The position numbers were made by a program, and so were the translations under genes. From positions 1-53,341 of the forward strand of contig JAKPXB010000037.1 of assembly GCA_029570375.1 (NCBI GenBank): a stretch of DNA of 53,341 nucleotides, given 5' to 3'. The notes below the pieces were generated by a model that saw only the letters and a list, made by a program, of their open reading frames with translations, was not told the DNA's origin and searched no databases. This stretch comes from Bacillota bacterium (lineage in GTDB: Bacteria; Bacillota; Clostridia; Saccharofermentanales; DTU023). Positions 1 to 53,341 of this stretch are shown in pieces (positions within the stretch are counted from its first letter, which is position 1; every line of letters begins with the position of its first letter).

Positions 1-66
1 TATGCCGCGCTCCCCCTGATGCTGGCACTTATCACAATCGTCAGATGGTTTGTTTCTTAGACAAAA

Positions 67-109
67 GGACGGTTCCTTTCTCCCTGATTCAAAGACAAAA
101 GAACCGTCC
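67..109. repeat. REP-like inverted repeat, copy 1
   Basis: GGACGGTTC (67-75) is inverted as GAACCGTCC (101-109) with A-rich flanks, so the segment can fold into a hairpin. Read on the minus strand the right arm is GGGGACGGTTCTTTTGTCTT, almost the same as a second copy at 4266-4284. It lies 27 bases downstream of the CPBP gene end. Short hairpins with this core are common in clostridial genomes as far as I recall. There is no clear T-run on either side, so a terminator role is uncertain. Confidence 0.6.
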
Positions 110-136
110 CCGGATGATAAGAATTAAATTCGGCGA

Positions 137-1102
137 TCACGCGGCGGACGCTGCTTCCTCCTTTTTTGCGGATAAGCGGCGGAACAGATCGAACAGCACA
201 ACCACCATGACGACGGCGACACCGACGCAGACCCAGTCGATAACGCGGTTGATATCCTCCTTGCCGGTGAATATCGCGATGAGATCCTGGATCGTGGCCA
301 TCAAGTTGTTCGTAAGGTGCGCGATACAGACGGCAAAAATATTGCGTGTCTTTTTGTAAAGGAGCGCGAACACAATTCCCATAATGAAGGCGTAACTTCC
401 GTTGACAATGCTCCAGTGTCCGACGCCGAAGATAATCGCGGATCCGATGACCGGCAGCCATTTCGGGAACACTTTCTCCAGCGCGTTGAACGCGACGCCG
501 CGGAAAACAAACTCCTCCGCGATGGGCATCACAATGGTGGGCGCCATAAAGTACAGCAGAAGATCGATCAGCGGGATTTCCTGCGCACCGGGAGCGGCGC
601 CGCCCATACCCAGGATCATCGCGCTCTCTTCCTGAATCATGCGGATCAGCGAGCTGAAAAAACCCGCTGTCTCCGCGTTTATATTCGCGAACACTTTCCC
701 CAGGAACTGAACCCAGACGAATGACACACCGTATATGCCGCATCCTGTCACAATCGACCGCCACCAAAGCCCCTTCTCTTTGAGCTTCAATTTGCGCGGC
801 AGGGCAGGATCCTTCATCTCAAATTTCTTATCGATGAAAAAAATGCGCATGGTCACGTAGTAGAGAACCGTGAACAGGATGAACAGCGCAATCTCGAAGA
901 CGTTGTAAATGCGCAGAGCGGTAAACATCGGCAGTTCCACACCGAATTGGAGATAATCCGCCATCAATGAGCAGATGTAACTAAACAGCACGATATGAAC
1001 CGCGAAAGTCGAAAGCGCGAGAATCAGATACATAATTTTTTTCAGCCACACGGGCATAGCCGCCAGCCTTTGTTTTGAAACATTATTATTTTCTTCGTTC
1101 AT
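137..1102 (-). CDS. CPBP family intramembrane metalloprotease
   Basis: This 321-residue multi-pass membrane protein belongs to the CPBP (CAAX protease and bacteriocin-processing, Abi) family. The three family motifs are all present: EExxxR at 196-201 (EEFVFR), FxxxH at 225-229 (FGVGH), and HxxxN at 262-266. These are expected to bind the catalytic metal inside the membrane. At least six hydrophobic segments can be seen, and the C-terminus is charged and cytosolic-looking. The gene is the last of a minus-strand operon and starts 4 bases after the TlpA-like lipoprotein gene, so the two are probably co-transcribed. The substrate is unknown. Family members process prenylated proteins, peptides or bacteriocins, and the redox neighbours do not say which applies here. 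Confidence 0.9.
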   Translation of the reverse strand: MNEENNNVSKQRLAAMPVWLKKIMYLILALSTFAVHIVLFSYICSLMADYLQFGVELPMFTALRIYNVFEIALFILFTVLYYVTMRIFFIDKKFEMKDPALPRKLKLKEKGLWWRSIVTGCGIYGVSFVWVQFLGKVFANINAETAGFFSSLIRMIQEESAMILGMGGAAPGAQEIPLIDLLLYFMAPTIVMPIAEEFVFRGVAFNALEKVFPKWLPVIGSAIIFGVGHWSIVNGSYAFIMGIVFALLYKKTRNIFAVCIAHLTNNLMATIQDLIAIFTGKEDINRVIDWVCVGVAVVMVVVLFDLFRRLSAKKEEAASAA

Positions 1103-1106
1103 CCCG

Positions 1107-1679
1107 CTACTCCTTGCTGTCGGCTTCGACGATCTTGTCGATGCGGTCTTTCAAATGCTTGATCCCTGCGTCGCTGTTGATGGACCCCTCGATGGGATTG
1201 CCGATGATCTCGCCGTTGCGATTGACCAGAACCGTCGTTGGGAAAGCGTAAATTTTCATAAGAAACTCGCCGAGCTCCGTATTTGCCGCTGTCGGATAAA
1301 GCGTCGGGTACGTGACCCCCGTATCAGAGAGGACTCTCTTCGCCTGATCTTCCGCGTCTGCCGTCTCTCCGAGATCGGTGCAGATGCTGTAGAACGCGAC
1401 ACCCTTGCCCTCGTATGACTTGGAAATCTCCTCAAGATCCGGCATTTCGTCCACACAAGCCTTGCAGCCGATGAACCAGATATTGACGACAGTCACCGCG
1501 TTTTTGGCAAAAATATCGCTGCTCACGGTATTCCCGTTCAGATCCTTCGTCTCAAAGACAGGAAATTTCTTCGGTGTTTCCACCTTCCCGGAAGCCGCCG
1601 GATCTTTCCCCGTGCCGCAGCCCGCGGTCAAGGCCAGAAGCAGAAGGCAGGCTAACAGCAAACTGAATGTTTTTTTCAT
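1107..1679 (-). CDS. TlpA-like thiol-disulfide lipoprotein
   Basis: A 190-residue thioredoxin-fold lipoprotein. It has a lipoprotein signal peptide with lipobox LTAGC (Cys21) and a redox motif Cys72-Lys-Ala-Cys75 after the WF(I/V)xxC pattern typical of the TlpA/ResA/AhpC-TSA superfamily. It should sit on the outer face of the membrane and reduce protein disulfides or a small thiol substrate. It lies between the NapH-like iron-sulfur membrane protein, which could feed it electrons, and the CPBP protease. The start follows AAAGAAAGG a few bases upstream. In other clostridia a TlpA protein, a 4Fe-4S membrane protein and a CD1871A CXXC protein recur together, as they do here. The physiological substrate cannot be read from the sequence. 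Confidence 0.9.
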   Translation of the reverse strand: MKKTFSLLLACLLLLALTAGCGTGKDPAASGKVETPKKFPVFETKDLNGNTVSSDIFAKNAVTVVNIWFIGCKACVDEMPDLEEISKSYEGKGVAFYSICTDLGETADAEDQAKRVLSDTGVTYPTLYPTAANTELGEFLMKIYAFPTTVLVNRNGEIIGNPIEGSINSDAGIKHLKDRIDKIVEADSKE

Positions 1680-1867
1680 TTTTCTATCCTTTCTTTACTG
1701 ATGCGAATCAACAGGTTTTCTATGGACAACTGACACCGCATCCGGAGCCCATGCCACGCGGCAGTCTGTTCGCTCCGCTTGTCAGTGATCATATAATACA
1801 GAGAGACCTCCTGTCTGACACGCCTCCCGGACGGCATGCTGTCAGGCACGAAGCTCTGGAACAGCAG

Positions 1868-2812
1868 CTACTTGTCCCGCTCGTGGCAGCCGGCGCATCC
1901 GGCGCCCGCGCAGGGAGATTCCGCCTTGTCCGCGCGTTTCTCAAAGAGCCGGAAGGAATGGGAGATCGCGCTGGTCGGACAGGCTTTTTCACATTCTCCG
2001 CACCGTATGCACTCGGGGTGTACCTGATTGTCGCGGATATCAACATCCATGCCGCAGACCCGCGCGCATTTTCCGCAGTTCACGCATTTGTCTCTGTCCA
2101 CATGGAATCTGTACATAGAAACGCGGTTAAAGAGCGAATAAAACGCCCCCAGCGGGCAGAGCCATTTGCAGAACGGGCGGTAGAACAGAATCGACAGCAC
2201 GACCACGGCGGCGAGAATGGCGGCTTTCAGCGAAAAGAGAGGCCCCAGGGCGGCGCGAATTCCCGAATTAGCAATCGAAAGCGGAATCCCGCCTTCCAGA
2301 ACGCCCTGCGGACAGATGTACTTGCAGAAAAAAGGCGATCCCATCCCCGAGGGGTTGGTAAGAATAACCGGCAGCAGCCCCACCACGACAAAAAGGATCA
2401 CATATTTCACATAGCGGAGCGCTTTCACCTTTCTGGTGCTGAACTTCTTCGTCGGGATGCGGTGCAGGAGATCCTGGAACCACCCGAACGGACAGAGAAA
2501 CCCGCAGATAAACCGCCCGGCGAGCACGCCGAAGAAAGTCAGCAGGCCGAGAATATAGAAGGAGATTCTGTGTTTCGGGGAGCCGACGACCGCCTGATAG
2601 GCGCCGACGGGACACGCGCCCGTCGCCGCGGGACACGAATAGCAGTTTAAGCCCGGCACACAGATATGTTTGACCGGCCCCCGATAGATCACGCCCTTGA
2701 AAAAATTCGGCAGATGAATATTGGTGAGGAGCGTCGCCGCCGCCTGTATCCAGCCGCGTTTGATGCGGAATTTCCCGCGTTTTTTATCCGTATTTATCTG
2801 TTTCGATTTCAT
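1868..2812 (-). CDS. NapH-like membrane 4Fe-4S ferredoxin protein
   Basis: A 314-residue polytopic membrane protein with a C-terminal ferredoxin domain. Membrane-embedded CxxxCP motifs occur at about 103-107, 163-167 and 215-219, as in NapH/MauN/CcoG-type proteins. Two [4Fe-4S] binding sets follow at Cys243/246/249/253 and Cys268/271/274/278. A cysteine cluster at 301-309 (CAGAGCAGC) extends the C-terminus and is unusual. The protein probably passes electrons across the membrane, here to the TlpA-like lipoprotein encoded next, with the CD1871A-type CXXC protein encoded upstream as a partner. That electron path is inference from gene order. The start ATG has a GAGG element at workable spacing. 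Confidence 0.88.
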   Translation of the reverse strand: MKSKQINTDKKRGKFRIKRGWIQAAATLLTNIHLPNFFKGVIYRGPVKHICVPGLNCYSCPAATGACPVGAYQAVVGSPKHRISFYILGLLTFFGVLAGRFICGFLCPFGWFQDLLHRIPTKKFSTRKVKALRYVKYVILFVVVGLLPVILTNPSGMGSPFFCKYICPQGVLEGGIPLSIANSGIRAALGPLFSLKAAILAAVVVLSILFYRPFCKWLCPLGAFYSLFNRVSMYRFHVDRDKCVNCGKCARVCGMDVDIRDNQVHPECIRCGECEKACPTSAISHSFRLFEKRADKAESPCAGAGCAGCHERDK

Positions 2813-2935
2813 GCCCGATGCCTCGCTATTACCCGCGTCCTCTCACCCGATCGCAGTGCCCGGAAGACCGGACCTGATCCGATTGATGAGAATCTCATCC
2901 TGCCATCCGCCTGAATCGTCCGGATTCACCGGACA

Positions 2936-3118
2936 TCAGCCGATGCCGATACACTCCAGACAGATGCGCACCGCCTTCTTAAACACTTCCAGCGCCTCGC
3001 CGTTCAGCGCGCCGAGAATGACGAAAGCGACAGCGAGTGCGAGGAGCAGAAGACGAAACGCAAGCGTCGAGTGACGCGAACAAAGCGCAGACATAAATTT
3101 GCCGTCGGCCTTTTTCAT
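2936..3118 (-). CDS. CD1871A-type small CXXC membrane protein
   Basis: A 60-residue protein with one transmembrane segment (about 20-42) and a C-terminal Cys-Leu-Glu-Cys motif (54-57, ICLECIG). This matches the small clostridial family named after C. difficile CD1871A. AGAGGGGA sits about seven bases before the ATG and supports the start. It is the first gene of the operon that continues with the ferredoxin membrane protein, the TlpA lipoprotein and the CPBP protease. A likely role is a membrane thiol relay between the Fe-S protein and the lipoprotein. That role is inferred from the conserved neighbourhood and has not been demonstrated to my knowledge. Confidence 0.8.
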   Translation of the reverse strand: MKKADGKFMSALCSRHSTLAFRLLLLALAVAFVILGALNGEALEVFKKAVRICLECIGIG

Positions 3119-3153
3119 GCATTATCCCCTCTTTTATGCAATTATGTCCCTCT

Positions 3154-3181
3154 ATCTTAGCAGTATTTCCAAAAGTGTAAA
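3154..3181 (-). promoter_or_regulatory. Predicted sigma-A promoter of the thiol-redox operon
   Basis: On the minus strand, TTTACA (3176-3181) and TAAGAT (3154-3159) are separated by 16 bases, about 36 bases upstream of the CD1871A-type start. This is a reasonable vegetative promoter for the four-gene operon. Confidence 0.5.
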
Positions 3182-3393
3182 GCCCCAGCGGAAAGTTTGG
3201 GGGAAATTGGGGGGAAATGCCTATAAAAAGGGCGATCATATTTTTCCGGTCTTCGATCAAGTCCCGCCGATCCATTCATATGATCCAAAACTCATTCAGA
3301 AGAGGGACCTCGATCAATCATTGTATAATGTTAGGCAGTCAACCTGCACCGTTTCCTTACCCGGTCTCTGATCGAAAGAAAAGCAACAAAACA

Positions 3394-4194
3394 ATGTACG
3401 AACTCGTCTGCGAAAAAGAAGCTTCCCAGGATTTTCTGGTCGTCCGCAAAGATGGCCGCGAGATGGCCAGGCTGCGTTATTACCGCAACGACTATCATCA
3501 GAGGAATCTCTACCTCGCGATTAGCCGGATTTATTTGCCTCGTGACGAAGCCGCTTCATGCTTCCGTCTGATTGCCGACCGTTTCCGGCAGCCGCTGCAG
3601 GTGATGATCTCATCGGACAATCAGAAGGACGCCGCCTTCCTTCACGCGGGAGGTTTTCACCTCAAGCGCCGGTGTTTTGAGGCAGCGGTATCACGGGACG
3701 ATTACCTCGGACGCGCGGGTACGGCCGTTCTCGAATCAGCCGGCTGCGGGAGCCGGGACTACCGGCTGTGTGCCGAACGCATGCTCGAACACTACATCCG
3801 CATGCATCGTGATATCAATCCCTGGACCGCCGACGCGCAGGCATTCTTCGATTCATTGCCGAGCCGTGTGTTCTTCACGGCACCGGACGGAACGGCCAAG
3901 AATTTCGCTTTTGAGGGAACCGGGAATATGGCTCTCGCTGAGACCGGGAATCGAGCTTCGATGGAAATCGAAAACTTCGCTTTTTTGGAAAATGAGGAAA
4001 TCGCCTATGTCCTTGGCGGCGGGAAAGACTCTTTTCTGAACTTTCTGGAAACGCTCATACCCCGTCTGTTCCGGGAACACGCCGTGCTGCTGTTCGAAGC
4101 GGACGACGTCGACCCGTACGCGATGATCCTGAAAAATCTGTTCAGACACGCGCATCAGGATACATTTGACACCTGGATTTATGACCGGCCTTGA
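3394..4194 (+). CDS. GNAT-like protein of unknown substrate
   Basis: A 266-residue soluble protein, taken from the ATG at 3394 (MYELVCEKE). The reading frame is open from 3217, but the upstream part has no coding character. Patterns such as FLHAGGFHLKRR and a C-terminal half with repeated alpha/beta spacing suggest one or two GNAT acetyltransferase folds, but the acetyl-CoA loop is not clear. There is no convincing Shine-Dalgarno sequence. A TATAAT hexamer at 3324-3329 could be the -10 element of its promoter. It stands alone, divergent from the redox operon. Low similarity to a recognisable subfamily makes the function uncertain. An unrelated two-domain protein is the alternative. Confidence 0.6.
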   Translation: MYELVCEKEASQDFLVVRKDGREMARLRYYRNDYHQRNLYLAISRIYLPRDEAASCFRLIADRFRQPLQVMISSDNQKDAAFLHAGGFHLKRRCFEAAVSRDDYLGRAGTAVLESAGCGSRDYRLCAERMLEHYIRMHRDINPWTADAQAFFDSLPSRVFFTAPDGTAKNFAFEGTGNMALAETGNRASMEIENFAFLENEEIAYVLGGGKDSFLNFLETLIPRLFREHAVLLFEADDVDPYAMILKNLFRHAHQDTFDTWIYDRP

Positions 4195-4265
4195 ACGACA
4201 TAGACGCTGCCAAACATGACGGGCTTTGAACAACATAAACGCGGTCAAAAAGGGGCGGCGCAGCA

Positions 4266-4373
4266 GGGACGGTTCTTTCGTCTTACGGCAAGAGGAACGA
4301 CTCAATCATCTTCGTGACGAAAAACCATTCCCTCTTCTCTTTCAACGGAATAACAGAACCGTTTCGATCCCCG
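4266..4373. repeat. REP-like repeat, copy 2, decayed inverted pair
   Basis: GGGACGGTTCTTTCGTCTT at 4266-4284 is nearly identical to the right arm of copy 1 (67-109, opposite orientation). Near 4352-4373 an inverted relative (AACAGAACCGTTTCGATCCC) closes the unit. The segment overlaps the broken end of a radical SAM gene, so the repeat may mark the point where the gene was disrupted. Confidence 0.5.
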
Positions 4374-4585
4374 CCGCGCTCAATCCGCGGTAAAGGACGC
4401 TGGCAAAATCGCTGTAAGCCCGGCTTCCGGGCAGCCTCACCGGGAAGCATCGATGCCAGAAATTCCAGCCGTTCCAGACAAGCGACTATGTCTGAAAAAG
4501 GCATCAGCGGCCCCGCGCCACCCCTGACATAACAGTGCCTGCAAGCCGTATCGCAGCCTGCCACCAGAAGATCAAAATTGATCAC
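4283..4585 (-). pseudogene. Truncated radical SAM protein
   Basis: About 50 residues are convincing: after a GTG start at 4585 (GAGGAG four bases upstream) comes INFDLLVAGCDTACRHC, which carries the radical SAM CxxxCxxC iron-sulfur motif. Radical SAM proteins are usually longer than 250 residues. Here the frame soon loses family character and runs into the REP-like repeat at 4266-4373. The remainder of the enzyme is absent downstream. It looks like an N-terminal fragment left by deletion or by insertion of the repeat. The fragment also abuts the remnant relaxase gene, so the breakpoint may belong to the same excision scar. Confidence 0.6.
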
Positions 4586-5067
4586 CCTCCTCTCCTCTCT
4601 TCCCGCCATCGCATGAGAAAGACCGTTCGGACAAAGTCCACAGAATCGTGTTCGCTCTCCTGTCGTTTATACTAGCATGACCGAAAACAAGCGGCAGCGC
4701 TCTGACAAAGACTTGCTCCAGCTTGGATTGATGGGCGGTAAGCTGCTCTTTATCGGAAATGCGGTTATTGCAGAGCAGGCGGGTTTGGGCGATGATCTCA
4801 TCCAGATACCGGATGTCCTCGCGCAATAAAAATTGCGTCCTCTTGGGGGACGCACGGTTGCGGGGCAGGATGCCCATCTTATATTGATGCGGTCACATAA
4901 AACTGCTTTTCAGTCTTGATGTCGTCCTGGGTGTATTCCAGCACGTTCCGCAAGCCCTGAAAGACGGTATCGTAAAAATCAAAATTCTCGATCTTATTGG
5001 TATTAGTGGCATAGTCGATCACCCGGTCAAGGCGGTCGTTCACGTCCCAGGTCGCTGTTGTCGCCAT
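4572..5067 (-). pseudogene. Deleted relaxase (mobilisation nuclease) of a Tn1549-like element
   Basis: The first piece (start ATG 5067, strong AAAGGAGG before it) reads MATTATWDVNDRLDRVIDY and continues with TEKQFYVTA. This resembles the N-terminus of relaxases from Tn1549/CTn-type elements, which open with a similar W-x-(V/I)-x-x-(R/W)-L-x-(R/K)-V-I-x-Y pattern. The frame ends at 4879. A second piece in another frame (about 4670-4877, REDIRYLDEIIAQTRLLCNN) resembles the C-terminal linker of the same protein. The catalytic His triad region is missing. Full relaxases have about 450 residues, so this is a deletion-frameshift remnant. Neighbouring scars (DpnD/PcfM-like, ParA, primase tail) come from the same element. 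Confidence 0.55.
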
Positions 5068-5119
5068 CAACGCACCTCCTTTCCGGCGATGTGACCGCCG
5101 TTTGAATATCCTGTACCGC

Positions 5120-5197
5120 TCATCTGAACCGGTTGGCTTCAATGTTGATGGTCATGCGGAGCGTTTCCGTAATCTCCACCTGATAGAGCTTTTTCAT
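5120..5197 (-). pseudogene. DpnD/PcfM-like N-terminal remnant
   Basis: A 25-codon frame (MKKLYQVEITETL...) with a strong AAGGAG about ten bases upstream. The opening resembles the small DpnD/PcfM-like proteins of clostridial conjugative elements, which begin with a similar K-x-Y-x-V-x-I-T-E-T-L. The rest is missing, and the relaxase remnant follows at once. It may still be translated, but a function is doubtful. Confidence 0.4.
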
Positions 5198-5294
5198 AGG
5201 GCAAATCTCCTTATTATTTTTTGGCAAAAGAAAAAGGCGCTGATTTTCTCAACGCCTCAAGCTGCTTTACTGTATTCAGTTTACGTCTATATCC

Positions 5295-6515
5295 TTAATA
5301 CTCATCCATCAGCAGGAATTCCGCAAGGTGCTTATGCCTCACGCCTTCCACGTTGTCGCGCCAGAAATCATCCATCGTGACAACATATTTCGGGTAATGA
5401 TCTTTAACGGCAAGCAGCGGAGCGAATTCGCGGTCAATGGTTTCCTGCGAAACCGTGGGCGTATAGGAAACCTGAATGTATACCTTGTCGTTTTTCTGTT
5501 CGGCAATGAAGTCAACCTCTTTGGTATATAGCTTGCCGACGCAAACGCGGTATCCGCGGCGTTCAAGCTCCAGCATCACGATGTTTTCCAGAATACCGGA
5601 AATCATCCTGTCCTTGTACCCCATAACCGCGTAGGCCAATGACTGATCCCCGATATAATACTTTTCGTTGGTCTGTAAAATCTCCCTGCCCTTGATGTCG
5701 TATCGGGGAATCTTGCAGATGATATAGGCGCTTTCAAGGGCGCTTAAATAGTTATAAACGGTGTTCAGATCAACCTTGCGTTGCTGGCTCTTGAAATAAT
5801 CGGCCACGTTTTTAGCGGAAAAAGTATTGCCGATGTTGTCGAACACAAACTTCACCACACGCTCCAAGAGTTCGATGTTTCGGATTTTATGGCGCTGTAT
5901 CGTGTCGCGGAGAATAGCCGACGAATAGATGTCGTTCACGATGCGGTAGGCCACATCTTCATCGTAGTCGCCGATATGGACGGCGGGAAAGCCGCCAAGC
6001 CGGATATAGGAGCGGATTTCCTCACGGATGTTGGCCGGCTTCTCGCCTGTGCGCACTTCCTTGAACAGCAGGTATTCCCGGAAGGACAGCGTGCTGATCT
6101 TGATCTCCACATAGCGTCCCGCGATGTAGGTCGCAAGCTCGGAGGACAGCAGGCGTGAATTGGAGCCTGTGATATACAGGTCGGCATTGGCGCTTGAAAG
6201 CAGGGAGTTGACCGCCTTTTCCCAGTGCTTCACCTCCTGAATCTCGTCCAGAAGGACATAATAACGGCCTTCGCCGGTCATGTGAGCTTTCAAATGCTTG
6301 TGCAGCTTCTCCGCCGTATCAAGATCGGCAAAGTCAAGGTTCTCAAAATTGATATAAACGATGTTTTCCGGCACAACGCCGTTTTGTTCAAGCTCATCCC
6401 TTACCATCATCAAAATGGAGGACTTCCCGCAACGCCGGATGCCCGTCAGCACCTTGACAAAGGGTTTATCTATGAACGGCCTGATTTGCTTCAAATACAA
6501 TTCTCTTTGGATCAT
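5295..6515 (-). CDS. AAA ATPase with DUF4143 domain
   Basis: A 406-residue P-loop ATPase of the prokaryotic AAA_14/DUF4143 group. The Walker A motif is GIRRCGKS in the first 40 residues. A Walker B YYVLLDEIQE follows near residue 95, and a C-terminal nuclease-like DUF4143 domain contains CVGKLYTKEVDFI. I prefer the ATG at 6515 over the GTG at 6524 because AAAAGGCGG then lies at usable spacing. Such genes are common, often horizontally moved, and their cellular role is largely unknown. It lies inside the mobile-element scar zone yet is intact. It may therefore be a later passenger or an independent insertion. Confidence 0.85.
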   Translation of the reverse strand: MIQRELYLKQIRPFIDKPFVKVLTGIRRCGKSSILMMVRDELEQNGVVPENIVYINFENLDFADLDTAEKLHKHLKAHMTGEGRYYVLLDEIQEVKHWEKAVNSLLSSANADLYITGSNSRLLSSELATYIAGRYVEIKISTLSFREYLLFKEVRTGEKPANIREEIRSYIRLGGFPAVHIGDYDEDVAYRIVNDIYSSAILRDTIQRHKIRNIELLERVVKFVFDNIGNTFSAKNVADYFKSQQRKVDLNTVYNYLSALESAYIICKIPRYDIKGREILQTNEKYYIGDQSLAYAVMGYKDRMISGILENIVMLELERRGYRVCVGKLYTKEVDFIAEQKNDKVYIQVSYTPTVSQETIDREFAPLLAVKDHYPKYVVTMDDFWRDNVEGVRHKHLAEFLLMDEY

Positions 6516-6642
6516 GATAATCACCGCCTTTTTTGAATTATACCACGATCCAGAGCGAATATGTAAGCAATATTTAGGGTTATACCCCTAAAACTCTCTT
6601 TTCAACAAGGATACGATTGTGGTGTATTCTGATGCTGTTCAT

Positions 6643-6852
6643 TTACCGCTCCCGTTCCGCTTGCCTGCCGGATACAAAGCGCAGATAATCATTCATATCC
6701 TTTCCACGTTTCGGCGGCTCATCGGAAACAGTGTAGGCGGAGGGCAGAACGGTCTGTATGATCTGTGCCGCAAGGCCGATGCCCAGGTTGACCGCCGTTG
6801 TCGTTTTTCCCACGCCGCCCTTTCGGTTGGCGAGGGCGATTACTTTTGACAT
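6643..6852 (-). pseudogene. ParA N-terminus fused to primase-like C-terminus by deletion
   Basis: The first 28 residues (MSKVIALANRKGGVGKTTT...) are a textbook ParA/Soj deviant Walker A start with AGGAGG upstream. From residue 29 the sequence changes abruptly to AQIIQTVLPSAYTVSDEPP and RGKDMNDYL, which resembles the C-terminus of a CHC2/TOPRIM-type primase of conjugative elements. The junction is in frame and the ParA switch regions are gone. An internal deletion joining two genes of one integrated element explains this. The 69-residue product is unlikely to work as either parent. Confidence 0.65.
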
Positions 6853-6874
6853 TCTGTTTCCTCCTTTCTTATAT

Positions 6875-6917
6875 AAAAAAGCCGCTTGCTCTATATGTTT
6901 AATAAAGCAAACGGCTT
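6875..6917 (-). terminator. Rho-independent terminator upstream of the parA scar
   Basis: On the minus strand AAGCCGTTTGC (6907-6917) pairs with GCAAGCGGCTT (6879-6889), and six T residues follow. It would end transcripts coming from the small genes at 7007-7398. Confidence 0.75.
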
Positions 6918-7006
6918 CCTAACTAAGCCATAGATGAAAGGGCAATATTAGCACACTTTAATACTTTCCTTTCAGTCTTGACGTTCTATTCCACTGGTGA
7001 TACTGG

Positions 7007-7120
7007 TCATTCTTCGTGATCTAAGGCGCAGTCTTTAATATCAGCTATTAGTTCGCCAATATAAAACTGTAAGGCTTCCGGATGGCGGGGTAGCTGCATG
7101 TAAAGATAAGGGACATCCAT
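7007..7120 (-). CDS. Small protein, mobile-element remnant region
   Basis: A 37-residue frame (MDVPYLYMQLPRHPEALQF...) whose ATG directly follows the TAA of the upstream frame, suggesting translational coupling. It is acidic and soluble-looking, with no motif I recognise. It lies with other fragments of a conjugative element between tRNA-Ser and the ParA scar, so it may be a minor element gene or the tail of a larger one. Confidence 0.35.
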   Translation of the reverse strand: MDVPYLYMQLPRHPEALQFYIGELIADIKDCALDHEE

Positions 7121-7398
7121 TTATAAAGCCGCGAAAAGATACAGCAGAAAATAATAGATGCCCATGTGTTGGTTTTGTTGATAGAGGCTTTCAATATGTT
7201 CTATTACCTCCTGCGGGTCCATATCAGCTTCTACAATGGTATCCAGCATGGAGGTATACGCCCCGGACATTAGATTGAGCTTATTCTTAACAATCCGATT
7301 TTCAGAGGTCAGCACTCCTTCTTTCATCAATATGGCTTTGTCGTACTCTGCGTCTTGATCGATGGTTTGTCCAACAAGTCGAGCATTTGGAAGTTCAT
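7121..7398 (-). pseudogene. Frameshifted small gene of the element remnant
   Basis: The longest open piece (7121-7327) encodes a helical, acidic segment (ENRIVKNKLNLMSGAYTSML, then EADMDPQEVIEHIESLY). It has no ribosome binding site of its own. A strong AAAGGAG at about 7406-7412 instead precedes an ATG at 7398 (MNFQMLDLLDKPS) in another frame, which ends at about 7324. The coding signal of the downstream piece continues upstream in its own frame past its first ATG. The simplest reading is one gene with a frameshift around 7340-7380. I do not recognise the family. Confidence 0.4.
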
Positions 7399-7574
7399 CT
7401 TCGTACTCCTTTCCATAAAATTATGGTTGCTTGGTATATTGTTCCACTTCTTCTTTTGTCGTGGTTTATCGTCCCTCGCGGGGACGGATAACAAAAAGGG
7501 TAACATTTTCGTTGGCTCCGTACATTTGGTAGAATAACTCCTCTTGTCACTCAGTTGCCCTTAGAATGCAGAAA

Positions 7575-7609
7575 TCCCGAAAAACCTGATAAAATCAAGC
7601 CTTTCGGGA
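7575..7609 (-). terminator. Stem-loop downstream of tRNA-Ser
   Basis: TCCCGAAA (read on the minus strand from 7609) pairs with TTTCGGGA ending at 7575, directly beyond the CCA end of tRNA-Ser. The T-run after it is weak. Confidence 0.45.
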
Positions 7610-7614
7610 CTGCT

Positions 7615-7707
7615 TGGCGGAGGGCAAGAGATTCGAACTCTCGGTACCCTTTGAGGGGCACACGCGATTTCCAGTCGCGCTCCTTCAGCCATCTCGGACA
7701 ACCCTCC
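7615..7707 (-). tRNA. tRNA-Ser (anticodon GGA)
   Basis: A 93-nt class II tRNA. The acceptor stem GGAGGGT/GCCCTCC has G as discriminator and an encoded CCA (7615-7617). The anticodon loop holds GGA (gact-GGA-aatc), a long variable arm is present, and the T-loop is GTTCGAATC. The 3' end faces the mobile-element remnants, as expected if an element once integrated here. No duplicated tRNA 3' end was seen on the far side. Confidence 0.95.
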
Positions 7708-7771
7708 GTTTGCTGTGCAGCAGCCATGAAGCGCTCGCTCAAAGATTTCGGAAAAGCCATTGAGCATAGCG

Positions 7772-7800
7772 ATAGTAACACGCGCTTTTTTGCTTGTCAA
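7772..7800 (-). promoter_or_regulatory. Promoter of tRNA-Ser
   Basis: A perfect TTGACA (7795-7800, minus strand) and TACTAT (7772-7777) are separated by 17 bases. The predicted start lies about 58 bases upstream of the mature tRNA. Confidence 0.8.
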
Positions 7801-7814
7801 TGAATCAAATCGTT

Positions 7815-7898
7815 CAACGACACCTCAACAAGCAAGCGTGACTCTTACTTCCGCAAAGCTATGATTATATCTGCAATGAACCTCAACGACACCTCAAC
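7815..7898. repeat. 15-bp direct repeats
   Basis: CAACGACACCTCAAC occurs at 7815-7829 and again at 7884-7898. A partial third unit begins at 7896. They lie between the tRNA-Ser promoter and the aldehyde dehydrogenase end and could be a recombination scar. No function is evident. Confidence 0.6.
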
Positions 7899-7935
7899 GA
7901 CATTTCGTGTGATCCCAGGCGGCGGGGGCGCATCA

Positions 7936-9312
7936 TCAGAGCAGGCGCCGGATCAGCTTCCTCTTCTTTTCTGTAAAGGGGTGGTAACGAAGCCAGATAT
8001 CGAAGTACCACGATTTCCGGAGAACTGTCTTGAAATGGCTGAACGTCCTGAAGCTGTCCTTCCCGTGGTAGCCGCCCATGCCGCTGTTCCCGACGCCGCC
8101 GAACGGCGCATACGGCGACACGATATGCAGGAGACAGTCGTTGACGCACCCGCCTCCGAAGGCGACCTCGTCGATGACGCGCCGCGCGCGCTCTTTGTTC
8201 TTTGTGAAAAAATAGAGGGCGAGGGGTTTGGGAGCTGCCTTGATTTCCCGGATGACCGCTTCCAGATCGTCGTAGACGAGAACGGGAAGAATCGGCCCGA
8301 ACAGCTCCTCCCCGAGCACGGGCGCGTCTCTGTCGGGGTTCAGAACGACCGTGGGCTCAATCTGGAGCCGCTCCTCGTCGCCGCAGCCCCCCGCGACAAC
8401 CGGCTGCCCCTCCAAAAGACGCATGAGCCGGTCGTAATGCTTGCGGTTGACGATGCGCGGGAAGTCGCGCTGATAATGTTCATCCGAAGAGAACGTCTCT
8501 TTAAACTCCTTCACAAGCGCGGCGACAAACGCGTCCGCGACAGACCGGTGGACAAAGACGTGATTCGGAGCGATGCACGTCTGGCCGGCGTTGATCAGCT
8601 TCCCGAAAGTCAGCCGTTTCGCCGTCTTCGCGATATCGGCGCTCTCATCGACGATGACGGGCGATCGGCCGCCGAGCTCAAGCGTGACGGGCGTGAGGTG
8701 CTTCGCGGCTTTCTCCATCACCAGCCTGCCGACGACAGGATTGCCGGTAAAAAAAGTGTAATCGAACGGCAGATCGAGAAGCGCCTGATTCTCCGCGCGG
8801 CCGCCTTCAATCGTAAAGGCCGCGCCCTCGGGCACGCTCTCCCGGATAATCGCCGCCATGACGGACGATGTGCGGGGGCTGTACGCGGATGGTTTCACAA
8901 GGCAGACATTGCCGGCCGCGAGCGCTCCCGCCAGCGGGCTGAGCGTCAGCAGGACGGGGTAATTCCACGGTGACATGATCAGGCAGACGCCGTACGGTTC
9001 GGGATGAATGCGGACGAGCGACGGCAGCTGCCCCATGGACGCGGGCACCCGCTTTGGCCGCATCCATCTCTTCAAATGCTTCAGAAGGTATCTGATCTCG
9101 GCGTGCACGAGACTCACTTCGGTCAGATACGCTTCGTACTCACTCTTGTTGAGGTCCTCCTTCAGCGCCTGGTAAAGCTCCGTTTCGTGGCGCCGGAGAC
9201 TCTCACCGAGAGCGGCGAGACAAGACCGTCGGTAAGCGTATGAGCGCGTCCTGTTCGTCTCAAAAAATGCTTTCGCCTGTTCGTAGATACCGGAAATTTC
9301 TTCGTGATTCAT
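7936..9312 (-). CDS. Aldehyde dehydrogenase, class 3 type
   Basis: A 458-residue NAD(P)-dependent aldehyde dehydrogenase. The landmarks are SPWNYP (114-119, with the oxyanion-hole Asn117), the general-base Glu212 in LELGG and the catalytic Cys246 in NAGQTCIAPN. The C-terminus is hydrophobic/basic, as in the fatty-aldehyde (ALDH3) subgroup. I start at ATG 9312, which has GAGAGGAG about ten bases upstream. The frame is open to 9459, but those 49 extra residues do not resemble the family. It is divergent from an iron alcohol dehydrogenase across a 414-base gap. The pair could interconvert alcohol, aldehyde and acid of medium or long chain. The real substrate is unknown. Confidence 0.93.
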   Translation of the reverse strand: MNHEEISGIYEQAKAFFETNRTRSYAYRRSCLAALGESLRRHETELYQALKEDLNKSEYEAYLTEVSLVHAEIRYLLKHLKRWMRPKRVPASMGQLPSLVRIHPEPYGVCLIMSPWNYPVLLTLSPLAGALAAGNVCLVKPSAYSPRTSSVMAAIIRESVPEGAAFTIEGGRAENQALLDLPFDYTFFTGNPVVGRLVMEKAAKHLTPVTLELGGRSPVIVDESADIAKTAKRLTFGKLINAGQTCIAPNHVFVHRSVADAFVAALVKEFKETFSSDEHYQRDFPRIVNRKHYDRLMRLLEGQPVVAGGCGDEERLQIEPTVVLNPDRDAPVLGEELFGPILPVLVYDDLEAVIREIKAAPKPLALYFFTKNKERARRVIDEVAFGGGCVNDCLLHIVSPYAPFGGVGNSGMGGYHGKDSFRTFSHFKTVLRKSWYFDIWLRYHPFTEKKRKLIRRLL

Positions 9313-9726
9313 ATCGCCATGACTCCTCTCGCTAAAAAACGCGCGTGCGGTCGCTTCCCCAGAATTAAACAACTGAAATGGTTTCGATTTAAATAGTAAC
9401 ACACCTCGGCTCCTGTTCTGTTGTTCCCACACTGCAAGTTTAGAAAAAAGCGTGAACACGCAAAAAACGAAAAATATTTGCCCGCGCCTTCTGTTACGCT
9501 CTATCGCGATGAAAACAGATGTATCCGTGTTCCACGGTTGTCGCAGACGTCTCTCAATACAGAATGACGCCGGTTGTTATACACTGTTATCATGTAAGCG
9601 TTTTCTCGGAAGCGCTTCATAAATAGCTGTTCCGCTCTGAAAAATCCTTTAAGGTGCACCGGAACGCGAAAGGTCGTATACACGGTTTCTTTGACAGCAA
9701 CGCGATACAAAGAGAGGAGAACAACG
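9313..9726. other. Divergent intergenic region with small palindrome
   Basis: These 414 bases separate the divergent dehydrogenase genes. GCGTGAACACGC (9450-9461) is a near-perfect dyad flanked on both sides by A-runs and may bind a regulator. I could not assign -35/-10 pairs with confidence for either gene. Confidence 0.35.
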
Positions 9727-10944
9727 ATGAATCCGATAAAAAAAGCATGGTACAGAACATTTCAGTGTGTCTTCAGCGCGGCGCAGACCGCCATTCCGCA
9801 GAGGAGTCCCGCGCTCCTACGGGGAGCGGGTGCGGTGAAAGAGCTGCCCGCTTTCATTCTGTCCAAAGGAATCCACAAGGTCCTTCTGGTCACGGGGAAG
9901 ACGACACCGAAGCTGGGGTTGACGGATTCGCTCTTTGAAGCGGCGAAGCGCGACGGACTGGCTGTTGTTCCCTTTCACGGCGCGGTCGTCGATCCGCCGT
10001 TTGACTGTATCGAAGAAGCCGTCCGCGCCTATACGGACAACCATTGCGAAGGAATCATCGCGTTCGGCGGCGGATCGGCCATGGACGCCGCGAAAGCGGC
10101 GGCGGCCCGTATCGCGCGCCCGCATAAGACACTCGGGCAGCTCGGCGGAACACTGAAAGTGCGAAAGCGCATCCCGCCTTTCTTTGCCGTCCCGACGACA
10201 GCGGGCACCGGTTCCGAGGCGACGGTCGCCGCCGTCGTCAAAGACCCAGTAACGCACCGGAAATTCGCGATACAGGATCCCTCGCTGCTCCCGAAGTACG
10301 CGGTGCTCGATCCGGAACTGACAGTCGCGCTGCCTCCGTCGACAACCGCGGCGACGGGGATGGACGCGCTGACGCATGCCGTCGAAGCGTACACGAATCT
10401 CTTCGCGCCCCGTTACACGCGGCAGCTCGCGGAAGAAGCGGTCGCCCTGATCTTCCGCTATTTGAAAAGAGCCTACGCGGACGGAAAAGACCTTGAAGCG
10501 CGCGAGCAGATGCTGTACGCGTCCTTCCTCGCCGGAAGGGCTTTCAGTCGCGCCTGCGTCGGCAACGTTCACGCCATCGCGCATACGGTGGGCGGTCTCT
10601 ACGGCACGCCGCACGGACTCGCAAACGCGGTCATCCTGCCTTTTGTTCTGGAAGCCTACGGCTCGCGCGTCAAGGCGAAGCTCGCCCGACTCGCCGATCT
10701 TGCCGGCGTCGACGGATCCGGCTGCGACGAAAAGGCCCGCCGCTTCATCGAAAAAATCCGCTCGCTCAATCAAGAGATGGGCATCGAAGGGCCGTTTGAC
10801 TTTATCCGCGACGAGGATATCCCGCAGATGATCCGCTGGGCCATGAAAGAAGCGAACCCCCTCTACCCCGTCCCCGTCATTTTCGACGAACCGCTCATGC
10901 GGCAGGTCATTGAACGCGTCCGCACGGCGGGAAACTCCCTGTAA
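9727..10944 (+). CDS. Iron-containing alcohol dehydrogenase
   Basis: A 405-residue group III (Fe-dependent) alcohol dehydrogenase. The NAD(P) binding turn is FGGGSAMD (113-120). The metal ligands fit Asp213 and His217 (GMDALTHAVEAY), His282 (VHAIAH) and His296 (GTPHGL), with the spacing of the FucO family. ATG 9727 is chosen because GAGAGGAG lies eight bases upstream. The frame extends to 9691 without support. It is divergent from the class 3 aldehyde dehydrogenase, so the two may oxidise an alcohol to the acid or run in the reductive direction during fermentation. Substrate preference cannot be told from the sequence. Confidence 0.95.
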   Translation: MNPIKKAWYRTFQCVFSAAQTAIPQRSPALLRGAGAVKELPAFILSKGIHKVLLVTGKTTPKLGLTDSLFEAAKRDGLAVVPFHGAVVDPPFDCIEEAVRAYTDNHCEGIIAFGGGSAMDAAKAAAARIARPHKTLGQLGGTLKVRKRIPPFFAVPTTAGTGSEATVAAVVKDPVTHRKFAIQDPSLLPKYAVLDPELTVALPPSTTAATGMDALTHAVEAYTNLFAPRYTRQLAEEAVALIFRYLKRAYADGKDLEAREQMLYASFLAGRAFSRACVGNVHAIAHTVGGLYGTPHGLANAVILPFVLEAYGSRVKAKLARLADLAGVDGSGCDEKARRFIEKIRSLNQEMGIEGPFDFIRDEDIPQMIRWAMKEANPLYPVPVIFDEPLMRQVIERVRTAGNSL

Positions 10945-10947
10945 ACA

Positions 10948-11832
10948 TTACCGGAGATTGACTTTCGCGAGCTGTCTTTTCGTGAAGAAGTAACTGAACA
11001 CGATGAAAGCGAGACCAATGACAATCGAGCCGAGACCGAAGTCCACGTATCCGCCCCCGAGTGTCATCAGTTCATCAAACGTCATCTGCTGATTTTTAAA
11101 TCCCATCTCCAGCAGCTGACGCAGCGCGAACCCGACGACGATTTTCAGACGGATGCCGTCGCCCGCGACGGCGATCCGCAGACTGAGCGGAATCAGAAGG
11201 AAGCTTACCACGCCCGCCACCTGGTTGATGAGAGTGACCAGGAGATAAACGATGAACGGGCCGCCCATACCCATCCGGGAAAAAAGGCGTCCCATGCCGG
11301 CCGTAATGCACAAGCTGTATAGCGCGAAGGTGCTGAGGAAGATCACGAGCCACACTCCCAGCAGGAACAGCGCCGCGGCAAAGGAACTTATATTCAGATA
11401 CGCGAGAATTGATTCAACCCCTCTGAAGAAGACAAGAATCTTCCCGAACACGTCGCCTCTCGCAATCCCTTTCGTCATCATCAGGACGGCGACGCCGGCG
11501 AGCGCCATCAGTGTCGCGGCTGCGTACATGATGGAGCCGCTGATCAGTTTCCCATGATAACGCTGAGAAGCCGTGACCGGCAGCGTATGCGTCAGATACC
11601 CCTGATGCGAGTAGAGGTGCCGGTAATAGCGGACGATCCCCAGGACGAGAACCGCCGGAATCAAAAGCGCCGTCCCGATCAACGCGAGCACATAGGCAAC
11701 CACACCGACCACCGGCAGATTAAACCCTCTAAGCAAAAGAGCGCTCAACAGCAGCAGACCGTAGATCGGCGCAATCCACTGGAGCTGCCTGGCAAAGGCG
11801 CGCATATCGAGCGCGATCAGTTTACGAAGCAT
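10948..11832 (-). CDS. ABC transporter permease of a GntR-controlled operon
   Basis: A 294-residue integral membrane protein with about six to eight hydrophobic segments. It has no recognised substrate motif but the layout of ABC-2-like permeases. Its start overlaps the end of the ATPase gene by 11 bases, so the two are translationally coupled and very likely form one transporter. The N-terminus is short and cytosolic (MLRKLIALDMRAFARQL), the usual coupling interface. With the YtrA-like GntR gene first in the operon, this resembles the Ytr/Bcr-type exporters of Firmicutes that respond to cell-wall-active compounds. The compound is unknown here. Confidence 0.8.
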   Translation of the reverse strand: MLRKLIALDMRAFARQLQWIAPIYGLLLLSALLLRGFNLPVVGVVAYVLALIGTALLIPAVLVLGIVRYYRHLYSHQGYLTHTLPVTASQRYHGKLISGSIMYAAATLMALAGVAVLMMTKGIARGDVFGKILVFFRGVESILAYLNISSFAAALFLLGVWLVIFLSTFALYSLCITAGMGRLFSRMGMGGPFIVYLLVTLINQVAGVVSFLLIPLSLRIAVAGDGIRLKIVVGFALRQLLEMGFKNQQMTFDELMTLGGGYVDFGLGSIVIGLAFIVFSYFFTKRQLAKVNLR

Positions 11833-12541
11833 GTACGCCTCCTTTCGCGGGCGCGTAGAGCCGCCGGAAGTATTCGTCCACGCTTCTGCCCTCTTCCGCC
11901 CTCAGGTCTTCGACATAGCGATCCAGACGGACATATCCATCATCCAGAAAAACCACGCGGTCAAACAGCATCTCCACATCGCTGATCAGATGTGTGCTCA
12001 GCAGGAGCGAACTGCCCGGGTTGTAATTCTGCAAAATCCCATCGAGAATGGACTGCCGGGCGGCAGGGTCGATGCCGCTCATCGGTTCGTCGAGGATATA
12101 CAGCGGCACATGCCGGCTCATCACAAGCGCGAGGTGCGCTTTCTCCTGCATCCCTTTGGACATCGTCTTGAGCGGCTGACGGCTGTCCAGCTGGAATTCC
12201 CCGAGCATCCGTTCCGCTTTGGCCCGATCGAAATCGGCATAAAAATCTCCGAAGATCCGAAACGCCTCCTCCATCGCCATCCACTCCCCGAGATAGGTAT
12301 TCTCCGGGAGATAGGAAATCAGATGATGCGCTTCCCGCGGCACCCGTCCCTGAATCAGGACAGAACCGCTGTCCGGCTGCAGCAGCCCCATGACGAGCTT
12401 GATCAGCGTTGTCTTGCCGCAGCCGTTCGGCCCCAAAAGGCCGACGATCTCCCCCTCCTTCAGCGCAAAACTGATATTCTCCACACCGCGTCTGGGACCG
12501 TAACGGCGCGTCAGTTCCTGTATTTCCAGTAATTTACTCAT
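11822..12541 (-). CDS. ABC transporter ATPase
   Basis: A 239-residue ATP-binding subunit. The Walker A motif is GPNGCGKTT near residue 40. The signature is divergent (MSKGMQEK instead of LSGGQ), as in YtrB/YxlF-type ATPases. The Walker B is LYILDEPMSG, followed by a switch His in LSTHL. It overlaps the GntR gene end by 8 bases and the permease start by 11, so the three genes form a tight operon. It should energise the neighbouring permease, probably for export. Confidence 0.92.
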   Translation of the reverse strand: MSKLLEIQELTRRYGPRRGVENISFALKEGEIVGLLGPNGCGKTTLIKLVMGLLQPDSGSVLIQGRVPREAHHLISYLPENTYLGEWMAMEEAFRIFGDFYADFDRAKAERMLGEFQLDSRQPLKTMSKGMQEKAHLALVMSRHVPLYILDEPMSGIDPAARQSILDGILQNYNPGSSLLLSTHLISDVEMLFDRVVFLDDGYVRLDRYVEDLRAEEGRSVDEYFRRLYAPAKGGVHAS

Positions 12542-12899
12542 CGATCCACCCTTTCCGAATCATGTCAATCGTCTCATCACAGCTCATCCCGAGGGCTTTC
12601 TGCCGCCCGATAAATTCCCGGATCGCTTCCTTCGATTGTTCCGCGCGGAGCGCACGGATCATCTCGTCGGACGCGACGACAAAGCGGCCGGATGTGCGTT
12701 CGCTCCGCGTCAGCTCAAGACGGTCCATCTCGGCGAACGCCCGCTGAACCGTATTGGGGTTAACACCGTAAATCATCGCAACTTCCCGAACCGCAGGCAT
12801 CTGATCGCCCCGCGCGCGCTCCCCCCGCAGGATCTGCCCTATGAAGATTTCCATGATCTGCAGATAAATCGGCACATCATATGAAAAAGCATGATTCAC
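12534..12899 (-). CDS. GntR family regulator, YtrA type
   Basis: A 121-residue regulator with an N-terminal winged helix (VPIYLQIMEIFIGQILRGE, then VREVAMIYGVNPNTVQRAF) and only a short helical C-terminal part, typical of the YtrA subfamily. I place the start at GTG 12899. AAGGAG (12906-12911) lies six bases before it, whereas the ATG at 12917 has no ribosome binding site and would fall within ten bases of the predicted transcript start. It is the first gene of the operon with the ATPase and permease. The palindrome over its promoter (12919-12950) implies autorepression. Confidence 0.9.
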   Translation of the reverse strand: MNHAFSYDVPIYLQIMEIFIGQILRGERARGDQMPAVREVAMIYGVNPNTVQRAFAEMDRLELTRSERTSGRFVVASDEMIRALRAEQSKEAIREFIGRQKALGMSCDETIDMIRKGWIDE

Positions 12900-12918
12900 A
12901 GAAGACTCCTTGTTCATG

Positions 12919-12962
12919 TATGATTGTACTAATACTTTAATACAATCATACAGAATAGTCAA
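12919..12962 (-). promoter_or_regulatory. Promoter and operator of the GntR-ABC operon
   Basis: On the minus strand TTGACT (12957-12962) and TAAAGT (12934-12939) are separated by 17 bases. Overlapping them is an inverted repeat, TATGATTGTA (12919-12928) with TACAATCATA (12941-12950). A dimeric GntR repressor bound there would block polymerase. Confidence 0.7.
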
Positions 12963-13190
12963 TACACTTTTCCTTAAAAAATGAAAGTTAATCCGCTTTT
13001 CCATCGGAAAGACCGCCCGCAATAAAGGAAGAAAAAGCGATTCATACTGCCACGAACGCCGCAGCCAAAGCGGGGGGCAAAAAGTAACGAGACACCTGCT
13101 GGTCTTTCCTCTCTTCTGAAGCCAGGCGTCCAGCAATGGCCAGAATTTGCACTTTTGCAGAAATTGAGACGATTATTTCCTGAAAAAGCA

Positions 13191-13220
13191 ACAGACCCGA
13201 GGCACCACTCTCGGGTCTGT
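13191..13220 (-). terminator. Strong hairpin before the orphan leader transcript
   Basis: ACAGACCCGAG (13191-13201) pairs perfectly with CTCGGGTCTGT (13210-13220) around an 8-base loop. On the minus strand the stem is followed by TGCTTTTTC, so it could end leftward transcription. On the + strand it has no T-run and could form the 5' structure of the short transcript at 13243. Confidence 0.5.
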
Positions 13221-13242
13221 CAATCAATTGGAGGAGAAAAGT

Positions 13243-13287
13243 ATGAAAATCAGGTTATCAACCTTTCTGACAACATCTGTATCTTAA
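13243..13287 (+). CDS. Putative 14-residue leader peptide
   Basis: MKIRLSTFLTTSVS, preceded by GGAGGAGAAAAGT, one of the strongest ribosome binding sites in the window. Its codons run through the left arms of two nested stems and the TAA lies in the inner loop. No gene follows on this strand: the next gene (13401-14123) is antisense and a terminator intervenes. This makes it an orphan leader or a tiny gene in its own right. Confidence 0.4.
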   Translation: MKIRLSTFLTTSVS

Positions 13288-13310
13288 TCGATACAGATGT
13301 CGAACCTGAT
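13249..13310 (+). ncRNA. Nested stem-loop over the leader peptide
   Basis: The inner stem CATCTGTATC (13274-13283) / GATACAGATG (13290-13299) is perfect over ten pairs with a six-base loop. The outer stem ATCAGGTT (13249-13256) / AACCTGAT (13303-13310) encloses it. A ribosome translating the peptide would melt both stems, the layout of an attenuator, but no regulated gene lies downstream. Confidence 0.45.
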
Positions 13311-13340
13311 AATCATTTGTGAATAAACAAAGAACAATTG

Positions 13341-13378
13341 AAAAAAGAACGCCCCTCGCGCGGACGAAAGGGGCTTTT
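13341..13378. terminator. Bidirectional terminator
   Basis: GCCCCT (13351-13356) pairs with AGGGGC (13369-13374). TTTT follows on the + strand, and GTTCTTTTTT follows on the minus strand. It can end both the short rightward transcript and the zinc-ribbon gene. Confidence 0.75.
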
Positions 13379-13400
13379 GCAATCATATTGTCATATTCTT

Positions 13401-14123
13401 CTATTTTAATTTCGTAATAGCTGTTGTCAGGAGCGCTGCCTCGTCGGCGGGCTGCTTAATCAGATATCCGCCATCCGGGGTGGCAATTCTGAGCGTGACA
13501 GGCTTTCTTGTCTTCGCGAATGTCATATCCTCTATTCCCAGCGCTTTCGCGCGGACATCGCAGTATTTATGGAACAACCCGACACTCTCTTCCAGGGTCA
13601 GATCTTTGCTGAGCACAACAGAAGCACTCGTACTTCCCATATTCTGAATGACAAGATCGTTCTCCTTGTTGATCTCCACGGGCAGCTCCGCCGCGAAAAG
13701 ATCCGCGATCTCCTTTTGCTGCTTCCCGCGCTTGTTGATGGTCGGGAAAGCGATCGCCGCGAAAATACCGATAAGAGCGGCCGTGATGCCGATCATGAGG
13801 AAAATTGTCTTGACCGGAATCTTGAGGGACGGCACTTTCTTCTCAGGGAGGACATACTCATCAGCCACTTCCTTCTTCGCGCCGGATTTCTTCTCGAAGA
13901 CAGGCATGGGCCCGTGCTGCATTTGAACCGGCGTCAGAGAAGGCCCCTCATACTTCGGTTGAGGTTCATTCGGGAATGTGAATTCTTCCGGATTGGTTGA
14001 CGCCCGGAAAGCATCTTCGTTCTTGAACACGCAGTCACAGAAAAAGCAGTGCCCCTCCGGCATATTCGGATCCAGAAAAAGAATTGACCCGCAGTTGACA
14101 CAGCGTCCTTCTTGTAATGCCAT
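13401..14123 (-). CDS. Zinc-ribbon membrane protein of unknown function
   Basis: A 240-residue protein starting at ATG 14123 (GTGGAGAT about eight bases upstream). The N-terminus holds a zinc ribbon with two CxxC pairs (CVNCGS and CFFCDC), followed by a charged, proline-rich linker. One transmembrane helix (FLMIGITAALIGIFAAIAF) comes next, then an extracytoplasmic alpha/beta domain of about 110 residues. Such zinc-ribbon/TM proteins are common in clostridia and mostly unnamed. It is a single-gene unit with the terminator at 13341-13378. A sensory or envelope role is possible but unsupported. Confidence 0.8.
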   Translation of the reverse strand: MALQEGRCVNCGSILFLDPNMPEGHCFFCDCVFKNEDAFRASTNPEEFTFPNEPQPKYEGPSLTPVQMQHGPMPVFEKKSGAKKEVADEYVLPEKKVPSLKIPVKTIFLMIGITAALIGIFAAIAFPTINKRGKQQKEIADLFAAELPVEINKENDLVIQNMGSTSASVVLSKDLTLEESVGLFHKYCDVRAKALGIEDMTFAKTRKPVTLRIATPDGGYLIKQPADEAALLTTAITKLK

Positions 14124-14505
14124 TGTTAAATCTCCACTCTTTATCATTCATGCCGGACTTCCAGTCATCAAGCTGACCCGGATCTGGCAAAAGCCCGGCT
14201 GTCTTTACCATCAGCCATGCGGATTGTTTCCGGCCGCCCGGCTCCATCCGACAGAGTTACATCAGCATCTTACCACAGAGAAGGAGATGAAACACAAATA
14301 AATATTACATGCCGCCACATTTCCGACCATGAACTGTGGCCGGACGGTACCGTCCATAGCAACGGGCGCTCCCCGGATCACCGCTGTATGGACACCTTAC
14401 ATAGTGCGTCATCATTCGGGGGGAAGTAAACAAACGGCAGCCGCAGGCGTGGTAAGATTAGGGGCAGGTAACGATGCGCCGCAAAAACCGGGAGAAGTGC
14501 GTAAC
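14124..14505. other. Intergenic region without recognised features
   Basis: These 382 bases lie between the divergent zinc-ribbon gene and tadA. I see a short palindrome (GGACGGTACCGTCC near 14342-14355), and no tRNA, riboswitch or convincing small gene. Confidence 0.4.
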
Positions 14506-14976
14506 ATGTCACAGGACGAACAGCTGTTTTTTATGAACGAAGCGCTCAAGCTCGCTGAAAAGGCGGCGGAACTGGGAGAAGCGCCGGCAGGAGCCGTCAT
14601 CGTCTATAACGGTGAGATCATCGCACGCGGGTACAACACGCGCGAGAAAGATCAGGTCGCGACAGGACACGCGGAAATCATGGCTATCCGTGAAGCGTCA
14701 AAGGTACTCGGTTCATGGAGGCTCATCGACTGCGATCTCTATGTCACACTGGAACCATGTCTGATGTGTGCCGGCGCGATCATTCAAGCCCGCCTGAAGC
14801 GCGTTTTTTTCGGCGCGTTTGACCCTAAATCGGGCATGGCGGGATCTGTCGCGAATGTATTTCTGCTCCCCGCGAACCACCACGTAGAAGTGACGGGGGG
14901 CATTCTGGAGGAGCCCTGCGGCGATATCCTCCGCTCTTTCTTCAGCGAGAGACGAAAAAAGACCACGCCTGAATAA
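14506..14976 (+). CDS. tadA: tRNA-specific adenosine deaminase TadA
   Basis: A 156-residue deaminase that converts A34 to inosine in the tRNA-Arg(ACG) wobble position. The zinc site is complete: His55 and catalytic Glu57 in GHAEIMAI, Cys85 and Cys88 in EPCLMC. The ATG at 14506 follows GGGAGAA. The upstream open frame to 14329 is not conserved-looking. Length and motifs match bacterial TadA (about 150-170 residues). It stands beside an acyltransferase gene on the same strand, 165 bases apart, with separate transcription likely. A guanine or cytosine deaminase is a less likely alternative. Confidence 0.93.
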   Translation: MSQDEQLFFMNEALKLAEKAAELGEAPAGAVIVYNGEIIARGYNTREKDQVATGHAEIMAIREASKVLGSWRLIDCDLYVTLEPCLMCAGAIIQARLKRVFFGAFDPKSGMAGSVANVFLLPANHHVEVTGGILEEPCGDILRSFFSERRKKTTPE

Positions 14977-15140
14977 AACATCCGGATTCATAGTCTATTC
15001 AAATGGATATGATACAATCATTATCGTTTGCAGGTCACCACACCTGGAAGAGGCATTCACTTGTTTCCGGACCACCTGTTCGAAAAAGTGAATGGCTGCT
15101 TCGAAAAACAAGTTGAGACAATGAGGCAGTAAATCAACTG

Positions 15141-15863
15141 ATGTGCAAGTGGAATAAAAAACCGACTGAAATACAAAAAAGAGGGTGGCAGGGTCATCTT
15201 CTTTTCCTTATTGGCATGATGCTGAGCCGGATGCTCCTGCGCCTTCGCTACATCGGTCAATCCAACATCCCCACGGGAGAGAAGCCCTATCTGGTAGTCG
15301 CTAACCACCAGACAATGTTTGACGGCCTTTGGATTATGGGAGGTATCCCCCAAACACAGCTCAAACGTTTCTCCTGCCTCGCGGGATCTGATCTTGAGAA
15401 GAATTTCGGACTCACCGGGCGCGTCATGTTCCGCGTCGGGAAAGCCATCCCGATCGATCGCGAAGGGAACCCGATCCGCGGCCTGATACTCGCGCGCCGC
15501 GCACTTCAAAAAGGCAGCATCGTCATGATCCATCCGGAGGGAACGAGAACGTATGACGGGAAAATCGGTGAAATAAAGAACGGCGCGGCTTATCTCGCAA
15601 AAAAAACAGGTGTCCCCGTTATTCCTGTCTATATCGACGGCGGTTATGAGGCCTTCTCGCGCTATATGCCCGTTCCGCGCCCGATCGACTGGAAACATCT
15701 GCGCCGGAAAAAACTCACCGTCGAGTACGGCCTTCCCATTTATCCATCTGACTATGATTCCGTCGATACCGTCATGGAAGCCATCAGCCGGGTTCTCTTA
15801 GAAAAAGAAGAAGAAGCCTTTAAAAATAAAGCGAACGCTTGCGAAAATCCGCGCCGGCCCTAA
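15141..15863 (+). CDS. plsC: 1-acyl-glycerol-3-phosphate acyltransferase
   Basis: A 240-residue PlsC-type acyltransferase that should form phosphatidic acid from lysophosphatidate. Motif I is NHQTMFD (His56, Asp61), and motif III is EGTR (133-136). A hydrophobic N-terminal segment (about 19-34) anchors it to the membrane, and the C-terminus is basic and lysine-rich. The ribosome binding site is weak, so the exact start is less certain. A few family members acylate other lipids, which cannot be excluded. It converges on hflX, with 34 bases between the genes. Confidence 0.9.
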   Translation: MCKWNKKPTEIQKRGWQGHLLFLIGMMLSRMLLRLRYIGQSNIPTGEKPYLVVANHQTMFDGLWIMGGIPQTQLKRFSCLAGSDLEKNFGLTGRVMFRVGKAIPIDREGNPIRGLILARRALQKGSIVMIHPEGTRTYDGKIGEIKNGAAYLAKKTGVPVIPVYIDGGYEAFSRYMPVPRPIDWKHLRRKKLTVEYGLPIYPSDYDSVDTVMEAISRVLLEKEEEAFKNKANACENPRRP

Positions 15864-15897
15864 ATCATCCGAACGACCGACCGTCAAAAACCCGCCG

Positions 15898-17211
15898 CTA
15901 TAACTGAATCCACGGTTTCAGGGGACCGACTTCGTTCCTTCTGATTTTCCCCGCGAGCACAACACCCTCGCTCTCATACCTCTCCTCCTGAACGATGCCA
16001 AACGCGCGCGCGTGGGCGACCAGCCCGGCTTCTCTGTAAGGAATGATCGCGCGATACCAGACGAATGTGCTCTCGACAAAACGCGCGAGCCCTGATAATA
16101 GTCGGTCAAGGCCTTCGCCTGTCCGGGCTGAAAGCGGAAAAATCTGGTCAGATTTATCATTACGCAATGTCATCATTACGTCGTGATAAGCACTCGGCCG
16201 CACGTTGTCCATTTTATTGAGAACGTAAAATACAGGCAGCGAACCGGCACCCAGTTCGTTGAGCTGCCGGTGGACCACATCGATGTGAGCGGCCGCATCC
16301 GGGTCCGACATATCCGCGACGAGAAGAATGACGTCCGCTGAGGACGCCTCTTCAAAGGTCGCCCGGAACGCCTGCGAGAGAAACTGGGGAAGATCGCGGA
16401 TAAAGCCCACGGTATCAATGAGAATGAGGGACACGCCCTCACTGATCTCGAGCCGCCGCGCCGTCGGGTCGAGCGTCATGAACAGCTGATCACCGGTATC
16501 GAGTGTTTCACCGCAAAGCTTATTTAACAACGTCGACTTGCCGGCATTCGTATAGCCCACAATTGCGGCCGTCACCATATGCCGGCGGTCGCGGAGAGCC
16601 CGCGATCGTTCGCGGCGGTTTTCCACACGCTTCAGTTCATTTCGGAGAACGCGCATCCTCTTGCGGATCACGCGCCGGTCTTGTTCCAGCATGGTCTCAC
16701 CGGGGCCGCGTGTTCCGATGCCGCCGCCGAGCCTGGACAGCGCGGCGCCCTGCCCGGACAACTGCGTCAACCGATAACGCCAGTGGGCGAGTTCAACCTG
16801 GATTTTCCCCTCATCTGTTCTGGCCCGGTCGGCAAAAATAGAGAGAATCACGGATACGCGGTCGCATATTTTCAGCGTTGTTTCCTTCGAGATACCTCTG
16901 GTCTGAGCGGGCGACAGTTCTCCGTCGAACAGGAGATAGTCCGCCTCGATATCCTCCGCGCGCTGAGCAATTTCTCTCAATTTGCCTGACCCGACAAATG
17001 TGCGCTGATCGATCTTATCCATTTTCTGAATGATGCGGTCGGCGACGACAAAACCGTTCGTCTTTGCGAGATCGGCGAGCTCGTCGAGCGATCTCTCAAC
17101 GCGGTCCCGATCAGATACCTGCAGATCGACAGCCACGAGAACAGCGCGGCCGGGTTCCCGCGCTGTCTTCTCTTCATCTTCTATTTCTGCGTGTCGGATC
17201 GCTCTTCCCAT
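15898..17211 (-). CDS. hflX: GTPase HflX
   Basis: A 437-residue ribosome-associated GTPase that splits stalled or hibernating 70S ribosomes. The N-terminal HflX domain has FVGSGKLREI (72-81) and the glycine-rich GGGIGTRGPGE (162-171). The G domain has G1 GYTNAGKST (219-227), G3 DTVGF (266-270) and G4 NKMD. A long basic coiled-coil linker (about 180-210) lies between them. The ribosome binding site before ATG 17211 is poor. The C-terminal extension after the G domain is present, so the protein is full length. It is a monocistronic gene facing plsC. Confidence 0.95.
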   Translation of the reverse strand: MGRAIRHAEIEDEEKTAREPGRAVLVAVDLQVSDRDRVERSLDELADLAKTNGFVVADRIIQKMDKIDQRTFVGSGKLREIAQRAEDIEADYLLFDGELSPAQTRGISKETTLKICDRVSVILSIFADRARTDEGKIQVELAHWRYRLTQLSGQGAALSRLGGGIGTRGPGETMLEQDRRVIRKRMRVLRNELKRVENRRERSRALRDRRHMVTAAIVGYTNAGKSTLLNKLCGETLDTGDQLFMTLDPTARRLEISEGVSLILIDTVGFIRDLPQFLSQAFRATFEEASSADVILLVADMSDPDAAAHIDVVHRQLNELGAGSLPVFYVLNKMDNVRPSAYHDVMMTLRNDKSDQIFPLSARTGEGLDRLLSGLARFVESTFVWYRAIIPYREAGLVAHARAFGIVQEERYESEGVVLAGKIRRNEVGPLKPWIQL

Positions 17212-17477
17212 TTATCGTAATATCCAGTCTGAAACCGTTCTCTTTGTATACGGAATCTCTGTCCATTTTTGGCCGGGACAAAATTCCATCACATATCATA
17301 TGTTAGAATATGGGAATCAGCTATAGCACGTCATTCCCTGTTTGTTTTCGGTAGTTGCGTATGGCCATAAATCGTTTCTTGAAAAACGTTCCTTATCCTG
17401 ACCGGCAGTCTTGTCTCTATTTCAGAGTACAGGGATCTTTCGCGAGCACCTCGTTTCCGAGTACCCCGGACACCTCT

Positions 17478-17888
17478 ATGCATCGCAGCGAAACAGCGGC
17501 ATGGGTCGGCTATCTCGTAAAACTTGAGCGGCAGCGCCGATCTATCACGCAATCCAGCCTCGCCTCCGCGCTTGGTTTCGGGATGAGCTATGTTTCTACG
17601 ATTGAGGCGGGAAACGCCTACGCGAATATTGAGAGGACGATCGCCATCGTGGAACACCTCGGGATCGATCCGAGCCTGTGTCTTGCCGCCGTCGAAGCCC
17701 AATCGCTTATTCATCACTTTCTTCTGAGGAAAGATCAAAAGGAAAGAAAACAGCACGGAGCGCCTGGTCCTCAATGGAATCCACCAGGGCTTTTATATCA
17801 CGGATTCGTCGCGGATAAAGCGAACGGCATGCCAGATCAATCGCGCACATCATGGCCTTCCTCTCCGGAAATTCCTCCAGCCGAATGA
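17478..17888 (+). CDS. XRE family helix-turn-helix regulator
   Basis: 136 residues from the ATG at 17478. Residues 8-70 form a Cro/C1-type helix-turn-helix (LVKLERQRRSITQSSLASAL, then FGMSYVSTIEAGNAYANIER). After about residue 75 the sequence turns proline-rich and irregular and is antisense to the convergent gene. The last 60 codons may therefore be read-through after loss of an original stop. No ribosome binding site precedes the chosen ATG. The frame is open from 17355, so an upstream start is possible. No toxin partner is visible, so it is probably a stand-alone regulator. Confidence 0.6.
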   Translation: MHRSETAAWVGYLVKLERQRRSITQSSLASALGFGMSYVSTIEAGNAYANIERTIAIVEHLGIDPSLCLAAVEAQSLIHHFLLRKDQKERKQHGAPGPQWNPPGLLYHGFVADKANGMPDQSRTSWPSSPEIPPAE

Positions 17889-18288
17889 GCAGAGGGATCA
17901 TCCCGCTGTACACGTCATGAAGAATCTTGTCTTCCTTTTCTTCCGGCTTCATCCGCAGAAGCCCAAAAAGCTTCTTCCCGAAACCGTCATCGTCACGGCA
18001 GATGGTCAGATAGGCTGTCGCTGAATCGACGATCTGCTCTTCGATTAAGCGATCCGCGTCCGCTCCCGCGTCTTGGCGTATCTCCTGCAATTCACGTTGG
18101 TTAAAGAAGTGTTTTATTTCCTTTAATGCCCGTTTCATCTCCCCTTTTCTCTTGCTCCCGGACGCGTAGACGTGGCAGAAGAGCCAAGGCTGAAGGAACC
18201 GATCTCCCCTGCCTCTCCGGCCTTCGAGCGGGAAATAGCGGAAGTTTTCTATTCTTTCACGTATTTCGTCAAGTTGAGAATCTGTCAT
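17707..18288 (-). CDS. Conserved-looking cytosolic protein, unknown
   Basis: A 193-residue, charged, mainly helical protein with AGAGGAT about eight bases before the ATG. It has no motif I recognise. A glycine-arginine-rich turn (EGRRGRGDRF) and several predicted helices can be seen. Its last 60 codons overlap the XRE regulator gene on the opposite strand by 182 bases, a long convergent overlap. Codon use and acidic C-terminus (SSEESDE) look natural, so I take this as the real gene and the XRE tail as the odd part. A perfect dyad CTCCCTT-A-AAGGGAG (18309-18323) lies just upstream and may be regulatory. Confidence 0.7.
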   Translation of the reverse strand: MTDSQLDEIRERIENFRYFPLEGRRGRGDRFLQPWLFCHVYASGSKRKGEMKRALKEIKHFFNQRELQEIRQDAGADADRLIEEQIVDSATAYLTICRDDDGFGKKLFGLLRMKPEEKEDKILHDVYSGMIPLLIRLEEFPERKAMMCAIDLACRSLYPRRIRDIKALVDSIEDQALRAVFFPFDLSSEESDE

Positions 18289-18352
18289 TCGATTATCCTC
18301 TATTCGGCCTCCCTTAAAGGGAGTATTGCTGCCAGTATAACACGGGCGTTTT

Positions 18353-19840
18353 CTACGATTCCCCCCCTGACAGGGTCAAAGGTTCTTCGACGGTATCCGG
18401 ATTCACTTCCCCGGGAAACGCGCTGTTCGCCGCTGTTTCACCGCGCATCGGCAAAGCGTGCCCCTCTGCGGTCTCTTCTGTCGATTCTTCTGACGGAGCA
18501 TCCTGTTTAGGGAGCAAACCCTCCTTCATTTTCAGATAGATAAGATAGCCGAGAAGAGAGGCGAACCAGGAGACAGGGTACGCGAGGAGAATGACATCGA
18601 AGCTGTTCCAGACAGGAAGCACGATATAGATCCAGGCGAGACGGACACCCGCCATACAGATGAGACTGATGACCATGGGAAAGACGGAATGTCCGATCCC
18701 GCGGAGTACGCCGCCCATGATCTCACCGAGCGCGAACAGCCAGTAGAAAGACAGAATGACTAATATCGCCCGTGTTGTATAGTAAACAACCTCGGGATCC
18801 GCGTTAAACAGTAAAGCAATCGGCATTCTGAACAGGAGAAGAATCGCGGATACAGCCGCGACAACGAAAAAGGTCAGGACTAAACTCTGCCGAAGTCCTT
18901 TACGCACGCGGTCGTACCGGCCGGCTCCCATATTGACACCGGTAAAGGTCATGGCAGCGAGCGTCAGCCCTGTGATCAGCACAAACACGATGCCGTCACT
19001 GCGCGAGGCGGCGGAGATGCCGGCGACCGCGTGCTTCCCGAACTTATTGATGACGGACTGCAGAAAAACATTCGACAGCGCGACAATCGCCGCCTGAAGT
19101 CCGGCGGGTACCCCCACTTTGAGTGCCCGTCTGAGCACGTCCCAGTGGAAAGCGATGTCGAGGAGAAACAGCCGGAACGGCGTGAGGCTCCGCACAAGAC
19201 TGATGGTCACAAACAGCGCGACAACTGTTTGAGCGATAACATATGACCACCCGGCTCCTTTGACGCCCCACCTGAAGACACCGACAAATAAGAAATCGAG
19301 CGCGATATTGAGAACAACTCCGATCGAGAGATAGATGAACGGGTGGCGCGTGTCGCCGACGCCGCGCAGAATCCCCGCCCCCATGTTGTACACCATGACA
19401 GCGAGACCTGAAATGAAATAAATACGCAGGTACTCAGCCGCGTGAGGAAGAATATCGGCAGGAGTCCCCATCTTCACCAGAAGCAAGGGCGCGCAGAATA
19501 CACCCGCCAGGCTGATCAGAACGCCGGTCAGAAGCGCTAGCGCGTACCCGGTATGAACCGTCTTGTACAGCCCGTCGTAATCCTGTGCGCCGTTGACCTG
19601 CGCGGTGACAACCGAACAGCCGGTCCCAAGCCCGAGAGAGAAACCGATCATCATATTGATGATGGAAGCGGTCGCCCCGATGCCCGCCATCGCGTCGATA
19701 CCGCTGTAATTGCCGACGATCATCAGATCGGCAACCGCATAGAAATGCTGCATCAGATTCGTGATAAGCAGCGGCAGCGCAAAGGCGAAAACCTGTTTCC
19801 AGATGGAACCTTCAGTCAGATTGATGTTTCGAATTCTCAT
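18353..19840 (-). CDS. MATE family efflux transporter, polyamine operon
   Basis: A 495-residue protein with twelve hydrophobic segments in two similar halves, the layout of multidrug and toxic compound extrusion transporters (FALPLLITNLMQHFYAVADL at the N-terminus, GAGILRGVGDTRHPF and GGVLRGIGHSVFP as paired loops). A hydrophilic, Glu/Thr-rich tail of about 55 residues is longer than usual. It starts 9 bases after nspC and ends the polyamine operon, so export of a polyamine or an end product is a fair inference, although MATE genes also drift next to unrelated genes. The coupling ion is not predictable from the sequence. Confidence 0.93.
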   Translation of the reverse strand: MRIRNINLTEGSIWKQVFAFALPLLITNLMQHFYAVADLMIVGNYSGIDAMAGIGATASIINMMIGFSLGLGTGCSVVTAQVNGAQDYDGLYKTVHTGYALALLTGVLISLAGVFCAPLLLVKMGTPADILPHAAEYLRIYFISGLAVMVYNMGAGILRGVGDTRHPFIYLSIGVVLNIALDFLFVGVFRWGVKGAGWSYVIAQTVVALFVTISLVRSLTPFRLFLLDIAFHWDVLRRALKVGVPAGLQAAIVALSNVFLQSVINKFGKHAVAGISAASRSDGIVFVLITGLTLAAMTFTGVNMGAGRYDRVRKGLRQSLVLTFFVVAAVSAILLLFRMPIALLFNADPEVVYYTTRAILVILSFYWLFALGEIMGGVLRGIGHSVFPMVISLICMAGVRLAWIYIVLPVWNSFDVILLAYPVSWFASLLGYLIYLKMKEGLLPKQDAPSEESTEETAEGHALPMRGETAANSAFPGEVNPDTVEEPLTLSGGES

Positions 19841-19849
19841 TTGCGGCGA

Positions 19850-21160
19850 TCAGCCCAGTCTCTCCTTGAAGTCATGATAGTCAAAGCGTTTGAGAGTCAC
19901 AACATTATCCTTCTTGTCTTTCAGGACAATAGAAGGCAGCGGGACACCGTTGAAGGTATTGTTTTTCACCATCGTATAGATGGCCATATCGGTAAAAACG
20001 ATGCGGTCGCCCGGCAGCGGCGGAACCGAGAATGAATAGGTGCCGATGATATCCCCCGCGAGACACGTCGGCCCGGCCAGCTGAATGCTATAAGGGTGTA
20101 CGCCGGCTTCGGCGCTTTCGTACCAGACAGACGCGCCTCCGGAGCGCTCTGGCGACGGGACGATATAACATTTCGGCGTATAAGGCATTTCCAGCACATC
20201 AGGCATATGGCACGCGGCCGAGGTATCCATCACCGCGATCGTGTAATCTCTCGCTTTTAACAGATCCAGGACAGAGGATACCAGCCATCCCGCGTTGAGG
20301 GCAACAGCTTCGCCGGGTTCCAGATACACAACGGCGCCGGACTCATCCGCCACCCGGCGCAGCAGTTTCACAAGCAGGGAGCGGTCATAGCCCTCTTTCG
20401 TGATATGATGCCCTCCCCCGCAGTTGATCCACGCGAGCCCCTCCGGCCACGGACCGAACGAACGGCGGATGGCATCGAGAGTACGGGCGAGCACATCCGC
20501 GCCCTGTTCGCACAGAGAGTGGAAGTGAATGCCGTGCATTCCGTCGAATCTTCCGGCTTTATATCCTTGAATAAAGTCCTCCGCGGATACGCCGAGCCGC
20601 GAATTCACGCCGGCGGGATCGTACATTTCCACGTCGATTTCCGAATACCCGGGGTTGATGCGAAGCCCGCAGGAGACCTGGCGTTCGCCCGACAAATTGT
20701 GCTCCAGCACTTTCTCGCGGCAACGCTCCCACTGCTCAAAGGAATTAAACACGATCACATCCACCAAGCCCAGATACGCGTCAAAGTCGTCCGCGCTGAA
20801 AGCGGGCGAATAGACATGCACCTCGCAATCGTCCCCCATCTCTTCCCTTGCAAGCCGCGCTTCGTACAGCCCGGAACTCGCCGCTCCGTCCAAATAAGAC
20901 GCCAGCATCTCATAGAGCGGGTAACAGGAGAAAGCTTTCTGCGCGAGCAGAATCCTGCATCCCGACTCCTGCTTTACCTGCCGCAGAATACGGGCGTTCT
21001 CCCGAATTGATTTCTCGTCAATTAAATAATAGGGCGTGGGAATCCCCCATGCCGGCAGTTCACAGGATCTCAGCCTGTAGCGTTTTTCAGGCTCCATCGG
21101 ACGGACCGTAACGTTGGTATCGCCCGCCGCCTGCACTGGTTCCTTATCTTTTCTGATCAT
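19850..21160 (-). CDS. nspC: Carboxynorspermidine decarboxylase NspC
   Basis: A 436-residue PLP-dependent decarboxylase of the alanine-racemase fold, slightly longer than the usual 365-400. The PLP lysine is Lys75 in LLAQKAFS. Later landmarks are the HFHSLCE strand, the EPGEAV phosphate loop and GPTCLAGD near the C-terminus, which carries the catalytic Cys. It decarboxylates carboxynorspermidine or carboxyspermidine. The first 35 residues are extra, and an internal start is possible. It follows the dehydrogenase gene by 27 bases, and together these two form the AdoMet-independent aminopropyl route. Confidence 0.92.
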   Translation of the reverse strand: MIRKDKEPVQAAGDTNVTVRPMEPEKRYRLRSCELPAWGIPTPYYLIDEKSIRENARILRQVKQESGCRILLAQKAFSCYPLYEMLASYLDGAASSGLYEARLAREEMGDDCEVHVYSPAFSADDFDAYLGLVDVIVFNSFEQWERCREKVLEHNLSGERQVSCGLRINPGYSEIDVEMYDPAGVNSRLGVSAEDFIQGYKAGRFDGMHGIHFHSLCEQGADVLARTLDAIRRSFGPWPEGLAWINCGGGHHITKEGYDRSLLVKLLRRVADESGAVVYLEPGEAVALNAGWLVSSVLDLLKARDYTIAVMDTSAACHMPDVLEMPYTPKCYIVPSPERSGGASVWYESAEAGVHPYSIQLAGPTCLAGDIIGTYSFSVPPLPGDRIVFTDMAIYTMVKNNTFNGVPLPSIVLKDKKDNVVTLKRFDYHDFKERLG

Positions 21161-21187
21161 GGCGCTTCTTTCAGATGGGCTGTTTCT

Positions 21188-22387
21188 TTATGGGACGAGG
21201 ACGGGCTGTTCGTCGACAACCCAGGGCAGACCGAAGCGGTTCAAATCCTCCATGAACGGATCGGGATCCAGCTGTTCGACATTCCAGACCCCCGGTTTTT
21301 TCCAGCAGCCGCGGAGCACAAGCGAGGCGCCGATCATCGCCGGGATGCCCGTCGTGTAGGAGACCGCCTGAGAACCGACTTCCGCGTAGGCTTCCTGGTG
21401 ATCCGCGACATTGTAGACGCGCCAGGTTTTATCCCGGCCGTCTTTTTTCCCGATGAAGATGCAGCCGATATTCGTCTTGCCGACAGTCCGCGGGCCGAGG
21501 GAGGCAGGATCCGGGAGGACAGCCTTTAAGAACTGGAGCGGAACAATTTCACGCCCTTCAAACAGAATAGGCTCGATCGAAGTCATGCCGACATTTTGCA
21601 GACAGCGCAGATGGGAGAGGTAGCTCTCGCCAAAAGTCATGAAAAAGCGGATGCGCCGCACACCCGGGATATGTTTCGCGAGAGACTCGAGCTCTTCGTG
21701 GTAGAGAAGGTACATATCCCGCTCCCCGACCCCTTCAAAAGAATAACGGCGTTTGATTTCCATCGGCGCGGTCTCAACGAAACGACCGTTTTCAAAGTAG
21801 CGGCCATTCGCCGAGACTTCACGGATATTAATCTCGGGGTTGAAATTCGTGGCGAACGGATACCCGTGGTCGCCGCCGTTGCAGTCCAGAATGTCGATCT
21901 CATCGATCGCGTCGAATTCATGCTTCAGCGCGTAAGCTGAGAATACGCCCGTGACTCCCGGGTCAAAACCTGATCCGAGAATCGCTGTCAACCCTCTTCG
22001 GCGAAAGCGGTCCTGGTAGGCCCACTGCCACTTGTATTCAAATTTCGCGGTATCTTTCGGCTCGTAGTTTGCCGTGTCGAGGTAATCGACACCTGTTTCG
22101 AAACAAGCGTCCATGATGGTCAGATCCTGGTAAGGAAGGGCCAGATTCATCACGATGTCAGGCTTTTCAGCCCTGATCAGAGCGGTAAGCGCCGCCACAT
22201 TGTCGGCGTCGACCTCTGCGGTTGTTATCTTCACACCGCGGCCGTCGAGTTTCTTTTTTAATTCTTCACAGCGGGAAAGTGTACGACTCGCGATACATAG
22301 CTCACCGAAAACCTCGCTGTTCTCAACACATTTGTGAGCGGCGACCTGAGCGACGCCTCCCGCACCGATTATCATTGCCTTTGCCAT
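21188..22387 (-). CDS. Carboxynorspermidine/carboxyspermidine dehydrogenase
   Basis: A 399-residue saccharopine-dehydrogenase-like reductase. The Rossmann turn GAGGVAQVAAH lies at the N-terminus, followed by DYLDTANYEP and GSGFDPGVTGVF, which are characteristic of the carboxy(nor)spermidine synthase branch (CASDH). It condenses aspartate-semialdehyde with a diamine using NADPH. AAGGAG lies ten bases before the ATG. Pairing with nspC, rather than with lysine genes, argues against a true saccharopine dehydrogenase. The diamine could be putrescine, diaminopropane or agmatine. The adjacent agmatinase keeps the agmatine option open. Confidence 0.93.
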   Translation of the reverse strand: MAKAMIIGAGGVAQVAAHKCVENSEVFGELCIASRTLSRCEELKKKLDGRGVKITTAEVDADNVAALTALIRAEKPDIVMNLALPYQDLTIMDACFETGVDYLDTANYEPKDTAKFEYKWQWAYQDRFRRRGLTAILGSGFDPGVTGVFSAYALKHEFDAIDEIDILDCNGGDHGYPFATNFNPEINIREVSANGRYFENGRFVETAPMEIKRRYSFEGVGERDMYLLYHEELESLAKHIPGVRRIRFFMTFGESYLSHLRCLQNVGMTSIEPILFEGREIVPLQFLKAVLPDPASLGPRTVGKTNIGCIFIGKKDGRDKTWRVYNVADHQEAYAEVGSQAVSYTTGIPAMIGASLVLRGCWKKPGVWNVEQLDPDPFMEDLNRFGLPWVVDEQPVLVP

Positions 22388-22459
22388 CGGAAATCTTCTC
22401 CTTCCAAAGTAAGAATCAATTGTTACTGCATCTCAACGAAAAGCCATATCATACCACAG

Positions 22460-23326
22460 TCACGCAATCATCAACAGCCACTCGCGCAGAAGCTTGCAGG
22501 CAACCGCCGTGGAGGCGCCTGATAAATCACACGGAGGTGACAATTCCATCATATCAGTCGCGACAACAGAGAGCTTCCCAAGAGCCGCCAGCGATTGCCG
22601 AAGAGCAGTGAAAGAAACCCCCTCGGGTTCAGGAGTCCCGGTCCCGGGGCAGACGGATGGATCGAGGACATCGAGGTCGATGGTCACATACACGGGCGCT
22701 TTCCCGATCGCGTCGGCAGACGAGGAGACGTTTTCGAGCGTGAAGGGATTAAAGTCCAGGTACTCCCGCGCGAACGCAAATTCTTCGCGAAGACCGGACC
22801 GCACACCGAACGAATGGACGCGGCCGTCCCCGGTGCATTCGACCGCCCGACGGATGACAGAAGCGTGCGACAGCGGATCTCCCAGATAATCCCCCCGGAG
22901 ATCCGTGTGGGCGTCCAGGTGGATCACATGGAGGTCGGGATATCTCGCGGCCGCCGCCCGGATACCCGCGATTGTCATGGAGTGATCGCCTCCGATCATC
23001 ACGGGGATTTTCTCCGCTTTAAAAAGGGCTTCGAATGTCCGCTCCACACAGCGGAGAGCCGCCGCGGAAGCGCCCGGGGGCAATTCCAGATCGCCGATGT
23101 CCGCGACGCCGATCTCTTCCAGATCGCGGTCCAGAAGAGGGCTGTAGGATTCAAGCCCCCATGACTCTTTTCTCATAGCGGAAGGGGCGAAACGGGCGCC
23201 GGGGCGGAAAGAAGTCTGTCCGTCAAACGGCGCGCCGAAAATCACAAACCGGCTGTCCTCGAACGGCGTGTCACATCCGCAGAAGGTGGTGCCTTCAAAC
23301 ACAACATCGACAGGCCATTCATGCAT
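22460..23326 (-). CDS. speB: Agmatinase-type ureohydrolase SpeB
   Basis: A 288-residue ureohydrolase with the binuclear Mn site: His115 in GGDHSM, Asp138/His140/Asp142 in HLDAHTDL, and Asp217/Asp219 in TIDLDVLDP. The start at ATG 23326 overlaps the speE stop by 8 bases; a frame open to 23578 is a shadow. It should hydrolyse agmatine to putrescine and urea, matching the arginine-decarboxylase-like gene two places upstream. Acting on N1-aminopropylagmatine is an alternative known for related enzymes. The 72 bases after it contain only the leader of the next gene. Confidence 0.93.
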   Translation of the reverse strand: MHEWPVDVVFEGTTFCGCDTPFEDSRFVIFGAPFDGQTSFRPGARFAPSAMRKESWGLESYSPLLDRDLEEIGVADIGDLELPPGASAAALRCVERTFEALFKAEKIPVMIGGDHSMTIAGIRAAAARYPDLHVIHLDAHTDLRGDYLGDPLSHASVIRRAVECTGDGRVHSFGVRSGLREEFAFAREYLDFNPFTLENVSSSADAIGKAPVYVTIDLDVLDPSVCPGTGTPEPEGVSFTALRQSLAALGKLSVVATDMMELSPPCDLSGASTAVACKLLREWLLMIA

Positions 23327-24305
23327 CGTCTTCACCGTACCTTTCGATCTCACTGAAGTCGATCTCGTCCATGTCATGGGCCTGTGCGCCAGCAAGCTGA
23401 TCGTCCGGCGGCCATATCCCGCCTTCGACCACCCGTTTGTACACACGGTCCAGCAGCACACCTTCGTGGAGAAGCCGCAGCACATAGGTGGGCAGCGCAA
23501 AAGCCCCGCGGTGAAGGCTGGTGTTGTAATAATTCGTCCTGATCCCGCGTGCAAGCCAGCGTTCGGGATTGAAATCATTCAGCGGGTGATAGCTGTCCGA
23601 CATAAACCCAAACAGCCAGTGGCCGGCGGGATAAACGGGGATATGCGCCTGGTAAACCATGACATGGCGGAAGATCTGCGATGTCTTTTTGAAGGTTGCC
23701 GCCGCCTCAGTTGATTCGTTGTGAAAGAAAGGCCCTTCATGCTGGTTGACGAGAATGCCCCCATCCCGCAGCGCGTGGCTGCAATTGCCGTAAAATTCCT
23801 TTGTAAACAGACTCTCACCGGGGCCGAACGGATCTGTGGAATCGACGATAATAACATCGAACATATCGCGGCAGCGGCGCACATAGCGCAGACCATCCTC
23901 AAAGAGGAGTGTCACGCGCGGATCATCGAAAGAAGCGGCCACAGTAGGCAGGTATTTCTTCGAGACCTCCACCGCCAGACGATCAATCTCCACCATGACG
24001 ATCTCTTCCAGATCGTCATAACGGCATAGCTCGCGGAGCGCTCCCCCGTCGCCCCCGCCGATGATGAGCGCCCTCCTGGCATGGGGATGGACAGCCATCG
24101 GGACATGCACAATCATTTCGTGGTAGATAAACTCGTCTTTCTCCGACATCATAATGACATTGTCCATGACAAGCATCCGCCCGAACTCATAGGTATCAAA
24201 CACCTGAATGTGCTGATAATCCGAATATTGAGAGAAGAGCTGTTTTCTCACGCGGATACTGATTTTTATATCGGGTGAATGATATTCGCTGAACCATAGT
24301 TCCAT
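23319..24305 (-). CDS. speE: Spermidine synthase-like aminopropyltransferase
   Basis: A 328-residue aminopropyltransferase with GGGDGGALRE (83-92) for decarboxylated AdoMet and the catalytic VDSTDPFGPG (154-163). ATG 24305 has AGGAGGGAG at good spacing. It is about 45 residues longer than typical SpeE. The extra C-terminal part (from about 270) carries GVLLDRVYKR and an acidic tail and may affect substrate choice. It overlaps speB by 8 bases. Likely acceptor: putrescine, or agmatine, or spermidine for a longer amine. Confidence 0.92.
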   Translation of the reverse strand: MELWFSEYHSPDIKISIRVRKQLFSQYSDYQHIQVFDTYEFGRMLVMDNVIMMSEKDEFIYHEMIVHVPMAVHPHARRALIIGGGDGGALRELCRYDDLEEIVMVEIDRLAVEVSKKYLPTVAASFDDPRVTLLFEDGLRYVRRCRDMFDVIIVDSTDPFGPGESLFTKEFYGNCSHALRDGGILVNQHEGPFFHNESTEAAATFKKTSQIFRHVMVYQAHIPVYPAGHWLFGFMSDSYHPLNDFNPERWLARGIRTNYYNTSLHRGAFALPTYVLRLLHEGVLLDRVYKRVVEGGIWPPDDQLAGAQAHDMDEIDFSEIERYGEDDA

Positions 24306-24350
24306 AGAGTTCTCCCTCCTGCGCCGCTTTTGCCAATCATAGTCCGGCAG

Positions 24351-25832
24351 TCAAGATTCGTTCGTCACATAGAGTTTCTCGACCGCTTCATCCTCTGTTC
24401 CCGTCATTTTACTCCCCTTCTCTCTGGCGAAACGGATGTAAGACAACACCTCGGGTGTAACCCGCTCGCCCGGCGCGAGAATAGGAATCCCCGGCGGGTA
24501 ACACATGACCGATTCCGAGGCAATGCGGCCTTCACACGCGTCGAGCGGGAGCTGTTCAGAGGACGCGTAGAAAGCAGCCGCCGGCGTCATGACCACAACC
24601 GGGGGGATATACTCGTTGACCAGATGCTTCGCCGGTTCTCCGCCGTATCGAAAGCGGATATCAGAGAGCGCCGCGATTAAGCGCTCAATCGCGACAGGGC
24701 GGTCCCCCACAGAAAGAATCGCGAGGCAGTTGAGCATATCGCCGAACTCAATCTGGATGTCGTATTCGTCGCGCAGAATGTCATACACTTCAACACCCGA
24801 CAAGCCCATCCTGATCGTGTGGACAGGGAGCTTGCAGGAGTCGAACGCAAAAAACGCGTCGCCGTCACAGCGCTCACTGCCGAAGGCGTCGTATCCGCCG
24901 ATCTGGTTGATCTCGTTCCGCGCGTAATCGGCAAACTCAATCACGCGGCGGTAGATTGTGTCGCCCCGTATCGCGAGATTGCGCCGCGTGATATCGAGCG
25001 ACGAGAGAAGCAGGTAGGAGGCGCTCGTCGTCTGCGTCAGATTGATTATCTGGTGAACATAACCGCGGTCCTCCCGCATGCTCGGCCCGAGCAGCAGGAG
25101 AGAACTCTGCGTCAGCGATCCCCCTGTTTTGTGGAGTGATACCGCGCTCATATCAGCGCCCGCTTCCATCGCGGAAACCGGGAGTTCCTTCTGAAAATAC
25201 AGGTGGGTTCCGTGCGCCTCATCGACGAGCACGCGCATCCGCGCTTCATGCGCGATCCGGACGATCTCTTTCAAGTTGGGGCACACGCCGTAGTACGTCG
25301 GATTATTGACAAAAACGGCCTTCGCGTCTGGATGCTCGCGTATCGCCATTTCGACATCTTTGACCGACATGGCGAGCGGAATGCCCAGGTCTTTGTCCAG
25401 AGAAGGGTTGACATAGACGGGAACCGCGCGCGCCAGAATCAGTGCGTTGATGGAACTCCGGTGAACATTGCGGGGCATGATAATCTTTTCTCCGGGGGAA
25501 CAGCAGGACAGAATCATCGCCTGCACGGCCGACGTCGTCCCGTTGACCATAAAGAAACAGCTGTCCGCGCCGAAGGCGTCAGCCGCCAGTTTTTCTGCCT
25601 CCAGGATCACTCCGGTGGGGTGGATCAGCGTGTCGAGCATTTTCATCGAATTGACATCGACAGACAGACACTGTTTCCCGAGGAAAGAAGCCAGCTCTTC
25701 GTTCCCCCGCCCCTGCTTATGGCCGGGGACGTCAAAAGATACCATCCGGCGGCTCCGGTAATCCAACAGCGCCTCAAGGATCGGCGCTTTCGTCTGATCA
25801 GGTGAAAATGGCTGCGCTCCGCTCTTATTCAA
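24351..25832 (-). CDS. speA: Orn/Lys/Arg decarboxylase, probably arginine
   Basis: A 493-residue fold-I PLP decarboxylase of the SpeA/YaaO type. The PLP lysine is Lys235 in SLHKTGGS, with DEAHG at 204-208. I place the start at a TTG (25832) inside the speD stop region: GGGAGAA lies seven bases upstream and the overlap is 8 bases, a coupled start. The frame to 25901 would overlap speD by 77 bases and has no binding site. Arginine is the likely substrate because agmatinase is in the operon. Lysine or ornithine cannot be excluded. Confidence 0.88.
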   Translation of the reverse strand: MNKSGAQPFSPDQTKAPILEALLDYRSRRMVSFDVPGHKQGRGNEELASFLGKQCLSVDVNSMKMLDTLIHPTGVILEAEKLAADAFGADSCFFMVNGTTSAVQAMILSCCSPGEKIIMPRNVHRSSINALILARAVPVYVNPSLDKDLGIPLAMSVKDVEMAIREHPDAKAVFVNNPTYYGVCPNLKEIVRIAHEARMRVLVDEAHGTHLYFQKELPVSAMEAGADMSAVSLHKTGGSLTQSSLLLLGPSMREDRGYVHQIINLTQTTSASYLLLSSLDITRRNLAIRGDTIYRRVIEFADYARNEINQIGGYDAFGSERCDGDAFFAFDSCKLPVHTIRMGLSGVEVYDILRDEYDIQIEFGDMLNCLAILSVGDRPVAIERLIAALSDIRFRYGGEPAKHLVNEYIPPVVVMTPAAAFYASSEQLPLDACEGRIASESVMCYPPGIPILAPGERVTPEVLSYIRFAREKGSKMTGTEDEAVEKLYVTNES

Positions 25833-26628
25833 AGATATTTCTCCCGTTATAGATCTCAAGCATCTCTCTCTCCAGCGCCTGGAGGATCTCTTCCTGTTCA
25901 CTCTCGCTGATGTCTTTGAGCTCGCGCCTGAAGATGTAGCGGTCGAGATCCACCTCGCGCAGGATCATCCGCGTATGATAGAGATTTGAGTGATAGACAT
26001 TGACATCCATCGTATTGTAAGCATCGAGCGTCTCCCGGGCGATGTAATCCTGTATGGAGCGGACGGGATAGTCATTGAAGTGTTTCGTTCCCATCGTATC
26101 GCGTGTGAAACCGCGCACCCGGTAGTCAATCGTGATGATATCGGATTCAAAACTGCCAATCAGATAATCGAGCGCCATCAGCGGTGTAACGCGCCCGCAG
26201 GTCGAGACATCGATATCAACGCGGAACGTCGAGATCGAACGGCTCGGGTGGGACTCGGGAAAAGTGTGGACCGACACATGGCTCGTGTTCAGGTGCGCCT
26301 GAATAGCAGACGCCGGCGTTCCAAGCTGACCGCGGTTATTGGTCGGGTCAATCTCGTGTTCTTTGAGCGGGGCTTCCGCGATCAGGATGCTGACAGAAGC
26401 GCCCTGCGGGGTATAGTCCTGTTTGGACAGATTGAGAATATGCGCCCCGATGATATCGGTGAGATTCCGCAGAATACCTGTCAGCCGCTCCGAGCTGTAC
26501 TGACCGTCGATATATTCAATGTACTCGCGCTTTTCTTCCTCAGTCCTCGCGTAGCAGACATCGTAAATATTAAAGCTCAGCGTCTTTGTCAGGTTGTTGA
26601 ACCCGTAGAGTTGAAGATTATTATCCAA
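25825..26628 (-). CDS. speD: S-adenosylmethionine decarboxylase proenzyme
   Basis: A 267-residue proenzyme of the E. coli SpeD class, not the short B. subtilis SpeH class. Self-cleavage is expected between Thr115 and Ser116 in NTSHVSVHTFPE, giving a pyruvoyl group on the alpha chain. The product, decarboxylated AdoMet, feeds the aminopropyltransferase downstream. This is the first gene of the seven-gene polyamine operon. The 97 bases upstream hold no clear promoter or leader structure, so transcription may begin at the FMN reductase gene. Confidence 0.93.
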   Translation of the reverse strand: MDNNLQLYGFNNLTKTLSFNIYDVCYARTEEEKREYIEYIDGQYSSERLTGILRNLTDIIGAHILNLSKQDYTPQGASVSILIAEAPLKEHEIDPTNNRGQLGTPASAIQAHLNTSHVSVHTFPESHPSRSISTFRVDIDVSTCGRVTPLMALDYLIGSFESDIITIDYRVRGFTRDTMGTKHFNDYPVRSIQDYIARETLDAYNTMDVNVYHSNLYHTRMILREVDLDRYIFRRELKDISESEQEEILQALEREMLEIYNGRNIFE

Positions 26629-26725
26629 ATCACTGCCTCCGAAAAAGACATGGCAAACGCCTGAACCCTATTCTACCACGCAGAGCGGCAGAACCTGCCG
26701 GACAGCAGCGAATTGATCCGGGAGA

Positions 26726-27259
26726 TTATCCGTTAATTGATGCCAGAAACGCCTCCATCGCCCGGGTGATCGAGCGCTCCATTCTCTCATCGGTGCAGTC
26801 ACCCTCCGGCGTGAATTTCTGATCGACAAGGTCAACCTGGACCTGCCTGCCGAACAGCTTCGCCCCGATTCCCGGCGAATTGAGTATCTGTGTGAGATGT
26901 ATCTGCCCGCGCAGCGTTCCAAACCGGCCGGTGCTCCCCCCGAGGACAAACACAGGTTTATCCTTCAGAACCGGTTCTACCCGCGATGTCCAGTCCAGCA
27001 GATTTTTCAGAACACCGGGAATAGAGTGATTGTACTCCGGTGCAATCATGACGACACCGTCAGCTTCTTTGAACAAGCGCCGCATATCCTGAACTTCCGC
27101 CGGGGGATTTTCCTCTATGTCCTGGTTGAACATCGGCACCAGGACGAGCGGTAAATGCTTCAGATCTACACGCTCTCCGTAATGTTTATCGAACCAGCGG
27201 GCGATTCGCCTGTTGTTCGACTGCTCGCTGATACTTCCTGTTACGACTAAAATATTCAT
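26726..27259 (-). CDS. NADPH-dependent FMN reductase-like flavoprotein
   Basis: A 177-residue flavodoxin-fold reductase. The flavin phosphate loop is TGSISEQSNNRR near the N-terminus, and APEYNHSIPG (about 75-84) is the family signature. ATG 27259 follows AAGGAAGAAGGA. Members reduce FMN, quinones, azo compounds or chromate. It lies upstream of speD on the same strand, with 97 bases between, so it may be co-transcribed, but a link to polyamines is not evident. Confidence 0.9.
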   Translation of the reverse strand: MNILVVTGSISEQSNNRRIARWFDKHYGERVDLKHLPLVLVPMFNQDIEENPPAEVQDMRRLFKEADGVVMIAPEYNHSIPGVLKNLLDWTSRVEPVLKDKPVFVLGGSTGRFGTLRGQIHLTQILNSPGIGAKLFGRQVQVDLVDQKFTPEGDCTDERMERSITRAMEAFLASING

Positions 27260-27321
27260 AAGATCCTTCTTCCTTTCGATTCCCGCTCCCGCGCTTCTTC
27301 TCAACGCCTTTTTGCAGGTTT

Positions 27322-27327
27322 ATTATA
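27322..27327 (-). promoter_or_regulatory. -10 element upstream of the FMN reductase gene
   Basis: A perfect TATAAT on the minus strand, 63 bases before the start codon. No good -35 hexamer lies at 16-18 bases, so the promoter call is tentative. Confidence 0.35.
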
Positions 27328-27368
27328 GACAGGAAAGAGAAATACGATCGTGCCGCAGGCGCTATTCC

Positions 27369-27397
27369 TTGAGTTTATCGCCACTCTGTACTAAAAT
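27369..27397 (+). promoter_or_regulatory. Promoter of tRNA-Arg
   Basis: TTGAGT (27369-27374) and TAAAAT (27392-27397) are separated by 17 bases, ending eleven bases before the tRNA. Confidence 0.75.
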
Positions 27398-27407
27398 AAC
27401 AAAGCAC

Positions 27408-27482
27408 GTCCCAGTGGCCTAATGGATAAGGCAGTAGCCTCCGGAGCTGCGGATGCGGGTTCAATTCCTGCCTGGGACGCCA
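27408..27482 (+). tRNA. tRNA-Arg (anticodon CCG)
   Basis: A 75-nt tRNA. The acceptor stem is GTCCCAG/CTGGGAC, with discriminator G and encoded CCA (27480-27482). The anticodon stem GTAGC/GCTGC encloses the loop CT-CCG-GA. The T-loop reads GTTCAATTC. It decodes the CGG codon. Confidence 0.95.
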
Positions 27483-27497
27483 TTTTCTGTCGTTCAG

Positions 27498-27612
27498 AGG
27501 AGCGGCGGGCGGCTCTCCGCCCGGGAAAGCTCCGCTCCCTTGTCAACGGACTGAAAATTCTTATTGAAACGGCCGCGCTGTGAAACAATCATCGCAATGG
27601 CGGCCGTTTTCT
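27498..27612 (+). terminator. Two hairpins between tRNA-Arg and the CoADR fusion gene
   Basis: A nested GC-rich hairpin (27498-27538; inner GGGCGG/CCGCCC, outer GGAGCGG/CCGCTCC) is followed by AAACGGCCGC (27567-27576) pairing with GCGGCCGTTT (27600-27609) and TTTTCT. The second looks like a terminator for tRNA-Arg. The minus-strand gene ending at 27679 may also use it. Confidence 0.55.
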
Positions 27613-27678
27613 AATGGGACGATCCGGCGAGCCGGGAGTTCATCGAAAGATATGAACTCCCGTCGGGGAAGCGTCTTC

Positions 27679-30168
27679 TCACGAGATGAACAGCGTAAAC
27701 CCGGACTTGTCGGCGTCGTTCAGCATCGACGCGACTCCGCCGATTTTCACGCCATCCAGCAGCTCTTCTTCTTTCAGTCCCATGACATCCATCGTCATCT
27801 GGCAAGCTGTCATTTCAATGTCTGGATTCGCGGCTGCCTCGCGGATCAGTTCCTCAAGCGACGAAATGCCTTTGTCCTTCATGACTTTGCGCATCATTTT
27901 CGGCGCCATCCCCATCATGTTCATCTGGGAGAGACCCATCTTTTTCGTCCCACGCGGAATCATGCCCGCGAACATCTTGTCCATGAAGCCTTTTTTCACG
28001 GGGACGCGGAAGTCCTTGCGCAGCGTGCTTAAGCCCCAGAAGGTGAAGAACATGTGAACCTTATCGCCCATGGCTGTCGCCCCGAGCGCGATGATGAACG
28101 CTGCCATCACCTTATCAAAACTGCCGCTGAACAAGATGATGGTCTTCTCTTTGCTCTTCGGATCGCCGCTTGTCACTACCCCGGGCGAAGAGGCTGCGGT
28201 CCGGCTGCTGTCCCCGGCAAGTCCTTTTCGGATCGTGGCTGCGTATTGTCCGCCTTTTTGTTCCGTCGCCACAAGCGTATTGCCTGTGTTGGCGCACCAC
28301 CCGATGATATCGCGGGAGAATCCCGGATCTGTTGCGACAACTTTGACCTGTTCGCCGTCCTGCAATTCTTTGACGATCTTCCCCACTTCCACGATCGGGC
28401 CGGGACAGCTGAGGCCACAGACATCGAGGAGCTTGATCTCTTTGGCGACGGCTGCGCCGGGGGCGTCCGGTCTCTTATCTTCCTGTCCCGATTCGCTTTT
28501 CTCCTGCGGCTGGCACGCACCGCGGGCGAGAGCGGTGTATGTCCTCAGTCCGCCGAGCAGATTGCGCGCGTGGAAACCGCGCTGTTTCAGAATTCTTTCA
28601 GCGATATAGCCGCGCAGGCCGACTGCACAGAACACCACATATGTTTTATCGCGGTCGAGTTCCTGCCACCGGCTGCGAAGACTGCTGAGCGCTATCCATC
28701 GCGCGCCGGGGAGTGTCCCCGCCATGAGTTCCGGCTCTTCTCTGACATCGATCAGCTCATACGCGTCCGGATTCGCCAGATATTCTTCAACTGTCAGCGG
28801 CTCCGTATAGCCCCGGAGAATGTTCTCGGCGGCAAATCCCGCCAGGTTGACAGGGTCTTTCGCCGCGCCGTACGGCGGTGCATACGCGAGTTCCAGCTCC
28901 GCGAGATCGCGCACCGTCCCCTTGAAGTGAATCGCTGACGCGATGACATCGATGCGCTTATCCACCCCCGCGAATCCCGCGATCTGCGCGCCAAGCACAC
29001 GTCCGTCCTTCGCGAAAATCAGTTTCAATGTCAGCGGGAGTGCTCCCGGGTAATACCCGACATGGTGCATCGGGTGGACAAGAGAGATGAAGTAATCCTC
29101 ACCGTACACCTGACCTGCTCGCTTGAGCGCTTTTTCGTTCGCGCCCGTGGAGGCGGCGGTCATGTCGAAGATTTTGGCGACACTCGTGCCGATACTGCCG
29201 CTGTAAGGTTCAGCCGTTTCGCCGGAGAGCAAATTGGCGCAGACGAACCGCCCCTGTCTGTTGGCCGGTCCGGCGAGAGGGATGGCAGTCCGGCCCCCGA
29301 GAATCGGCTCGTCAACTTCAACGACATCGCCGACCGCGTAGATGTCCGGATCGGAAGTCCGCATCGCGTTATCCGTGACAATGTGGCCGCGGGGTCCGAG
29401 CTCGAGCCCCGCTTCCTTCGCGAGCTGGTTGTTCGGCCGGACCCCGATGGACAACAGCACCATGTCGGTTCCGAGCGAGGTGCCGTCGTTCAGCCGCACC
29501 GTCGTCCCGCCGTCCGTAATCGCCTCGACTCCTTTTCCAAGGAGAAGGCGGACGCCCTTGCTCGCGAGATGTTCTTCGAGAATGCGCGCCATATCCCAGT
29601 CAAATGGAGGAAGAATCTGATCCATCAGCTCGACCAGCGTACACGTAATCCCGCGTTCCGTCAGATTCTCCACCATTTCGAGCCCGATAAAGCCGCCGCC
29701 GACGACGACCGCTCTCTTCGGTTTTTTCTCCTCGATAAAAGTGAATATCTTATCTGTATCGGGAATGGTCCAAAGCGTGAAAACATTCCCGAGATCTACA
29801 CCTTCCATCGGCGGAACAAAGGGAGACGATCCAGTTGACAGAAGGAGCCTGTCGTAAGGTTCCTCATATTTTTCCCCTGTTTCCAGATTTTCAACGGAAA
29901 CCGTTTTCCTGTCACGGTTGATCGCTTTCACTTCCGATTTAGTGCGAATCTCCACTCCGTATTTCGCTTCAATAACCTCTTTCTTTGAAACGAAAAGAGC
30001 CTCGCGCCTGGCGATGGCTCCCCCGAGATAGTACGGCAAACCGCAATTCGCAAAGGAGACGTAGTCACCTCTCTCGAACAAGACAATGTGCGCGTCCTCC
30101 GACAAGCGCCTCATGCGCGCCGCCGCCGTCGCGCCGCCCGCCACACCGCCAACAATGACTATTTTCAT
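27679..30168 (-). CDS. CoA-disulfide reductase / rhodanese / TusA / DsrE-like fusion
   Basis: An 829-residue, four-part sulfur protein. Residues 1-445 form an FAD/NAD(P)H pyridine nucleotide-disulfide reductase of the CoADR type (GGVAGGATAAARMRR; single active Cys42 in FANCGLPYY). Residues 460-550 are a rhodanese domain with Cys514 (VVFCAVGLRG). Residues 578-650 are a TusA domain with the CPxP-type motif CGLSCPGPI (Cys584, Cys588). Residues 673-829 are a DsrE/DsrF-like domain with Cys789 (MTACQMTMDVMG). GGAGGT precedes the ATG. The order suggests that polysulfide or persulfide is reduced or passed along one chain: rhodanese to TusA to DsrE. It is monocistronic. Confidence 0.95.
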   Translation of the reverse strand: MKIVIVGGVAGGATAAARMRRLSEDAHIVLFERGDYVSFANCGLPYYLGGAIARREALFVSKKEVIEAKYGVEIRTKSEVKAINRDRKTVSVENLETGEKYEEPYDRLLLSTGSSPFVPPMEGVDLGNVFTLWTIPDTDKIFTFIEEKKPKRAVVVGGGFIGLEMVENLTERGITCTLVELMDQILPPFDWDMARILEEHLASKGVRLLLGKGVEAITDGGTTVRLNDGTSLGTDMVLLSIGVRPNNQLAKEAGLELGPRGHIVTDNAMRTSDPDIYAVGDVVEVDEPILGGRTAIPLAGPANRQGRFVCANLLSGETAEPYSGSIGTSVAKIFDMTAASTGANEKALKRAGQVYGEDYFISLVHPMHHVGYYPGALPLTLKLIFAKDGRVLGAQIAGFAGVDKRIDVIASAIHFKGTVRDLAELELAYAPPYGAAKDPVNLAGFAAENILRGYTEPLTVEEYLANPDAYELIDVREEPELMAGTLPGARWIALSSLRSRWQELDRDKTYVVFCAVGLRGYIAERILKQRGFHARNLLGGLRTYTALARGACQPQEKSESGQEDKRPDAPGAAVAKEIKLLDVCGLSCPGPIVEVGKIVKELQDGEQVKVVATDPGFSRDIIGWCANTGNTLVATEQKGGQYAATIRKGLAGDSSRTAASSPGVVTSGDPKSKEKTIILFSGSFDKVMAAFIIALGATAMGDKVHMFFTFWGLSTLRKDFRVPVKKGFMDKMFAGMIPRGTKKMGLSQMNMMGMAPKMMRKVMKDKGISSLEELIREAAANPDIEMTACQMTMDVMGLKEEELLDGVKIGGVASMLNDADKSGFTLFIS

Positions 30169-30287
30169 CGCAGACCTCCAAGCTTTAACATAGTATGATC
30201 AGCATATCATGATCGAGCTTTAACAAAAGATTCGTAACAAGGGTTAGAAATGAGCAGGAATCAAGGCGCACGCAGTTCTGCCCCCTG

Positions 30288-30335
30288 ACGCTTCCTTGAG
30301 ACAATCACGGCACGCTTCCATGAAACAATCACACC
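30288..30335. repeat. Imperfect 24-bp tandem repeat
   Basis: ACGCTTCCTTGAGACAATCA at 30288 and ACGCTTCCATGAAACAATCA at 30312 open two adjacent 24-base units with about 20 matches. It lies in the 356-base gap between the CoADR fusion gene and tRNA-Leu. No gene is seen in that gap. Confidence 0.6.
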
Positions 30336-30474
30336 AAATTCGAAGTTGAACTGGACGCCCCGCGCATCCAGCTGTCCGGGTTACATTGGCATTCAGCTAT
30401 TACCACTGACTAGTCCAAAGGGTGAAATAATCACTGATTAACTTCAATGGGCGATTCGGGGCTGATTCGGCGGC

Positions 30475-30503
30475 TTGACAGATGGGGGGAGACGTGCTAA
30501 AGT
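30475..30503 (+). promoter_or_regulatory. Promoter of the tRNA-Leu/tRNA-fMet unit
   Basis: A perfect TTGACA (30475-30480) and TAAAGT (30498-30503) with a 17-base spacer, 21 bases before tRNA-Leu. Confidence 0.8.
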
Positions 30504-30524
30504 GACAACGCGTTTCGAGTAACT

Positions 30525-30612
30525 GCTCGTGTGGCGGAATCGGCAGACGCAGCGGACTTAAAATCCGCCGGATTCCAAATCCATGCCGGTTCGAGTCCGG
30601 CCACGAGCACCA
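30525..30612 (+). tRNA. tRNA-Leu (anticodon TAA)
   Basis: An 88-nt class II tRNA. The acceptor stem is GCTCGTG/CACGAGC with discriminator A and encoded CCA. The anticodon loop CT-TAA-AA sits in the stem GCGGA/TCCGC. A long variable arm and T-loop GTTCGAGTC are present. Confidence 0.95.
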
Positions 30613-30629
30613 ACCCGGACAAACCACAC

Positions 30630-30705
30630 CGCGGAGTGGAGCAGCTGGTAGCTTGTCGGGCTCATAACCCGGAGGTCGCAGGTTCGAATCCTGCCTCCGC
30701 AACCA
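30630..30705 (+). tRNA. Initiator tRNA-fMet (anticodon CAT)
   Basis: A 76-nt tRNA. The first base C is unpaired with A72 (CGCGGAG / CTCCGCA), and the anticodon stem has three consecutive G-C pairs (GGG-CTCATAA-CCC). Both are hallmarks of the formylmethionine initiator. CCA is encoded. It lies 17 bases after tRNA-Leu and shares its promoter and terminator. Confidence 0.93.
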
Positions 30706-30711
30706 TAGTAG

Positions 30712-30750
30712 ATCAGGGTAATTGATACAATCGGTTACCCTGATTTTTGT
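30712..30750 (+). terminator. Terminator of the tRNA unit
   Basis: ATCAGGGTAA (30712-30721) pairs with TTACCCTGAT (30735-30744), followed by TTTTTG-TTT. The dyad half GGGTAA also occurs in the HigB operator at 32230-32246. The stem may serve the HigA gene from the other side as well. Confidence 0.85.
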
Positions 30751-30770
30751 TTCTCTAATTTATTCTTTGA

Positions 30771-31847
30771 TTAAGCAGGTACGACTTTATAATTAACAAC
30801 TAATTGGTTATGAGCAACGCTATCATACGGAACGTATTCGTCTTTTCTGAGACGACCAAGAACAAGACCCGGATCCCGATCTATCTCTTTTGCAAATCCT
30901 ATTATTGCATCGACAGTAAAATTTTTCTTACTTACAAAATGTTCATATTTCTCCTGAGGAATTAGCTTATTCTTTGCGTACACATCAGCCTTAGTTTCCT
31001 TATCTCCGCGCTTACCTGCATATGAAACACCGTGGTCTTTAGCGAGAATATGCCCAATTTCGTGGAATAAAATGAACCAGAAAATATCTGAATGGAGGTT
31101 TCGATCGCTAACCATTAACATGATTTTGTTTTCTAATTTTTTTGTTGCGCCATTAATTTTCGAGCCGGGTAAGTTAGGCAATACAACAAAAGCAACGCCA
31201 GCCTCCCCAAATCGTTCTCTTAGTAAAGGAAGGAATTCGCCGTGCTTTGTTGTAAGAGTTAGCCCGTAATCAATTGCCTCTCTAAATTTTTCTTCATTGA
31301 ATTTCTCTGTTTCCATTTCCAGAGCGCGGTTTATTGCGATTTGGATCATAGCATTTGTCCTTACTATGTTTTGCTCGTTTAACTCATTTCTTGATCTTCT
31401 AAAGTTGACGGCAAGACTTGGTTTGCGCAGTACTGTTAGAGAGGACACTTCAAAAAGCTCTCTTAATTTGTATATTTGTTCAGAGATGCGCCTGGGAAGG
31501 TCGGGAAGTCCAAACAAATCTCTAAAATCAGAATATCTTAATAACCTTAACACCTCTCTATCTTCTCGCAGGACTTCTTGCGAGTTACGTTCTCCTATAA
31601 GTGAGTCATACGCGCACTGCAAATTAAGCCAGTATTCAACACTGGTTCCCATCAGCCGTGAAAGCTTTGAAGCCATATCTATGGATAATCTTTGATTTCC
31701 GTTGATCAGTTCACTCAAATTCTTCGGGGTGGTATCCAATCTTTTCGCGTAATCTTCTTGGGTAAGTCCGCTATATTCGACAATTTCTTCAATATAGTAC
31801 CCCGGGTGAAATGCTATTTTCTCACCAATCTCAATATAATTACTCAT
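30771..31847 (-). CDS. higA: HigA-type antitoxin fused to ImmA/IrrE protease
   Basis: A 358-residue protein. Residues 10-75 form a HigA-like helix-turn-helix (HPGYYIEEIVEYSGLTQEDYAKRL, shown here only by its ends: HPGYYIEE and QEDYAKRL, then PKNLSELINGNQRLS). Residues 190-300 form an ImmA/IrrE-type metallopeptidase with zinc motif His262-Glu263-x-x-His266 (FHEIGHIL). The ATG lies inside the toxin gene end (8-base overlap) with GGAGGT upstream. It should repress the operon and neutralise the toxin. A protease domain on the antitoxin suggests an added trigger. The gene is markedly AT-richer than its neighbours and sits beside tRNA genes, so it was probably acquired. Confidence 0.9.
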   Translation of the reverse strand: MSNYIEIGEKIAFHPGYYIEEIVEYSGLTQEDYAKRLDTTPKNLSELINGNQRLSIDMASKLSRLMGTSVEYWLNLQCAYDSLIGERNSQEVLREDREVLRLLRYSDFRDLFGLPDLPRRISEQIYKLRELFEVSSLTVLRKPSLAVNFRRSRNELNEQNIVRTNAMIQIAINRALEMETEKFNEEKFREAIDYGLTLTTKHGEFLPLLRERFGEAGVAFVVLPNLPGSKINGATKKLENKIMLMVSDRNLHSDIFWFILFHEIGHILAKDHGVSYAGKRGDKETKADVYAKNKLIPQEKYEHFVSKKNFTVDAIIGFAKEIDRDPGLVLGRLRKDEYVPYDSVAHNQLVVNYKVVPA

Positions 31848-32211
31848 AGTGATTACTTACCTCCATTATCTTTATTATTCTTACTTTCATGGCAATATTA
31901 TGAATTTCCTGATCACCAGTCGGATTTTCATTATCGTCAAGAGGTACTAAAACAATTCTCCATGGCTCTTTTCTGGTTTTAACATCAATGGCATAAGAAC
32001 CACGTAAATCTCTTCCACCTATTTTGCGTAAGTTATGAAACCTGAATTGCTTTTGCTCAATAATATCTTTCAATGTAAGAGCTTCTCGCAAAGCATTTAT
32101 CCTAGAAAGCAGTTTTATTGCCAGTCCTTCATCTCCACCAAATAGTTTTTTTGCTTTTGCTTTGCCAGTGCAGTAACCTTCCACCTTGTCGTTTTCATAG
32201 TTGACTTCCAA
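31840..32211 (-). CDS. higB: HigB/RelE-type toxin
   Basis: A 123-residue RelE-fold toxin: a small basic mRNA interferase with KLLSRINALREALTLKDI, then FRFHNLRKIGGRDLRGSYAI and RIVLVPLDDNE, the pattern of HigB proteins. I choose a TTG start at 32211 (MEVNYENDKVEGYCTG). GGAGG lies about seven bases upstream, and family proteins begin with a similar strand. ATG codons at 32271 and 32238 lie within or before the operator dyad and lack binding sites. Toxin first, antitoxin second, is the HigBA order. The target would be ribosome-bound mRNA. Confidence 0.85.
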   Translation of the reverse strand: MEVNYENDKVEGYCTGKAKAKKLFGGDEGLAIKLLSRINALREALTLKDIIEQKQFRFHNLRKIGGRDLRGSYAIDVKTRKEPWRIVLVPLDDNENPTGDQEIHNIAMKVRIIKIMEVSNHYE

Positions 32212-32393
32212 AGCATCCCTCCAAGATAAATTACCCATCGGGTAATACAATAATAGCTGTTCGGATCCCACAAATCAAGAAATTCGCTTGGAACGAAAAA
32301 CGGAAGCATGTTTGCCGCAGATTTAACTGAGGCAATAGATTTACATAATTTCAAGTGTCCTTCAATCTCCACACCGCTTTTGAACCTGAACAT
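32115..32393 (-). CDS. Doubtful small frame upstream of higB
   Basis: A 92-codon frame. Its first 45 residues (MFRFKSGVEIEGHLKLCKSI, and FFVPSEFLDLWDP) look protein-like. The last 30 are the shadow of higB in another frame, with a 97-base overlap. No ribosome binding site is seen. It may be the start of a separate small gene that lost its stop near 32250. I do not recognise the family. Confidence 0.3.
   Translation of the reverse strand: MFRFKSGVEIEGHLKLCKSIASVKSAANMLPFFVPSEFLDLWDPNSYYCITRWVIYLGGMLWKSTMKTTRWKVTALAKQKQKNYLVEMKDWQ
32230..32246. promoter_or_regulatory. Predicted HigA operator
   Basis: ATTACCC-ATC-GGGTAAT, a perfect 17-base dyad 18 bases upstream of the toxin start. The position and symmetry fit autorepression by the HigA dimer. 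Confidence 0.6.
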
Positions 32394-32587
32394 GATTCAT
32401 TTGTCAGCAAACACAATCACTTCTTCGTGAGACTTTTTTCTTGAAGGAAGATTCATTTACGCTTTCGTGCAATGAGCCGAACGCGGAGAGTCCGGATGGT
32501 GGCCGTCTTCAGCACCATGTAATCGAAAACAACAATTTATCTCGCACCATGGAAATCGCTAATTACGAACTGCCGGGGAAATCTCTC

Positions 32588-32974
32588 TTATCGCCCGCCC
32601 TGCATCAGCTTCCTGAGTATTTCCTCATCTGCCGGGCAGAAGTCGTACTGCTGGATCTCTTCGGGAGCAATCCACCGGATGTCGTTATGCTCCAGTGTCC
32701 GCGGCACGCCCTCGCTGATCTCGGCGTTGAATAAAGTGAGATGAACGGACAGATCGGGATATTCGTGAATGACATCCATGAAGATGTCGCCGACTGAAAG
32801 CGTCACGGCAAGCTCTTCCCGGCATTCCCTGATGAGAGCCTGTTCCTTAGTTTCGCCGTTCTCGACTTTCCCGCCGGCAAACTCCCACAGCAGCGCGCGC
32901 GCTTTCGACGCGGGGCGCTGACAGATCATAAAGCGATTATTTCTCCAGATGAGAGCAGCGACGACTTCGACCAT
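32588..32974 (-). CDS. Nudix hydrolase, MutT-like
   Basis: A 128-residue Nudix protein. The complete Nudix box spans 34-56 (GGKVENGETKEQALIRECREE plus L), with the two catalytic glutamates in REE. The compact size and CQRPASKARALLWEFAGG resemble (deoxy)nucleoside triphosphate pyrophosphohydrolases such as 8-oxo-dGTP diphosphatase. It probably cleans the nucleotide pool. It is a single gene, divergent from the deoxycytidylate deaminase gene, which is also nucleotide related. Confidence 0.92.
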   Translation of the reverse strand: MVEVVAALIWRNNRFMICQRPASKARALLWEFAGGKVENGETKEQALIRECREELAVTLSVGDIFMDVIHEYPDLSVHLTLFNAEISEGVPRTLEHNDIRWIAPEEIQQYDFCPADEEILRKLMQGGR

Positions 32975-33371
32975 ATGATTCTACTAACTGTTTATCCTTT
33001 CCACGGACTTCGACAGAATCCGGAATTATCTCATCCGCACGGTGCCAGTGTCCGTACAACGGTCCATGGCGTCCGTTCCCATAAGCTCGGTGGATCAGCG
33101 CTCCTCCGCCTGGTCACTTAAGCGCGGCCGCAACTTCCGCATAACCGCCGTCCCCGTCATCTTCTTCACATTTTATCAAACAGCGCGCTTTCCGGTAACA
33201 CGGCCGCGTCCTCATAGCGTAGAATAAAGAAGTCGTCACGCGGGCGGCGCTATGACCCGATCACCTTTTTTCGCCGCGTGTCGGGCAGAAATATTTTCGC
33301 GCAGGCGGCACTTTGCGTTTTTCGCAAACAGCCGGCGCGGCAGAGGCAAGACGCGGATAGGAGACCTCTAT
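32975..33371. other. Intergenic region between divergent nucleotide genes
   Basis: These 397 bases lie between the Nudix gene and the deaminase gene. TAGAAT (33220-33225) could be a -10 element for the deaminase, without a matching -35. The open frame before the deaminase start is arginine-rich and looks non-coding. Nothing else was recognised. Confidence 0.35.
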
Positions 33372-33878
33372 ATGAGCGAAAAGACTGTTTTTGAGCGAAG
33401 AGACAAGATCAATTACTATCTCGATCTGGCGGAAATCGTCAGCGAACGCGCGACGTGCATCCGCCGCCATTTCGGGGCGGTCATCGTGAAAGATGACGAG
33501 GTCATATCGACCGGCTATGTCGGCGCGCCGCGCGGGAGAGCGAACTGCAACGAACTCGGCTACTGCATGCGCGAGAAGCTGAAGGTGCCCCGCGGTGAGC
33601 GCTACGAACTCTGCCGCAGCGTTCACGCGGAAGCGAACGCGATTATCAGCGCGTCGAGGAGCGAATTGCTCGGCAGCACGCTCTACCTCGTCGGCAAGGA
33701 GGCAAGGACAGGGACATACGTGGAGAAAGCGATGCCCTGCTCTATGTGTAAACGCCTGATCATCAACGCCGGTATCAAAGATGTCTATGTCCGGGACACA
33801 AAAGACGACTACCGCGTCATCGATGTGAACGAGTGGGTCGAGAATGACGAATCGCTCGAAGGTGTTTTTGGCTATTGA
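33372..33878 (+). CDS. Deoxycytidylate (dCMP) deaminase family protein
   Basis: A 168-residue zinc deaminase starting at ATG 33372 with AGGAG eight bases upstream. His85 and Glu87 (SVHAEANAI) and Cys123/Cys126 (PCSMCKR) form the catalytic zinc site. The insert GYVGAPRGRANCNELGYC is the dCMP-deaminase hallmark, with extra cysteines that often bind a second zinc. It converts dCMP to dUMP for thymidylate synthesis. ComEB-like late-competence proteins are close relatives. Confidence 0.93.
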   Translation: MSEKTVFERRDKINYYLDLAEIVSERATCIRRHFGAVIVKDDEVISTGYVGAPRGRANCNELGYCMREKLKVPRGERYELCRSVHAEANAIISASRSELLGSTLYLVGKEARTGTYVEKAMPCSMCKRLIINAGIKDVYVRDTKDDYRVIDVNEWVENDESLEGVFGY

Positions 33879-34067
33879 CGATCCGATGAGACGATTCCGC
33901 TCCGATCAGGGAGCAGCGCCGGGAATCCCCGCCGGCCGTGATGGACGGAGCGCCCCGCGGCGCGTTTCGTTCACAGCCGCAGGACGTCTCCGTCCCCTGC
34001 ATCAATTCAGCTCGGGTAAGGAAGCGGACACCATGACAAAACGCGTCACGGGTACCCCGGGGTTCGA

Positions 34068-34928
34068 TCAGTAATCGGCTCCGAGCTTATCCGCTGTCTC
34101 CTTTGACTGGAACGCGGGAATCACGGCGCCGCCGTATTTGTTCTCAATGAACGTTTTTACCTTCTCACTCTGGAGCGCCTTCAACAGTTTCTGAAGCGCT
34201 TCTTCCCCGGCGCGGCCCTCTTTTACCGCCACGATGTTGACATAGGGACTCGACGAGCCTTCGATCAGGATTGCGTCCTTGACGGGGTTCAGGCCGTGCT
34301 CGATCGCGTAGTTCCCGTTGATCACGGCTCCGTCCGCATCCTGATAGGCACGGGGAATCGCGGCCGCTTCGAGCTCGGTAAAGGTCAGATGTTTAGGGTT
34401 GTCCGCGATATCCTGCGGCGTGGCGGTGATGGAAACGCCTTCATTCAGCCTGATTAACCCTGCTTCCTGAAGTAAAAGAAGTGCGCGCCCCTCATTGGTC
34501 GTATCGTTTGGGAGCATGATTTCCGCGCCGTCCGGCAGCGCTTCAAGCGTCGCGTGTTTCGTCGAATAGAGGGCCATCGGCTCCACGTGGACGCCGCCCA
34601 GAATTTCCAATCCGAACTTCCCTTCACGGTTCTCGGTGACAAAATAAGGAATATGCTGGAAATAATTGGCGTCGATGTCGCCGTCGGCGAGCGCGATGTT
34701 GGGGGTTTTGTAGTCGCTGAATTCTCTGATCTCCAGCGTCACCCCTTCTTTTTTCAGATCGTCGACGATCTCGCTGAGAATTTCCGCGTGCGGCGAAGGA
34801 CTCGCGCCGACCACTATTTTTGTCTCATCCTTCTTTTTTCCGCATCCCGCGGCGGCGAGCAGGACAATCGATACGATCAGGACCAGGACGATCGCGCTCA
34901 CTTTTTTCTTTTGATTGCATGGTGTCAT
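34068..34928 (-). CDS. metQ: Methionine ABC transporter substrate-binding lipoprotein
   Basis: A 286-residue NlpA/MetQ lipoprotein. The start at ATG 34928 follows GGAGGCAAG. The signal peptide ends in LLAAAGC, the lipidated cysteine. Family landmarks include VVGASPSPHAEIL, DANYFQHIPY and PNDTTNEGRAL, the loop that binds the methionine carboxylate. It is the last gene of metN-metI-metQ, with a 189-base gap after metI. The Met T-box in front of metN supports methionine as ligand. Confidence 0.93.
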   Translation of the reverse strand: MTPCNQKKKVSAIVLVLIVSIVLLAAAGCGKKKDETKIVVGASPSPHAEILSEIVDDLKKEGVTLEIREFSDYKTPNIALADGDIDANYFQHIPYFVTENREGKFGLEILGGVHVEPMALYSTKHATLEALPDGAEIMLPNDTTNEGRALLLLQEAGLIRLNEGVSITATPQDIADNPKHLTFTELEAAAIPRAYQDADGAVINGNYAIEHGLNPVKDAILIEGSSSPYVNIVAVKEGRAGEEALQKLLKALQSEKVKTFIENKYGGAVIPAFQSKETADKLGADY

Positions 34929-35117
34929 TTTCTTGCCTCCATTTTCTTTTGTGCCCATCAGACGACGGCTGATTTCTTTATTGTTTTTTATATAAACGCT
35001 CTCTTTGAACCGAGCGCTGATACCACTGCCGTTCTTTTAACGCCGCTTCAAGCTTCCCCCGGCGATATCCTTTTTCTTATGTTCCGGGCGGATGAATGCT
35101 TCCCCCGGCAGGATTCC

Positions 35118-35774
35118 TCACAGGACGGCCGCCGTCATATCGCGGCGCAGGCGGTTCTCAATCAACCTTCCGAAGAACTGAACGCTCTGAACGAATGCGA
35201 TAATCAACACCACGGAGACCCATAATTTGATCGGGTCTCTTCGGTACAGACCGTACCGGATGGCGAGATCCCCGAGTCCTCCGCCGCCGATCGCCCCTGC
35301 CATCGCCGAGTTCCCAATGATGTTGATGACGGTGATGGTGACCCCGTTCACAAGCGCCGGCAGCGCTTCCGGAATGAGCACCGTCCATACGAGCTGGCTG
35401 ATTTTCGCACCGCACGCGAGCCCCGCCTCCAGGACGCCGCCGTCCACCTCCAGCAGCCCCTGCTCCATAATACGGGCGACAAAAGGAATCGCGACAATCG
35501 CGAGCGGGACGATCGTCGCTGTTGTACCCGTCGCCCGCCCGACGAGGACGCGGGAGAGAGGAAAAACGACAATCATGAGAATCAGAAACGGAACGGAACG
35601 CAGAACATTGATTACTATGTCGAGAACGCGGTAAAGTCCCGGTTTCGGGAGCAGTCCTTCCGGTCTCGTCAGAATCAGAACAACGCCGAGAGGCAGACCG
35701 AAAACGACGGAAAAGAAACTGCTCGTGAGCACCATGTAGACGGTTTCCCAGCCGGATTGAATAAATTCATTCAT
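35118..35774 (-). CDS. metI: Methionine ABC transporter permease
   Basis: A 218-residue permease with five hydrophobic segments. The ABC coupling loop (EAGLACGAKISQLVWTVLIP) carries the EAA-type motif, and GNSAMAGAIGGGGLGDLAIRYG is highly typical of MetI. I use the ATG at 35774 (GAAGGAGAG upstream). The frame continues to 35891 but overlaps metN. It lies 13 bases after metN and works with MetN and MetQ to import L- or D-methionine. Confidence 0.95.
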   Translation of the reverse strand: MNEFIQSGWETVYMVLTSSFFSVVFGLPLGVVLILTRPEGLLPKPGLYRVLDIVINVLRSVPFLILMIVVFPLSRVLVGRATGTTATIVPLAIVAIPFVARIMEQGLLEVDGGVLEAGLACGAKISQLVWTVLIPEALPALVNGVTITVINIIGNSAMAGAIGGGGLGDLAIRYGLYRRDPIKLWVSVVLIIAFVQSVQFFGRLIENRLRRDMTAAVL

Positions 35775-35787
35775 TGCTAACTCTCCT

Positions 35788-36915
35788 TCACTCTCCGGCG
35801 GATGCGGGAACGACCTGCGGCAGCGCCGTGTTGGCAGCCGTTTCAGTGCAGGCAGGCGACGAATCGGCGGTACCGGTGGCAGTTCTGCCATTCAGCCCGT
35901 TCGTCTGGTCCAGCCTGAAGACTTCCACCCCTTCGCCGCGAAGGGCGTCGATCGCGCCCTGAACGGTTTGGGCGCTGCCCTCAAAAGAAACAATCAGGTA
36001 GCCGACATCGCCCCCGACGAGCGCGTTGATATTGCCGGCCAGTATGTTGACATCGATATCAAACCGCCTGGATATATCCGAGATAAGCGGCCGTTTCACA
36101 GACTGTGGCCGGAACCCGAGCCGGTACACGGGCGCCGAGGCGATATCGGTCAGCCTTTCGAGCGGAATATCCTCATCGAACCCGCGGACCATATGGCGCG
36201 TCATCGGCTTCTGCGGGCGGAGGAAGAGTTCTTCGACTGTATTTTCCTCAATGATCCGCCCGTTTTCCATCACAGCGATTCTGTCGCAAAGCGCCTTCGC
36301 CACTTCCATCTGATGGGTGATGAGAACAATTGAGATACCCAGATCGTCGACGACCTGTCGGAGTAATGACAGAACGAGCTCTGTGTTGACGGGGTCGAGG
36401 GCTGATGTCGATTCATCCGACAGCAGAAGCCGTGGATTCAGTGCCAGCGCGCGGGCGATCGCGACGCGCTGCTTCTGGCCGCCGGACAGTTCGGCCGGAT
36501 AAGAGCGCGCATGCGAGGATAGCCCGATATAATCGAGGAGTTCATCGACGCGGGCAGAAAATTCTTTCTTCTGCTTACCGGCGATGCGAAGCGGATACGC
36601 CACATTTTCCCAGACCGTTTTTCTCATGAAAAGATTGAAATGCTGGAAAATGAGGCCGATCTGACGCCTCTTTTCACGGAGGACACACTCTTCCTGTTCG
36701 ACCAGATTGAGCCCGTCGAACCAGACCTCGCCCGAATCAGGCCTCTCCAGTAAATTGAGACAGCGGACAAGCGTCGATTTCCCCGCGCCCGATAAACCGA
36801 TCAGGCCGAACACTTCTCCTGTCCCGACAGAAAAAGATACGCCGTCGACGGCATGAACCACCGTCTTGTCGAGCACAAACGATTTTTTAAGCTGCTCAAC
36901 CCTTAAGATACACAC
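35788..36915 (-). CDS. metN: Methionine ABC transporter ATPase
   Basis: A 375-residue ATPase from a GTG start at 36915, with GGAGGG about eight bases upstream. The 63 codons before it have no family character and fall in the leader. Walker A GLSGAGKST, signature LSGGQKQR and Walker B LLLSDE (Ser in place of the common Cys/Met) are present. A C-terminal NIL domain (about 260-345) is the regulatory part that binds methionine in MetN. A short Thr/Ala-rich tail of about 35 residues is extra. First gene of metNIQ. Confidence 0.95.
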   Translation of the reverse strand: MCILRVEQLKKSFVLDKTVVHAVDGVSFSVGTGEVFGLIGLSGAGKSTLVRCLNLLERPDSGEVWFDGLNLVEQEECVLREKRRQIGLIFQHFNLFMRKTVWENVAYPLRIAGKQKKEFSARVDELLDYIGLSSHARSYPAELSGGQKQRVAIARALALNPRLLLSDESTSALDPVNTELVLSLLRQVVDDLGISIVLITHQMEVAKALCDRIAVMENGRIIEENTVEELFLRPQKPMTRHMVRGFDEDIPLERLTDIASAPVYRLGFRPQSVKRPLISDISRRFDIDVNILAGNINALVGGDVGYLIVSFEGSAQTVQGAIDALRGEGVEVFRLDQTNGLNGRTATGTADSSPACTETAANTALPQVVPASAGE

Positions 36916-37012
36916 GTCTTTCCCTCCACTGTCGACTGAACCTCTCTGATTGCCGTCACACACTACCGCTTTCCGCACGTGTCCGCTTCCCGGGCAGCTT
37001 TTCTCAATGAAA

Positions 37013-37305
37013 CAAAAAACGCCCGCCCCGGAACCACACACGGTTCCGGGACGAGCGATAAATGCCGTGATACCACCCGGATTCGCCTGCCCCTCGCGAG
37101 ACAAGCCTCATAGAGTACCATCATACTCCGGCGCTGTTACGGGCGCACCCGTCAAAACCTTACTTCTCCCGACTCAGACCTGAATCGGATTCCGCTCAGT
37201 CCCGCGGCTCAGGGGCCATGTTCGGCTCTCGGCTCCGCCCCGCTTCCACCTTACCGGGTTCTCTGTTCGTCGCCAGCCAGCTTACTCTTCCCATCACTGC
37301 CTTTA
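37013..37305 (-). promoter_or_regulatory. T-box leader with methionine specifier, controls metNIQ
   Basis: On the minus strand a long leader precedes metN. The T-box core GGGTGGTATCACGG (37065-37078) is followed by a terminator hairpin (CCCGGAACC/GGTTCCGGG, about 37023-37052) and TTTTTTG. At the 3' side of stem I a GAAC-ATG-GCC (37217-37219 for ATG) is a good specifier-loop candidate, giving methionine. Stem I begins near 37300 (GATGGGAAGAGTAAG). Uncharged tRNA-Met should favour the antiterminator and switch on methionine uptake. TTGACA (37347-37352) may be the -35 element, but its -10 is weak. Confidence 0.88.
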
Positions 37306-37370
37306 ATTATTCAATTAGTTGCAAGTTTCCCACACTTTTCCCTGCGTGTCAACTCTTACTTTCGCCAATT

Positions 37371-37390
37371 CAAATCAAATCAAATCAAAT
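37371..37390. repeat. (CAAAT)4 simple sequence repeat
   Basis: Four perfect CAAAT units between the leuS stop and the putative -35 element of the Met T-box transcript, 18 bases upstream of that element on the minus strand. Confidence 0.85.
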
Positions 37391-37397
37391 GTCCGCA

Positions 37398-39830
37398 TCA
37401 GCCTTTCACGACAATGTTGACGAGACGTCCGGGCACATAGAATTCTTTGACCACAGTCCTGTCTTTGATCTCGCGCGCGACGGCTTCGGACGCTTCCGCG
37501 AAAGCGATCGCGTCTTCCCTGCTGAGGTCGTGGGGAATATGGATGCGCGCTTTGATCTTTCCGTTCACCTGCACCGCGATCTCCACTGTCTGCTCGACCG
37601 TCTTGGTTTCATCATAGGCAGGCCACGTCTGATCGGTGATGACTCCCGGATACCCGCAGCGCTCCCACAGCTCTTCCGTGATGTGCGGAGCGAAGGGGTT
37701 CAGCAGAATCAGGAATGTCCTGTATTCCGCGTCGTTGATTCCCCCGAGATCGTAAAAGCGGTTGCAGAGCGTCATCAGCTGCGCGACAGCGGTATTGCCT
37801 TTCAGCTCGTCAATGTCTTCCGTCACTTTTTTAATAGTCTGGTGTATGAGCGTCTCCGCGCCGCTTCTGTACTGACCGCCGGTGATCGTCTGATCCTGCA
37901 GCGCCCACACCCGGTCGAGGAAACGGGAACACCCTTTGATTGACGCCGTGCTCCACGGCGCCGGTTTCTCAAAATCGCCGATGAACACTTCGTACAGGCG
38001 GAGTGTGTCGGCGCCGAATTCCGTGACAATGTCATCCGGGTTGACGACATTACCCCGCGATTTTGACATTTTCTCCCCGCCCTCACCGAGAATCATCCCG
38101 TGGCTTGTCCGCTTGAGATATGGTTCGCGCACGGGGACAAGCCCTTCATCGTAGAGAAAACGGTTCCAGAAACGCGAATACAGCAGGTGGAGCGTTGTAT
38201 GCTCCATCCCTCCGTTGTACCAGTTAACGGGGAGCCAGTAATTGAGCGCTTCCCGAGACGCGATGCCTGTCTCGCATGACGGATCGGTATAGCGGATAAA
38301 ATACCAGGAGGAGCCCGCCCAGTTGGGCATGGTATCCGTCTCACGCTCGGCGGGACCGCCGCAGCATGGACAGGTTGTCTTTACCCAGTCTGTCAGTTTC
38401 GCGAGAGGCGATTCCCCCGTTTCCGTAGGCTCGTACGATTCAACCTCCGGAAGCTGCAGCGGCAAATCTTCTTCGGGAACGGGCTGCCAGCCGCATTTCT
38501 CACAGTACACCATCGGGATGGGTTCGCCCCAGTAGCGCTGGCGCGAGAAAACCCAGTCTCTCAGACGGTAATTAACTTTGCGTTTGCCGATCCCCTCTTT
38601 TTCCAGCCAGTCGATTACGCGCGCGATGGCTTCACGGACACCCAATCCGTTGATAAAACCGGAATTGACGATCACGCCCTGTTCGATATCGGTGAAAGCA
38701 CGTTCACTGATGTCGCCGCCCTCGACGACGCAGACGATCGGCAGATGAAAAACTTTCGCGAATTCGTAATCGCGGTCATCGTGTCCCGGAACCGCCATGA
38801 TCGCGCCGGTCCCGTAAGTTGTAAGCACGTAATCGGAAACAAAGAGCGGGATCTCCTTCCCCGTTCCGGGATTGAACACCGCGACACCGTCGAGGCGCAC
38901 GCCTGTCTTTTCCTTGTTGAGTTCCGTCCGCTCAAACTCCGATTTGCGTCTGGCGTCTTCCTGGTACGCCAGCAGCTCCTCCGCGTTCCGGATCAGCCCG
39001 CCCGCCATCCACTTGCCAAGCAGCTCGTGCTCAGGGGACATCACAGCGTATGTCGCGCCCCACAGCGTGTCGGGCCGCGTAGTGTAGACCTTCAAAAGAT
39101 CGCCCGCAGTCGTCCTGAAGTCGATCTCAGCGCCTTCGCTCCGCCCGATCCAGTTGCGTTGTTGTGTGTTGACCCTGTCGATAAAATCGATCTCATTCAG
39201 TCCGTCCAGCAGCTTCTGCGCGTATGCGGTGATCTTCAGCATCCACTGGCTCTTGACCTTGTGCGTCGTCTCGGCGCCGCACCGCTCACATTTTCCGTCG
39301 ATCACTTCTTCATTGGCGAGGACGCACTTGCACGAGGGGCACCAGTTGACGTTCATTTCCTTTTTGTACGCCAGTCCGCTCTTGTAAAACTGCAGGAAAA
39401 TCCACTGCGTCCATCTGTAGTAAGCGGGATCGGTCGTGTTGATCTCACGCGACCAGTCAAAGCTGAATCCGAGCGATTGAAGCTGTTTCTTAAAGCGGGC
39501 GATATTGTGGCGCGTCACAACGGAGGGATGGATTTTTGTCGCGATCGCGTAGTTCTCGGTCGGCAGCCCGAACGCGTCCCAGCCCATAGGGTAAAGGACG
39601 TTAAATCCTTCAAGCCGCTTCTTTCTCGCGACCAAATCGAGCGCCGTATAGCTTCTCGGGTGGCCGACGTGCAGCCCTTCACCGGAAGGATAAGGGAACT
39701 CCACCAGACAGTAATATTTCGGTTTCTCCGGCGTATGGCCGGCTGTCGGCTGTTCGGCGTGAAATACGCCGTCAGATTCCCATCGCTCCTGCCACTTTTT
39801 TTCGATCGACGCAAAATCGTATCTGTCCAT
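37398..39830 (-). CDS. leuS: Leucyl-tRNA synthetase
   Basis: An 810-residue class I synthetase. The HIGH signature is HVGH (54-57, in [17 protein letters not shown]) and KMSKS is exact ([11 protein letters not shown]). The editing (CP1) domain contains [18 protein letters not shown], and a zinc-binding Cys cluster is present ([13 protein letters not shown] with CERC). The start is ATG 39830, with GGAGGATCAA before it; the upstream codons are shadow. It is full length. No T-box is seen in its own short leader, unlike many clostridial leuS genes. Confidence 0.97.
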
Positions 39831-39982
39831 TTGATCCTCCAAAACAAGACACAAGCGGTCTCTTTTTTGAACAATTATTTTTTATGATACCACGTACGAT
39901 AGAAGTACAGGCATGAAAAAGTATGGAACAGGAAGGGATAGGCAGGGGTGAAAGGGAACCGGCAAAAGGTGTCATCGGCGCA

Positions 39983-40954
39983 TCAACGGCAAGGTGTCAT
40001 CCTTTCTACTTTAAGGATGCGGCGGAGTCTGCTGCCGCAGGGGCAATCCTCTCCGGAGAGAACGGCGCGGTCGCCCGTGCGGTAACGGATCAGTGGCATC
40101 CCGCGCCGCGTCAGCGTGGTCACCGCCAGTTCCCCGGGAGTGCCGTCCGGGAGACGGCGCCCGTCGCCGTCGATGACTTCAAAGTAGAGATCATTCTCGC
40201 GGATGTGCATTCCCTCGTGCGCCTCGCACTCAACCGCACCGCCATACCCGGTCTCCGTCATGCCGAAGTGATCGAAGACGCGGCATCGCCACGCGCTTTG
40301 AAGCGCTGCCCTGCCGTCTTCCGACAGCGGTTCGCTGCTGCTCAGCACGGCGCGGATCGGAACGCCGCGAGTCCCCGATGCAACACCGAGGAGCCGTGAA
40401 GCGGAACCGCAAACGATATCGACAGGTTCACAAAGGAGGCGTCTCACAGCGCCATCTCCCTCTTCGCAGCATACGGTCATCCCGAGGCGCCTGAGCGCTT
40501 CCGACAAGAGATCTCCCACGCTTTCGGGTGCTTTCGCCGGGAACAGAATGAGAGCCCGATCCCCGCTGCCGCCAAGCGTTTTCATCCCATTCTCAAAAAA
40601 ATCGAGCGTCAGATCCACGTCGTCTCTCGTAAAATAAACGCGTTTCGGTGCTTGAGTCGTGCCGGATGTCCGGAGTGTTACGATCCTCGCTATCTCGCTC
40701 TGACTGACACAGAGCATCTGATAACCGCGCGCTGTCAAATCACCTGCATGAACAGTCGGGAAGCGCGAGAAGGCTTCCATCGAAGCAGGGAGCGCCGCCC
40801 CGCCGTACAGCTGGCGGTAAAATGGCGAACGGGAGCGCGCGTATCCGATCAGTTCCCGGATTCTCTCCAGCTGATACGAGGCGACCGCCTGCCGGTCGTC
40901 TGTTCGAATACCGTGCTTCTGAAAAATCCATTCGTCGAGCGGCGTCCGCTTCAT
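39983..40954 (-). CDS. Adenylate-forming CoA-ligase-like protein (DVU_1553 type), lid missing
   Basis: A 323-residue protein related to phenylacetate-CoA ligase. The P-loop is LRTSGTTQAPKR (TSGTT 96-100), then HFGMTETGYGG and PLIRYRTGDRA. After CPCGSRLRRILKVERM it stops where PaaK proteins (about 430 residues) continue with the mobile C-terminal lid domain that helps form the thioester. It therefore probably makes an acyl-adenylate, and thioester formation is doubtful unless another protein helps. I start at ATG 40954. It is the last gene of the molybdenum hydroxylase cluster, 87 bases after the radical SAM gene. From memory, NCBI names such proteins after D. vulgaris DVU_1553. Confidence 0.8.
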   Translation of the reverse strand: MKRTPLDEWIFQKHGIRTDDRQAVASYQLERIRELIGYARSRSPFYRQLYGGAALPASMEAFSRFPTVHAGDLTARGYQMLCVSQSEIARIVTLRTSGTTQAPKRVYFTRDDVDLTLDFFENGMKTLGGSGDRALILFPAKAPESVGDLLSEALRRLGMTVCCEEGDGAVRRLLCEPVDIVCGSASRLLGVASGTRGVPIRAVLSSSEPLSEDGRAALQSAWRCRVFDHFGMTETGYGGAVECEAHEGMHIRENDLYFEVIDGDGRRLPDGTPGELAVTTLTRRGMPLIRYRTGDRAVLSGEDCPCGSRLRRILKVERMTPCR

Positions 40955-41041
40955 GCCGGCAATACCCTCACTTTCCAATGCCTTCCGCCCATGCGGTACG
41001 TGCTGTTTTCCGCGTATCCCGGATCCGGACGGCGCTGTTTT

Positions 41042-42439
41042 TTATGGCCTGTACAGCGTTTTTCCGTCCTGCGAGGAAAGGTTGAAGGCGCAGAAGGGGA
41101 TAAGACGACGGCCTTCCGCGACATGGATGTAGCAGTCGCGGAGACGATCGAGATCGAGATTCCAGGCATCCATGAATGCCATCGCCGATACAGCCAGCTG
41201 GCGCCGGTGGCAATTGTCGAGGAATCGATCGAGTGATTCCGTACCTGAGAAACGCGCGCTTCCCTGGAGAAGAGGCGACTTGATTTTCTCTGACGATATT
41301 TTTCTCAGCTTTCCCGCGCCTCTCCAGGCATTGGCCACATAAGCGCGCGCCTGGCGGGCGCGGTCAGCGGCAACGGGTACAGAACTCCCGCAGCCACAGG
41401 AACAGGACGCGGGGTCCGTCTTCGCCCGGAGCGATCCATCTTCCCCGACAAAATAACTTGAGGAGAATGAGCAATACGCGTTCTCCGCGCCTCCCGGTGA
41501 AAAGTGGGACATTTTCATCTTTCCATCCGTCTGTTTTTCGATTTCATACAGGAGATGTGAGAGCGTGAACCGGCGTTCAGGAGCACCTTCCGGATATCTC
41601 CCCATGTATGCCATCGGCTGGAAATGGATACCGCGGACTGCGGTGATATGGTCAATCGCAAAATCGATCATCCCCCCGATTTCCCCCGTATTGACACCTG
41701 CGCAGAGAGTCGGGACGAGGACGACACCAATCCCCGCCTCCTGACAGTGTTCAATCGCTGTCACCTTCTGGGACATGAGATCGCGTCCCCGGATTCGCCT
41801 GTACACGTCATCCGAAACCCCGTCGAATTGCAGGAAGACACAATCAAGTCCCGCATCGGCGAGCGCTCGCGCATAGGCCGGTTCCTGCGCCAGACGGAGA
41901 CCATTGGTATTGAGCTGAAAGAACGGATGCCCCATAGCCTTGCCGCGCGCGATAATCTCCGGCAGGTCGCCGCGCACCGTCGGCTCGCCCCCGGACAGCT
42001 GAATGTTCACCGGACCGCCGCGCGTCAGCAAATCAGCCAGCGTGTCCATAAGATCGCAGATGGGGGGATCCGCGGCAGCATCTCCGCTTGAAGCGAAACA
42101 GATGGGACATCGGAGGTTGCAGCGGTCCGTCACTTCGAGCAGCACACAGCAGCTGTGCTGACGGTGATCCGGACAGAGCCCGCAGTCATATGGGCATCCC
42201 CGCTCGACTGCGGCAGCAGGGTTCACCGGCGAGGACGGTTTCTTCGGTCGGTTCCATTCCTGGTATGGCACATGGCCGCCCCAAATCTCGACACGGAAAT
42301 CCCCGTGCTCGGCGCACGTTTTTTCGAGCCACACGCGGCCGCCTTCCGCGACGCGGAAAGCGTCGATTTTTCTCAGACAGACAGGACAAACGCTTCCCGT
42401 CTTGCTGAGAACCTGTCTATCGCACTTAATCCCCGACAA
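41042..42439 (-). CDS. Radical SAM protein, TrsS type
   Basis: A 465-residue radical SAM enzyme. The SAM cluster is Cys107-x3-Cys111-x2-Cys114 (CNLRCPIC). Upstream lie two additional Cys sets, CPVC with Cys42 (18-42) and CPYDCGLC (82-89), as in the Tes/MJ0619-like branch. SGGEPTVRGDLPE follows the first strand. A serine/cysteine-rich insert (CSCGCGSS) and the C-terminal PFCAFNLSS occupy places where relatives in this neighbourhood are reported, as I recall, to carry selenocysteine; here the codon is Cys. The start is TTG 42439, AGGAT upstream. It probably modifies a carbon centre in an unknown substrate needed by the hydroxylase system. Confidence 0.85.
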   Translation of the reverse strand: MSGIKCDRQVLSKTGSVCPVCLRKIDAFRVAEGGRVWLEKTCAEHGDFRVEIWGGHVPYQEWNRPKKPSSPVNPAAAVERGCPYDCGLCPDHRQHSCCVLLEVTDRCNLRCPICFASSGDAAADPPICDLMDTLADLLTRGGPVNIQLSGGEPTVRGDLPEIIARGKAMGHPFFQLNTNGLRLAQEPAYARALADAGLDCVFLQFDGVSDDVYRRIRGRDLMSQKVTAIEHCQEAGIGVVLVPTLCAGVNTGEIGGMIDFAIDHITAVRGIHFQPMAYMGRYPEGAPERRFTLSHLLYEIEKQTDGKMKMSHFSPGGAENAYCSFSSSYFVGEDGSLRAKTDPASCSCGCGSSVPVAADRARQARAYVANAWRGAGKLRKISSEKIKSPLLQGSARFSGTESLDRFLDNCHRRQLAVSAMAFMDAWNLDLDRLRDCYIHVAEGRRLIPFCAFNLSSQDGKTLYRP

Positions 42440-42453
42440 GGTTTCTATCCTAT

Positions 42454-42759
42454 CTATTCCGTTTCCCGCGCCGCGAGAATCGCCGCGAGCGCATCCTCAA
42501 AAAATCTTTTGCTCTCGTCAACCCGCTCATCCGGGAAACTCGCCTTCATCCTGTCGTCTCCCAGCGCTCCCCTGATCTCCGCACCATCTGCCAGCTTAAG
42601 AAGAAAAAAAGGCCGGCGGAATTTGCGATTGATGGTGAGTTCTCCCAGCGTGGAAAGGTTGTCCACAAGGCGGTCGTCAAGCGCCACGGCGAAGGCATAC
42701 GCATAAGTCTGGGAATGCGCGTAGCAGTTCTCGATTTTTTCGACATCAAAACAGCTCAT
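42454..42759 (-). CDS. Unknown 101-residue protein of the hydroxylase cluster
   Basis: A small soluble alpha/beta protein (GELTINRKFRRPFFLLKLAD, GAEIRGALGDDRMKASFPD). It starts 12 bases after the aminotransferase stop with GGAAGGGG as a binding site, and ends 14 bases before the radical SAM gene. I do not recognise a family. Two N-terminal cysteines (MSC, ENC) are not in a known motif. The tight position between a desulfurase-like enzyme and a radical SAM enzyme suggests a carrier or accessory protein, but nothing in the sequence proves it. Confidence 0.8.
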   Translation of the reverse strand: MSCFDVEKIENCYAHSQTYAYAFAVALDDRLVDNLSTLGELTINRKFRRPFFLLKLADGAEIRGALGDDRMKASFPDERVDESKRFFEDALAAILAARETE

Positions 42760-42771
42760 ACCGCCCCTTCC

Positions 42772-43875
42772 TCAATCGCTGTGGATCGCCCATAACGCAT
42801 CACAGACAGCCTCAATTTCTTCTTCTGTTGTGAAACGCGAAAGTGAGAAACGAACAGTTCCTCCCTGTACCGCGGGGTAATGCGGGGCACAGTGAAGACC
42901 CGCCCGGCAGATAATATCGAAACTCAGCGCCAGCATCTCCCCGAGAATCTCTGACCGATAAACAGGACTCCACGCCGCGACGATCGGCGTGCGCGGCCCG
43001 CGCACCTCAATATATTCCATACCCGCGCGGTGAATCCCCTCCTCCAATCCGGAAAGAAGTCTCAGAAAATGCGCCGGTTCAAGCGGATTCTCACGCGCGT
43101 ACCGGAGAGAGGCCGCGAGTCCAGCGAAAGAAGCCTCATTCCCAGTTCCGGCTTCCAGCCGGAGAGGCATCTCAAGAGGCATGTCGTCCTCGTCGGAACG
43201 AACACCCGTCCCTCCTGTGAAGACGGGTTCAAGCGTGAGTCCCTTCCGGACATAGAGGCCGCCTGTCCCTGTCGGTCCGAGTAGGTATTTATGCCCTGTG
43301 AAAGCGACCATATCCGCCCCCCATTCGACCGGCGCGACGGGAATCAGCCCCATCGTCTGCGACGCATCGACCAGGACAGAAGCGCCGACAGCAGAAGCCT
43401 CTCTCGTCAGCGCTCTCGCGTCGTTTACCGCTCCGCTCGCGTTGGATGCATGCGTAAAAACGGCGAGGCGCGGCTTATATTTTGCCATGGCTGCTTTCCA
43501 GTCATGCAATGCCACGCGTCCGTCCGGCTGTACGGGGAGCTCGACATAGTCGATCACGCCTCGCTTCTTTAATTGATAAAGAGGCCGGAGAACGCTGTTG
43601 TGCTCCGCTCTCGTCGTGACGACCACATCGCCGCGATTCCAGGGAAATCCAAGCAACGCGGTATTCAGGCCAAAGGTCGCGTTCGGCGTCAGAACGACAT
43701 CGCCGCGCCCGCACCCGAGCCATTCAGCGAGAAGCGCCCGGCAATCATGGCCAGTCCGTTCAGATGCAGTCGAACGGCTGACATCCTGCGGAGGCGTTTC
43801 AAGAGCCATCGCGACAGCCTGTGCTGTCCCGGGTGCCTTTGGAAAGGATGTCGCCGCGTTATTCAAATAGATCAT
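42772..43875 (-). CDS. Class V aminotransferase, EF2568-like cysteine desulfurase relative
   Basis: A 367-residue PLP enzyme of the NifS/CsdB fold. The PLP lysine is Lys196 (FTGHKYLLGP), the ring-stacking His is His92 (AEHNSV), and a persulfide-type Cys329 lies in RAGLHCAPHYP. The family named after E. faecalis EF2568 (TIGR01977) was noted in orphan-SelD, selenium-dependent molybdenum hydroxylase neighbourhoods. It likely delivers sulfur, or selenium from selenocysteine, to the molybdenum centre or to a partner here. AAAGGAG lies eight bases before the ATG, inside the end of the coupled 49-residue frame (ATGA overlap). Confidence 0.9.
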   Translation of the reverse strand: MIYLNNAATSFPKAPGTAQAVAMALETPPQDVSRSTASERTGHDCRALLAEWLGCGRGDVVLTPNATFGLNTALLGFPWNRGDVVVTTRAEHNSVLRPLYQLKKRGVIDYVELPVQPDGRVALHDWKAAMAKYKPRLAVFTHASNASGAVNDARALTREASAVGASVLVDASQTMGLIPVAPVEWGADMVAFTGHKYLLGPTGTGGLYVRKGLTLEPVFTGGTGVRSDEDDMPLEMPLRLEAGTGNEASFAGLAASLRYARENPLEPAHFLRLLSGLEEGIHRAGMEYIEVRGPRTPIVAAWSPVYRSEILGEMLALSFDIICRAGLHCAPHYPAVQGGTVRFSLSRFTTEEEIEAVCDALWAIHSD

Positions 43876-44021
43876 CCGTTTCTCCTTTCACCACCGCGAT
43901 CCGCGCGCCGGGCTCCCGGAGGAAGCCGGAACACTTTAGTCACATAACCGGAAGGATTGAAGTAAAGATACTCGTGCCGATCATCCGTTGAAAACCGGAC
44001 AGGGTAAGTCCTCTCAGTCAT
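43872..44021 (-). CDS. Coupled 49-residue small protein
   Basis: This frame begins MTERTYPVRFSTDDRHEYLY and ends in RRADRGGERRNG. Its ATG overlaps the stop of the C-GCAxxG gene (ATGACTGA). Its TGA overlaps the ATG of the aminotransferase (ATGA). Coupling at both ends, in a gap that would otherwise be empty, argues for a real gene. The middle (YFNPSGYVTKVF) could form a small beta sheet, and the tail is strongly basic. No family is recognised and its binding site is weak. Confidence 0.5.
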   Translation of the reverse strand: MTERTYPVRFSTDDRHEYLYFNPSGYVTKVFRLPPGARRADRGGERRNG

Positions 44022-44433
44022 CCACAATCCCATATTCCTGAAGAAGTTCGAGCACCTTCCCGTAGCCCGCCATGATAATACCGGGACATACGGTATGGCA
44101 CGCAGCGTAGTCACCGCCGATGAGGCCATGACATGTATCCGTGTGGTAGGTGTCCTTAAACCAGTTGACATATGCCGCGATTATTTCCGACGCACGGCTG
44201 TGGGGCAGTTCTTCCGGCTCCCCCTGTCCCGTGAAATAGCCGAGTGCCGCAGCGCCGCCTGTCAGCGCGCCGCAAGCGGAACCCGTCTTACCCATCCCAA
44301 AGTTAAGACCAGACATTGCACGGATGAGATCCGGATTCTCTTTCCCGTCTATATCGAGCGCGAGTTTCATCATAATCTGCGCACACATGAAGCCCTGCCG
44401 GCTCATCTCCAACAAAAGCATATCAAGATCCAT
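44014..44433 (-). CDS. C-GCAxxG-C-C family protein (DVU_1555 type)
   Basis: A 139-residue protein with Cys17, the glycine-rich GSACGALTGG (52-60, Cys54) and paired C-terminal cysteines in CHTVCPG (about 112-116). This is the C-GCAxxG-C-C pattern, thought to hold a redox or metal centre. AAGGAGG precedes the ATG. Proteins of this type are often genomic neighbours of redox enzymes and may be membrane-associated. Here it lies between the methyltransferase and the 49-residue frame of the hydroxylase cluster. Its exact chemistry is unknown. Confidence 0.85.
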   Translation of the reverse strand: MDLDMLLLEMSRQGFMCAQIMMKLALDIDGKENPDLIRAMSGLNFGMGKTGSACGALTGGAAALGYFTGQGEPEELPHSRASEIIAAYVNWFKDTYHTDTCHGLIGGDYAACHTVCPGIIMAGYGKVLELLQEYGIVDD

Positions 44434-44562
44434 GCGGTCCTCCTTATGTCATATTGTCATAACCTTTAACGGGCTCGCCCGATAAAGCCGAACGGTCTCG
44501 CCAATCCCCTGCGCACCCCGCTTCAGCTTCCCGCCTGACCACGCGGCGCCTGAACGATCTTC

Positions 44563-45171
44563 TCACTCCGGAAGCAGCCGGTATACGCTGAGAAAATAAC
44601 CATCCCCCCCGCAGCCGGCGGGGAAAGGGCTCCCCGTTTCCCACAGCCAGGAGGCGGCAAATGATCGGAGCGTATCGGCCGCGTCCTCCCACCAGAGGCA
44701 CTCAAACCCTTCCAGTACAAGAGGAAGCGCACCACAGTGGACATCCGACAGAAGCAGCCGGCCGCCCGGCTTCAGCACACGGCGTATTTCTCTCAGAACG
44801 CTCTGCTGGTCTTCCAGGAGCGAGAGACTGCACTCGCAGAGGACAGCGTCAAAGGCAAGGCTGTCGAAAGGGAGCGCACCTCCTCCGCCATCAGGCGCCA
44901 CCTCCCATTCCCTGTACTGATTCTCTGGGTCATGGACACGCGTGTGCCGGATGACATCCGGGCGATCCACACCTGTGGCCATCATTTCCCGCTCCTGGCA
45001 GATTCTTACACTGTCACCCGTTCCGCAACAGAGATCAAGTACGCGGTCGCCGCGCTTGAGATTCCCCTTGTTCAAAAGCCTCAGGGTCGAATCCTTTCCA
45101 CCCGGATGGCCTGGACTGAAGGAAAGCCATTCCTGACTCGCGTAGAAATCTTTTTCTCTGTTGTCACCCAT
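44563..45171 (-). CDS. Class I SAM methyltransferase (DVU_1556/TrsM type)
   Basis: A 202-residue Rossmann methyltransferase with the SAM loop VLDLCCGTGDS (44-54), an acidic strand end (GVDRPDV) and LCECSLSLLED as motif IV, followed by LREIRRVLKPGGRLLLSDVH. Cysteine-rich motif IV differs from ordinary UbiE-like enzymes and is shared by the group NCBI names after DVU_1556. It starts 11 bases after the small redox gene. The substrate is unknown. In this cluster a cofactor or peptide intermediate is likelier than rRNA. Confidence 0.88.
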   Translation of the reverse strand: MGDNREKDFYASQEWLSFSPGHPGGKDSTLRLLNKGNLKRGDRVLDLCCGTGDSVRICQEREMMATGVDRPDVIRHTRVHDPENQYREWEVAPDGGGGALPFDSLAFDAVLCECSLSLLEDQQSVLREIRRVLKPGGRLLLSDVHCGALPLVLEGFECLWWEDAADTLRSFAASWLWETGSPFPAGCGGDGYFLSVYRLLPE

Positions 45172-45182
45172 GGCGGGCGCCT

Positions 45183-45407
45183 CTACTTGTCTTCAAGCGC
45201 GCGTTCAACATCCAGTATCTTCCCGATTGCGAGTTCCTCAGGGATAAGACACTGCCCGCATTTCGGGCATTTCGGCATTAGAATCGGAAAATCACTCCCC
45301 ATGTACCGCAGCGTAACCGGTCCGTTTTCGAGCGGAATGTGACAACAGCCGCAGAAGAGCTCACCTTCCGATAGATCAAAAACCTCATGATAGCTTGTTT
45401 CAGACAT
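45183..45407 (-). CDS. Small rubredoxin-like redox protein (DVU_1557 type)
   Basis: A 74-residue protein with two knuckles, CGCC and CPKCGQC, which could bind zinc or a single iron as in rubredoxin. AAGGGGAG lies just before ATG 45407; the longer frame to 45512 overlaps the upstream gene. It comes directly after the large oxidoreductase gene (19 bases) and before the methyltransferase. Electron transfer between these proteins is a reasonable role by position and family name, unproven. Confidence 0.85.
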   Translation of the reverse strand: MSETSYHEVFDLSEGELFCGCCHIPLENGPVTLRYMGSDFPILMPKCPKCGQCLIPEELAIGKILDVERALEDK

Positions 45408-45426
45408 GTTCTCCCCTTCCGCAAAC

Positions 45427-47706
45427 CTATCGGATTTCCATCCGGTGGCTGTACGCTCGTTTGACACGCCATGCCTCGCCGTCCGGCTCGTAGTAAACCC
45501 AGTAGGTGACATTCCCGATCTGCTTATGGGCGATGCGCAGCCCCGACTTCACCTCTTCAATATAGCGCCTCTGCGCCTCCGCCTCTTCAATCACCCCGCG
45601 CACATCATCTTCGAGAATCAACCGCTTCTCGAGCAATTCACCGAGGTCTTCGTCATATGTCAGTATCAACCTGTCTTCCTCCTCTTGCTCTTCCTTCCAC
45701 AAGTCCCGGAGCATCGATCGTTTCAGCAGCGTCCGGTTATCCTGGCGCAGCGAATATCCGGGGGCGCCCGCGTCTCCCGTATTCGATCCGAAAATCAGCT
45801 CAAGCAGGTGGACGGCGCGCGCCCCGGCTTTGCTGAATCGGTCGCGGCATCCCATACAGTATGTCAGTCTCGTCTCATCGACCGTGCGAAGACAGAACTG
45901 CGTGAGCTCGTCCGCGATAGGAGAATGAGCGAACTGGACAAGTCCGCCGTATCCGCAGCAGGGTGTCCGGTCTCCGGCGAATGGCGGCTCAGTCACACGA
46001 CAGCCAAGCTTTGCAAGCAGTTCCCGCACAGCCCGGCGCGTCTCTTTCTGCTCCCGCGCGCCACACGCGTCATGGATGGTCAGGGGCATTTTCTTTTTCA
46101 CATCCGGGAGACCGATCTCGAGAAGAACCGTCCAGATATCGCGCACATCGCCGATCCACGCTGAAAGTGTCCGGCGGCACGTCGGGCATGCGGTGATCAC
46201 TACGGGAGACCCCAACAGTTCCCATTGCGCTTTCAGCATAGCCGCGGTCTCTTCGAAAAGGTCCGCCTGCCCCGCCCATTTTGCCATAATGCCGCAGCAT
46301 CCCTGCATAAAGGCGACGCCTCCTTCCAGCGAATCACACAGGAAAGCGTAAGCCTTTTCGACAACATCGGGCGTTGAAGCGCCCAGCTGACAGCCGGGGA
46401 AAAAAAGATACCTGCTTTCGCTCGTGCCGGGCTGATGCCTGGCAAAGAAAGACGACGATCCGTTCGCCTGCAGCATATCATCGACAGCGAACTCGAAAGC
46501 CGACTTCGGCATTTTGTCGGTCCTGACCATAATCTCACGGGCCGATTGAATCGCTTCCCCCAGGTTGAGCCCGGATGGACAGACAGCGCCGCACTGATTG
46601 CAGAGAGCACAGGAATTAATCAGCGTATTGGAGGTCCGATTCCCCATTGCGATGGAGAGATTATTGTAGATTTCCCGCAGATAGAGTTTCGGGTAGCGCT
46701 TGTAATGCGCGATAAAGGCGCAGGCTTTGGCGCATTCCATGCATTCGCACCGGATACAGCGGGACGCTTCCCTCTCGGCGCTTTCGCGGTCTGTTATCCC
46801 GGTACCTGCCGGAAAAACAGGCGTGAGATCTTTTGTTTCGACGTAAAGGCCGGTCGTCCGCTTCATCTCATCGCCGCGCTCGGCTGTCATCGAAACCTTT
46901 TTCACGTATCGGTTGACAGTATTCGACGCGCGCTTCGCGGCCGCGAGCGCCTCAGCCACAGAGTGAAAACCGCCGCCGGAGAAGACGCCGTCAACGGGAG
47001 TGATCATGGTGACCGGATCAGCACCGGCTACGGCCGTCCCGACAGCCAGCAGGATGGCATCGAAACTGTCCGCCAGAGGAACAGGCGTCCCTCCTTCGAG
47101 ACAGGCGCCAAAACGACTCGACTCAGACGGCTTTAAGTCTCTTCGATCCAGAAGCGCCTCCAACCCTTCAATTGTCTCACCAAAGAGAAACGTGATGTCT
47201 TCTGCTTCAAAAAGTTTCAGATCCGCCTCGATCACTTCTGAGGAACCATGCGATTGAAGCAGGCAGCCGCCCGCCTGTTCACTCTTTTCAAACACGGTAA
47301 CGGAGAATCCCTTTTTCGCGAGCTCCAACGCCGCCGCCATCCCGAAGGGACCTGCTCCTACAACAGCCGCTCTGCCGCTTTTACGCATGGGGAGACGGCG
47401 TCTCGGAATCTGTTTGCCAAAAAGCATCGCCGCCCGCTCAATCCCTCGCAAATCAACAGCTCCGCCAAATTCTTTGCGGATGCAGGCTGTCGCACAGGGC
47501 ATATCGCAGAACTCTGAGAGAATATGGGGCAAAGGAACGGATTTTGTGAATACTGACCGCGCGATGTCGTATTTCCCCTGCGCGACGGCATCACATATCG
47601 TTTTACACTCGACATGCAGCGGACAGGCCGCCATAGCGGCAGGAGGCTGTTCCTGAATACAGAGCGCTTCCAATTCGAGCAGCTTGTTTTTATCGAGAAT
47701 GTTCAT
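45427..47706 (-). CDS. GltD / dicluster ferredoxin / HdrD-like oxidoreductase fusion
   Basis: A 759-residue iron-sulfur flavoprotein. Residues 1-110 carry GltD-type cysteines (28, 34, 38; 67, 71, 75). Residues 112-260 bind FAD (VVGAGPFGMAAALELAKKG). Two [4Fe-4S] sets follow at Cys317/320/322/325/329 and Cys366/369/372/376. Residues 435-620 hold CCG-like motifs of HdrD/GlpC: FFPGC (439), GCCG (470-471), ACPTC (507-510), HDACG (548), CCGYGG (583-584) and CMGC (617-620). A charged C-terminal domain ends the chain. GGGGAG precedes the ATG. It could carry electrons between the hydroxylase and NAD(P)H, quinone or disulfide carriers. YgfK-like selenate-reductase subunits are partial relatives. Confidence 0.9.
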   Translation of the reverse strand: MNILDKNKLLELEALCIQEQPPAAMAACPLHVECKTICDAVAQGKYDIARSVFTKSVPLPHILSEFCDMPCATACIRKEFGGAVDLRGIERAAMLFGKQIPRRRLPMRKSGRAAVVGAGPFGMAAALELAKKGFSVTVFEKSEQAGGCLLQSHGSSEVIEADLKLFEAEDITFLFGETIEGLEALLDRRDLKPSESSRFGACLEGGTPVPLADSFDAILLAVGTAVAGADPVTMITPVDGVFSGGGFHSVAEALAAAKRASNTVNRYVKKVSMTAERGDEMKRTTGLYVETKDLTPVFPAGTGITDRESAEREASRCIRCECMECAKACAFIAHYKRYPKLYLREIYNNLSIAMGNRTSNTLINSCALCNQCGAVCPSGLNLGEAIQSAREIMVRTDKMPKSAFEFAVDDMLQANGSSSFFARHQPGTSESRYLFFPGCQLGASTPDVVEKAYAFLCDSLEGGVAFMQGCCGIMAKWAGQADLFEETAAMLKAQWELLGSPVVITACPTCRRTLSAWIGDVRDIWTVLLEIGLPDVKKKMPLTIHDACGAREQKETRRAVRELLAKLGCRVTEPPFAGDRTPCCGYGGLVQFAHSPIADELTQFCLRTVDETRLTYCMGCRDRFSKAGARAVHLLELIFGSNTGDAGAPGYSLRQDNRTLLKRSMLRDLWKEEQEEEDRLILTYDEDLGELLEKRLILEDDVRGVIEEAEAQRRYIEEVKSGLRIAHKQIGNVTYWVYYEPDGEAWRVKRAYSHRMEIR

Positions 47707-47766
47707 ATAAGTTCTCCCCTGTCGCCGTCATTTTATCATGCGCGCAGACGGCGAACCATTGGCAAG

Positions 47767-47801
47767 GCAAGGCGGGATCAGATCCGCCGATCCCGCCTTG
47801 C
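47767..47801 (-). promoter_or_regulatory. Intercistronic stem-loop
   Basis: GCAAGGCGGGATC (47767-47779) pairs perfectly over 13 bases with GATCCCGCCTTGC (47789-47801) around a nine-base loop. It lies in the 152-base gap between the hydroxylase and the oxidoreductase. No T-run follows on the minus strand, so it is more likely an mRNA processing or stability element than a full terminator. Confidence 0.6.
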
Positions 47802-47858
47802 AGTACACATGTTTCCCTGTCGGTGTCCGGAACAGTTCCGTTCCGGCCAGGAGGTCAG

Positions 47859-50603
47859 TTATTCAACTTGCGCGAGCGCTTCCAGAACGACTTCCGGTCT
47901 CGCCGGAATCTTCAGAACGCGTGCGCCTGTCGCGTTGAAAATAGCGCTCAGGACAGCGGGATGAGGAGCGGAAAGCGGTGCTTCCCCGCAACCGGCCGCG
48001 CCGTACGGGCCAAGAGGTCTGGGCGTCTCAACATAGTCGACAACAAGCTCATCGGGGATATCCTCGATATACGGGATACCGCAGCCGAGAAGCGTCAGGT
48101 GTTTCTTGTAGTCATCGAAGTCCTCTGAGAGCGCGAGTCCGATACCCTGAGCGACACCGCCGCAGATCTGACCGTCGACGACAATGCGGTTGATGATGGT
48201 CCCGACATCGGGAATGGTGGTGAAACGAATGACCCGGACTTTGCCCGTCTCAGTATCAACCTCCACCTCGGGGATAAAGAGTTCATACATGTAGACGCTG
48301 AAAGGATCACCCTGGGCTGTATCGAGATCGCAGTTCGTGCAGGCTGACGCGACCCATGTCCCTTCGTAGAATACGGGGATGTTCTCCGCGATCATCGCGT
48401 CGTAGTCGCGGAATGTGCCGTCCTCACGTTTCATCGCGTTGACCAGCATGCGGCATCCGGCGACAATCGCGTTTCCGACCATGACATTCGAGCGGCTTCC
48501 GCCGGCGGGACCTGACGCGGGAGTGTAGCCCATATCATTCTTCATCAGCTTAATCCGGTCCGGTGTAAAGCCGGCTTCGCGGAGCGTCTCATGCGCCATT
48601 GTCAGCGTTCCGATATCCGCTCCCTGTCCATGGTCTTCCCATGAGTCAAACACAGTCACGGTATTGTCGGGGTTCAGCTGGATGTTCGCGGCGGATGAGT
48701 CGGCGCCGTCGAGACCGCAGCCGTAGATTCCCTGTGAGAAGCCGACACCGTATTTGTAACGGCCGTCTGACTTCGCGTTGAGCTCTGCGCAGCGCGCTTT
48801 CGCCTCTTCATAATACGGGCGCGCTTTCTCATACATTTGCTCCAGGCAGTAGACATCAGGCGTCTGCCCCGTCGGCGTCGTGACACCGGGGCGGTAGATG
48901 TTGCGGAAGCGCAGTTCAAATGGATCGATGCCCATCTTAGCGGCGAGAACATCCATGCAGACTTCACTGCCCATGAAAGACTGCGGGGATCCATACGCCC
49001 GGAACGCGGAGCCCCATGCGTGGTTCGTGGCAACCGTCTGACTCTTGTTGCGGATATTCCTGATTTCGTAACCGGCACCCGTGAACTGTGAAAGACGCAT
49101 GGTCAGCAGGTCGCCGAACTCGGAATACGGCCCGTGATCAATGTAGTTATCGCCCCACAGCGCGAGCAGTTTTCCATTTTCATCCGCCGCCATCTTGACG
49201 TGCATGAATCCGGGCGACCGCTTACCTGTATAGGTGATGGACTGGTGCATGTTGTAAACCAGTGAACACGGACGACCGTCAAGGGCGAGACACGCAACGC
49301 CGAGAAGCGCTTCCATAGTCGGCGAGAATTTATAGCCGAATGTTCCGCCGGCAGGGTTCTGAACGAGGCGGAGCTTATCGGGCTCAATGCCGATACCGGC
49401 GACGATCATCGCGTGGTGCAGGTGGATGCCGATGCTCTTCGAGTGGATCGTCAGCCTGCCCTCTTCGTCGATATACGCATTGCCGCAGTCCGGCTCCAGG
49501 AACAGGTGGGGCTGGCGTGAGCAGTAGGTATTGACTTCGGCAACATATGGCGCGGATTCCATAATCGGATCGACCTCTTCGCCTTTTATGCAGTTTGTCT
49601 CGTAGTAGACGTTCGGCGTGCCGGGATGGATCTCAATAGCGTCCTCCGCCATCGCGCTCATCGCATCCAGGTAGGCCGGCAGTTCCTCAATGTCCACGAC
49701 AACTTTTTCCGCCGCTGCCCTCGCGTGCTCAACGGTATCCGCCGCCACAATAGCGATCGCGTCGCCATACTGGAAGACCTTCTCGTCGCAGAGAATGGGG
49801 CGGTCCCATCCGTCACCCTTGTTGTTAGGGAATGTGATCAGTCCGGAGATCCTGTTCTTGCCTTTGACATCCTTGTGTGTAATGACTTTGTAGACGCCAG
49901 GCATCTTCTCCGCTTCTTCAAAATCGATACCTTTGATGAGGCCGTGATGGATTTTCGACTGCACCAGCGCGAGGCGCGCGGTGTTCTCCGGCATCTGAAG
50001 CGCCAAATCCGCGCCGAAATCCCATTTGCCCGTCACTTTGGCGACGGCCGAGGGGCGCGCGTACTTTGTGCCGATGATTTTATTCTCCGTCGGCTTGAAC
50101 ATGAGATCTTCTTTTTTGAGCTCTCCGCGCATCACCCTGGCCGCGTCGATAACGGCATCGACGAGAGGCTTGTACCCTGTGCAGCGGCAGAGGTTGCGGT
50201 GAACCTGGAACCAGTGGCGGATCTCCTCGCGCGTCGGATCGGGGTTCTCCTTCAATAGTACTTTTGCAGACAGGATAAAGCCCGGTGAGCAGAATCCGCA
50301 CTGCGCGCACCCGTGTGCCATCCAGGCCACTTGCAGCGGGTGCAGGTTCTCCGGGGTTCCGATACCTTCAATCGTTTCAATGACTGAAAAGTCCGGAACA
50401 CGGCTCATCTTGTAGATACACGAACGCACAGCCTCGCCATTGAGAATAATGGTACAGGCTCCGCATTGCCCGGCTTCACAGCCAACCTTACATCCGCTGA
50501 GCAATAATTGCTGGCGCAGAACACTGGCAAGTGATTTCTCCGGATCCACAATCAGCACACGCTGAATACCGTTGATAACCAAATGCATTTTTTTCATTTT
50601 CAT
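47859..50603 (-). CDS. Molybdopterin-dependent aldehyde oxidoreductase-like hydroxylase
   Basis: A 914-residue single-chain enzyme of the xanthine oxidase family, laid out like D. gigas aldehyde oxidoreductase (MOP, 907 residues) without an FAD domain. The plant-type [2Fe-2S] set is Cys42/47/50/62. The second is Cys102/105 with Cys139/141 (CRCTGY). The molybdenum domain contains GGTFGYKFS, AFRAYGSPQ and the catalytic Glu874 in GCGEAPLSAPHP. AGGAGGTG precedes the ATG. It is the first gene of the ten-gene cluster, probably driven by the promoter at 50672-50700. Relatives hydroxylate aldehydes, purines or nicotinate. The neighbours hint at a specially matured, possibly selenium- or sulfur-loaded, molybdenum site. 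Confidence 0.95.
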   Translation of the reverse strand: MKMKKMHLVINGIQRVLIVDPEKSLASVLRQQLLLSGCKVGCEAGQCGACTIILNGEAVRSCIYKMSRVPDFSVIETIEGIGTPENLHPLQVAWMAHGCAQCGFCSPGFILSAKVLLKENPDPTREEIRHWFQVHRNLCRCTGYKPLVDAVIDAARVMRGELKKEDLMFKPTENKIIGTKYARPSAVAKVTGKWDFGADLALQMPENTARLALVQSKIHHGLIKGIDFEEAEKMPGVYKVITHKDVKGKNRISGLITFPNNKGDGWDRPILCDEKVFQYGDAIAIVAADTVEHARAAAEKVVVDIEELPAYLDAMSAMAEDAIEIHPGTPNVYYETNCIKGEEVDPIMESAPYVAEVNTYCSRQPHLFLEPDCGNAYIDEEGRLTIHSKSIGIHLHHAMIVAGIGIEPDKLRLVQNPAGGTFGYKFSPTMEALLGVACLALDGRPCSLVYNMHQSITYTGKRSPGFMHVKMAADENGKLLALWGDNYIDHGPYSEFGDLLTMRLSQFTGAGYEIRNIRNKSQTVATNHAWGSAFRAYGSPQSFMGSEVCMDVLAAKMGIDPFELRFRNIYRPGVTTPTGQTPDVYCLEQMYEKARPYYEEAKARCAELNAKSDGRYKYGVGFSQGIYGCGLDGADSSAANIQLNPDNTVTVFDSWEDHGQGADIGTLTMAHETLREAGFTPDRIKLMKNDMGYTPASGPAGGSRSNVMVGNAIVAGCRMLVNAMKREDGTFRDYDAMIAENIPVFYEGTWVASACTNCDLDTAQGDPFSVYMYELFIPEVEVDTETGKVRVIRFTTIPDVGTIINRIVVDGQICGGVAQGIGLALSEDFDDYKKHLTLLGCGIPYIEDIPDELVVDYVETPRPLGPYGAAGCGEAPLSAPHPAVLSAIFNATGARVLKIPARPEVVLEALAQVE

Positions 50604-50671
50604 CTGAGTGACACCTCCTGAGATTGTGAATCTGAATGGTTAATAATATTTTAACTTGCTTCTTAAATATA

Positions 50672-50700
50672 TAATCTATACTTTTGATCTGCTTGTCAAG
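50672..50700 (-). promoter_or_regulatory. Promoter of the molybdenum hydroxylase cluster
   Basis: On the minus strand a perfect TTGACA (50695-50700) and GATTAT (50672-50677) are separated by 17 bases, about 70 bases upstream of the hydroxylase ATG. The leader is AT-rich. Confidence 0.65.
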
Positions 50701-51076
50701 TAATGTGCACCGGGCGGCAACCTCCGGAAATTTTAAACACAGCTGAATTCAACTGTTATAAACCTTATAACGCTTATATAACGGCAATTCAGGCTACCGC
50801 TTTTTTACCGGACAGCTTACAATACGACCAAATATCCGATCAGTATTTACGGATAAAACTGACTCTCCGACATATCGATTTATAAATAAATAATAATCGA
50901 TACTTTTATAATACTTCAAGCGATTTTTATTAAATAATAACTCGTTCGCTCATATACAAATACGGCTGATCAAACGGCAAATCTTTGTTCACATTCGCAC
51001 GACACCGCGGCGACGATCTGTGAAAATTATGAGACAATGGGACACGGCACGATTCAACCTGTGAGGCTGGAGAGAA
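50701..51076. other. AT-rich divergent intergenic region with operator-like dyad
   Basis: These 376 bases separate the hydroxylase cluster from a + strand gene pair. TATCGATT (50873-50880) and AATCGATA (50895-50902) form a perfect inverted pair, a possible regulator site. No regulator gene is adjacent and no small gene is convincing. Confidence 0.4.
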
Positions 51077-51493
51077 ATGGACGAAAAAATAAAACAGTTT
51101 AAAACATGGGTCTCTGAGTGGCTGCGGGAAGCCGCTTCCGAAAACCCGGAATCACCGGAGCTCTACACGCGGATGTGGGACGCGCTGTCTTCCGTTCTGA
51201 ACCAACGGGAATCCGCGCATCCCCCTTTAAACCGGATTTTTGCCGAGGAAGTCACGCTCATCGTCACGGACGCGAAGACGGGAAGAGTCTTTCTGCGCCA
51301 ATTACCTCTTGCGTATTCTGAAACAAGCAACGGAATCACTCTTAAGGGCGAAACGTTCGCGGCGGAGCCGACTGAGATCGTCTTTTTTACCGAATTCGCT
51401 CTGGGCAAACTTCTCGAGCTGCAGGGACAGGGACAGAACGAACCGGAGTGCGGAGGACATCATGCGCACGATCACGACGGCGCAGGCGGGTGA
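51077..51493 (+). CDS. Unknown 138-residue protein with His-rich tail
   Basis: A soluble protein with a helical N-terminal half (IKQFKTWVSEWLREAASENP) and a beta-rich C-terminal half (EVTLIVTDAKTGRVFLRQLP). The tail GGHHAHDHDG could bind metal such as nickel, zinc or copper. CTGGAGAG precedes the ATG. It lies 12 bases before the small transporter-like gene, so the two are co-transcribed and perhaps work together. No family is recognised. Confidence 0.75.
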   Translation: MDEKIKQFKTWVSEWLREAASENPESPELYTRMWDALSSVLNQRESAHPPLNRIFAEEVTLIVTDAKTGRVFLRQLPLAYSETSNGITLKGETFAAEPTEIVFFTEFALGKLLELQGQGQNEPECGGHHAHDHDGAGG

Positions 51494-51505
51494 GGACGCG
51501 GGGCA

Positions 51506-51979
51506 ATGAAAAAATATATCTGGATTTTTCTCATCGCGATGCTTCCGCTCATCGAGATCAGAGGCGCTGTCATCTATGCGGGCGCCCACAGCGTACCGCT
51601 TCTCCCCTCCATGATTGTCGGCATCATCGGCAATATGCTGCCCGTGCCGCTCATCTTCTACTTTGCGCGCAAAATACTGATCTGGGGACAGGATAAGAAG
51701 TACATAGGAAAAATCTTCAGTTTTTTCCTGAAACGCGGCGAAGCCGGCGGTGAAAAACTGATGAAAAAAGCGGGACACGGTCTCTACGCCGCGCTTTTTC
51801 TGTTTGTGGCGATTCCGCTGCCCGGGACGGGCGCGTGGACCGGGACGCTCGCCGCGAGTATTCTGAATATGGATTTCAAAAAAAGTATCGCCGCCGTTAT
51901 CAGCGGCGTCGTCGTCGCCGGGCTTCTTATCTACCTCGCGACGACAGGACTGATCTCCGCCTGGTTTGCGGTGACCTGA
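51506..51979 (+). CDS. Small multidrug export family membrane protein
   Basis: A 157-residue membrane protein with about four hydrophobic segments and the signature LPLIEIRGAVIYAG near the N-terminus, then PLPGTGAWTGTLAASIL. These match the small multidrug export (PF06695) family, which is named by weak functional evidence. It follows the His-tailed protein in an operon. The transported substrate is unknown. The metal-binding tail next door makes a metal or cationic compound worth considering, as inference only. Confidence 0.88.
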   Translation: MKKYIWIFLIAMLPLIEIRGAVIYAGAHSVPLLPSMIVGIIGNMLPVPLIFYFARKILIWGQDKKYIGKIFSFFLKRGEAGGEKLMKKAGHGLYAALFLFVAIPLPGTGAWTGTLAASILNMDFKKSIAAVISGVVVAGLLIYLATTGLISAWFAVT

Positions 51980-52135
51980 AACAGAATGTCAAACCGTTTC
52001 TCATTCGGCAGCGTCAAGGATACGAGCTGTTGACAAAGTGAACCTCAACGCGCTTGCGAACCAAGCGCATAAAAACATGCTTTGCCCTTTTTGAGCTGAA
52101 ATGCGATATTCTCGTGCACTTATTATACCAAAAAC

Positions 52136-52166
52136 TGCCTGTAAACCCCGTCGTTTCAGGCATTTT
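52136..52166 (+). terminator. Terminator-like hairpin
   Basis: TGCCTG (52136-52141) with AAC/GTT pairing inside closes on CAGGCA (52157-52162), followed by TTTT. It lies 157 bases after the export-family gene and may end that operon. Confidence 0.55.
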
Positions 52167-52243
52167 CACTTCCTTCAGCAGACCCTAGTTATTCTTCAGA
52201 CCTGGAAACTCAATTGGAGTACGAGGGGGCTTGAGGATGAGCT

Positions 52244-52281
52244 GCGTTTTAGGTTCCCCCGGCCGGGGGAACCTAAAACGC
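52244..52281. repeat. 38-bp perfect palindrome
   Basis: Each arm is GCGTTTTAGGTTCCCCCGG (19 bases), joined centre to centre without a loop. It is flanked by non-coding sequence and has no T-run. The symmetry is exact, which is unusual in a terminator because a loop is normally present. It may bind a protein, extrude as a cruciform, or be the end of a mobile element. Confidence 0.9.
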
Positions 52282-52289
52282 TAGCCAAG

Positions 52290-52439
52290 TAAGACAAATG
52301 TGCGAAAGATTCTTGACAGTACCCTCCACGAGTCATTCGGCTTTTACACGGACTTCGAGATCGTCAAGCTCGCCGACATGAGGAAAATTATCCGGCAAAG
52401 CAAAAAATACTGCACATTGGGCAAAAGCGCACAAATATA
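52290..52439 (+). pseudogene. Possible gene fragment next to the palindrome
   Basis: A short frame just right of the palindrome reads VRKILDSTLHESFGFYTDFE and ends KKYCTLGKSAQI at about 52439. It looks protein-like but has no start signal, and a stop lies just upstream at the palindrome edge. It could be the tail of a gene cut by whatever made the palindrome. No family is recognised. Confidence 0.3.
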
Positions 52440-52467
52440 AGATCCTCTCAAAGCCCTCACTCTACGC

Positions 52468-53261
52468 TTATTGAGGAAAAACACAAGGGTTGCCACTACA
52501 TGCCCAACTTAAATGTTGCACATTTCCACACGAACAGTATATGTCGTAATAATGCCTGGCTCCCGCATGATATTCCTGATGACTGCAGGTTTGCCAACGA
52601 TACGATTTACATGTATTACATCTTACTCGATGGTTAAGGCCCGTGGTCTTTTCCAGTGAGGTTGGATACGAACCTGAATGGGTATGTTCGTGAACCATCA
52701 CTTTCATACCCATTTTATCATAGGTTGTAACATTTTTTGTAACAGAATAATTAGGATACATAATCTGGTTCGAATTAGTGAAGTGCCCGAGTCCGTATAC
52801 ATGCCCTAATTCATGTGCAATCGTTCTGTTTTTGCCCGCCGGCACGTTGTTGTCGAAGTTGCTGCTGTAGATCGTGATCACCCAAGACGAAATATGCTTT
52901 GTTGTTTCGTTCCAATAAATCGTTGTTATTGCGGTTGCATCCGATGTCGCTCCACTTGCCTTTATTGTACCCATTGATGACGATCCGCCTTCAGTACATG
53001 AAATAGATGATCCCCACAGCGCAATACCAGCATTCACGTAAGCCAAATACGCATTTCTCACGTTCGATGATTCATATTTATAAGATGTATTTTTTTGCCC
53101 ATGTGAGGTTTCTTAAGGCTAATAAATTCCCATCTCGTTATATTGTCCACTTCAAATAAGGAGAGACTGACGGCAAAAACACCTGCATTGGAAAGAGTAG
53201 ACAACAGCAAGGCAATCGCCAGCGCCAGACAGATAATAAACAGAATTGATTTCCTTGTCAT
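52468..53261 (-). pseudogene. Secreted matrixin-type metalloprotease, frameshifted in A7 run
   Basis: The first frame (ATG 53261) encodes a signal peptide (MTRKSILFIICLALAIALLL) and about 35 residues up to KKPHMGKK. The catalytic part continues in another frame down to 52468: zinc motif HELGHVYGLGH (His83, Glu84, His87 and His93 when counted from the GTG at 53061) and a Met-turn (IMYP). A cysteine-rich tail with CNTCKS and CSCGN follows. The two frames meet at a run of seven A residues (53090-53096 on the minus strand); eight would restore one protein of about 264 residues. It may be a mutation, a phase switch, a programmed slip or an assembly error. The gene is AT-richer than its neighbours. 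Confidence 0.75.
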
Positions 53262-53341
53262 AATTACACCGCCAGAAAAACATATTATCTTATGCAGCAT
53301 TGAACGCCCAAGCGAGCCGAACCGTGTGCGTTGTGGTTGGT

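Follow-up and report, generated by a model that had tools for sequence, protein, structure and literature searches.

Small RNAs that pair with Shine-Dalgarno (SD) sequences, of the kind represented by LhrC and RoxS/RsaE, are established in the Firmicutes (PMC4132741, PMC5880928, PMC4409812). In Listeria monocytogenes, the LhrC1-5 RNAs pair with SD regions through CU-rich single-stranded stretches; oppA is down-regulated in this system, and expression of the RNAs depends on the two-component response regulator LisR (PMC4132741, PMC5880928). RoxS/RsaE, an sRNA conserved among Firmicutes, has C-rich regions to which SD sequences can pair; a conserved box lies upstream of it, and its induction runs through ResDE/SrrAB (PMC4409812).

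The locus described here lies in a 53,341-nucleotide contig of a clostridial bacterium (Saccharofermentanales, DTU023), called the window below. We read it, with a probability of roughly 0.72, as a gene on the minus strand for a trans-acting sRNA, a segment of which would block the SD and start regions of mRNAs. The predicted RNA is about 92 nt long (13183-13274, minus strand), its promoter, segment and terminator all being conserved in the minus orientation, and, judged by sequence only, it fits the class of base-pairing trans-acting sRNAs, having its own predicted promoter and intrinsic terminator within an intergenic region. The comparison of related genomes supports the strand, the promoter, the segment, the terminator, their conservation and the neighbourhood, as far as these can be read from DNA, and we infer the transcription of the sRNA, its activator, pairing, repression and the identity of its targets.

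Like LhrC, this RNA would carry a pyrimidine stretch complementary to the SD sequence, and the targets of LhrC include a gene for a substrate-binding protein, oppA. Whereas LhrC has three redundant CU-rich sites, one of them in the terminator loop, and occurs in five copies in Listeria, the present RNA has a G/U-rich terminator loop and a single copy in the genome of the window. It resembles RoxS/RsaE as another SD-complementary Firmicute sRNA, but differs from it in both segment and terminator. Scans with Rfam models, of the window at the gathering thresholds and of the element together with four loci at E <= 10, returned no LhrC, RsaE, T-box or other family, and the sub-threshold matches look like chance. 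Because neither LhrC nor RsaE was matched in these scans, the RNA is filed as a new family of the SD-blocking class; by analogy, it probably works like LhrC or RoxS/RsaE while being a member of neither. Its terminator loop, GUGGUGCC, resembles the T-box motif, GGUGGNACC; a T-box riboswitch was considered and rejected, given the lack of a model match in the Rfam scans and of a consistently controlled downstream gene.

The preliminary description had placed the element on the plus strand, as the transcript of a leader peptide with nested hairpins, and the motifs that it listed are all present in the window. These are the GGAGGAG at 13230-13236, the ORF of 14 codons from the ATG at 13243 to the stop codon at 13285-13287 (translation MKIRLSTFLTTSVS), an inner hairpin described as having 10 bp and found to have 11 (ACATCTGTATC/GATACAGATGT, 13273-13283 with 13290-13300), the loop of which holds the stop codon, an outer stem of 8 bp (13249-13256 with 13304-13311), and a next gene that is antisense to the putative leader. 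The terminator reported to follow them exists as a GCCCC...GGGGC hairpin at about 13351-13374, but it scores as a terminator on the minus strand only. The 251-nt region folds with z = -5.6 relative to dinucleotide shuffles, beating 200/200 of them, and contains an additional strong hairpin, at 13191-13220.

An attenuator or a short peptide gene on the plus strand thus has in its favour, within the window, a strong SD and ATG, a stable fold and nested hairpins, yet neither the ORF nor the stems are conserved. From the conserved ATG, the relatives encode MKIRLSTFLTTSVS, MKFRAQTF, or MK, MNKK and MKEGG directly followed by a stop, among others, with lengths from 2 to >20 codons, while the inner stem retains 3-8 of its 11 pairs and the outer one 0-7 of its 8, which is about chance pairing beyond close relatives. 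A conserved plus-strand promoter region was sought in the aligned relatives, and none was found. The constant plus-strand stretch, GGAGGAGAAAAGTATGAAA, is the complement of the minus-strand segment; the GGAGGAG...ATGAAA "leader" is nothing more than that segment in reverse complement, and the 14-codon ORF (13243-13287, plus strand) is taken as a by-product of the same complementarity. The class of leader-peptide attenuators, marked by a conserved leader ORF and alternative stems before a gene on the same strand, was therefore rejected; the leader of a lost resistance gene and the peptide gene that had also been considered are likewise unsupported, the ORF varying between relatives. The suggestion of a free-standing regulatory RNA had the kind right, in view of the minus-strand promoter, segment and covarying terminator, but the strand wrong.

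The first hint of a gene running the opposite way is that, in a scan of the consensus, both GC-rich hairpins are terminator-like on the minus strand only. Among 38 distinct members, internal G-U wobbles number 24 when the stem is read as minus-strand RNA and 4 when it is read as plus-strand RNA (binomial p = 0.0002, an optimistic value because the members are related); with the stem ends included the count is 25 vs 20, and wobbles at the ends, chiefly a loop-closing A-C mismatch, were trimmed from both kinds. The RNA is placed on the minus strand because of this 24 vs 4. The 10 nt past the hairpin contain on average 6.4 T on the minus strand vs 4.0 on the plus strand. With wobbles and terminators favouring the minus strand, and the next gene antisense, we regard an attenuator or peptide gene on the plus strand as very improbable.

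Read on the minus strand, the gene is preceded by three TTCACA-like repeats with a spacing of 11 bp (13307-13334, individually 13334-13329, 13323-13318 and 13312-13307). Upstream of the box a column carries 0.22 bits, in the repeats 0.89, 1.48 and 0.96; some distant members have a repeat spacing of 10, 12 or 13 instead of 11. From this pattern they are likely an activator site, with a presumed regulator. A TnGnCA block, conserved by column counts (13298-13303), stands 11 bp upstream of the -10 box, TAAGAT (13281-13286), which is TATAAT-like in the relatives and has an invariant A2 and T6 in 21 loci; the spacing of the block is too short for a canonical -35, and the -35 region is non-canonical. 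The 5' end of the RNA was placed near 13274 from the -10 box and its 3' end near 13183 from the T-run. Between them lie the conserved pairing segment, UUUUCAUACUUUUCUCCUCCAAU (13227-13249), near-invariant as UUUCAUACUUUUCUCCUCCAAU and complementary to a ribosome-binding site (SD) plus an AUGAAA start, and the intrinsic terminator (13191-13220), recognised by its covarying stem and minus-strand terminator score, with the loop AGUGGUGC and a U-run to about 13183. U-runs are weak in several members.

In the mechanism that we propose, an activator bound at the TTCACA-like repeats would probably switch the promoter on, transcription would begin near 13274 and end at the terminator hairpin and its U-run, and the conserved segment UUUCAUACUUUUCUCCUCCAAU would pair with the SD and AUG(AAA) regions of target mRNAs, so that ribosome binding on these would be blocked.

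An alignment of 21 loci in the minus orientation has a common box, TGTTnnnnnnTTTATTCACAnnTGATTATCA, the -10 box, a drifting 5' part, the segment TTTCATACTTTTCTCCTCCAAT, an 11-bp hairpin and a T-rich stretch, in that order, and the boundaries of conservation coincide with the minus-strand promoter box and the minus-strand terminator. Per column, the -10 box holds 1.06 bits of information, the 5' part 0.56, the segment 1.72 and the stem about 1.5; the sequence drifts on either side of the near-invariant segment. The 11-bp terminator helix is paired in 99.5% of cells, with two-sided changes in 7 of the 11 pairs, in an alignment that includes the sequences from which the structure was defined and whose related members make the counts non-independent; slid controls gave nothing comparable. 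The segment is predicted to be unpaired with a mean of 0.65 vs 0.40 elsewhere, the value being higher in 29 of 33 members, which makes it an accessible conserved pairing segment by prediction, although the minimum free energy fold of the RNA from the window pairs part of it with the 5' region.

Upstream of the RNA and on the same strand lies a gene (13401-14147, minus strand) whose product, an uncharacterised zinc-ribbon protein, is predicted to have a membrane segment and matched no Pfam or NCBIfam family. At each of the 30 best loci its homologue adjoins the RNA, in the same order and strand, while the other flank varies, and its gene order is conserved with tadA, an acyltransferase and hflX. 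This constant company raises the alternative that the RNA is a 3' UTR of the zinc-ribbon gene, processed or reached by read-through, and acting in cis or released from the mRNA; in the same direction points genus g4, in which another gene directly follows the zinc-ribbon gene and the RNA is absent from that site. Between the gene and the RNA there are, however, the conserved -10 box and upstream repeats and, in the window and some congeners, the GCCCC...GGGGC hairpin (13351-13374, minus strand), which is more likely the terminator of the zinc-ribbon gene. Diverged homologues of the RNA in family f4 also occur without a zinc-ribbon neighbour in the flanking stretches examined (L267-L271). A 3' UTR is accordingly, in our estimate, an improbable explanation, though less so than an element of the plus strand.

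Regarding its distribution, the region of the element is single-copy in its own genome; of 39 relatives, 22 match it at the DNA level. A model of the segment and terminator (R1, the E-values of which are rough) matches 50 of the 188 genomes of the order, mainly in families f1 and f3, and 3 of 291 genomes in a sample of the class, namely the own genome and two weak matches. Carriers include Mageeibacillus sp. UBA1046, UBA5438, a Fastidiosipila sp. and congeneric DTU023. In four genomes (G007, G008, G012 and G049), which are fragmented or incomplete, neither the zinc-ribbon gene nor the RNA was found. Weaker homologues occur in family f4, with a CTTTTTCATT segment and a GAGUAGUGG loop still present; in L267-L271, diverged homologues from genomes of this family, the segment is CUUUUUCAUU and the terminator loop again GAGUAGUGG.

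Some members in f3 have a second anti-SD sequence (ACCUCCUUC). Genomes of the same family contain paralogue-like loci (L262, L263, L264; L265, L266) with either CUCCUCCUUUUCUCCUCC or one CUCCUCC, and downstream of it terminator hairpins whose loop is once more GUGGUG or AUGGUG; a doubled CUCCUCC occurs together with the GUGGUG loop in such loci. In the genome of one relative, G001, contigs C53 and C95 (L010, L009) both stop within the element, where the strong hairpin probably broke the assembly.

Candidate targets were sought as sites complementary to the segment. With up to 3 mismatches to the complement of the 19-nt segment, the own genome has a single other site, the start of a gene for a PstS-like lipoprotein, and in 21 genomes many of the matching sites are starts of genes for substrate-binding lipoproteins. 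At up to 3 mismatches, 38 sites were testable, of which 14 belong to lipoproteins by regular expression, or 17 with those that the expression missed added by eye; for comparison, the expression found 15 lipoproteins when applied to 253 genes sampled from the own genome. A control pattern with a permuted spacer (a single permutation, and targets taken from pattern matches and sampled stretches) gave 46 matches, with lipoproteins at 9 of 24, one of them doubtful. Because this share is similar, we attribute the lipoprotein bias to genes with a strong SD and ATGAAA in general, and specific targeting of lipoproteins or substrate-binding proteins was not accepted as proven, the control having about the same number of matches. 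When about 300 kb of the own genome, carrying home-made gene calls, were ranked by duplex energy, lipoproteins were weakly preferred (p = 0.03), and 0 of 60 shuffled segments were as strong; this is suggestive only, and the PstS-like locus had been deliberately included in the sample.

The PstS-like lipoprotein itself (own contig C46, 4553-5545; L173:1554-2546) matches TIGR02136 in swapped order, positions 161-291 of the model coming first and then 31-160, and a similar swapped pattern occurs in G002, G018, G020 and G024. From these matches it is apparently a circularly permuted protein of the phosphate-binding type.

The searches having given no specific target set, the segment and the GUGGUG loop might have as their main partner not mRNAs but a protein, a sponge target or, by mimicking the 3' end of 16S rRNA, the ribosome. 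Many members share the loop despite changes in the stem, and the pyrimidine tract resembles the anti-SD sequence, both in keeping with such a role. Conservation, on the other hand, reaches beyond the anti-SD core into the complement of AUGAAA, and the loop motif is missing in several members, and we consider this role unlikely, slightly more so than a 3' UTR.

For the trans-acting sRNA that we prefer, two regulators come to mind. Clade pst-like genes carry TTTACA-N5-TTTACA boxes, which are similar but not identical to the TTCACA-N5-TTATCA of the sRNA; no PstS match was found in several of the carriers searched, and, with differing boxes as well, Pho-box control was not retained as proven. ResD is a further lead, suggested by its box. 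It was not adopted as the regulator, since the RoxS paper (PMC4409812) backs the analogy and not the assignment. In its most ambitious and quite speculative form, which we hold to be doubtful, the proposal would be that of an sRNA present throughout the order, with a segment of 22 nt that is the mirror of an ideal ribosome-binding site plus AUGAAA. Such an sRNA would repress strongly translated "MK..." lipoproteins as a class (ABC-transporter substrate-binding proteins, the PstS-like one included) under two-component control, and its GUGGUG loop would be bound by a partner.

Taken at the strength given above, the locus adds a predicted sRNA family, absent from Rfam, in little-studied and mostly uncultured Clostridia, the relatives of Mageeibacillus and Fastidiosipila. 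The segment is far more conserved than its surroundings, and its targets and regulator are therefore testable. The case also illustrates how an anti-Shine-Dalgarno sRNA, when read on the wrong strand, may mimic a leader-peptide gene.
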